A stretch of DNA of 37,974 bases, taken from positions 3,683 through 41,656 of the forward strand of contig NZ_JAUTDR010000034.1 of the NCBI RefSeq assembly GCF_030649675.1, written 5' to 3'. The notes under the pieces were generated by a model that was not told where the DNA came from, did no database searches, and saw only the letters and a list, made by a program, of their open reading frames with translations. Shown here in pieces: positions 1-37,974 of the stretch (position 1 is the first letter of the stretch; every line of letters starts with the position of its first letter). The translations under genes were made by a program, and so were the position numbers. This DNA comes from Haliea sp. E1-2-M8. Its GTDB lineage: Bacteria > Pseudomonadota > Gammaproteobacteria > Pseudomonadales > Halieaceae.

Positions 1-18
1 CTCAATGCACCGCTCCAT

Positions 19-1155
19 CTAATCCACCACCACCGCCCCCAGCGCCCGCACCAGCGGCTCTTGCTCCCTGTTCGTCACTCGCACCCTGCTCCCCGCCAGC
101 TCCCGCCGCAAGGGGTATTCCCTGCGCAGCCGATCGAAGGCCGCCCGGGCCTCGGCCTCCGCCACCCCCAACACTGCCTCGCGCAGACGCCGGTCGTCCG
201 CCGCCAGGTCGTAGCGTAGCCCGCACAGATGGCGCAGCAGTTCCACGCCCGCCAGCTCCGGAGGCAGGTCGAACACCGGCACCGCCATACCGGGCCCCAC
301 CGGCGCGGATTCCAGCCCCAACTGATCCTCCAGCGCCTGCGCCAGCATGCGGGTCGCAGCCAGCTTCGCATCGTGGCTATAGCCAGCGATATGCGGGGTC
401 CCGAACTGTACCCGCTCCAGCAGCGGCGGCGGCACCTGCGGCTCGAACTCCCAGACATCCAGCACGCAGTGGGGCGCGTTCGCCTGCTGCAGACGCGCCA
501 GCAGAACGTCGTTGGCCAGCACCGGTCCGCGGCTGGCATTGATCAGCAGCTGCTCCCGCCGCAGCGTCGCCAGCGCCTCCGGCCCCAGCAGGTGGTGGCT
601 GGGCCAGGGCTCGGCAGTGGTGAGCGATGGATGCAGGGAGAGCACATCGCAAGCCAGGACCTCGTCCAGGCTTGCGGGGACAGCCAGGGCACTCTGGTCC
701 AGCCAGGGGTCGCAGTGCAGGCTAGCAATACCCAGGGCCCGCAAGCGCAGCGCCAGCAGGCTGCCGACATGGCCGCAGCCAACGATCCCGACCCGGCCAC
801 CGGCCAGCAGCCGCTCCAGGCAATTGTCTACCGCCGCGATGGCGGCGAGCACATATTCCACCACGGAGTTGGCATTGGCGCCCGGGGCGGCGGCAAAACC
901 GATGCCGCTGCGCTGCAGCCAGGGGAGGTCGATATGGTCCACACCCGCGGTGGCGGTACCGACAAAGCGTACCGGAGTGCCGGCGAGCAGCTCCGCGTCG
1001 ACCCGGCTGACGGAGCGCACCAACAACACGTCAACCTCCGCCAGTTGCGCGGCCTGCAGACCGCGACCTTCAACAGTGCGAACAGTGCCCAGGTGCCCGA
1101 AGCAGTCCTGCACGGCGGGGATATTGCGGTCGGCGAGGATGCGCAGCGCGCTCAA
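19..1155 (-). CDS. pdxB: Erythronate-4-phosphate dehydrogenase PdxB
   Basis: PdxB oxidises 4-phospho-D-erythronate with NAD, the second step of the DXP-dependent pyridoxal-phosphate pathway in the cytoplasm. The protein has the D-2-hydroxyacid dehydrogenase layout: an N-terminal ILADRN segment, a Rossmann loop GIVGCGHVG, the catalytic Arg in NASRGPVL, Glu in EFEPQVP and His in PHIAGYSHD, then a C-terminal dimerisation tail typical of PdxB. The frame is open up to 1287, but family homology begins only at RILADRN. I chose the TTG at 1155, which overlaps the TGA of the upstream epmC gene as TTGA and gives 378 residues, the usual PdxB length. A CTG at 1146 is the alternative. There is no strong Shine-Dalgarno sequence, so translation is probably coupled to epmC. 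The enzyme identity is secure; the start is inferred. Confidence 0.93.
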   Translation of the reverse strand: MSALRILADRNIPAVQDCFGHLGTVRTVEGRGLQAAQLAEVDVLLVRSVSRVDAELLAGTPVRFVGTATAGVDHIDLPWLQRSGIGFAAAPGANANSVVEYVLAAIAAVDNCLERLLAGGRVGIVGCGHVGSLLALRLRALGIASLHCDPWLDQSALAVPASLDEVLACDVLSLHPSLTTAEPWPSHHLLGPEALATLRREQLLINASRGPVLANDVLLARLQQANAPHCVLDVWEFEPQVPPPLLERVQFGTPHIAGYSHDAKLAATRMLAQALEDQLGLESAPVGPGMAVPVFDLPPELAGVELLRHLCGLRYDLAADDRRLREAVLGVAEAEARAAFDRLRREYPLRRELAGSRVRVTNREQEPLVRALGAVVVD

Positions 1156-1730
1156 GTCAGGGCGTCCGGGGTGAACAACTCGGGAGTCAGGCGGGTAGCG
1201 AGCCCGAATTCCGCCTGCAACGCGGCATGGAACTGCCGGGCGCGGGGCGGCAGGCCTTGTCTGGCCCGGCGCCGGGCTTCCCGGCATACCGCCGCCTTGA
1301 AGGCACTGTGATCCGCGGGCGTCCCCCGCTCAGCGGCAAGATTGTCGGTACTGACCTGAAAGCGGTAGCCGCAGGCGATGGCGAAGCACCACTCAAGGGC
1401 CTGGGGCGCCACTTCAACCGACTCGAAGGCGGCCTGCTGGTCCGCGTTGCGCCCCTCCGGCGCGTACCAGTAGCCGAAGTCGGGCAGCAGGCGTCGCGCG
1501 GGGCCGGCGATGCACCAGTGCGCCACCTCGTGCAGGGCGCTGGCAAAGAAATCCTCTCGATACCAGAGCCGGTGGGGGTCGCCAGGGTTGGTCGCCGGCG
1601 CGTACAAGGGCTCCCCGGCGCCGCCACACAGCAAGGTGTTTTCCGAGCCTGCAAAACAGGCGTCGAACACCCGCTGCAGGCGGCCAGAACAGAAGGGATC
1701 AGAGATCGCAGCGTTTGCCAGTGAAATCAC
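1152..1730 (-). CDS. epmC: Elongation factor P hydroxylase EpmC
   Basis: This 192-residue protein matches the EpmC/YfcM family. In that family it hydroxylates the beta-lysylated lysine of elongation factor P, the last step of EF-P modification in the cytoplasm. The visible signature is the metal-binding HEVAHW motif (His67, Glu68, His71), followed by a PDFGYWYAPEGR block and a conserved AFESVEVAPQALEW segment. Length is close to the family norm. It lies 6 bp after tusA and its TGA overlaps the proposed TTG start of pdxB, so the genes form one minus-strand unit. The function assignment rests on family resemblance. The partner genes epmA and epmB are not in this window. Confidence 0.9.
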   Translation of the reverse strand: MISLANAAISDPFCSGRLQRVFDACFAGSENTLLCGGAGEPLYAPATNPGDPHRLWYREDFFASALHEVAHWCIAGPARRLLPDFGYWYAPEGRNADQQAAFESVEVAPQALEWCFAIACGYRFQVSTDNLAAERGTPADHSAFKAAVCREARRRARQGLPPRARQFHAALQAEFGLATRLTPELFTPDALT

Positions 1731-1736
1731 CGGGGC

Positions 1737-1973
1737 CTAGGCCCCCCTGCGCAGCAGAAACAGGATCTCCCCGCCCTCTTCCGCCTGCTGCAGCAGGTCG
1801 TGGCCGAGAAAGCTGCAGAACCGGGGAATATCGCGCAGGGTAGTGGGATCGGTAGCAATCACACAGAGGGTTTCCCCCGCGGCGAGATCGCGGACACGGC
1901 CGTGCAGCAACATCACCGGCTCCGGGCAATACAGGCCGGTAACATCCAGTTCATGGTCCGCATCAAAGCGCAT
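1737..1973 (-). CDS. tusA: Sulfur carrier protein TusA
   Basis: A 78-residue TusA-family protein. TusA accepts persulfide sulfur from IscS and passes it to TusBCD for 2-thiouridine formation in tRNA wobble positions, and it can also feed other sulfur pathways. The key CPEP motif is present with the sulfur-carrying Cys at residue 16, inside LDVTGLYCPEPVM. The rest follows the family: a small two-layer alpha/beta fold ending in a hydrophobic strand (EILFLLRR). Its ATG overlaps the TGA of the upstream yheU-like gene as TGATG, which indicates translational coupling. The tusBCD genes are not in the window, so the role in thiolation is inferred from the family. Confidence 0.92.
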   Translation of the reverse strand: MRFDADHELDVTGLYCPEPVMLLHGRVRDLAAGETLCVIATDPTTLRDIPRFCSFLGHDLLQQAEEGGEILFLLRRGA

Positions 1974-2227
1974 CAGCCGATGGTCTCACCTGCCAGCAAG
2001 GCCCGGGCCATATCCCGGGACACCAGGTCCCAGGTCTCGCTGTCACTATCGTAGAGCAGACGCATGTCACCGCTATCCAGCTGCCGCCGCAGCTGGGCCA
2101 CCTTCTGTTCCAGGCTCAGCTCGCGATCGCCATAGTCGGTGCCGTCCCGGCTGGCAAACTCCTCCAGCAAGCCGGCCAGCACATCCGGTGCCAGCCGCGC
2201 CAGCGGAATGTCCAACAGATCAGCCAA
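1973..2227 (-). CDS. yheU: YheU-like UPF0270 family protein
   Basis: An 84-residue protein resembling E. coli YheU (UPF0270). The conserved core is the block around FASRDGTDYGDRELSLEQKV, with the DGTDYG and LEQKVAQ elements. The biochemical role of the family is not known. The start is TTG at 2227. A GGAG at suitable spacing lies in the last codons of the preceding methyltransferase gene, and the coding gap between the two genes is only 3 bp. The stop overlaps the tusA start as TGATG. A later TTG (codon 5) would also match the shorter E. coli N-terminus. Family membership is fairly sure; function is unknown. Confidence 0.85.
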   Translation of the reverse strand: MADLLDIPLARLAPDVLAGLLEEFASRDGTDYGDRELSLEQKVAQLRRQLDSGDMRLLYDSDSETWDLVSRDMARALLAGETIG

Positions 2228-2230
2228 GGC

Positions 2231-3028
2231 TCACTCCGGCTTGATAAAGCGGAGGGTCATGCGGTCACTTTCGCCAATGGCTTCGAATTTGTCGCGGCCT
2301 TCATCGCCACCGCGCAGGGACGGAGGCAGTGACCAGACACCGTCGGGATGATCCGCAGTGTCTTTGGGGTTGGCGTTGATCTCGCTGGAGGCGTCAAGGG
2401 TGAAACCCGCCTTCTCGGCGGCGGCGATCACATGGGCCTCGGTCACATAGCCATTCTTGGCCATGACCTCGGGATCATCGCCGGCCTTGGCACGGTGCTG
2501 CACCAGCCCCAGCACACCACCCGGCTTGAGGGCGGTATAGGCCGCCGCCAGGGTGCCATCAAGACTGTCCGTTCCCATCCAGCTGTGTACGTTGCGGAAG
2601 GCCAGTACCAGGTCGGCGGAACCCGCCGGAGCCACGGTAGTCTCAGCCGGCGGCGCCAGCGAGGTCACCACAACCGGACCATACAGCTTGTGGTCGCCCG
2701 CCAGCTTCTGCAGAAAGCCCCCAAGGGCGTTGCGGTAGTATGGGCTGCCCGCTGCATTGGGGCTGAAGTGGGCGGCGTAGAGCTTGCCGCTGTCCGCTAC
2801 CAGCGGCGCCAGCACCTCGGTGTACCAGCCGCCACCCGGGGACAACTCGACTACGGTCATACCTTCCTCGATGCCAAAGAACTCCAGGGTCTCGCGGGGG
2901 TGGCGCGACGTATCCCGGGCCTTGTTCGCGTCAGCACGCTGGGGGCCGTTGAGGGCGCTGTCCCAGTCGAGTTCGGCGTGCGCAGGCGCTATGGCCAGGG
3001 CCAGTAACAGTGCAACAATATATTTCAT
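2231..3028 (-). CDS. Exported class I SAM-methyltransferase-like protein
   Basis: A 265-residue protein with a clear Sec signal peptide (MKYIVALLLALAIAPAHA, cleavage after about residue 18) followed by a Rossmann-type methyltransferase fold. Motif I is visible as VVELSPGGGWYTEVLAP, followed by a LYAAHFSP acidic-loop region, ADLVLAFRNVHSW, and a PGGVLGLVQHR strand. These features fit the family of predicted periplasmic methyltransferases (COG4798-like). The substrate is unknown. The combination is odd because S-adenosylmethionine is cytoplasmic, so the protein may bind another ligand or may not act as a methyltransferase. It heads the minus-strand run leading to yheU, tusA, epmC and pdxB, and is read divergently from the gcvR-like gene with 71 bp between the starts. 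Confidence 0.85.
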   Translation of the reverse strand: MKYIVALLLALAIAPAHAELDWDSALNGPQRADANKARDTSRHPRETLEFFGIEEGMTVVELSPGGGWYTEVLAPLVADSGKLYAAHFSPNAAGSPYYRNALGGFLQKLAGDHKLYGPVVVTSLAPPAETTVAPAGSADLVLAFRNVHSWMGTDSLDGTLAAAYTALKPGGVLGLVQHRAKAGDDPEVMAKNGYVTEAHVIAAAEKAGFTLDASSEINANPKDTADHPDGVWSLPPSLRGGDEGRDKFEAIGESDRMTLRFIKPE

Positions 3029-3099
3029 GGTGCTTTCCTTCTGCCTCGTGAGGATGCGAGTTAATATACGGGCTGCGGCAGCGAATGTGGAGCCCGATC

Positions 3100-3621
3100 G
3101 TGAAAACTTCTTTTATCGTAACCTTTATCGGCGATGACCGTCCCGGGCTTGTCCAGGAATTGTCCAGTGCCATTGAGCGCTGCGGCGGCAACTGGCATGA
3201 AAGCCGCTTGTCCCAGCTCGGCGGCAAGTTCGCCGGCCTGGTACTGGTATCGCTGCCGGAGGACGCCGATGAGGCGCTGCAGCAGGCCCTCAAGAGCCTG
3301 GACAGCAGTGGAATCAGTGTCCGCGTCACCCCCGCCTCTGCGATACCCGTGTGCGGCGAAGGGCGCCGGGTCACCCTGGCGGTATTGGGGCCGGACCGCC
3401 CGGGCATCGTGCGCGAGATTTCCCGCGCGCTGGCGGCAGAGCAGGTCAATGTAATCGAGATGGAGAGTGGGGTCAGCAGCGCGCCGATGAGTGGCGAGCC
3501 ACTGTTTCGGGCGGATATCCTGGCCGAAATTCCGCAGTCCGCGTCCATGGATGCCCTCGAGGACGCCCTGGAGGCGATCGCCGAGGAAATGACGCTGGAG
3601 ATCGATCTCGGCGGCGTTTAG
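3100..3621 (+). CDS. gcvR: Tandem ACT-domain protein, GcvR-like
   Basis: This protein carries two ACT domains, residues about 1-80 and 90-170, each beginning with a strand-loop of the type IGDDRPGLV or LGPDRPGIV. That pair is typical of GcvR. In E. coli GcvR is an accessory repressor that binds GcvA and blocks glycine-cleavage operon activation when glycine is scarce. The frame opens with an ATG at 3085. The GTG at 3100 is preferred because GGAG at 3089-3092 lies 7 nt upstream and the encoded MKTSFIVTFIGDDRPG aligns with the usual family start, giving 173 residues. No gcv gene or gcvA is nearby, so the regulatory target is not shown by context and the symbol is tentative. Confidence 0.82.
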   Translation: MKTSFIVTFIGDDRPGLVQELSSAIERCGGNWHESRLSQLGGKFAGLVLVSLPEDADEALQQALKSLDSSGISVRVTPASAIPVCGEGRRVTLAVLGPDRPGIVREISRALAAEQVNVIEMESGVSSAPMSGEPLFRADILAEIPQSASMDALEDALEAIAEEMTLEIDLGGV

Positions 3622-3633
3622 GTATAGCCCCGC

Positions 3634-3861
3634 TCAGTCACGCTTCAGCAGGCGCCGCAGCAGGATCCACAGGACAGCGGCGCCGGCGGCGGCCAGAATC
3701 AACACAGCCACCACCGCCAGGGTCTGCAGAAACAGCTCCCAGAGCCTCTCCAGCGGCACCTCGAAGGTGTCCACCGCCCCCCACACCAACACCCCCATGG
3801 CGAGCACGCCGAGAATGAGGGTGCGAACATGGCGTCTTCTGCGCTTCGCCACCGGCCGCAC
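3634..3861 (-). CDS. Small two-helix membrane protein after aroC
   Basis: I do not recognise this 75-residue protein. It begins with a very basic stretch (MRPVAKRRRRHVR). It has two hydrophobic helices, about residues 14-31 and 43-69, joined by an acidic loop, and ends with a basic RRLLKRD tail. This predicts an inner-membrane protein with both ends in the cytoplasm. The start is a GTG at 3861 placed directly after the TGA of aroC (TGAGTG), so it should be translated by coupling to aroC. It converges on the gcvR-like gene with 12 bp between stops. A real gene is likely but not certain. Confidence 0.6.
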   Translation of the reverse strand: MRPVAKRRRRHVRTLILGVLAMGVLVWGAVDTFEVPLERLWELFLQTLAVVAVLILAAAGAAVLWILLRRLLKRD

Positions 3862-4968
3862 TCAGTGCCCCGGCGCCGCGCCGGGAATGACCGGCGTAGC
3901 GCAGACGACATCCATGTTCTGGCCGCGATGGCGCAGCACATGGTCCAGCAGGACGATGGCCAGCATGGCTTCCGCAATCGGGGTGGCGCGGATACCGACA
4001 CAGGGATCGTGGCGGCCGTGGGTAGCCATCTCCATGGCCGCACCGGATGTATCGATGGTGGCGCCGGGCTGGCGAATACTGGAGGTGGGCTTGAGCGCCA
4101 GGCTGACGGTGATGTCCTGGCCGCTGGAGATCCCGCCCAGCACGCCGCCGGCGTTATTGCCGGTAAAGCCTGCCGGCGTCAGCAGGTCGCGATGTTCGCT
4201 GCCCTGCTGCTCAACTACCGCGAAACCGGCGCCGACCTCGACGCCCTTGACCGCATTGATGCCCATCATCGCGTGGGCGATATCGGCGTCCAGACGGTCA
4301 AACACTGGCTCGCCCAGCCCCGGCATGACCCCGCTGGCGACCACGTTGATACGCGCACCGATGGAGTCGCCGCGCTTGTTGAGCCCCGCCATATACTCTT
4401 CCATCACCGCCACCTGGGCAGGGTCCGGGCAGAAAAAGGGGTTCTGTTCCACCGTATCCCAGTCCAGCGTTTCGGCCCGTATTGGACCCAGCTGGGCGAG
4501 ATAGCCGCGCACCAGAATGCCGTAGCGCTGGAGCAGGAATTTCTTGGCGATGGCGCCGGCGGCCACCCGCATGGCGGTTTCCCGGGCCGAGGAGCGGCCG
4601 CCTCCGCGGTAGTCGCGGAAGCCGTATTTCTGCTGGTAGGTGTAGTCCGCATGGGCTGGACGAAAGGTGTTGGCAATCTCGGAATAGTCCTTCGAGCGCT
4701 GGTCGGTGTTCATGATCAGCAGGCCGATAGAGGTGCCCGTGGTTTTGCCATCGAACACGCCGGACAGGATCTGCACTTCGTCGGCCTCGCGGCGCTGGGT
4801 GGTGTACCGTGACGTCCCGGGCTTGCGCCGATCAAGGTCCCGCTGCAGGTCCTCCACCGACAGTTCCACGCCCGGAGGGCACCCGTCGACGATACAGCCA
4901 AGGGCCGGGCCGTGGCTTTCGCCGAAGCTGGTCACCGTGAACAGCTTGCCGATGGTATTGCCTGACAT
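3862..4968 (-). CDS. aroC: Chorismate synthase AroC
   Basis: AroC converts 5-enolpyruvylshikimate-3-phosphate to chorismate, the last common step to aromatic amino acids, folate and quinones. It needs reduced FMN without net redox change. Signature segments are all present: [12 protein letters not shown] at the N-terminus, RPGTSRY-like basic residues, [10 protein letters not shown], the [12 protein letters not shown] motif, and [13 protein letters not shown] near the C-terminus. The length of 368 residues is normal. The ATG at 4968 is preceded by GGAGGT about 9 nt upstream. It follows prmB by 37 bp, a common gammaproteobacterial arrangement, and its stop abuts the start of the small membrane protein gene. 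Confidence 0.97.
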
Positions 4969-5005
4969 GGTGCGATGACCTCCGCCAAAAACGCCGCAGT
5001 ATACG

Positions 5006-5926
5006 CTATCCGCGCAGGCTTGAACGGTTTTCCCGCAGCTCCCGCGCGGTCAGGGCAAACACCCCGTGGCCGCCGTGCTCGAATTCCAGCCAGGTAAAGG
5101 GCACGGCCGGGAACGCCGCTTCCAGCGCCTCCTGGCTGTTGCCCACTTCCACCACCAGGAGACCCGTCGGTTGCAGGTAATCTTCTGCGGCCGCGAGCAG
5201 GCGGCGAGTGAGGTCGAGTCCGTCGACTCCAGACTCCAGGGCCAGGGCCGGCTCGTGGCGATACTCCGCCGGCATGCCCGCAAGGTCACCCGCGTCGACA
5301 TAGGGCGGATTGCTGACGATGATGTCGTAGAGCTCCCCGGGCACGGCTGCAAACAGGTCAGACTGCAGCACCCTTACCCGGGCTTCCAGACCGAGCTCGG
5401 CGACGTTCTCCGCCGCCAGGGCGAGTGCATCGGAGTCCAGGTCCAGCAGGTCCACTCGAGCGTCAGGCAGGTACCAGGCGCTGGCGAGACCGATGCAACC
5501 GCCGCCGCAGCAAAGATCCAGGATGCGCTCCGGGCCGGGGCCCGCGTACCAGGGCTGGAAGCCCGCCAGCACCAGCTCGGCGATGGGTGAGCGGGGAATG
5601 ATGGCGCGAGCGTCACAGCGCAGGGGCAGGCCGGCAAAAAACGCTTTCCCGGTGAGATAAGGCAGGGGGATGCGCTCTGCTATGCGCCGGTGCAGCAGAC
5701 TGGCCATCTGCACCGCCTGCTCGCGGGTAACGGGGTGAGGCAGCGCGCTGTTGTCGCTGTCGGCGGGGAGCCCCACCACCGCCAGCACCAATTGCACCGC
5801 CTCGTCCCAGGGGTTGTCGGTACCGTGGCCGTAGTACAGGTCCGCCGCATCCAGCGCGGCGGCAACCTGGTCCAGAGCCTCGCCGACAGAGGTAACACAG
5901 TGCAGTTGTTCGTGTGTTGTGGTCAT
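5006..5926 (-). CDS. prmB: Ribosomal protein L3 N5-glutamine methyltransferase PrmB
   Basis: PrmB methylates a glutamine side chain of ribosomal protein L3 using S-adenosylmethionine. The 306-residue protein has the HemK/PrmB pattern: an N-terminal helical domain with [16 protein letters not shown], motif I as [16 protein letters not shown], an acidic LLDLDSDAL loop, and the catalytic [11 protein letters not shown] (NPPY binds the target glutamine). YYGHG and the position immediately before aroC favour PrmB over PrmC. The gene is read divergently from folE, with about 194 bp between the starts. No good Shine-Dalgarno precedes the ATG, which remains the best start by homology. Confidence 0.95.
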
Positions 5927-6120
5927 GTGCAGTAGTCACGGAGGTCAGTGATTGCTTTGCGCAACAGGAGTCTTCACATTGTAGCATCGCTCGGAGAGCA
6001 CAGTGCGAGGTCTCGGCCTTCAGGGCTCCGAGGATACTCCGCCGCTGTTTGCCTTGCACAGACGCGATTGCTACTATCGCCAACCCGCTCCGAAGCGGCG
6101 GTAATTTCAGGAGACACGGC
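5927..6120. other. Divergent prmB-folE intergenic region
   Basis: This 194-bp gap should hold the promoters of prmB (leftward) and folE (rightward). I could not pick a convincing -35/-10 pair for either. An imperfect hairpin lies at 6012-6032 (CTCGG pairing with CCGAG around CCTTCAGG). The folE ribosome-binding site CAGGAG is at 6108-6113. No other gene is apparent. Confidence 0.5.
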
Positions 6121-6669
6121 GTGGACCAGCACTGGGCAAAGATCATCGAGGCGATTGGCGAAGACCTGTCGCGACCCGGCCTGGCGGACACGCCCAAGCG
6201 CGCCGCCAAGGCTTTCGAGTTCCTCACTCACGGCTACCAGCAATCGGTGGAGGAAGTCGTCAACGATGCCCTGTTTCCCTCCGACTCCAGCGAAATGGTC
6301 CTGGTGCAGGATGTGGAGATGTATTCGCTGTGTGAGCACCACCTGCTCCCCTTCATCGGCAAATGCCACGTGGCCTACATCCCTACGGGCAAGGTGCTGG
6401 GACTGTCCAAAGTAGCGCGCATCGTCGACGTGTTTGCCCGCCGCCTGCAGATCCAGGAGTCTCTTACCATGCAGATCGCCCAGACCATCATGGAGGTGAC
6501 CGAGGCCGAGGGTGTGGGAGTGATCATTGAGGCCCAGCACATGTGCATGATGATGCGCGGGGTGGAGAAACAGAACTCGCTTATGAAGACCTCGGCGATG
6601 CTGGGCAGCTTCCGCAGCGAACAGAAAACCCGCGACGAGTTCCTGTCCCTGCTGCAGCTGCGCCGCTGA
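6121..6669 (+). CDS. folE: GTP cyclohydrolase I FolE (type IA)
   Basis: FolE opens GTP to 7,8-dihydroneopterin triphosphate, the entry step to folate and, in many bacteria, queuosine. The Zn ligands are visible as Cys71 and His74 in [10 protein letters not shown] and Cys142 in [11 protein letters not shown], matching the spacing in E. coli Fol[22 protein letters not shown] and TMQIAQ are also conserved. The frame is open further upstream to 5914, but homology starts at [16 protein letters not shown] therefore use the GTG at 6121, which has CAGGAG at 6108-6113 and gives 182 residues. It converges on the DUF4892-type gene. A short GC hairpin at 6678-6693 between the two stops lacks a T-tract. 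Confidence 0.96.
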
Positions 6670-6699
6670 CTTCGACACCGCGCAGCCGCGCGGCACAGC

Positions 6700-7272
6700 T
6701 CACTGCCCCGGCGGCAGCTTAAGCAAATCCACGTGCAGGTACTGGCGGTCAGTGGTGCGCGCACCGCTGTACAACACGACCCGGAACTCGCCGGCCGCGC
6801 TGCTCACCGCATAAACCCGATAGCGCTGCTCTTCGGCGCGGCCATAGAGGATGCGCTGGTTGAAGACGCGACTGGCCCACTGGGCGGCGGAACCGCAGGC
6901 GCGGGCGTTACAGGAAAAAAGCACCTCCGCCCCCGCGAGCAGCAATGCCGCTTCCAGACCCGCGAGGACCTCGCGCGCGGCGAAGCCGTCAATGATCTGC
7001 CAGGTCTCGCGCCTGAGCTCGCCATCCAACCGTTCGCTGCTGCGAAAAATCCAGTCACCGTCGGACTTCTGCATGGGACCCAGCCCGATCTCGTGATCGC
7101 GTACGGTTTCCGACTTGCTGGCAACCGACACGGCGTGAGGGTAGTTCTCCAGTTCCTGCAGCAGAGCCGCCGGATCATAGGCCGCCTCTTCCGCCAGCGC
7201 AAAGCTGCCCATCGCCAGAAACGCGCTCAGCAGAAGCTGCATGGTACGCCTGATAAAGGCCCGGTTAATCAA
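6700..7272 (-). CDS. Exported DUF4892-type protein
   Basis: A protein of unknown function with a signal peptide (QLLLSAFLAMGSFALA, cleavage near AEEAAYD). It is followed by a domain resembling DUF4892: a PHAV...SKSETVRDHEIGLG segment, a FSCNARACGSAAQWASRVF block with two cysteines, and a final strand region YLHVDLLKLPPG. It is probably periplasmic. Two start choices exist. A TTG at 7272 follows a strong AAGGAGG by 5 nt and gives a basic n-region (INRAFIRR) before the signal helix, so I chose it. The ATG at 7242 starts directly at the signal helix. The frame also opens further upstream. It sits 105 bp downstream of htpG on the same strand, with an inverted repeat (7324-7330 with 7364-7370) between them that may end htpG transcription. 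Confidence 0.75.
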   Translation of the reverse strand: MINRAFIRRTMQLLLSAFLAMGSFALAEEAAYDPAALLQELENYPHAVSVASKSETVRDHEIGLGPMQKSDGDWIFRSSERLDGELRRETWQIIDGFAAREVLAGLEAALLLAGAEVLFSCNARACGSAAQWASRVFNQRILYGRAEEQRYRVYAVSSAAGEFRVVLYSGARTTDRQYLHVDLLKLPPGQ

Positions 7273-7377
7273 CGACTCCTCCTTGTGGGTGCACTGCGGC
7301 AGGATTCCCACACCACACCCGCCGAGGACACCGACGCGGCGTGATCGTGGCGCAGGCGCCCGCTGTCCTCATTACTT

Positions 7378-9297
7378 TCAGCCCTTGCTCAGCTGCAGCA
7401 ACAGGGCATTGAGCTTGGTGACAAAGCTGGCGGGATCCTCCAACTGGCCACCCTCGGCCAGTGTAGCCTGATCCACCACGATGTGGGCGAGGTCGGCGAA
7501 GCGCTCTTCGTCCGCCTCGGTATCCAGCATCTTCAGCAGGGGATGGCCGGGGTTGATCTCCAGGATCGGCTTGCTCTCGGGCACGGGCTGGCCTGCGGCC
7601 TCGAGGATACGCCGCATCTGGGCGCCGATATCGTGATCGCCCACCACCAGGCAAGCCGGAGACTCGGTGAGTCGTGCCGAGGGCCGCACCTCGGAGACCT
7701 TGTCCTCGAGCACCTTGCTCAGCCGCTCGACCAGACCTTCGCTGTCCTTCTTCAGCTTCTCCTGCTCGGCTTTGCCCTCCTCGGAGTCGTCCTCCAGATC
7801 CAGGGCACCGCGGGCGACATCCTGCAGCTTCTTGCCGTCAAACTCCTGCAGCTGGTTCATCAGCCAGTCGTCGACGCGGTCGCTGAGCAGCAACACCTCG
7901 ATCCCTTTCTTGCGGAATACTTCCAGATGCGGGCTCTTGCGCGCGGTGTTGAAGTTCTCCGCGACCACGTAGTAGATCTTGTCCTGGCCCTCCTGCATGC
8001 GGCTGATGTAGTCCTCCAGGGACTGGTCCTGCTCCTCCTTGTCGGTATGAGTGGTAGCAAAGCGCAGCAGCCTGGCGATCTTCTCCTTGTTGGCGAAATC
8101 CTCCGCCGGGCCTTCCTTCAACACCTGGCCAAATTCTTTCCAGAACGTCGCGTACTCTTCCCCGCCTTTCTTCGCGAGCTTTGTCAGCATGTCCAGTACG
8201 CGCTTGGTCACAGCCCCGCGCATGGCGTCCACGGTGCTGTCCTGCTGCAGGATTTCACGGGACACATTGAGCGGCAGGTCACTGGAATCCACTACACCCT
8301 TGACGAAGCGCAGGTACAGCGGCAGGAACTGTTCCGCATCGTCCATGATGAAAGTGCGCTGCACGTAGAGCTTCAGACCGCGGGCCATGTCACGGTTCCA
8401 GAGGTCGAAAGGCGCGCGCCTGGGAATGTACAACAGGCTGGTGTATTCCTGCTTGCCCTCGACCTTGTTGTGGCTCCAACTCAGGGGTTCGTCGAAGTCA
8501 TGGGAAATGTGCTGGTAGAACGCCTTGTATTCCTCGTCGCTGATTTCGGTGCGGGGGCGGGTCCACAGGGCCGTGGCCTCGTTCACGGCCTGGTACTCGG
8601 GCTGCGGGGCCTCGGCGCCCTCCTCTGCATCCTCGGCAGCGGGTTTCGCCGCCTCCAGCATCATTACTGGCACCGAGATATGGTCAGAGTATTTCTTGAT
8701 AACGCTGCGCACACGCCAGTCATCGGCGAATTCACCGCAATCCTTTTTCAGGAACAGGGTGATGCTGGTGCCGCGGCTGTCCTTGGCCCGGCCCTCAATG
8801 GAAAACTCGGACTCACCGTGGGATTCCCACAAAACGCCCGTGTCCGCTGACTGACCAGCTTTGCGGGTAAGGACTTCGACCCGGTCTGCGACAATGAACG
8901 CAGAGTAGAAGCCGACGCCGAACTGGCCGATCAGTTGCGAGTCTTTCCTCTGGTCCCCGGTGAGATTTTGCAGGAACGCGGCGGTGCCGGACTTGGCGAT
9001 GGTGCCGAGGTTGTCGATCACCTCGTCGCGAGTCATGCCGATGCCGTTGTCACTGATGGTGATGGTATTCGCCTCCTTGTCAACGTCGACGTGAATCGCG
9101 TAGTCGCTCTGCCCTTCCAGCAGTGACTCATCTGCAAGCGCCGCAAAGCGCAACTTGTCGATGGCGTCAGAAGCGTTGGAAATCAGCTCCCGCAGGAAGA
9201 TTTCCTTGTTGCTGTACAGGGAGTGGATCATCAGGTGCAGCAACTGCCGGGCCTCGGTTTGAAAGCCCAGGGTTTCTTTTTTCACATCCGCAGTCAT
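7378..9297 (-). CDS. htpG: Chaperone HtpG (bacterial Hsp90)
   Basis: HtpG is the cytosolic ATP-dependent Hsp90 homodimer that remodels client proteins with DnaK. The 639-residue protein has the GHKL ATPase domain at the N-terminus ([44 protein letters not shown]), the middle domain ([33 protein letters not shown]) and a C-terminal dimerisation domain. An upstream in-frame start exists, but the ATG at 9297 ([15 protein letters not shown]) has GAGGGAA just before it and fits the family. A heat-shock type promoter lies at 9352-9378. The linker after the N-domain is acidic and Ala/Glu rich, as is usual. Confidence 0.97.
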
Positions 9298-9351
9298 GGT
9301 TCCCTCGCGTGTCTTGGCTGGTGTTGAGAGTTTTTTACACAAGTTGCAAAG

Positions 9352-9378
9352 GTGGGGTCGGAATGGTGGTATTTCAAG
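9352..9378 (-). promoter_or_regulatory. Sigma-32-type heat-shock promoter of htpG
   Basis: On the minus strand CTTGAAA at 9378-9372 is followed after 14 bp by CCCCAC at 9357-9352. The sigma-32 consensus is CTTGAAA, an 11-16 bp spacer, and CCCCATnT. The start site would be near 9344, leaving about a 47-nt leader before the htpG ATG. This fits heat-shock control of htpG. Confidence 0.8.
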
Positions 9379-9422
9379 TCAGACTACTGCATATTAGTCT
9401 CATAACAGCACGGAGCAATGCG

Positions 9423-10955
9423 ATGAAATTACCCCGCCACCACCTCGGCCTTGCCCTCGGCCTGACCGCCATTCTGCTCGCGGCCTGCAGCGACAGCAGC
9501 GATCGCACACCGGCGGCGCCAGAACCCGAGCCACCGCCGCCACCGCCCGCCCCCACCTACCTGCCCATCGCGCAGCCAGAGGTGACGGATCCGCCGGACG
9601 CAGGGGGTTTGTTCCTGCTCTCGACCACCTTCGACCTGGCTGATGTGGGCTACCAACAGCGCGAATTCTTCCTCTCCGGCGAAGCCACGGCCTTCCGCAA
9701 TGTCGGCGAGCTGGGCACGGATGGCGCCTGGGAGGTGGAGACCGCAGAGACCGCGACCTATCGCACCAGGGTCGTGGTCTATCAGCCGCTGGATGCGGCC
9801 GATTTCAGCGGCACCGTGCTGGTGGAGTGGCTAAACGTCACCGCCGGCTTCGATACCGGCCCCTCCTACGGTTCGGCCCACGTCGAGATCCTGCGCCAGG
9901 GCCATGTCTGGGTGGGGGTTTCCACCCAGCGTGTGGGCATTGAGGGCGCCGAAACCCCGGTGGCCCCGCTGCACCTGAAAGCGGCAAATCCCGAGCGCTA
10001 TGAATCGCTCGATCACCCCGGAGACAGTTTTTCCTACGACATGTTTTCCCAGGCTGCCCAGGCCCTGCGCGAACCCGGCAACGCAAACCTGCTGGAGGGT
10101 CTCGAGGTCGAGCGCCTGATCGCCGTGGGTGAGTCCCAGTCCGCGTTCCGGCTGGTCACCTACATCAACGCGGTGCACCCGCTATACAACACTTTCGATG
10201 GCTACCTCGTCCACAGCCGCGGCGACGGCTCAGCGGCACTGACGCAGTCCCCGCTGGAGCCCATCGGGACGCCGGAGAGCGTACTGATCCGGGACGACCT
10301 CAACGTGCCCGTGTTCAACTTCCAGACCGAAACCGATGTCTTCCTGCTCGGCTCTATCACCGAGCGCCAGCCGGACACCGACCGCTTCCGCCTCTGGGAA
10401 GTAGCCGGCACCGCCCACGGCGACTACTACTCCTTCATCATCGGCCGCGAGGACACCGGCGAGGATCCACGCTTTCTGCTGGTGGACGAAGCCAACGGTA
10501 TCCCCGGCTTCCTGAGCTGCGCCCGCCCGGTCAATGCCGGCCCCATGGCCTGGACCCTCAGCGCCGCCCTGCGGGCCCTGGTCACCTGGGTCCGCGACGG
10601 TACCGCGCCACCCACGGCCGAGCGTCTGGCGGTAGATGATGCTAGCAGCGCGTTCCTCAAGGACGACCTCGGCAATGTCCTCGGCGGCGTACGCACGCCC
10701 TGGGTCGACGCACCGGTAGCCACACTCTCCGGCGAAGGCCAGGAAGGCGACCGCCTGTGCTTCCTGTTCGGCACCACCGTACTCTTCGACGCCGCGCAAA
10801 TGGCCTCCCTCTACGTCGACCAGGCCGGCTACGAAGCCGCCGTCTCCGAGGCCCTGGACGAAGCCATCGCCGGCGGCTTCCTGCTCCAAGAAGACGCCGA
10901 TCGCATCCGCGCGGTAGCGCCGCTGCAGTGGCAGTCGCAGGTGCCTGGCGAATAG
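9423..10955 (+). CDS. Lipoprotein with alpha/beta-hydrolase domain
   Basis: A 510-residue exported protein. The N-terminus is a lipoprotein signal (LTAILLAACSDSS, Cys at the lipobox LAAC), then a proline-rich tether (residues about 28-45). The rest resembles the alpha/beta hydrolase domain family seen in many uncharacterised proteobacterial esterase-like proteins (Abhydrolase_10-like). The likely nucleophile elbow is VGESQSAF with Ser238, and an AGTAHGDYYSF segment could carry the catalytic His. The substrate is unknown. The frame is open upstream, but the ATG at 9423 begins the signal peptide and has GGAG about 10 nt before it. The gene is divergent from htpG and followed by a large palindrome. 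Confidence 0.8.
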   Translation: MKLPRHHLGLALGLTAILLAACSDSSDRTPAAPEPEPPPPPPAPTYLPIAQPEVTDPPDAGGLFLLSTTFDLADVGYQQREFFLSGEATAFRNVGELGTDGAWEVETAETATYRTRVVVYQPLDAADFSGTVLVEWLNVTAGFDTGPSYGSAHVEILRQGHVWVGVSTQRVGIEGAETPVAPLHLKAANPERYESLDHPGDSFSYDMFSQAAQALREPGNANLLEGLEVERLIAVGESQSAFRLVTYINAVHPLYNTFDGYLVHSRGDGSAALTQSPLEPIGTPESVLIRDDLNVPVFNFQTETDVFLLGSITERQPDTDRFRLWEVAGTAHGDYYSFIIGREDTGEDPRFLLVDEANGIPGFLSCARPVNAGPMAWTLSAALRALVTWVRDGTAPPTAERLAVDDASSAFLKDDLGNVLGGVRTPWVDAPVATLSGEGQEGDRLCFLFGTTVLFDAAQMASLYVDQAGYEAAVSEALDEAIAGGFLLQEDADRIRAVAPLQWQSQVPGE

Positions 10956-10985
10956 GCTGAGGAACCAGGCATCGCTCGATAGCGA

Positions 10986-11099
10986 GGTCTCTGCCTCGGG
11001 TCGGGCCTTTGGAGACCGTTGAGCGCATGGATGCGCGATACGAGCCTACATGGATGTACTTGCGGCGAGTCTCCAAAGGCCCGACCCGAGGCAGGGACC
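10986..11099. repeat. 114-bp cloverleaf-like palindromic element
   Basis: Two 31-bp arms, 10986-11016 and 11069-11099, are inverted copies that differ at one position (a T opposite G, still a wobble pair in RNA). The arms contain CTGCCTCGGGTCGGGCC and its complement. The 52-bp centre holds two further perfect small palindromes built on the same core: GCGCAT-GG-ATGCGC at 11023-11036 and TACAT-GG-ATGTA at 11047-11058. The whole can fold as a stem with two side hairpins. It lies between the convergent hydrolase and sucD genes and encodes nothing. It looks like a mobile or dispersed palindromic repeat (MITE/REPIN-like), which is an inference. Confidence 0.8.
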
Positions 11100-11143
11100 G
11101 CCTTACGAAGTCCCCTGTCTTTCCAGAACTTTGCTCCCAGGCA

Positions 11144-11170
11144 TAAAAAAGCCCGCACTAGGCGGGCTTT
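11144..11170 (-). terminator. Rho-independent terminator of the sdh-suc operon
   Basis: On the minus strand, just past the sucD stop, AAAGCCCGC pairs with GCGGGCTTT around the loop CTAGT, followed by a run of six T. It is a textbook intrinsic terminator. The A-rich left side makes it a possible weak terminator for the hydrolase gene as well. Confidence 0.9.
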
Positions 11171-11189
11171 CGTTCGAGCACTGAAGAAT

Positions 11190-12065
11190 TTACTTCCAGC
11201 CGGTGACTTCAGCAAGACCGTTGCCGATCTCCGCCAGGCTGCGCACGGTTTTGACGCCGGCATCTTCCAGCGCGGCGAACTTCTCGTCCGCTGTGCCCTT
11301 GCCGCCAGAGATGATGGCACCGGCGTGGCCCATGCGTTTGCCCTTGGGCGCAGTGACGCCGGCAATGTAGGACACCACCGGCTTGCTGACGTTGGCCTTG
11401 ATGTAGGCCGCTGCCTCTTCCTCGGCAGTGCCGCCAATCTCACCGATCATGACGATGGCTTCGGTGGCCGGGTCCTTCTCGAACATCGCCAGGATGTCGA
11501 TGAAGTTGGAACCCGGGATCGGGTCACCGCCGATGCCGACACAGGTAGACTGGCCGAAACCGGAGTCGGTGGTCTGCTTGACCGCCTCGTAGGTCAGGGT
11601 TCCGGAGCGGGAGACGATGCCTACCTTGCCCGGCAGGTGAATGTGACCGGGCATGATGCCGATCTTGCACTCGCCGGGGGTGATGACGCCGGGGCAGTTG
11701 GGGCCGATCAGGCGCACACCCAGTTCGTCGCACTTGACCTTGGCATCCAGCATGTCCAGGGTCGGGATGCCCTCGGTGATGCACACGATCAGCTTCACCC
11801 CGCTGTTGGCGGCCTCCAGAATGGAATCCTTGCAGAAGGGGGCAGGTACATAGATCACCGAAGCATCGGCGCCGGTCTTTTCGACCGCCTCGGCCACCGT
11901 GTTGAACACGGGCAGGTCCAGATGCTGCTGGCCGCCCTTGCCCGGGGTCACGCCGCCCACCATCTTGGTGCCGTAGGCAATCGCCTGTTCGGAATGGAAG
12001 GTGCCCTGGGAGCCGGTGAAGCCCTGGCAGATTACCTTGGTGTTCTTGTCGATCAGGATACTCAT
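11190..12065 (-). CDS. sucD: Succinyl-CoA synthetase alpha subunit SucD
   Basis: SucD with SucC converts succinyl-CoA to succinate while forming ATP or GTP, the substrate-level phosphorylation step of the TCA cycle. The 291-residue protein has the CoA-binding N-terminal Rossmann domain ([18 protein letters not shown]), the PNCPGVITP loop, and the ligase domain with the phosphorylated His in [17 protein letters not shown] (about residue 246). It is the last gene of the minus-strand TCA operon, one base after sucC, and is followed by a strong terminator. Confidence 0.98.
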
Positions 12066-12066
12066 C

Positions 12067-13236
12067 TCAGGCTACTCCTCCGGCTGCTTTGACGACCTGC
12101 TGGGCAGCATCTGTGAGGCTGGTGGCAGCAATAATATTCAGTCCACTGTCTGCCAGGACCTTGCGCCCCAGCTCTGCGTTGTTGCCTTCCAGGCGCACGA
12201 CCACAGGCACTTCCACGCCGATCTCCTGCACCGCGCCAATGACGCCGTCGGCGATCAGGTCACAGCGCACGATGCCGCCGAAGATGTTGATCAGTACGGC
12301 TTTCACATTGGCGTCGGAGAGGATGATCTTGAACGCCTCGGAAACGCGCTCCTTGGTGGCACCGCCGCCCACGTCGAGGAAGTTGGCCGGGGAACCGCCG
12401 TGCAGCTTGACGATGTCCATGGTGCCCATGGCCAGGCCAGCGCCGTTCACCATGCAGCCGATATTGCCGTCCAGGGCCACGTAGTTCAGCTCCCACTTGG
12501 CGGCGAGGGCCTCGCGGGCATCTTCCTGGGAGGGGTCGTGCATTTCGCGCAGCTTGGGCTGGCGATAGAGCGCATTGCCGTCAACGCCCAGCTTGGCATC
12601 CAGGCAGTGCAGGTTGCCCTGCTCGGTGATGACCAGCGGATTGACCTCGATCAGCGCCAGGTCCTTGTCCTTGAACAGCTGCGCCAGGCCCATGAAGATC
12701 TTCACGAACTGCTTGATCTGCTCGCCTTCGAGACCGAGCTTGAACGCCAGGTCACGGCCCTGGTAGGGCTGTGCGCCCACCAACGGGTCGATGATGGCAC
12801 GCAGGATTTTCTCCGGGGTCTCCTCCGCAACCTTCTCGATCTCCACACCGCCCTCGGTGGACGCCATGAAGACGACGCGACGGGTCGCACGATCCACCAC
12901 CGCGCCCAGATACAGCTCCTCGGCGATATCGGTGCAGGTCTCTACCAGGATCTTGCTGACCGGCTGGCCGTTCTCGTCGGTCTGGTAGGTGACCAGATTC
13001 TGACCCAGCCACTTGGCGGCGAAGTCGCGGATTTCGTCCATGGTCTTGACCAGCTTGACACCGCCAGCCTTGCCGCGGCCACCGGCGTGAACCTGGGCCT
13101 TGACCACCCACATATCACCGCCGATGGTTTCCGCCGCCTTGACTGCCTCATCCGGCGAGTCGACAGCGTAGCCTTTGGATACGGGCAAGCCGTACTCGGC
13201 AAACAGCTGTTTGCCCTGATACTCATGAAGGTTCAT
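12067..13236 (-). CDS. sucC: Succinyl-CoA synthetase beta subunit SucC
   Basis: SucC is the nucleotide- and succinate-binding subunit of succinyl-CoA synthetase. The 389-residue protein starts [16 protein letters not shown], as in the family, with an ATP-grasp domain ([18 protein letters not shown]) followed by the C-terminal flavodoxin-like domain ([28 protein letters not shown]). AGGAC precedes the ATG. It lies 109 bp after lpd, the longest gap within the suc block, where a stem-loop is visible, and 1 bp before sucD. Confidence 0.98.
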
Positions 13237-13262
13237 GCTTTGTCCTGTGTTTTGCGTTACTT

Positions 13263-13296
13263 ACTGGAGTGGGCGCAAGCACCCACACCCCCCAGT
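13263..13296 (-). other. Intercistronic stem-loop between lpd and sucC
   Basis: In the lpd-sucC gap ACTGG (13263-13267) pairs with CCAGT (13292-13296) and GTGGG (13269-13273) with CCCAC (13282-13286), enclosing an 8-nt loop. No T-tract follows. It may stabilise or partially attenuate the operon mRNA; the function is inferred only from its position. Confidence 0.5.
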
Positions 13297-13345
13297 GCCT
13301 CGTCTGCGCAAGTATTGATTTTATGCGCGCGCGACCGGGCAAAGT

Positions 13346-14788
<1,443 letters not shown>

Positions 14789-14808
14789 TTATCCCAATTC
14801 CGTTGTGT

Positions 14809-16089
14809 TTACAGTTGCAGCAGGATGCGCGCCGGGTCTTCAATCAGGTCCTTGACCGCCACCAGGAACTGCACCGCAGTCTTGCCATCAATCAGGCGGT
14901 GGTCGTAGGACAGGGCCAGGTACATCATTGGCAGGATCACCACTTGCCCGTTCACCGCCATGGGCCGTTCCTGGATCTTGTGCATGCCGAGAATACCGGT
15001 CTGCGGCGGGTTGAGAATGGGCGTCGACAGCAGCGAACCAAAGACGCCGCCGTTGGTCAAGGTAAAGGTACCCCCGGTCATGTCGTCGATGGTCAGCTTG
15101 TTGTCCCGGGCGCGCAGACCGAGGTCGCGGACTGCCGCTTCGACATCTGCCAGGCTCATGAAATCCGCATCGCGCAGTACCGGCACTACCAGGCCACCGG
15201 GGGTAGACACGGCGACGCCGATATCCTGGTAGCCGTGATAGACCACGTCGTTGCCGTCGACAGACGCATTGACTTCGGGGAAGCGCTTGAGCGCCTCGCA
15301 GCAGGCCTTGACGAAAAAGCCCATGAAGCCGAGACGGGTTCCGTTGTGGGTCTTCTCGAACTGTTCCTTGTACTTTTCACGCAGGCCCATAACCGGCGCC
15401 ATGTTGACCTCGTTGAAGGTGGTCAGCATGGCGGTGCCACGGGTCGCTTCCAGCAGGCGCTCGGCAATCCGCGCACGCATGCGGGTCATGGGCACACGTT
15501 TCTCCACGCGCTCGGCGGTGGGGCCCGCAGGCACTTGTGGCATCGCCGGCGCCGCGCCCTTGGGGTCGTTATCCGCCGCGGCCGGCGCAGCAGGCTGCTT
15601 CGCCGGCGCTTCCTTCATGTGCGCCAGCACGTCTTCCTTGGTCACGCGCCCGTCCTTGCCAGTGCCGGCAATCGCCGCCGGATCAAGCTTGTGCTCTTCC
15701 ACCAGCTGGCGCGCCGCGGGACCCATGCGTGCTTCCGCCGCTTCCCTGGCTTTGCTGTCATGCGCTTCCGCAGTAGCATCCGCCGCCTTCTCTGCAGGTT
15801 TTTCTTGGGGCTTCTCTGTCGGCTGCTCCGCCGAGTCGCCATTGGCGGTGGCGCCTGGTTCCAGCGTCGCCAGCAACTGTGCGCTCTGGATGGTCTCGCC
15901 CTCCGCCGCGTGAATCTTGCTGATAACGCCATCCTCCGGCGCCACCACTTCCATCACCACCTTGTCGGTTTCGATCTCCAGTATCAGCTCATCGCGGGAA
16001 ACCGCTTCGCCTTCCTGCTTGTGCCAGGCCGCGATTTCCCCGTCCGCTACAGATTCGGGGAAGGTCGGAGCCTTGATTTCAATCGCCAT
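14809..16089 (-). CDS. sucB: 2-oxoglutarate dehydrogenase E2, dihydrolipoyl succinyltransferase
   Basis: SucB is the E2 core of the 2-oxoglutarate dehydrogenase complex and transfers the succinyl group from lipoamide to CoA. The 426-residue protein has one lipoyl domain ([17 protein letters not shown], lipoylated Lys43). An Ala/Glu/Pro-rich linker covers about residues 80-110, then comes the peripheral E1/E3-binding domain (ARRLVEEH-like segment, [16 protein letters not shown]). The acyltransferase domain ends with the catalytic [25 protein letters not shown] precedes the ATG. The linker is longer and more acidic than in E. coli SucB but ordinary for the family. Confidence 0.97.
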
Positions 16090-16109
16090 TTCGATTCCTT
16101 TGGAAAGTG

Positions 16110-18971
16110 CTAGCGCTGCCCGGACCCGGTGGGCCCCAGGGCATCATTGATAAATTCTTCCTGCTGCGCCAGGTGCAACGCCATATAGCCCGCTGCAGGC
16201 GAGGCGGAAGAGTCGCGCCCCACATAGCGCAGGTACACCTCCTGCTTGTGGGAAAACATTACCCGGCGCATGTGGTGCTGGCTGGAATACCAGGCACCCT
16301 GATTCTGGGGTTCTTCCTGACACCAGGCCGCATCGGTGATATTGGGATAATTGCCCAGCACCTGGAGCAGTTCCGCTTCCGGAAACGGGTAGAGCTGTTC
16401 CAGCCGGATCAGCGCGACATCTTCGATGCCGCGCTCGCGGCGAACTGCGAGCAGGTCGTAGTAGACCTTGCCGCTGCAGAGCACGACCCGCTTGACCGCG
16501 CTCTTGTCGAGAGCCTCGGTTTCATCCAGCACGTTGTGGAAACGGCCGTTGGCCAGATCTTCCAGCGAGGAAACCGCTTCCTTGTGCCGCAGCAGACTCT
16601 TCGGCGACATTACCACCAGCGGCTTGCGTAGCGGGCGGATGGCCTGGCGCCGCAGCATGTGGAATACCTGTGCCGGGGTGCTGGGCACGCAGACCTGAAT
16701 ATTGTGCTCCGCACACAGCTGCATGAACCGCTCGAGGCGGGCAGAAGAGTGCTCGGGGCCCTGGCCTTCGTAGCCGTGGGGCAGCAGCATGGTCAGGCCA
16801 CAGAGGCGCGACCACTTGTGTTCGCCGCTGGTGATGAACTGGTCGATCACGACCTGGGCACCATTGGCGAAATCCCCAAACTGGGCCTCCCAGATCACCA
16901 GGCCCGTGGGCGAGGTGGTGGAGTAGCCATACTCAAAAGCAAGTACCGCCTCTTCCGACAACAGCGAGTCGTAGATAACAAACGGCGCCTGTTCGTCGCT
17001 GATGTGCTGCAGGGGGATGTGGCGACTGCCGTCTTTCTGGTTGTGCAGCACCGCGTGGCGGTGGGAGAAGGTGCCTCTACCGACGTCCTGGCCGGTGAGG
17101 CGCACGGGATAGCCCGCCTGCAACAGACTGGCATAGGCCAGGGTTTCCGCCGCGCCCCAGTTCAGGGCCAGGGCACCGGCGGCCATCTTGCGCCGGTCTT
17201 CAAGAATTTTGGCGACCTGGCGCTGCAGCGGAAAATTCTCCGGCGCCAGGTTGGTATCGTGAGCCAGAGTCTGCAGGGCGTGCAGGTCCATGTGGGTATC
17301 GCAGTGCAGGGTCCAGTCGTGGCCCAGATAAGGCGCCCAATCGACAAACAGGCTGGCGTTGGGCTCCGACACCAGGCCGCTTACCAGCGGCTCACCCCGA
17401 TCCAGAGACTCCCGGTAGGCATTGACCAGGTACTCGTCATCCTCGGCGGTAATTACGCCCTGCTCTATCAACCGGGCCGCGTACAGATCCCGGGTCGTCT
17501 TGTGCTTGCGTATCCGCTCGTACATCAGGGGCTGGGTCACGGCGGGCTCGTCGGCTTCGTTGTGGCCGCGGCGCCGGTAGCAGATCAGGTCGATCACCAC
17601 GTCGCGATTGAACGAATTGCGGAAATCCACCGCCAGATGGGTCACGAAGTGCACCGCTTCCGGATCATCCGCATTGACGTGGAAAATCGGCGCTTGAACC
17701 ATCTTGGCGACATCGGTGCAGTACTCGGTGGAGCGCGCATCCTCGCGATCACTGGTAGTGAACCCGACCTGGTTGTTCAACACTATGTGCAGGGTTCCGC
17801 CGGTCTTGTAGCCCCGGGTCTGGGACATCTGGAAGGTTTCCATCACCACGCCCTGCCCGGCAAAGGCGGCGTCGCCGTGGAGCACGATCGGCACCACGGT
17901 GTCGCCCTTCGGATCCTGGCGGCGGTCCTGACGGGCGCGCACCGACCCCTCCACCACCGGGGACACGATCTCCAGGTGCGAGGGGTTGAACGCCAGCGCC
18001 AGGTGCACTTCTCCACCCGGTGTCATCACGTTGGAGGAGAAGCCCTGGTGGTATTTGACGTCACCGGACTTGTCGTAAACCGCCCTGCCCTCGAATTCTG
18101 CAAACAGATCCGAGGGATTCTTGCCGAAAATGTTGACCAGCACGTTGAGTCGACCGCGGTGGGCCATGCCAATCACGATTTCCTTGGCGCCGTAGGAGCC
18201 GCTGCGCTGCACCATCTCCGACATCATGGGGATCAGCGACTCACCGCCCTCCAGCCCAAAACGTTTGGTGCCGGGGTACTTGGAACCCAGGGATTTCTCC
18301 AGCCCCTCGGCCTTGATCAGCCGCCGCAGCAGCTGTTTGCGAACATCCGTGGAAAAATTGGGCGCGGAGCGCACAGATTCCATGCGCTGCATGATCCAGT
18401 GCCGCTGCTCGGTATCGACAATGTGCATGAACTCGGCGCCGATGGTGTGGCAGTAGGTGCGTTCCAGGGCTTCGACGATCTCACCGAGGGTTGCGTCGGC
18501 CTTGCCGATATACATGCTGCCAGTCTGGAACACGGTCTCCAGGTCCGCCGCGGACAGCTGGTGAAAGGCGAGGTCCAGGTCCGGCACATGTTCGCGCACA
18601 TGCAGGCTGAGGGGGTCCAGGCTGGCCTTCTGATGGCCGCGCTGGCGATAGGCGGACACCAACTGCACCACCTTGACCTGTTTGCGCTCGTAATCGGTAG
18701 CCTGGGAATCGTGCGCCACGGTGGCTTCGGTGCGCACCCGCATCTTGCTGATCTGGGCGAAGCGGTCGCGGATCGTGGAATGGGGAATGTCCTGGATCAG
18801 GGCCGACGGCGAATCCACCCTGGGCAGTTTGTCAAAATAGTCCCGCCACTGTTCCGGGACCCCATTGGGATCCAGCAGATAGGATTCGTACAAATCCTCC
18901 ACGTAGCTGGCGTTGCCGCCGGCAATATGCGAGCTCCTGCGCAGGAGCTCCATTGGACTGTCTTGCATCAT
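16110..18971 (-). CDS. sucA: 2-oxoglutarate dehydrogenase E1 component
   Basis: SucA is the thiamin-diphosphate-dependent E1 that decarboxylates 2-oxoglutarate and succinylates the lipoyl arm of SucB. The 953-residue length fits the family. Visible features are the N-terminal [23 protein letters not shown] helix used for E2 contact, the [14 protein letters not shown] segment, [16 protein letters not shown] and the ThDP/Mg region around NNQVGFTTS. Further on are the [28 protein letters not shown] transketolase region and a C-terminal [10 protein letters not shown]. The first two codons are ATG ATG. GGAAGG lies closer to optimal spacing for the second (18968), so the first Met may not be used. 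It is 58 bp from sdhB in the same operon. Confidence 0.98.
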
Positions 18972-19029
18972 GCCCTTCCGGGTTGCTTTCAGGCCGGCGG
19001 TGACCCGGCTGGTCTCACCATATGCTTGT

Positions 19030-19734
19030 TCAGGTTGCCCGGGTCAGCAGCATCGTGCGGATGTGGCCGATCGCGCGGGTCGGATTCAGCCCCTTGGGAC
19101 ACACATTGACACAGTTCTGGATGCCGTGACAACGGAACACGCTGAAGGGGTCATCCAGCCGCGACAGGCGCTCGTCGGTGGCGGTGTCGCGGCTGTCCGC
19201 CAGGAAGCGGTACGCCTGCAACAGGCCCGCCGGGCCGACAAAGCGGTCCGGGTTCCACCAGAACGAGGGGCAGCTGCTGGAACAGCAGGCACACAGTATA
19301 CACTCGTAGAGACCATCCAGCTTGGCCCGGTCTTCCGGCGATTGCAGGCGCTCGATCGCGGGCGCCGGCGTATCGTTCTGCAAATAGGGCTGGATCTTTT
19401 CGTACTGGGCATAAAACAGGCTCATGTCCACGACCAGGTCGCGAATCACCGGCAGGCCCGGCAGCGGGCGGATCACCAGCTTGTTGTTCTTGACGGTGGC
19501 AGAAAGGGGGGTAATGCAGGCCAGCCCGTTCTTGCCATTGATGTTCACGCCATCGGAGCCGCACACGCCTTCGCGGCAAGACCGGCGGTAGGTCACCGAG
19601 CTGTCCTGCGCCTTGAGCTGCTCGAGCACATCCAGCACCATCAGGTCCTTGCCCTCGGTGTCGAACTGGAAATCCTGCATCCAGGGCTTCTGGTCGGTTT
19701 CCGGGTTGTAGCGATAAATACTTACTTGCAACAT
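19030..19734 (-). CDS. sdhB: Succinate dehydrogenase iron-sulfur subunit SdhB
   Basis: SdhB carries electrons from the SdhA flavin to quinone through three Fe-S clusters. The 234-residue protein shows the 2Fe-2S ligands in RRSCREGVCGSDGVN (Cys53, Cys58) and NGLAC (Cys73). The 4Fe-4S cluster lies in CILCACCSSSCPSFWW, and the 3Fe-4S/4Fe-4S region in FRCHGIQNCVNVCPKGLNP. It is attached to the cytoplasmic face of the inner membrane. AGAGG lies upstream of the ATG. It follows sdhA by 30 bp. Confidence 0.98.
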   Translation of the reverse strand: MLQVSIYRYNPETDQKPWMQDFQFDTEGKDLMVLDVLEQLKAQDSSVTYRRSCREGVCGSDGVNINGKNGLACITPLSATVKNNKLVIRPLPGLPVIRDLVVDMSLFYAQYEKIQPYLQNDTPAPAIERLQSPEDRAKLDGLYECILCACCSSSCPSFWWNPDRFVGPAGLLQAYRFLADSRDTATDERLSRLDDPFSVFRCHGIQNCVNVCPKGLNPTRAIGHIRTMLLTRAT

Positions 19735-19764
19735 GCTTGTGACCTCTGGGTAGCTACGCAGCGA

Positions 19765-21537
19765 TTAATACGTACGGGCCTTGGGCTCGAAGGTCGGTAC
19801 GGTCAGCGGCTTGAAGTTCACGCCGCGCTTGCCGACCCGCTTCTCGCCCGGGTAGTACATGGAATGACACAGCCAGTTCTCATCGTCCCGCTCCTGGAAA
19901 TCGTCGCGGGCGTGGGCGCCGCGGCTTTCGTTGCGGGCCTCGGCGGTAATCGCCGTGGCCTCGGCCACTTCCAGCAGGTTGTGCAACTCCAGCGCCTCGA
20001 TACGGGCGGTATTGAAGGTGCTGCTTTTGTCGGGCAGGGCGGCGCCTTCGATGCGGCCGCGCAGATCCGCCAGCTTGCGAATGCCTTCCTGCATGAACTC
20101 GCCCTTGCGGAACACACCGAAGTAGTTCTGCATGATACTTTGCAACTCTTTGCGCAGGTCCGGAATCTTGTCGCTGCCGGTGGCCTCGTTGAGCTTGTTG
20201 AGCCGGGACATGCCCTGCTCGATATCCGAGGCACTGGCATCGCGCAGCTCGATCCCCTCGCGCAGCGCACTCTCGATGAACAGGCCGGAAGCGCGACCAA
20301 ATACCACCAGGTCCAGCAGCGAATTGCCACCCAGGCGGTTGGCGCCATGCACGGAGACACAGGCGACCTCACCACAGGCGTACAGGCCGGGGATGATCTG
20401 GTCATTGCCTTGCGCATCCACGGTCAGGGCCTGGCCATGGACGTTGGTGGGGATGCCACCCATCATGTAATGACAGGTCGGAACCACCGGAATCGGCTCC
20501 TTCACCGGATCGACGTGGGCAAAGGTGCGCGACAGCTCACAGATGCCCGGCAGGCGCGACTCCAGCACCTCCTCGCCCAGGTGATCGAGCTTGAGCAACA
20601 CGTGGTCACCCTCGGGGCCACAGCCGCGGCCCTCAAGGATCTCCAGAACCATGGAGCGCGCGACCACGTCGCGACCCGCCAGATCCTTGGCATTGGGCGC
20701 ATAGCGCTCCATGAAGCGCTCGCCGTCCTTGTTGATCAGGTAGCCGCCCTCGCCGCGGCAGCCTTCGGTCACCAGGGTGCCGGCGCCATAGATACCGGTG
20801 GGGTGGAACTGCCACATCTCGATGTCCTGCACCGGGAAGCCGGCGCGCAGGGCCATGCCGATACCGTCGCCGGTGTTGATGTGGGCGTTGGTGGTCGAGG
20901 CGTAGATACGCCCGGCGCCGCCGGTGGCAAACACCGTCGCCTTGGCTTTGACGTAAACGGTCTCGCCGGTTTCCATGCAGATGGCAATCACCCCAACCAC
21001 CGCGCCATCCTGGTTCTTGACCAGGTCGGTGGCGTACCACTCGTTGAAGAATACAGTCTGGTTCTTCAGATTGCCCTGGTACAGGGTGTGCAGCAGGGCG
21101 TGACCGGTACGGTCAGCTGCAGCACAGGTGCGGGCCGCCTGGGTCGGGTTGTCAGGACCCTTGGACTGGCCGCCGAAAGGGCGCTGGTAGATGCGGCCCT
21201 CTTCCGTGCGGGAGAAGGGCAGGCCCATGTGCTCCAACTCGAACACCGCCTCCGGACCGACGCTGCACATGTATTCGATGGCGTCCTGGTCGCCGATGTA
21301 GTCGGAGCCCTTGACGGTGTCGTACATGTGCCAGCGCCAGTCATCATTCGGATCGGCGCTGGCAATGGCACAGGTGATGCCGCCCTGGGCGGAAACAGTG
21401 TGGGAACGGGTCGGGAACACCTTGGAGATTACCGCGGTCTTGTAGCCTGACTGGGCCAGCTGCAGCGCGGCGCGCATGCCCGCGCCACCACCACCCACGA
21501 TGACGCCGTCAAATGAAATGGTTCGCAATGCTGTCAT
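19765..21537 (-). CDS. sdhA: Succinate dehydrogenase flavoprotein subunit SdhA
   Basis: SdhA oxidises succinate to fumarate on a covalently bound FAD. The 590-residue protein shows the FAD loop [20 protein letters not shown], the covalent FAD site in [13 protein letters not shown] (His46), and the capping-domain [15 protein letters not shown]-type segment. The substrate-site region [10 protein letters not shown] and [12 protein letters not shown] follow, and the C-terminus ends [15 protein letters not shown]. The start lies 3 bp after sdhD, with a G-rich stretch from the sdhD terminal codons serving as a poor ribosome site, so coupling is likely. Confidence 0.98.
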
Positions 21538-21540
21538 GTC

Positions 21541-21903
21541 TCAATATCCCCAAAGGATCTGTACGCCCCAGACCACATAAACAAAAAGTACCAGTGCAAT
21601 CACCAGCTGCGCGGAAATGCGCAGCACGTTGCCGGTGGTTCCCATCATCCGCTCGGTCAGGTAGTCCGTGACCACCGACCACAGACCAATCCAGGAGTGG
21701 GCTGCCAGGGACAGCAGGGCCATCAGGCTGAAAACCTTGACCCAGGTCTGGCCAAACAGCGCTTTCCAACTGGCATAATCGACGCCGGCGAGCACAACCC
21801 AGGCGAGGAAAACGAAGTACACGAGCAGAATGACACCGCTGACCCGCTGCACCAGCCAGTCTGACGTCCCGGAGCGACCAAAACTTGTGACTGCAGTTAC
21901 CAT
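21541..21903 (-). CDS. sdhD: Succinate dehydrogenase membrane anchor SdhD
   Basis: A 120-residue membrane anchor that with SdhC binds heme b and ubiquinone and docks SdhAB to the inner membrane. Three hydrophobic helices are visible at about residues 20-42, 55-77 and 92-117. A His in the second helix region (AAHSWIGLWSVVTDYL) and the DYL motif are typical of the quinone/heme neighbourhood. Its ATG overlaps the end of sdhC by 7 bp. Confidence 0.95.
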   Translation of the reverse strand: MVTAVTSFGRSGTSDWLVQRVSGVILLVYFVFLAWVVLAGVDYASWKALFGQTWVKVFSLMALLSLAAHSWIGLWSVVTDYLTERMMGTTGNVLRISAQLVIALVLFVYVVWGVQILWGY

Positions 21904-22271
21904 ATCATCACCCCCGCCAGCAGTGTCAGCACAACAGACAGCACGATGATCAGGCGCGCGCCAAGGATGCCGCCTTCCAGACTCTCACCGATGCCGAAAT
22001 CCATGATCAGGTGCCTGACTCCCGCGAGAGCGTGGTAGATCAGGGCTGCCGCGATAACCAACAGGATCACCTTGGCCAAGGGGCTGGTCATGGTCGATTG
22101 CAGGGAGGCAAAACTTTCCGGGCTGCGCAGGCTCATATCCAGGGCCCAGACCAGGAAGGCCATGGCAACAAAAAGAAATACACCGGAAGCGCGATGGGTA
22201 ATCGATGTCCATGCGGTGATGGGGAGCCGCATGCTGCCGATGTCCAGATTAACAGGACGTTTGTCTTTCAC
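21897..22271 (-). CDS. sdhC: Succinate dehydrogenase cytochrome b556 subunit SdhC
   Basis: The 124-residue cytochrome b subunit of complex II. The RPVNLDIGSMRLPITAWTSITHRASG N-terminus contains the conserved SITHRASG quinone-site motif. Three transmembrane helices follow, and the heme-ligand His lies in the YHALAGVRHLIMDFG segment. It is the first gene of the sdhCDAB-sucAB-lpd-sucCD operon, with the promoter about 110-140 bp upstream, and is divergent from gltA. Confidence 0.96.
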   Translation of the reverse strand: MKDKRPVNLDIGSMRLPITAWTSITHRASGVFLFVAMAFLVWALDMSLRSPESFASLQSTMTSPLAKVILLVIAAALIYHALAGVRHLIMDFGIGESLEGGILGARLIIVLSVVLTLLAGVMIW

Positions 22272-22380
22272 AGTTCAGGTACCACCGTTGCAGACGCCAC
22301 AAGGGCGATTAATGGGGCCGGCCACACGTAAGGCCAGACGCTGTTGCCACCCGCTCAGGGACGCGGGGAAAGCGCGCAGA

Positions 22381-22409
22381 ATTATAGGAGGATGCGAGAT
22401 CAATTACAA
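22381..22409 (-). promoter_or_regulatory. Sigma-70 promoter of the sdh-suc operon
   Basis: On the minus strand TTGTAA at 22409-22404 is followed after exactly 17 bp by a perfect TATAAT at 22386-22381. The start site would be near 22374, giving a leader of roughly 100 nt before sdhC. Confidence 0.7.
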
Positions 22410-22531
22410 ACCTGCACACCACAGACACGAGGTTGGAAAAAGTGCCGCGAACATCGCCGATCTCCCAACTTCATGATTCGGGACAATAGGCTCAGAAGCG
22501 CCCAGAATGATCGCAAATAGGCCCGGATGAA

Positions 22532-22559
22532 TTGACAAAAGCTGTCGAGACTCTATAGT
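22532..22559 (+). promoter_or_regulatory. Sigma-70 promoter of gltA
   Basis: A perfect TTGACA at 22532-22537 is followed after 16 bp by TATAGT at 22554-22559. Transcription would start near 22566, only about 29 nt before the gltA ATG, with AGGA at 22585-22588 as ribosome-binding site. Confidence 0.75.
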
Positions 22560-22594
22560 TGGGCCCCCCACGGAACTACATCGCAGGACCCCCT

Positions 22595-23887
22595 ATGAGT
22601 GAAAGAAAGGCAACCCTGAAGGTAGACGGGCTGGATGAAACCATCGAGCTGCCAATCTACTCCGGCACTATCGGCCCAGACGTTATCGACGTCGGCGGCC
22701 TCACCGCCAAAGGCATGTTTACCTACGACCCCGGCTTCGTCTCCACGGCTGCCTGCGACTCACAGATTACCTACATTGACGGCGCCGAGGGCGTCCTCCT
22801 GCATCGCGGCTACCCGATCGACCAGCTGGCCGAGCACAGCGACTACCTGGAAACCTGCTACCTGCTGCTCTACGGCGAACTGCCCAGCAAAGCGCAGAAA
22901 GACAACTTTGTCAGCACAGTCAAGCGCCACACGATGGTGCACGAGCAAATTCGCACGTTCTTCAACGGTTTTCGCCGCGACGCACACCCAATGGCAGTCA
23001 TGTGCGGTGTAGTCGGCGCGCTGTCGGCGTTCTATCACGACTCACTGGACATCTCGGACGAGCATCACCGCGAAGTCGCCGCGTTCCGTCTGATCGCGAA
23101 GATGCCCACCCTCGCCGCAATGAGCTACAAGTTCTCCATCGGCCAGCCGTTCATGTACCCCGACAACAACATGAGCTACTCCGAGAACTTCCTGCACATG
23201 ATGTTCGGCAATCCCTGTGAGCCCAGCAACATCAGCCCCGTGCTGGCCAAGGCCATGGACCGCATCTTCCTGCTGCACGCCGACCACGAGCAGAACGCCT
23301 CCACCTCCACTGTGCGCATGGCGGGTTCCTCTGGCGCCAATCCTTTCGCCTGTATGGCTGCGGGCATTGCAGCTCTCTGGGGCCCCTCCCATGGCGGCGC
23401 CAACGAGGCAGTGCTGGAAATGCTGGAGGAGATCGGCGATGTCTCCCGCATTGACGAGTTCGTGGCCCGCGCCAAGGACAAGGACGATCCGTTCCGGCTG
23501 ATGGGTTTCGGCCACCGTGTCTACAAGAACTTCGACCCCCGCGCCAAGGTGATGAAAGAGGCCGCCGACGAGGTACTCGCGGAGCTGGGCATCGACAACG
23601 ACCCGCTGCTGGCCATCGCCACACGCCTCGAGCAGATCGCCCTGGAAGACAGCTATTTTATCGAGAAAAAGCTCTACCCCAACGTGGACTTCTACTCCGG
23701 TATCATCCTCAAGGCCATCGGCATTCCCACCAGCATGTTTACCGTGATTTTCGCCGTTGGCCGCACGGTAGGCTGGATCGCCCACTGGCACGAGATGATC
23801 AGCGGCAGCTACCGGATCGCTCGACCCCGCCAGCTCTACACCGGCCACGCCCAGCGCGACTTCGTGCCGCTGGATAAACGCGGCTGA
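22595..23887 (+). CDS. gltA: Citrate synthase GltA (type II)
   Basis: GltA condenses oxaloacetate with acetyl-CoA to start the TCA cycle. The 430-residue protein has the family pattern of the hexameric, NADH-sensitive Gram-negative type: an N-terminal domain with [22 protein letters not shown], then [13 protein letters not shown]. The active-site His lies in [19 protein letters not shown], the second His in [18 protein letters not shown], and Arg/Asp in the [16 protein letters not shown] region. The frame opens at 22559, but the ATG at 22595 has AGGA upstream and fits the usual MSERKATL start. It is divergent from sdhC, as in Pseudomonas, and ends in its own terminator. Confidence 0.98.
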
Positions 23888-23930
23888 ACCCGCGCGGCGG
23901 GCTGCGCGCCCCGGGCTACGCGCCCCCAAC

Positions 23931-23956
23931 AAGGCCGCCCTCGCGCGGCCTTTTTT
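23931..23956 (+). terminator. Rho-independent terminator of gltA
   Basis: AAGGCCGC (23931-23938) pairs with GCGGCCTT (23945-23952) around a 6-nt loop, with a T-tract running on to 23956. It separates gltA from the downstream KAS III gene. Confidence 0.9.
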
Positions 23957-24002
23957 CGTTACACTCGCCCCATCGGGCACAGCAACAGGGAACAGGCAGG
24001 TC

Positions 24003-25124
24003 ATGAGTGACGTCGTTATCAGCGGCACAGGGCTGTATACACCACCCCAATCCATCAGCAACGAAGAGCTTGTCTTCTCATTCAACACCTGGGTCGAGCA
24101 ATTCAATGCCGCCAACGCAGATGCCATCACCGCAGGCAGCTTGGCGCCCATGCAGCCCTCCTCCGCGGAATTCATTGAAAAGGCTTCGGGGATCAAATCC
24201 CGCTATGTAATCGACAAGGCCGGAGTACTCGACCCCAACCGCATGGTTCCGCACATTCCTGAACGCCCGGACAACAGTCGCTCGGTGCAGTGCGAAATCT
24301 CCGTGGCCGCCGCCCGGGAAGCCATGGCTCAGGCTGGCAAGTCCGCGGTGGATATCGATGCAGTGATTGTCGCCTGTTCCAACCTGCAGCGGCCCTACCC
24401 CGCTATTGCGGTGGAGGTGCAGGACGCACTGGGTATCCAGGGCTTCGGCTTCGACATGAACGTGGCCTGTTCTTCCGCCACCTTCGGTATCCAGCAGGCG
24501 CGCGACAGCATCCGCTCCGGCAGCGCGGGCTGTGTGCTCATCCTCAATCCCGAGATCTGCAGCGGCCATCTCAACTTCCGCGACCGCGACTCCCACTTTA
24601 TCTTCGGCGACGTTTGCACCGCGATTATCGTCGAGAGCAGCGACAGCGCCACTGCCGCGGAGCGCTACCGCGTTGTCGACAGCAAACTGCAGACCCTGTT
24701 CTCCAACAACATCCGCAACAACTTCGGCTTTCTCAACCGCGCCGCCGAGGAAGGTATCGGCGAGCCCGACAAGCTGTTTGTGCAGGAGGGGCGCAAGGTT
24801 TTCAAGGAAGTCTGCCCCGCTGTGGCAAAGCAGATCACCGAGCAGCTGCAGCGCCTGAACATCGCGCCCGACTCCCTCAAGCGCCTGTGGCTGCACCAGG
24901 CCAATCTGAGCATGAACCAGCTCATCTCACGCAAGGTCCTCGGCCGGGATGCCACCGCCGCAGAAGCGCCCACCATTCTGGACGAGTACGCCAATACCAG
25001 TTCCGCGGGCTCAGTGATTGCGTTCCACAAGCATCGCGGGGATTTTGCCAGTGGTGATCTCGGGGTGCTGTGTTCCTTCGGTGCGGGCTACAGCATTGGC
25101 AGCGTGATTCTGCAGCGGGTTTGA
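24003..25124 (+). CDS. fabH2: Beta-ketoacyl-ACP synthase III, FabH2-like
   Basis: A 373-residue KAS III-family thiolase-fold enzyme. The catalytic triad is complete: Cys156 in DMNVACSSATFG, His298 in LWLHQANLSMNQL, and Asn331 in YANTSSAGS. It is longer than classical FabH (about 320 residues), with an extra N-terminal insertion (FNTWVEQFNAANADAI). As I recall it, the sequence resembles the Pseudomonas aeruginosa FabH2 type (PA3286), which primes fatty-acid synthesis with a medium-chain acyl-CoA shunted from beta-oxidation. That specificity is inferred here. The gene begins 46 bp after the gltA terminator and must have its own promoter. Any native terminator beyond the stop has been replaced by the mobile-element remnant. 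Confidence 0.88.
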   Translation: MSDVVISGTGLYTPPQSISNEELVFSFNTWVEQFNAANADAITAGSLAPMQPSSAEFIEKASGIKSRYVIDKAGVLDPNRMVPHIPERPDNSRSVQCEISVAAAREAMAQAGKSAVDIDAVIVACSNLQRPYPAIAVEVQDALGIQGFGFDMNVACSSATFGIQQARDSIRSGSAGCVLILNPEICSGHLNFRDRDSHFIFGDVCTAIIVESSDSATAAERYRVVDSKLQTLFSNNIRNNFGFLNRAAEEGIGEPDKLFVQEGRKVFKEVCPAVAKQITEQLQRLNIAPDSLKRLWLHQANLSMNQLISRKVLGRDATAAEAPTILDEYANTSSAGSVIAFHKHRGDFASGDLGVLCSFGAGYSIGSVILQRV

Positions 25125-25129
25125 CGACC

Positions 25130-25232
25130 TCACTCCACGGGATTACGCCAGTCCTTCTTGTTCGCCACTGCCAGGATCCGCACGGAACCCGGGCAACGCG
25201 TATCCGGGTGGGGGTTGCAGGACACGCCGAGC
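25130..25232 (-). pseudogene. 3' remnant of an unidentified minus-strand gene
   Basis: Between the fabH2 stop and the first recognisable transposase codons, the minus strand reads an open frame ending at a TGA at 25130-25132. Its last residues include AKKLGVSCNPHPDTRCPG and then VRILAVANKKDWRNPVE. The composition looks like a genuine protein C-terminus. The frame runs into the transposase coding region at about 25232, so the 5' part would have been removed when the element arrived or was truncated. I do not recognise the family. It could also be a chance frame. Confidence 0.35.
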
Positions 25233-26138
25233 TTCTTGGCCCAGCAGCGCGTCAGCGCTGTGGTCATGGAAGCCTGTTCTGGTGCGCACTTTCTAGCGCA
25301 GCAGGTAGAACAGATGGGCCATACTGCCGTGCTCTACCCACCCAAGCACGTCAAAAGCTACCAGCGTGGCCAGAAGAACGACTACAACGACGCCAGGGCA
25401 CTGGCGGAGGCACACCTGCATGGCCATCTGCGGCCGGTGCCGGTCAAAACCATAGCCCAACAGGACTCCGCTCTGGTGGTGTTGCAACGCAAGCAGCTGA
25501 AAGAAGAGCAGGTGAGGCTGGGTAACCAGATGAGATCATTGCTGGCTGAACGAGGTGTTGCTCTGCCTGTCGGGGTCAGAGCGCTCAAGGTGGGTGTGCC
25601 CCGGGTTCTGGAGGACGCGAGCAATGGCCTGACGGTAGTGGCCCGCCACATCCTCGCACAGGCGTACGATCGGTACCTGGGCCTGCTGGAAGAGATTGTC
25701 TGGTATGACCGGCAGTTGAAGGAGCAGGCGCGGGAGGATGACACGTGCCGTCGCCTGTGTGAGATACCGGGCATGGGCCCCATTGTTGCCAATGTGTTCC
25801 AGGCCTGGATAGGTGGGGGTCAGCAGTTCCGCCGGGGGCGCGATGCTTCGGCGGCACTGGGGCTGGTTCCAAGGCAGTTCAGTACAGGCGGCCGAGAAGT
25901 ACTACTGGGTATCACCAAGCGCGGAAACCGCTATGTCCGCTCACAGATTATCAATGGCGCACAGGCGGTGCTGCGATACGCCGCGGGCAAGAAAGATGCC
26001 CTGAGTCAGTGGGTCATGCGCCTGAAACAGACGCGGGGGCACAACAAGGCAGTTGTTGCCCTGGCGAACAAGCTAGTTCGGATCGCCTGGGTGATTGTTG
26101 CCCGGGGTGAAACCTATCAACCGAGAATGGCAAGTTAG
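25158..26138 (+). pseudogene. 5'-truncated IS110-family transposase
   Basis: IS110-family elements encode a DEDD RuvC-like recombinase with a C-terminal Transposase_20 domain. Here homology begins only at about residue 26 (FLAQQRVSAVVMEACSGAHF). The Glu of MEAC and the Asp pair of KNDYNDARALAEA are present, but the first catalytic Asp (normally in a GLDLAK-type strand about 40 residues upstream) is missing. The 108 bp back to fabH2 does not encode it in any frame. The C-terminal domain is intact: CEIPGMGPIVANVF, ALGLVPRQFSTGGREVLLGITKRGNRYVR with the conserved Ser, and NKAVVALANKLVRIAW. The open frame starts at a TTG, which is probably not a real start. The protein should be inactive on its own. 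Confidence 0.85.
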
Positions 26139-26435
26139 GCCTGAGACAGGCTCACCAGTCAGCAGAGCATTAGAGAGGAGGTACCTACCCCAAGGTTGCG
26201 AAGGCAACGAACACGTGATGTCACTAACAGGTCAGACCGACCTGCCGAAAACCTGGTGAATACGACGGCCCGCGAGGCCGCTCGGATGATAAGGACGGTA
26301 GGTGCGGATACTCATCGAGGCCAGGAGCTCCAAGAATCAATGGCTCCATCAACAGGCCGGATATATGTCAGCAACCTGTCCCTGAATCAGTGTTCCAGCC
26401 TTGCAAAGGGGGAGGAGACCATATATGTATTCACG
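25230..26435 (+). mobile_element. IS110/IS1111-type insertion sequence remnant
   Basis: The remnant comprises the truncated transposase and about 300 bp of 3' non-coding sequence. The closing part (GGCCGGATATATGTCAGC at 26357-26374 and AGACCATATATGT further on) resembles, from memory, the ends of IS1111-group elements, where the structured non-coding region lies downstream of the transposase. The left end is deleted, and no terminal inverted repeat or target duplication can be defined. The element separates fabH2 from hisC. Exact borders are estimates. Confidence 0.6.
26160..26430 (+). ncRNA. Candidate IS bridge RNA region
   Basis: The 376 bp between the transposase stop (26138) and hisC have no gene. 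The first part contains three consecutive perfect hairpins: GTTGC-GAAG-GCAAC (26195-26208), CAGGTC-AGACC-GACCTG (26228-26244) and CGGCC-CGCGA-GGCCG (26266-26280). IS110-family elements express a bridge RNA with a 5' stem-loop and two guide loops from their non-coding end; in the IS1111 group it is on the 3' side. Position and structure fit, but transcription and target-pairing loops are not shown. From about 26440 to 26514 I see nothing. Confidence 0.4.
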
Positions 26436-26514
26436 GCGAGTCCCTGTAGCCCTCCAGCGTCCCGCCAACCGAATTCAGTGCTCCGATTCACATTACCGGG
26501 GTACGCGAGGAGAC

Positions 26515-27576
26515 TCACGCCAGCAAGGCCGGCAGCGCCTCCAGCAATGCATCGCACTGCTCATCCGTGCCCACCGTAATCCGCAGATAGTCAGAAATCC
26601 GCGGCTTGTCGAAATAGCGCACGACAATGCCCTGCTCCCGCAGCGCCAGGAACAGCGCCTGGGCATCGCACCCGGGGCCCGGGGTGGCGAAGACGAAGTT
26701 CGCGGCCGAGGGCAGCACGGAGAAACCCAGCGATTCCAGCCCCCGGGTGAGCCGCGCACGGGTCGCGATGACCTTGTCGCGGCTGTCCTGGAACCAGTCC
26801 TCGTCGGCCAGTGAGGCAATGACCGCGCGCTGGGCGATGGCGTCCAGGGGATAGGAGTTGAAGGAGTTCTTGATCCGCTGCAGGCCGTCGATCAGGTGCA
26901 CCTGGCCGAATGCCATGCCGACACGCAGGCCGGCGAGGGCGCGGGACTTGGACAGGGTCTGCACGACCAGCAGGTTGGCGAAGTCGTTGATCAGGGTGAC
27001 AGCGGACTCGCCGCCGAAATCGATGTAGGCCTCATCGATGACTACCACGCGGTCGGAGTTGGCTTGCAACAGGCGCCGGATATCAGCCAGGCCCAGCAGG
27101 ATGCCGGTGGGGGCGTTCGGGTTGGGCACGATGATGCCACCGTTGGGGCGCGCGTAGGCGGCGACATCGACGGTGAAATCCTCGCCCAGAGGCACCGGCT
27201 CGAAGTCGATACCGTAGAGTTGGCACCAGACCGGGTAAAAGCTGTAGCTGATGTCTGGAAACAGCAGAGGCTGCTCCTGCTGCAATAACCCCAGAAACGT
27301 GTGCGCGAGCACTTCGTCGGAGCCGTTGCCCAGAAACACCTGATCCGCCGCCAGGCCGTAGTACTTCGCCAGGGCCTGGCGCAGGGCGGTGGATTCCGGG
27401 TCGGGATAGCGGCGCAGGGCCTCGCCGTCGATGCCCTGGATCGCCGCCAGCACCTGCGGCGACGGCGGGTACGGGGCTTCGTTGGTGTTGAGTTTCACCA
27501 GCCGCTGATGGCGGGGCTGTTCGCCCGGCACGTAGGGCGTCAGGCGCCGGGTAAGGTCACTCCAGAAGCGGCTCAT
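26515..27576 (-). CDS. hisC: Histidinol-phosphate aminotransferase HisC
   Basis: HisC transfers the amino group from glutamate to imidazole-acetol phosphate in histidine synthesis. The 353-residue protein is a fold-type I PLP enzyme: [12 protein letters not shown] at the N-terminus, [21 protein letters not shown], a [10 protein letters not shown] Asp/Tyr pair, and the PLP lysine in [14 protein letters not shown] (Lys210). The frame is open to 27642, but the ATG at 27576 has AGGA about 7 nt upstream and starts the conserved [17 protein letters not shown]. It is isolated from other his genes. Gammaproteobacteria often carry a second, broader-specificity HisC paralogue active on aromatic substrates, so histidine synthesis may not be its only role. 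Confidence 0.93.
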
Positions 27577-27661
27577 GCACAATCCTGCGGTCGGCACAGT
27601 GCGGGAAGCGCGGTATTCTACTGGAGCAATGCGGCATTGCAAGCCGCACAGGGGCCGGGCG

Positions 27662-27717
27662 GGTGTGGCCGGCGAGGTGTGGCCGGCCAGGTGCGGCCCG
27701 CCAGGTGTGACTGCAGC
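27662..27717. repeat. 14-bp tandem repeat, about four copies
   Basis: Starting at 27662, 27676, 27690 and 27704, the unit GGTGTGGCCGGCCA recurs every 14 bp. The first two copies are nearly identical, the third differs at two positions and the fourth is decayed. It lies in the 144-bp gap between the hisC start and the porin stop. Confidence 0.75.
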
Positions 27718-27720
27718 AGC

Positions 27721-28995
27721 TCAATACTTGAATATAGTGTCGAGGACTATGCGGTCGAGGTCGCGGCCGGCGCCAAGGGCGTTTTCACCCGACTCATTGT
27801 CGACGTAGACAGACACGCCCATATGCCATTGCTTGTCGATAGCGTAGCGGCCGGACAGTTTATGGCCGCGGATGTCGGCGCCACCGCCGGCGACATTGGA
27901 ATCGCGCAACAGGCCAAACACCGCGTCGGCTTCCACTCGCTCATATTGGTAACCCAGGTCCCAGCTGCCGGCGCCACTGGCCTTGCCCAGGCGCGCGCCC
28001 GCCAGCCACCCCGTGTCGTACTCATCGGCATCCAGGTTCTGCACATAGTGCGCATATACTGCCAGCGGCAGCGCCATCCCGCTCCAGGTCAGGTCGGAAA
28101 ACAGCTCCAGTTCCTCGAAATTGTTGCTGTAGGTGCAGCGACCGTCGGAGTCGCAAGCGAAGCTGTTGCCATAAAAGTCATCGCTGTCACCATAAAGGAC
28201 TGTTTTCCCCTGTACGGGGATATCGAGATAACCGGCACCGGCTGTAAACGCGAGTTGCTCTCCCAGGTCCAGGGTAAACCCGGATTGCACGCCGTAGTAG
28301 AAGGTATGGTTGGCCCGATTGCTGTCGCTCTCCAGACCAATGGCGGCGGCATTGAGAAAGACACCGTTACCGGACCAGCCCAGCGCAATCCCCTCCGGCG
28401 TGTAGTCCGAGTCCCACAACAGGCCGGAGCCCTGCGGCCGGTAGAAGTTGTTCTTCATCTTGCCACCGGTCAGGTAAGCCCCGTTGAAAGGCTTCCAGGT
28501 GACCCAGGCCTGATCGAGGAAGAGATCCTTGCTGCTGCCACCGCTGCCCAGGGTAGTGTTGCCTGAAGGCGGCGCTTCATTGCCCGCTGCGATGCGCAGC
28601 CCCACTTCGACTGAGTTGGGCAGCTGCGCGACCAGGCCCGCCCGAGCGCGCAGGCGGTGCCGGCTGCGCACATCCCGCGCTTCGATATCGATTTCTTCAT
28701 AGCGGTAGCGGAAGTCACCGCTGAGGCGGATCGTGTCGGACCAGTGACCTGCGGGCCGGGACGGCGCCGCATCGGGCGCCCGGGTGAGCTCCAGCTCGGA
28801 AACCGCACGGGCAGTGTTTTCACGCAGTTCTGCGTTTTCCTGCTCCAGCGCGGATACCCGCTGTATCAGGGCGGTCATCTGTGCCCGCAACTGCTCGAAT
28901 TCGGCGTCGCTGACCGCGGCCTCGGCGTTGCCGCTGGTCACAATGCCTACCAGAACGGCAGACCACGCTGCCGTCCCCAATCTTGTTGCGCTCAT
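27721..28995 (-). CDS. Putative outer-membrane porin, phosphate-regulated
   Basis: A 424-residue exported protein: signal peptide ending near GNAEA/AVSD (residue 26), a short coiled coil at about 30-65 (QMTALIQRVSALEQENAELREN), then a beta-barrel-like region from about residue 85. That region is rich in alternating hydrophobic strands, Gly and Tyr, and the protein ends in an aromatic residue (FKY), as outer-membrane barrels do for BAM recognition. It resembles the putative-porin family (Porin_5-like) more than OprP/OprO. A single CDSDGRC pair of cysteines lies in a predicted loop. Just upstream is an array of five PhoB half-sites, and the gene lies next to phoU, so it is probably induced by phosphate starvation and may admit phosphate or phosphorylated compounds. 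Substrate choice is inferred. Confidence 0.85.
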   Translation of the reverse strand: MSATRLGTAAWSAVLVGIVTSGNAEAAVSDAEFEQLRAQMTALIQRVSALEQENAELRENTARAVSELELTRAPDAAPSRPAGHWSDTIRLSGDFRYRYEEIDIEARDVRSRHRLRARAGLVAQLPNSVEVGLRIAAGNEAPPSGNTTLGSGGSSKDLFLDQAWVTWKPFNGAYLTGGKMKNNFYRPQGSGLLWDSDYTPEGIALGWSGNGVFLNAAAIGLESDSNRANHTFYYGVQSGFTLDLGEQLAFTAGAGYLDIPVQGKTVLYGDSDDFYGNSFACDSDGRCTYSNNFEELELFSDLTWSGMALPLAVYAHYVQNLDADEYDTGWLAGARLGKASGAGSWDLGYQYERVEADAVFGLLRDSNVAGGGADIRGHKLSGRYAIDKQWHMGVSVYVDNESGENALGAGRDLDRIVLDTIFKY

Positions 28996-29028
28996 GTACC
29001 GCCCTCACCTGTCTATTTCAGCGCCATG

Positions 29029-29083
29029 ATGCATGACGCTTTAATGTCAATTTTATGTCTTTTTTATGACATTGTCATGACAA
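29029..29083 (-). promoter_or_regulatory. Five tandem PhoB half-sites before the porin gene
   Basis: Read on the minus strand from 29083, five consecutive 11-bp units each start with a seven-base core of the form NNGNCAT: TTGTCAT, ATGTCAT, AAGACAT, TTGACAT and GCGTCAT, each followed by a 4-bp, mostly A-rich spacer. The E. coli Pho box is two such units (CTGTCAT plus a 4-bp spacer, repeated). The first two units form the best box (29083-29066). A possible -10 (TGAAAT) lies at 29020-29015, and the ATG is at 28995. Confidence 0.85.
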
Positions 29084-29099
29084 GCGAGTACGCGCTGCC

Positions 29100-29825
29100 C
29101 TAGTGTCGATCCTCCACCTGGTTGAGCAGTTCATCCGGCTCGACATGGCGCACATCCAGCCCCCGCACCAGGTAGACTACGCTCTCGGCGATATTGCAGG
29201 CGTGGTCTCCCACCCGCTCGAGGCTGCGCAGCGCCCACATCTGCCCCAGCACGGGACCGATGGTGCGCGGATCCTCCATCATGAACGTCACCAGGCTACG
29301 CATCGCTGTGGCGTACTCGGCGTCCACGGAGCGGTCGGCGACCACGGTTTCCACCGCCATATCGACATCCAGGCGGGCAAAGGAATCCAGCGCTTGCCGC
29401 AACATCTCGCCGACGTGGTTGCTGATATGCCGGATCTCGACAAAGCTCCCGGCGCTGGACGCAGCTTCCTCGGAGGCCTTGACCGCCTGTCGGGCAATTT
29501 TACTGGCTTCGTCGCCGATGCGCTCCAGATCAGTGGTGACTTTGGAAATCGCCAGTACCAGGCGGAGGTCACTGGCCGCAGGGTGCCGCCGCGCGAGGAT
29601 ACGAAAGCATTCCTCGTCAATGCTGATTTCCAGGTCATTGACCTGCTCATCGCCCGCGATAACCTCCTCCGCCAGGCCGCTGTCACGGTTGAGGAGGGAG
29701 TCCACGGCCTTGCCGATCTGCTGCTCCACCAGCCCACCCATTTCCAGCAGGTGGTTCTTGACGGCCTCCAGCTCGGCGTTGAACTGGGCTGATATGTGTT
29801 GTTTATAGCTATCCTGGTTCAGCAT
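29100..29825 (-). CDS. phoU: Phosphate transport regulator PhoU
   Basis: PhoU links the state of the PstSCAB transporter to PhoR and keeps the Pho regulon off when phosphate is plentiful. The 241-residue all-helical protein contains two PhoU repeats, each with the metal-binding helix motif: ERIGDEASKIAR in the first and ERVGDHACNIAESV in the second. The frame is open to 29918, but the ATG at 29825 (LNQDSYKQHISAQFN) has GAGGA upstream and matches the family. It follows pstB by 10 bp and is the last gene of the pst run before the separately controlled porin. Confidence 0.96.
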   Translation of the reverse strand: MLNQDSYKQHISAQFNAELEAVKNHLLEMGGLVEQQIGKAVDSLLNRDSGLAEEVIAGDEQVNDLEISIDEECFRILARRHPAASDLRLVLAISKVTTDLERIGDEASKIARQAVKASEEAASSAGSFVEIRHISNHVGEMLRQALDSFARLDVDMAVETVVADRSVDAEYATAMRSLVTFMMEDPRTIGPVLGQMWALRSLERVGDHACNIAESVVYLVRGLDVRHVEPDELLNQVEDRH

Positions 29826-29835
29826 GACAGTGTCC

Positions 29836-30663
29836 TCAGCCGTAGCGACCGGTGATGTAATCCTCGGTCTGCTTCTGTTCCGGGTTGGTGAACAGCGTAT
29901 CGGTGTCGTCGTACTCAATCAACTTGCCCATGTACATGAAGGCCGTCATGTCCGACACCCGGGCTGCCTGCTGCATATTGTGGGTCACGATCACGATGGT
30001 ATAGCGCGACTTGAGTTCGTAGATCAACTCCTCGATCTTTAGCGTGGAGATGGGGTCCAGGGCCGAGGCTGGCTCGTCGAGCAGCAGCACTTCCGGCTCC
30101 ACCGCAATGGTGCGGGCAATCACCAGACGCTGCTGCTGGCCCCCGGACATCCCCAGGGCGCTCTCGTGCAGGCGGTCCTTGACCTCCTCCCACAGCGCCG
30201 CGGCACGCAGGGATTTTTCCACTACCTCATCGAGGATCCGCTTCTTGTTGATTCCCTGGATGCGCAGGCCATAGGCGACATTTTCATAGATACTCTTGGG
30301 AAAGGGGTTGGGCTTCTGGAACACCATGCCGATGCGCCGGCGCAACGCCGCGACATCCACCCGTCGGTCGTATACGTCCTCAGTTTCCAGCAGTAGCCTG
30401 CCATTGATACGGCAGCCATCTACCAGGTCGTTCATGCGGTTGATGCAGCGCAGCAGGCTGGATTTGCCGCAGCCGCTCGGGCCGATGAAGGCGGTCACCC
30501 GCTGGCGGGGGATTTCCAGATTGATATCGAACAGGGCCTGCACATCGTTGTAGAACAGGTTGAGGTTTTCCATCCGCAGACTGGTGTGCGCAGGCCCGAG
30601 CTGGCCCGTAGAGGGGCCCTGGTCGCGCTTCAGCGCCTGGATATCGAGAGCATGGGTTTGCAT
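29836..30663 (-). CDS. pstB: Phosphate ABC transporter ATPase PstB
   Basis: PstB is the cytoplasmic ATPase of the high-affinity phosphate importer. The 275-residue protein has Walker A (GPSGCGKSS), the Q-loop ([17 protein letters not shown]), the ABC signature ([15 protein letters not shown]), Walker B ([14 protein letters not shown]) and the switch His ([15 protein letters not shown]). The N-terminus carries about 30 extra residues before [11 protein letters not shown], which is common in gammaproteobacterial PstB. The start lies 13 bp after the pstA stop. Confidence 0.97.
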
Positions 30664-30676
30664 GGTGGGATCCTGT

Positions 30677-32389
30677 CTAGTGTTCCAGCGACTTGTAGCG
30701 TTCCCGCAGGCGGTTGCGCAGGCTCACGGCGGCGAGATTCAGCAGCGCGATGATCAGCACCAGCAGCAGTGCTGTAGCATAGACCAGAGGCCGCGCCGCC
30801 TCCACATTGGGACTCTGGAAACCCACATCATAGATGTGGAAACCCAGGTGCATGAACTTCTGGTCCAGGTGCAGATAGGGATAATTGCCGTCCAGCGGCA
30901 GGGTCGGCGCCAGTTTCACCACGCCGACCAGCATCAGTGGTGCCACTTCGCCCGCGGCCCGGGCCACCGCCAGGATCAGACCCGTCATCATTGCCGGACT
31001 GGCCATGGGCAGAACCACCCGCCAGAGGGTTTCCGCGCGGGTCGCACCCAGCGCCAGGGACCCTTCGCGCAAGCTTTTCGGAATCCGCGACAAGCCCTCC
31101 TCTGTCGCCACAATCACCACCGGCAGGGTGAGCAGGGCCAGGGTCAATGAGGCCCACATCAGGCCCGGAGTGCCGAAGGTTGGCCGGGGCAGGGCCGCCG
31201 GGAAGAACAGCTGGTCGAGTTCACCGCCGACGAAGTAAATGAAGAAGCCGAGACCAAACACGCCGTAGACGATCGATGGCACCCCGGCCAGGTTGTTGAC
31301 CGCAATCCGTATGGTGCGGGTGATGAAGCCCTGGCTGGCGTATTCACGCAGGTAGACGGCTGCGACCACGCCGAAGGGAGTAACGATGATGGACATCAGG
31401 ATCACCATCAGCACGGTACCGAACATGGCAGGAAAAATACCGCCCTCGGTATTGGCTTCGCGGGGCTCGGCAGAAAGGAATTCCCAGAGCCGTTCAAAGT
31501 ACAGCCCCACCTTGGCGGGTATGCTCATGGCATTGGGCTGATAGGCGCGCACCACCTTGGCGATGGGCAGGGTAACTACCCGGCCGTCGGCGAGCTCGGC
31601 GCTGTAGCTGTGGTCCTTGATACTGTCGTAGAGAACATAGAGCTCTTCCTGCAGAACGCGGAAGCGGGCTTCCTGCTCTGCCCGCAGGCTGGCGAGATCC
31701 GCCTGCGCTGCCGCATCCAGGGCTCCGTCCATCTCCAGTTCACGCTCGCGCAGGCGCAGGCGCTCCAACTCGTAGTTGATCGCACCGATCTCCACCCGCT
31801 CGATCTGGCGAATCTGCTCGCGCACCGCGTCGGTTTCGGCAATAAGTTCCTGCAGCGCCTGCCAGGTAAGCTCCGGCCCCTCCTCCGCGACCGTGACCTC
31901 GGGCGTATTGAAGCGGCTGACGCCGCGCAGGTAGCCGTAGAAATCACCCCATTCCAGGCGCTCGATCACCAGCGCGTCGGAGGGGAAACGGCGCTCACCG
32001 AACTGCTCATTGATCAGCCAGGTAAAATCGGTGCCGAGGAAGTCGCGGTTGCCCTGCTTGAGCAGGGTGCGCTGGTAAAAGGGCCCCGGGCCCTGCAGCT
32101 CGATGCCTGCGCCCTCCAATTGAGTGCCGACTACCTCGACCTCTTCCACCACCTCGCCCAGCAGCTCCCGCGACTGGTCCTGGTAGCTCACCGTTACCGC
32201 CAGCACATCCGCCGGCCAGAAGTGGCTGAGGCCGCGCACGGCGAGCAGCAGCAGCAGACCCATTACCGCAATCACGCTGACACTCACCGCAGCGCCGTTG
32301 AGCCAGATCAGCGGCTCACCGCTGCGCAGCCAGGATTTAACCCCGGGAGCGCGATCACTGTGCAGCTCCTGTTCGTTGATCATTTTCAT
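30677..32389 (-). CDS. pstA: Phosphate ABC permease PstA, long form
   Basis: One of the two membrane subunits of the phosphate importer. The first transmembrane helix (about residues 30-48) is followed by a large periplasmic region to about residue 300, much longer than in E. coli PstA (296 residues in all). Residues about 173-256 in it are strongly heptad-like ([19 protein letters not shown] and the following [11 protein letters not shown]), a predicted coiled coil. The permease domain then runs from about 315 to 570 with the BPD loop ([22 protein letters not shown]). I chose the ATG at 32389, which overlaps the pstC TGA as TGATG. An ATG two codons later is possible. The long form is known in Pseudomonas-like bacteria; the purpose of the insertion is not known to me. 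Confidence 0.93.
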
Positions 32390-34632
32390 CACAGGGACCC
32401 GTATTTTACCCGCAGCCGCTGTCGCACCAGCTCGGCGATAGTATTGACCGCAAAGGTGAACATGAAGAGCACGAATGCCGCGAGGAACAGGACCCGGTAA
32501 TGCGTGCTGTCCACTTCCGCCTCCGGCACCTCCACCGCGATGTTGGCCGACAGCGTGCGCATACCCTCGAAGATGTTGACGTCCATGATCGGCGTGTTGC
32601 CGGTGGCCATGAGCACAATCATGGTCTCGCCCACTGCCCGCCCCAGGCCGATCATCAGGCCCGAGAAGATCCCCGGGCTGGCGGTGGGAATGACCACGCC
32701 CACGAGGGTCTGCCAGGGTGTGGCACCCAGAGCCAGGCTGCCGTAGCTCAGGTGCTTGGGCACGGAGAAGATGGCGTCCTCGGCGATGGAGAAGATGGTG
32801 GGTATCACCGCCATGCCCATGGCGATACCCACCACCAGCGCATTGCGCTGATCGAAAGATATTCCCAGCTCTGTGGTGATCCAGCGGCGCATATCGCCGT
32901 CGAACAACAGCAACTCGAAGCTGTCGTTGGCGGCAAAGCTTAGGTAGCCAATGAGGATCACTACGGGAATCAGTACCGCCGCGTGCCAACCCTCAGGCAC
33001 CCAGGAGCGAATGGAGAGCGGCAGCCGTGACCAGAGGAAGGCGAACAGCAATACGCCGACCGGCAGGGCCAGCATGAGGGTGACCACCGCGGTAAGCTTG
33101 TCCTCTATAAGCGGCGCCAGCCACAGCCCCGCCAGGAAGCCCAGAATCACCGTGGGCAGCGCCTCCATCAGCTCGATCATCGGCTTGATCTTGCGCCGCA
33201 GGGGTGCGGCCATGAAATAGGCAGTGTAGATAGCGCCACAGATCGCTAGCGGAGCGGCAATCATCATGGTGTAGAACGCGGCCTTCAGAGTGCCGAAGGC
33301 CAGCGGGGCAAAACTGTACTTGGGTTCGAAATCGGTGTCGGCGGAGGACGACTGCCAAACATAGGCGGGCTCGTCATAGCTCTCGTACCAGACCTTGTTC
33401 CAGAGAGCGGACCAGGAGATGTCCGGATGTTCGTTGTGGATACGCCAGCTGCGCAGGTCACCGTTGCTATCGACGTAGACAAGTGCGTCCGCCCGCGGGG
33501 AAATCGCCGCCGCGCCCGCGCCCAGGGGCAGCGCATCCTGACTCAGCAGACGCCGGTGGGAGGTGGTGTGGTAGATCTGCAGTTCACCGTCGCGCCCCAG
33601 GGCCAGAAAGCCCTTGCGGCGCTGTTCAGTTACCAACTCGCTGACAACAACGCCACCGGTATCAAACTCGCGAATGCGCTGCAGATAATTGCCACCCTCC
33701 CCATCGCGCACCATGAAGAACTGCGCCAGCTCGCCGCGGTCGGAGGCCGCCAGCAGGGAGATACCCCCCAGCAGCATGGTACTGGTCGAGAGGCGCCCGC
33801 CACCGGTAAACAGCTCACCCTGGCTGACCACCTGCAGGTAGCCGTTGCTGTCACGCTGCCGCAGGTTCAGCACGGTGAAGCCGCCGGCTTTATCCACGCG
33901 AAACAGCCAGTCCAGGTTCTCGTCAATATGAAAAGCTGCAGTTTCACCGCCCAGGGCGGGTATTTTCAGCTCCTCCTGCTCCAGCGACACGGCGCCGGTG
34001 ATGAAGTTTTCCTCGCGATTAACCCGCTGTGCCCGCAGCTCCCCCGCCTGGTTCAGGACGGCGACTACCAGCCCTTCGCTGTTATCGCCCACCGCCAGTT
34101 TTACCACCGGCACAGGGCCAAAATCCAGCGCTAGATCAGGGTAGTGACGCTCTATCCTCGGGGTGACGACCTGCTCTCCGCCCGGATAGGTCAACCGATA
34201 CTCATGGCTGTACATGGAGATACTGCCGGAGCTGTGGGCCGTCGCGAACAACCGGCCCTCGGCCCCCTCTGCCGCCACTGCGGTAACGGCCCCCAGTTCC
34301 GGCGCGAGGCCTTCACTGAGTACCAGTTCTCCGGTGTCGAGCACAAAGAAACGTGCTGTGCCGTCGGCAAAGACGCCAAAACCCAGTTCCGTCTGCTCCT
34401 CAACCGCCAGGTGCAGTGGCGCCTCGCCGAAGGGAGAGTCGACGGAGGCCCGCAGTTCCATGCTGGCATTGCTGAACAGGGGCAAAACTTCATACAGCAG
34501 GTAGAAAAAGATCAGCAGGATGGCGATCAGCACCCCGGAGCCGCCGGCCGTCACGGCGACAGTCGCCGCGCGATCCTTGAAGTGGCGCCATCGGGGGGTA
34601 AAGGGCGAAACGTGCTCGCTTAATCTGGCCAA
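32389..34632 (-). CDS. pstC: Phosphate ABC permease PstC, long form
   Basis: The other membrane subunit of the phosphate importer. At 747 residues it is more than twice the size of E. coli PstC. After a first membrane helix (about 29-52) comes a periplasmic region of nearly 380 residues rich in short beta repeats such as LFATAHSSGSISMYS, LGRDGELQIYH and VYVDSNGDLRSWRI, suggesting a WD40/propeller-like domain. From about residue 440 the permease core follows (TLKAAFYTMMIAAPLAICGAIYTAYF, IELMEALPTVILGFLAGLW, SLALGATPWQTLVGVVIPTASPG). The start is a TTG at 34632 with only a weak ribosome site. No ATG lies near, so the exact N-terminus is uncertain. Confidence 0.93.
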   Translation of the reverse strand: MARLSEHVSPFTPRWRHFKDRAATVAVTAGGSGVLIAILLIFFYLLYEVLPLFSNASMELRASVDSPFGEAPLHLAVEEQTELGFGVFADGTARFFVLDTGELVLSEGLAPELGAVTAVAAEGAEGRLFATAHSSGSISMYSHEYRLTYPGGEQVVTPRIERHYPDLALDFGPVPVVKLAVGDNSEGLVVAVLNQAGELRAQRVNREENFITGAVSLEQEELKIPALGGETAAFHIDENLDWLFRVDKAGGFTVLNLRQRDSNGYLQVVSQGELFTGGGRLSTSTMLLGGISLLAASDRGELAQFFMVRDGEGGNYLQRIREFDTGGVVVSELVTEQRRKGFLALGRDGELQIYHTTSHRRLLSQDALPLGAGAAAISPRADALVYVDSNGDLRSWRIHNEHPDISWSALWNKVWYESYDEPAYVWQSSSADTDFEPKYSFAPLAFGTLKAAFYTMMIAAPLAICGAIYTAYFMAAPLRRKIKPMIELMEALPTVILGFLAGLWLAPLIEDKLTAVVTLMLALPVGVLLFAFLWSRLPLSIRSWVPEGWHAAVLIPVVILIGYLSFAANDSFELLLFDGDMRRWITTELGISFDQRNALVVGIAMGMAVIPTIFSIAEDAIFSVPKHLSYGSLALGATPWQTLVGVVIPTASPGIFSGLMIGLGRAVGETMIVLMATGNTPIMDVNIFEGMRTLSANIAVEVPEAEVDSTHYRVLFLAAFVLFMFTFAVNTIAELVRQRLRVKYGSL

Positions 34633-34664
34633 GGCTGCGGCTCTCGAGTGTAGGGTACGAAGTC

Positions 34665-34696
34665 CGGGCAGGCCGCCCTGAAGGGGCGCCTGCCCG
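34665..34696 (-). other. Strong stem-loop between pstS and pstC
   Basis: In the 78-bp pstS-pstC gap CGGGCAGGCCGCCC (34665-34678) pairs with GGGCGCCTGCCCG (34684-34696) with one bulge and a 5-nt loop. There is no T-tract. Such a hairpin could protect the pstS message from 3' exonucleases and lower read-through into pstC, giving more binding protein than permease. This is inferred from position. Confidence 0.65.
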
Positions 34697-34710
34697 ATCG
34701 GCCGAGTTGG

Positions 34711-35682
34711 TTACAGGTCCAGCTGTTTGCTGAAGCGCTCCACTACTGCAGCCGGCAGCGGAATGTAGCCGTCCTTCAAGACAACTTCCTGGCCCTGGCG
34801 CGAGAACACCATCTTGATGAATTCGCGTTCCAGCGGTGACAGCGGCTGGTTCGGATTCTTGTTGATATACACGTACAGGAAGCGCGCCAGAGGATAGCTG
34901 CCATCGATGGAGTTTTCGGCATTGGCTTCGACCGGTGTTTCGCCCTCACGCTTGCTCAACGGGACGGTACGCACGCTGGAGGTGCGGTAGCCGATGCCCG
35001 AGTAGCCGATGCCATTGACAGATGTGGACACTGATTGCACTACCGAGGCTGACCCGGGCTGCTCATTGACGCTGTTCCTGAAATCACCCTTGCACAGAGC
35101 GACGCTCTTGAAATAGCCGTAGGTACCGGATACCGAGTTGCGGCCGAACAGTTGCAGATCACGGTTTTCCCAGGCGCCGCCCAGGCCCAACTGACCCCAC
35201 TTGCTGATATTGGCGGCAGCACCGCACTTGCGGGTGGATGAAAATACCGCATCCACCTCGGCAATCGTCATGCCGGCGATAGGGTTATCCTTGTGAACGT
35301 AGACCGCGAGCGCATCGATGGCCACGGGCACCGCGGTGGGCTTGTAGCCATGGCGAGTTTCAAACGCTTCGATCTCCTGGTCGCGCATTTCGCGACTCAT
35401 GGGGCCGAAGTTGGCCGTCCCCTCGACCAATGCCGTCGGTGCCGTGGATGAGCCGGCAGCCTGTATCTGAATATTGACGTTGGGATAGGCGCGCTTGAAC
35501 TCCTCGGCCCACAATGTCATCAGGTTGGCGAGGGTGTCGGAGCCGATGCTGGACAGATTGCCCGAAACACCGCTGGCGATTTCATAATCGCGAAGGTCGG
35601 GATCGAGGTCCGCAAATGTTGCGCTTGCGAGGCTGATGCCGGCAACCGCGACCGCGGCCTGGAACAGATTTTTGATCGACAT
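34711..35682 (-). CDS. pstS: Periplasmic phosphate-binding protein PstS
   Basis: PstS captures phosphate in the periplasm and delivers it to PstCA. The 323-residue precursor has a signal peptide ([14 protein letters not shown], cleavage after residue 24). Phosphate-contacting loops are visible: SSIGSDTL near the mature N-terminus, [25 protein letters not shown] and a [14 protein letters not shown] segment, as in the PstS family. Two Cys residues (KCGAA, ALCKG) may form a disulfide. It has its own Pho box and promoter region and precedes pstC with a strong hairpin between. Confidence 0.96.
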
Positions 35683-35735
35683 ATGGGGCTCCCGTCTTTA
35701 AACAACGTTGAAGTCGCACACGGTAACCGCCGTAT

Positions 35736-35753
35736 GTGACAAAATTATGACAA
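35736..35753 (-). promoter_or_regulatory. Pho box of pstS
   Basis: The minus strand reads TTGTCATAATTTTGTCAC, two PhoB half-sites (TTGTCAT and TTGTCAC) at 11-bp spacing, close to the CTGTCATAAATCTGTCAC consensus. It lies about 53 bp upstream of the pstS ATG. The -10 region 10 bp on (TACCGT) is poor, as expected of a PhoB-dependent promoter. Confidence 0.88.
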
Positions 35754-35771
35754 TTCCGTGTCGGGCAGCGC

Positions 35772-35802
35772 AAAAAATCACCCGCCGGGGCTGCTACCCC
35801 GG
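35772..35802 (-). terminator. Probable terminator overlapping the phoR stop codon
   Basis: On the minus strand CCGGGG (35802-35797) and CCCCGG (35790-35785) form a stem whose loop contains the phoR TAG stop. A run of six T follows at 35777-35772 after a 7-nt gap. It would separate phoBR from pstS transcription. The gap to the T-tract makes it weaker than usual. Confidence 0.45.
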
Positions 35803-37068
35803 AAAGACCAGGGTAAAGGTGCTGCCCACCCCGGGGGTACTCTCAATACGCAGCTCCGCCCGATGGGCCGCCGCCACATGCTTGACGATGGCCAGGCCAA
35901 GACCGGTACCGCCGGTGGCCGAAGAGCGGCTGTCATCCACCCGGTAAAAACGCTCAGTCACGCGCGGCAGGTGAACGGAATCTATGCCTATACCCCGGTC
36001 CTGCACCGAAAGCAGCAAGTGTTCACCCTCCCGGCGCCAGCGCACTGTCACAACAGTGTCATCCTTGCTGTATTTAAACGCATTCAGCACCAGGTTGGAT
36101 ACCGCGCTGTGCAGTTCCCGGTAATCTCCTGCTACCTTCTCCGCGGTCTCCAGTTGCACAGCCAGTTTGCGCCCGGGATGAGAAGTCTGCAACTCGTCCT
36201 CCATCTCCTGCAGCAGTGCGCCAATATTGACCTGCTCGCGCCTGGGCTGGGTGCGCACGCTCTCGATTCGGGAGAGCCAGAGCAGGTCCTTGAGCAGCGT
36301 TTCCATGCGCGCTGCCTGCTGCTGCATTTGCTGCAGGGGCCGGTGGAAGCGCTGCTCAAGCTGGTCTGCGTTGGCGAGAATGGTTTCCAGGTAACCCTTG
36401 ATGACCGTCAGCGGTGTGCGCAGTTCGTGCGAGACGTTGCCGACAAAATCGCGCCGCATCTGCTCCAGCTTGGCTTCCTTGGTGACATCCCGCACGAACA
36501 CCAACCGGTCGCCGCCGCCGAAGGAGGTGACCGTAAACTGCAGGTATTGCACATGCTCCCCCTTGAGCACCACCTGCAGCGGACTATCGAAGGCGGCAGC
36601 GAGGAAATAACGATGAAACTCGGGCAAGCGCACCAGGTTGAGCAGAGCCTGGCCGCGATCGGCGGGATAACGCAACCCCAGCAACCGCTCTGCCGCCGTG
36701 TTGCTCCACTCGATCGCACCGCTGGCGGTAACCATGACCGCGCCGTCGTGCATGGCAGACAGGGATCCCTGCAGGTAGTCCAGCCGCGACTGCAACTGCG
36801 CCTGCCGCCCCTGGGCCGCACGCTGCACCTGGTACAGGCGGTCGTAGATCACGCCCCAGATTCCGGGGGCCTCAGGCGGTTCCACCGATGTGTCCGCCAG
36901 CCAGCTAAGCAGGCGCTGCAGCTGATATAGCCAGCGCGCCAGCAATGCCAGCAGCGCGAGGGCCAACACCAGCCAGGGGGCCCCCACCAGCCAGCCGACC
37001 ACGAGGGCGACAGCGGAGAGCAAAACCAGCCGGCGCAGCTCCACCAACCAGGCGCCGGCAGCATTCAC
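35794..37068 (-). CDS. phoR: Phosphate-regulon sensor kinase PhoR
   Basis: PhoR is the inner-membrane histidine kinase that phosphorylates PhoB under phosphate limitation. The 424-residue protein has two N-terminal hydrophobic helices (about 12-32 and 33-50) with almost no periplasmic loop, a basic linker and a PAS domain (about 97-195). The HisKA domain with FVGNVSHELRTPLTVIKGY (His214) follows, then the HATPase domain (NLVLNAFKYSKD, QDRGIGID, GTGLGLAIVKHV). The lack of a sensor loop fits signalling through PstSCAB and PhoU. The start is a GTG at 37068 that overlaps the phoB TGA as GTGA, so the two are translationally coupled. Confidence 0.95.
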   Translation of the reverse strand: MNAAGAWLVELRRLVLLSAVALVVGWLVGAPWLVLALALLALLARWLYQLQRLLSWLADTSVEPPEAPGIWGVIYDRLYQVQRAAQGRQAQLQSRLDYLQGSLSAMHDGAVMVTASGAIEWSNTAAERLLGLRYPADRGQALLNLVRLPEFHRYFLAAAFDSPLQVVLKGEHVQYLQFTVTSFGGGDRLVFVRDVTKEAKLEQMRRDFVGNVSHELRTPLTVIKGYLETILANADQLEQRFHRPLQQMQQQAARMETLLKDLLWLSRIESVRTQPRREQVNIGALLQEMEDELQTSHPGRKLAVQLETAEKVAGDYRELHSAVSNLVLNAFKYSKDDTVVTVRWRREGEHLLLSVQDRGIGIDSVHLPRVTERFYRVDDSRSSATGGTGLGLAIVKHVAAAHRAELRIESTPGVGSTFTLVFPG

Positions 37069-37775
37069 CGCGCGGGAACCCCGCGGGCGGAGAACCGGTA
37101 ACCGGTGCCCCGCACCGTCTGGATCAGGTCGCTGTAGTCAGCGACCGCGGTCTGCAGGGCCTTGCGCAGGCGCCGGATATGCACATCCACAGTGCGCTCT
37201 TCGACATAGACATTGGCACCCCAGACCTGGTCCAAAAGCTGGTTGCGGGAATAGGCGCGCTCGGGATGAGACATGAAAAAGTGCAGCAGGTTGAACTCGG
37301 TGGGGCCCATATCCACAGGCTCATCGACGAGGAAAACGCGCCGGCTCTCACCGTCGAGCACCAGGTCACCCACCTGGATCCGATCCAATTCGTCGCCGCC
37401 GGTAGCGCGGCGCAGCAGGGCCTTGATGCGGGCGATAAGCTCCCGGGGGGCAAAGGGTTTGGTGATGTAGTCATCCGCGCCCACATCCAGGCCCTGGATC
37501 ACATTGTCTTCCGCCGTCTTGGCGGTGAGCATGATCACCGGCAGGTCGCGCGTGGTGTCGGTACGCTTGAGCCGGCGCAACAGTTCGAGGCCGCTGCCCC
37601 CGGGCAGCATCCAGTCCAGCAGCACGATGTCCGGGCGTTCATCGACGATCAGGGTAAACGCGTCCTGGATGTTTTCAGCCTCAATGCAGCGAAATTCGGC
37701 AATTTCCAGCGCCATGCGCAGCATATCGCGTATCGCGAATTCGTCGTCGACAATCAGCACCTTGCGTTCATTCAT
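37065..37775 (-). CDS. phoB: Phosphate-regulon response regulator PhoB
   Basis: PhoB activates the Pho regulon when phosphorylated by PhoR. The 236-residue protein has a receiver domain with the acidic pair Asp10/Asp11, the phospho-accepting Asp54 (IVLLDWMLPGG), Thr84 and Lys106, one residue off the E. coli numbering. A winged-helix OmpR-type DNA-binding domain follows (FNLLHFFMSHPERAYSRNQLLDQVWG, VDVHIRRLRKAL, VRGTGYRFS). It has its own Pho box and a good -10 upstream, so it should be autoregulated. It overlaps phoR. Confidence 0.97.
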   Translation of the reverse strand: MNERKVLIVDDEFAIRDMLRMALEIAEFRCIEAENIQDAFTLIVDERPDIVLLDWMLPGGSGLELLRRLKRTDTTRDLPVIMLTAKTAEDNVIQGLDVGADDYITKPFAPRELIARIKALLRRATGGDELDRIQVGDLVLDGESRRVFLVDEPVDMGPTEFNLLHFFMSHPERAYSRNQLLDQVWGANVYVEERTVDVHIRRLRKALQTAVADYSDLIQTVRGTGYRFSARGVPAR

Positions 37776-37812
37776 CGGTCACAATTCTCCCGTTACTATT
37801 CCACTTGGGAGT

Positions 37813-37846
37813 ATTAGATGAGGAAATTGTGACAATAAAGTTACAG
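37813..37846 (-). promoter_or_regulatory. Pho box and -10 element of phoBR
   Basis: The minus strand reads CTGTAACTTTATTGTCAC at 37846-37829, two PhoB half-sites 11 bp apart (CTGTAAC, TTGTCAC). Exactly 10 bp further is TCTAAT (37818-37813), a -10 at the normal spacing for PhoB-dependent promoters. The start site would be near 37806, about 31 nt before the phoB ATG. This supports autoregulation of phoBR. Confidence 0.87.
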
Positions 37847-37872
37847 CGGCGCTTTTGCACGCTGTTTTTACC

Positions 37873-37960
37873 GTAGGAACGGCTCTGCGGGCGGGCGATC
37901 GCGCACGGGGCCTGTGGGAGCCCGCTCCGCGGGCGGTCGCGCACAGAGTGCGCTCCTACA
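37873..37960. repeat. REP-like palindromic repeat, two adjacent copies
   Basis: The better copy (37913-37960) is bounded by TGTGGGAGC and GCTCCTACA. It contains two perfect hairpins, GCCCGC-TCC-GCGGGC (37920-37934) and GCGCAC-AGA-GTGCGC (37939-37953). A decayed copy precedes it: CTCTGCGGGCGG at 37883-37894 and TCGCGCAC at 37899-37906 match CTCCGCGGGCGG and TCGCGCAC of the second copy. The pattern is like REP/REPIN elements mobilised by RAYT transposases; no RAYT gene is in the window. The remainder to 37974 shows nothing further. Confidence 0.7.
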
Positions 37961-37974
37961 CCTACGCTACCGGA

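Follow-up and report, generated by a model that had tools for sequence, protein, structure and literature searches.

Hierarchical binding of PhoB to pho boxes is reportedly the subject of a study of that title. Among the described systems closest to the one considered here is the Escherichia coli phoB promoter where, in the accessible part of its description, a weak PhoB site (KD 4.9 uM) located around the -10 brings about repression when PhoB is high, and this repression is largely lost when the site is mutated (Gao and Stock 2018, PMC6194859). Multiple boxes are described at the phosphate-controlled ugp promoter (PMC4415409), and outside the enteric PhoB system the operators of Streptomyces PhoP comprise varying numbers of 11-nt repeats, and those of the cyanobacterial regulator SphR three tandem boxes with 3-bp linkers (PMC4415409, PMC1906773), in each case as given in excerpts of these papers.

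We analysed a stretch of 37,974 nucleotides from Haliea sp. E1-2-M8 (contig NZ_JAUTDR010000034.1; the whole stretch is hereafter the window), in which a porin gene lies directly behind the pst-phoU genes and is preceded by an array of predicted PhoB half-sites. The gene and its immediate flanks are as follows.

27721-28995, minus strand: porin gene, 424 aa, Porin_5 (PF16930, Pfam E 1.1e-29)
29003-29010, minus strand: Shine-Dalgarno-like AGGTGAGG, read from the sequence, with GAGG invariant in 8/8 genomes of the genus
29100-29918, minus strand: phoU (PF01895, E 9.5e-44), directly upstream of the porin gene on the same strand

Upstream of phoU are an ABC ATPase, two permeases and a phosphate-binding-type protein, to which the names pstB, pstA, pstC and pstS were assigned by family and gene order, and then phoR (PF11808) and phoB (a response regulator with Trans_reg_C). 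The two permease ORFs after pstS (30677-34632, minus strand) encode 770 and 747 aa, with a transporter domain at the C-terminal end only; as mechanically called ORFs they share 601 bases, and their true starts may therefore lie further in. A terminator scan of 28900-29300 returned no terminator-like site between phoU and the porin gene. Porin matches at E <= 0.001 were found in 55 of 140 family genomes, and an order-wide search recovered the porin at E <= 1e-30 in 27 of 390 genomes, identity outside the family being 29-44%. Literature searches, mostly made without the family name, found no paper on this porin promoter.

Read along the minus strand from 29083 to 29029, the array consists of TTGTCATGACA ATGTCATAAAA AAGACATAAAA TTGACATTAAA GCGTCATGCAT, that is, five G.CAT cores in exact 11-bp steps. 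The preliminary description of this DNA had drawn attention to these five in-phase units, and their reality is borne out: 200 simulations of the window (order-1 Markov) never produced a run of more than two units, no other G.CAT run in the window exceeds two units, and a three-unit pattern has 3 matches in the window, every one of them within the array, where 100 shuffles average 0.03. Its placing of PhoB-type half-sites in front of a porin likewise holds, the gene being Porin_5 by Pfam and the half-sites being predicted from their match to the motif. The units are unequal, however, with half-site scores of 10.4, 10.0, 0.9, 5.8 and 6.9 bits for units 1 to 5. The parts into which we divide the array are listed below.

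29062-29083, minus strand: Pho box formed by units 1-2 (TTGTCATGACA ATGTCATAAAA), the predicted activating PhoB site; 10.4 + 10.0 bits, and with the -10 the best combined register in 8/8 genus members
29050-29055, minus strand: -10 hexamer TAAAAT, 16 bp after the T of unit 2; 4.8 bits (1.0% of background hexamers score as high); in 8/8 the hexamer is TAAAAT or TAATAT
29051-29061, minus strand: unit 3 (AAGACATAAAA), a weak half-site mostly coinciding with the -10; 0.9 bits in the window, the genus ranging from -5.5 to 0.9
29040-29050, minus strand: unit 4 (TTGACATTAAA), a half-site over the discriminator and predicted start; 5.8 bits in 7/8 and 2.6 in one, with the G, C, A and T columns invariant in 8/8
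29029-29039, minus strand: unit 5 (GCGTCATGCAT), a half-site in the first bases predicted to be transcribed; 6.9 bits here, 5.3-11.4 in 8/8, with an invariant core

The promoter itself was located by reference to a family-wide set, comprising the best 50 of 58 porin matches and the best 30 of 60 pstS matches. When these promoters are aligned by their Pho box, a second block of information appears at T+16 to T+21 of the second half-site, in columns that lay outside the box model, and corresponds to a -10 hexamer of the TAttcT or TAnTGT type. The promoters aligned were those whose box reaches 8 bits: 38 of 42 porin promoters from outside the genus and 23 of 30 pstS promoters (8 of them from this genus). 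A promoter model was trained on 41 pstS and porin promoters from 13 genera with boxes of at least 17 bits, the genus of the window and L020 being left out, and the -10 score is positive in 37 of these 41. Under this model the best register in all eight genus members is units 1-2 followed by TAAAAT or TAATAT, at -10 scores of 4.8-6.9 bits, and registers 2-3, 3-4 and 4-5 have nothing -10-like after them in any of the eight genomes (scores of -3.1 to -10.9). Taken as a bare PhoB box, register 2-3 scores as high as register 1-2 or higher, both in the window (19.7 vs 18.8 bits) and in its closest relative, L007 (20.2 vs 15.7). A plain sigma-70 consensus scan selects the same -10, as ATGACA-17-TAAAAT. 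Two elements of a PhoB-activated sigma-70 promoter are present here, namely two 11-bp direct repeats with TGTCA-type cores in units 1-2 and, in the TAAAAT at T+16 of the second half-site, a family-spaced -10.

Unit 3 resembles a half-site because the first T of the -10 falls at the T of a would-be third in-phase CAT. Its core G is lost in six of the eight genus genomes; C, A, T and the -10 stay. We are highly confident, as far as motif scores and spacing can tell, that units 1-2 would act as an ordinary Pho box and that unit 3 is mostly the -10. Simply counting half-sites can mislead: in a Pho promoter of this fixed geometry the -10, through its first T, can be mistaken for the end of a third half-site. 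The same spacing as in the porin promoter is found at pstS and phoB.

35732-35753, minus strand: pstS Pho box, 24.4 bits, with -10 TACCGT at 35720-35725 (4.2 bits)
37825-37846, minus strand: phoB Pho box, 18.3 bits, with a weak -10 TCTAAT at 37813-37818 (0.1 bits)

It had been claimed that these two genes have only two units each. Each does have two good units, but phoB also has a weak third position (1.4 bits), which is also its -10, and at pstS the Pho box is preceded by a weak third unit in phase with it (CCGACAC, 2.6 bits), at 35754-35764 on the minus strand. The place of the third pstS unit reads GACAC or GACAT in seven of eight genus members and TACAC in the eighth. Reading by eye also reveals a single half-site-like CGGTCAC at 37776-37786 on the plus strand, which is the antisense strand of phoB, right at the phoB start codon.

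Units 4-5 lie beyond the -10. The transcription start is predicted near 29042-29044, which would place unit 5 from about +5. As a pair, units 4-5 score 10.6 bits (vs about 18.9 for units 1-2), a score that ranks ninth among the 75,906 22-mers of the window, and the eight 22-mers that outscore them lie at the three Pho promoters, in this array and at one site inside phoR. Judged by sequence score, the promoter has what a dual operator would call for, a second half-site pair that overlaps the start and is weaker than the activating pair.

The porin and the same five slots occur in all eight genomes of the genus, and in the genus alignment the array is nearly frozen, with none of the 19 columns directly upstream of the box invariant. 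The cores of units 2, 4 and 5 are invariant in 8/8; in unit 1 the T, G, T and A are invariant, and its C and last T vary because G005 alone reads CTGTAAC, which is a normal half-site by the model (7.6 bits). The preliminary description had held that relatives keeping the first two units alone would speak against its reading, and what we find is that no genus member has lost the core of unit 4 or of unit 5. All eight core letters of these two units are invariant, against 19 of 43 leader columns overall (hypergeometric 5e-4; the motif was fixed beforehand, and this count is the sole control on the choice of the eight core columns). The eight conserved copies do not amount to eight independent events, as the genus has two deep lineages only.

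Half-sites in leaders were counted in promoters with a combined score of at least 17 and a leader of at least 10 bases, a set that comprises 8/8 genus porins, 32/42 other porins and 19/30 pstS promoters. At a threshold of 5 bits the sense strand of the genus leaders has 16 half-sites, of which unit 4 accounts for 7, unit 5 for 8 and other places for 1; the antisense strand has 1, and 200 shuffles gave a mean of 1.35 and a maximum of 5. The pstS leaders contain 2 such half-sites in 19 promoters, which is the chance level (shuffles 1.66).

We infer that PhoB binds this promoter and places the porin under phosphate control, and we propose, with belief and doubt in equal measure, that it is a phosphate-starvation promoter with a two-part PhoB operator in which units 1-2 activate and units 4-5 act as a brake. 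PhoB~P on units 1-2, over the -35 region, would recruit sigma-70 RNA polymerase to the TAAAAT at 29050-29055, and units 4-5, in the same 11-bp phase, would provide a weaker second PhoB site over the start and the first transcribed bases. Once PhoB~P became abundant, units 4-5 would be occupied and would compete with RNA polymerase; units 3-5 overlap the core promoter, start site and leader, so PhoB bound there should hinder the polymerase. The porin would then be induced early and subsequently capped. If units 4-5 do brake, the porin is a target gene that is switched on and then limited by one and the same regulator, and such a cap would plausibly suit an outer-membrane channel that is costly in excess. 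The braking reading predicts that mutating units 4-5 would raise late expression, an effect of opposite sign to that expected if all five units activated.

The alternative that survives best, which we consider doubtful, is that only units 1-2 bind PhoB: unit 3 would be the -10, unit 4 the discriminator and unit 5 one arm of an mRNA-stabilising hairpin, with the half-site cores of units 4-5 being coincidence or relics. The structure in question is the following.

29020-29040, minus strand: predicted leader hairpin with unit 5 within its 5' arm; predicted in 8/8 genus leaders, with shuffle z-scores of -0.15 to -3.34

Possible hairpins can also be seen by eye, without folding, in other porin leaders, in addition to the one predicted throughout the genus. 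Some of the genus stems barely beat shuffles, however (z -0.15 and -0.70), and a search for compensatory changes across the eight genus leaders found no hairpin pair altered on both sides. The changes that do occur fall mainly on the 3' arm, the half-site arm, GTCATGC, being nearly fixed, and unit 4, only one base of which belongs to the stem, nevertheless has four invariant core letters. An Rfam search of 28900-29200 at E <= 1 returned one match, far under its threshold (15.7 vs 60 bits). The leader hairpin may matter, yet it leaves unit 4 unexplained.

Whether or not a hairpin is involved, the notion that units 4-5 are inert draws on other lineages, and on the description, in an excerpt of one study, of most intragenic E. 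coli PhoB sites as apparently inert (PMC10294691). In the nearest genus, g19 (L014 and L015; porin 63% identical), no half-site of at least 5 bits follows the -10 place, and L015 scores -5.4 and -13.6 bits at the positions of units 4 and 5; both g19 porins are absent from the 32 other-genus leaders because they fall below the cut-off. Of these 32 promoters, 21 have no leader half-site, and the other 11 together hold 14 of at least 5 bits (against 4 on the antisense strand; shuffle mean 5.67, largest of 200 shuffles 14), a number that becomes 7 at a threshold of 7 bits, where the largest shuffle gives 6. Inertness is harder to reconcile with the recurrence of a half-site at the unit-5 place in other lineages, where L016, L020, L021 and L030 have one. 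Mapped onto a porin tree with 30 rows out of 50 (pstS being represented by 21 rows out of 30, and L020 being labelled by hand), occupancy of the unit-5 place takes at least 3 changes. Two porin leaders from another genus, L027 and L030, have a run of three half-site-like units after the -10 and ahead of the start codon, near the Shine-Dalgarno sequence.

The reading in which units 4-5 brake can be extended beyond the genus, although only tentatively and with doubt outweighing belief: phosphate-regulon porins in several lineages of the family may carry an in-phase PhoB site on the start that caps expression at high PhoB~P, and this site may have arisen or been kept more than once. If true, an operator that couples activation to repression, as is known for the regulator gene phoB, would also serve an outer-membrane target gene.

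The preliminary description favoured another explanation, that five PhoB monomers load cooperatively and give activation stronger or more graded than at pstS. We find this improbable. Five in-phase units are indeed kept across the genus, bar the G of unit 3, and multi-box arrays exist at E. coli pstS and ugpB, but here units 3-5 overlap the core promoter with its -10, which lies inside unit 3, as well as the start and the leader; a family-spaced -10 is available to register 1-2 only, and unit 3 is a poor half-site (0.9 bits) that drifts. Nor does the view of five units as a departure from the usual pairs hold, given the long in-phase arrays at those two E. coli promoters and at other genes of the same genome. 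In the latter, other genes have four- and five-unit runs of the looser core GNCAY, so the count of five is not unique.

L116, about 2130-2184: five-unit PhoB-like run before a choice-of-anchor I protein
L117, about 2132-2175: four-unit PhoB-like run before a type II secretion C gene
L118, about 2288-2331: four-unit PhoB-like run before a PAP2 and glycosyltransferase pair

The genes behind these runs are candidate members of the phosphate regulon. The runs have no family-spaced -10 inside them and a weak -10-like hexamer after the last unit (-1.0 to 1.2 bits), so their extra units seem to lie upstream of the -10, although these scores are too low for certainty; those of the porin, in contrast, lie downstream of it. 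The loose three-unit pattern has 19 matches in the window's genome vs 10 for the reversed pattern, and many three-unit runs are therefore attributable to chance. A strong PhoB-like box (18.5 bits) is also present inside phoR, on the antisense strand at 36045-36066 (plus), and G001-G006 have three- or four-unit runs at a similar distance upstream of pstS. The box inside phoR may be inactive, or its persistence may reflect codon constraint.

A second downstream PhoB promoter served by units 4-5, with a poor -10 after unit 5, would follow the second box of E. coli pstS, where a run of four to five units has a better -10 (TATTTT, 4.5 bits) after unit 4, but we rejected it as very improbable: neither unit 4 nor unit 5 is followed by a family-spaced -10, their T+16 hexamers scoring -4.6 or lower in 8/8 genus members, and a start there would presumably leave little leader before the Shine-Dalgarno sequence.

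With units 1-2 taken as the activating pair and units 4-5 as the putative brake, the porin promoter is like that of E. coli phoB in combining a strong, activating upstream Pho box with a weaker PhoB site on the core promoter, the cap being measured there and only proposed for the porin. It is unlike it in that, in the part of that work drawn on here, the weak site of E. coli phoB is antisense, has a 5-bp rather than 6-bp spacing between conserved tracts and controls a regulator gene (PMC6194859); porin units 4-5 are sense-oriented, keep the normal 11-bp phase and lie downstream of the -10. In the present model the two half-sites of the E. coli phoB weak site score 7.4 and 1.0 bits, which puts units 4-5 (5.8 and 6.9 bits) in a comparable range.

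E. coli pstS is like the porin promoter in having four to five in-phase half-sites with a weak unit 3 (11.4, 11.4, 2.3, 9.9 and 4.0 bits), and differs in that a better T+16 -10 follows its unit 4, whereas none follows porin units 4-5. Since the second pair at E. coli pstS has its own -10 after it, that pair can activate, and a downstream pair therefore need not repress. E. coli ugpB resembles the porin promoter in its seven in-phase slots, five of them of at least 5 bits; its geometry is different or looser, as the two best registers examined have -10 scores of -1.2 and -6.2. E. coli phoA has TATAGT at T+16, the place of the porin -10. The operators of Streptomyces PhoP and cyanobacterial SphR also comprise several repeat units, but they belong to other regulators, with other consensus sequences, in other lineages.
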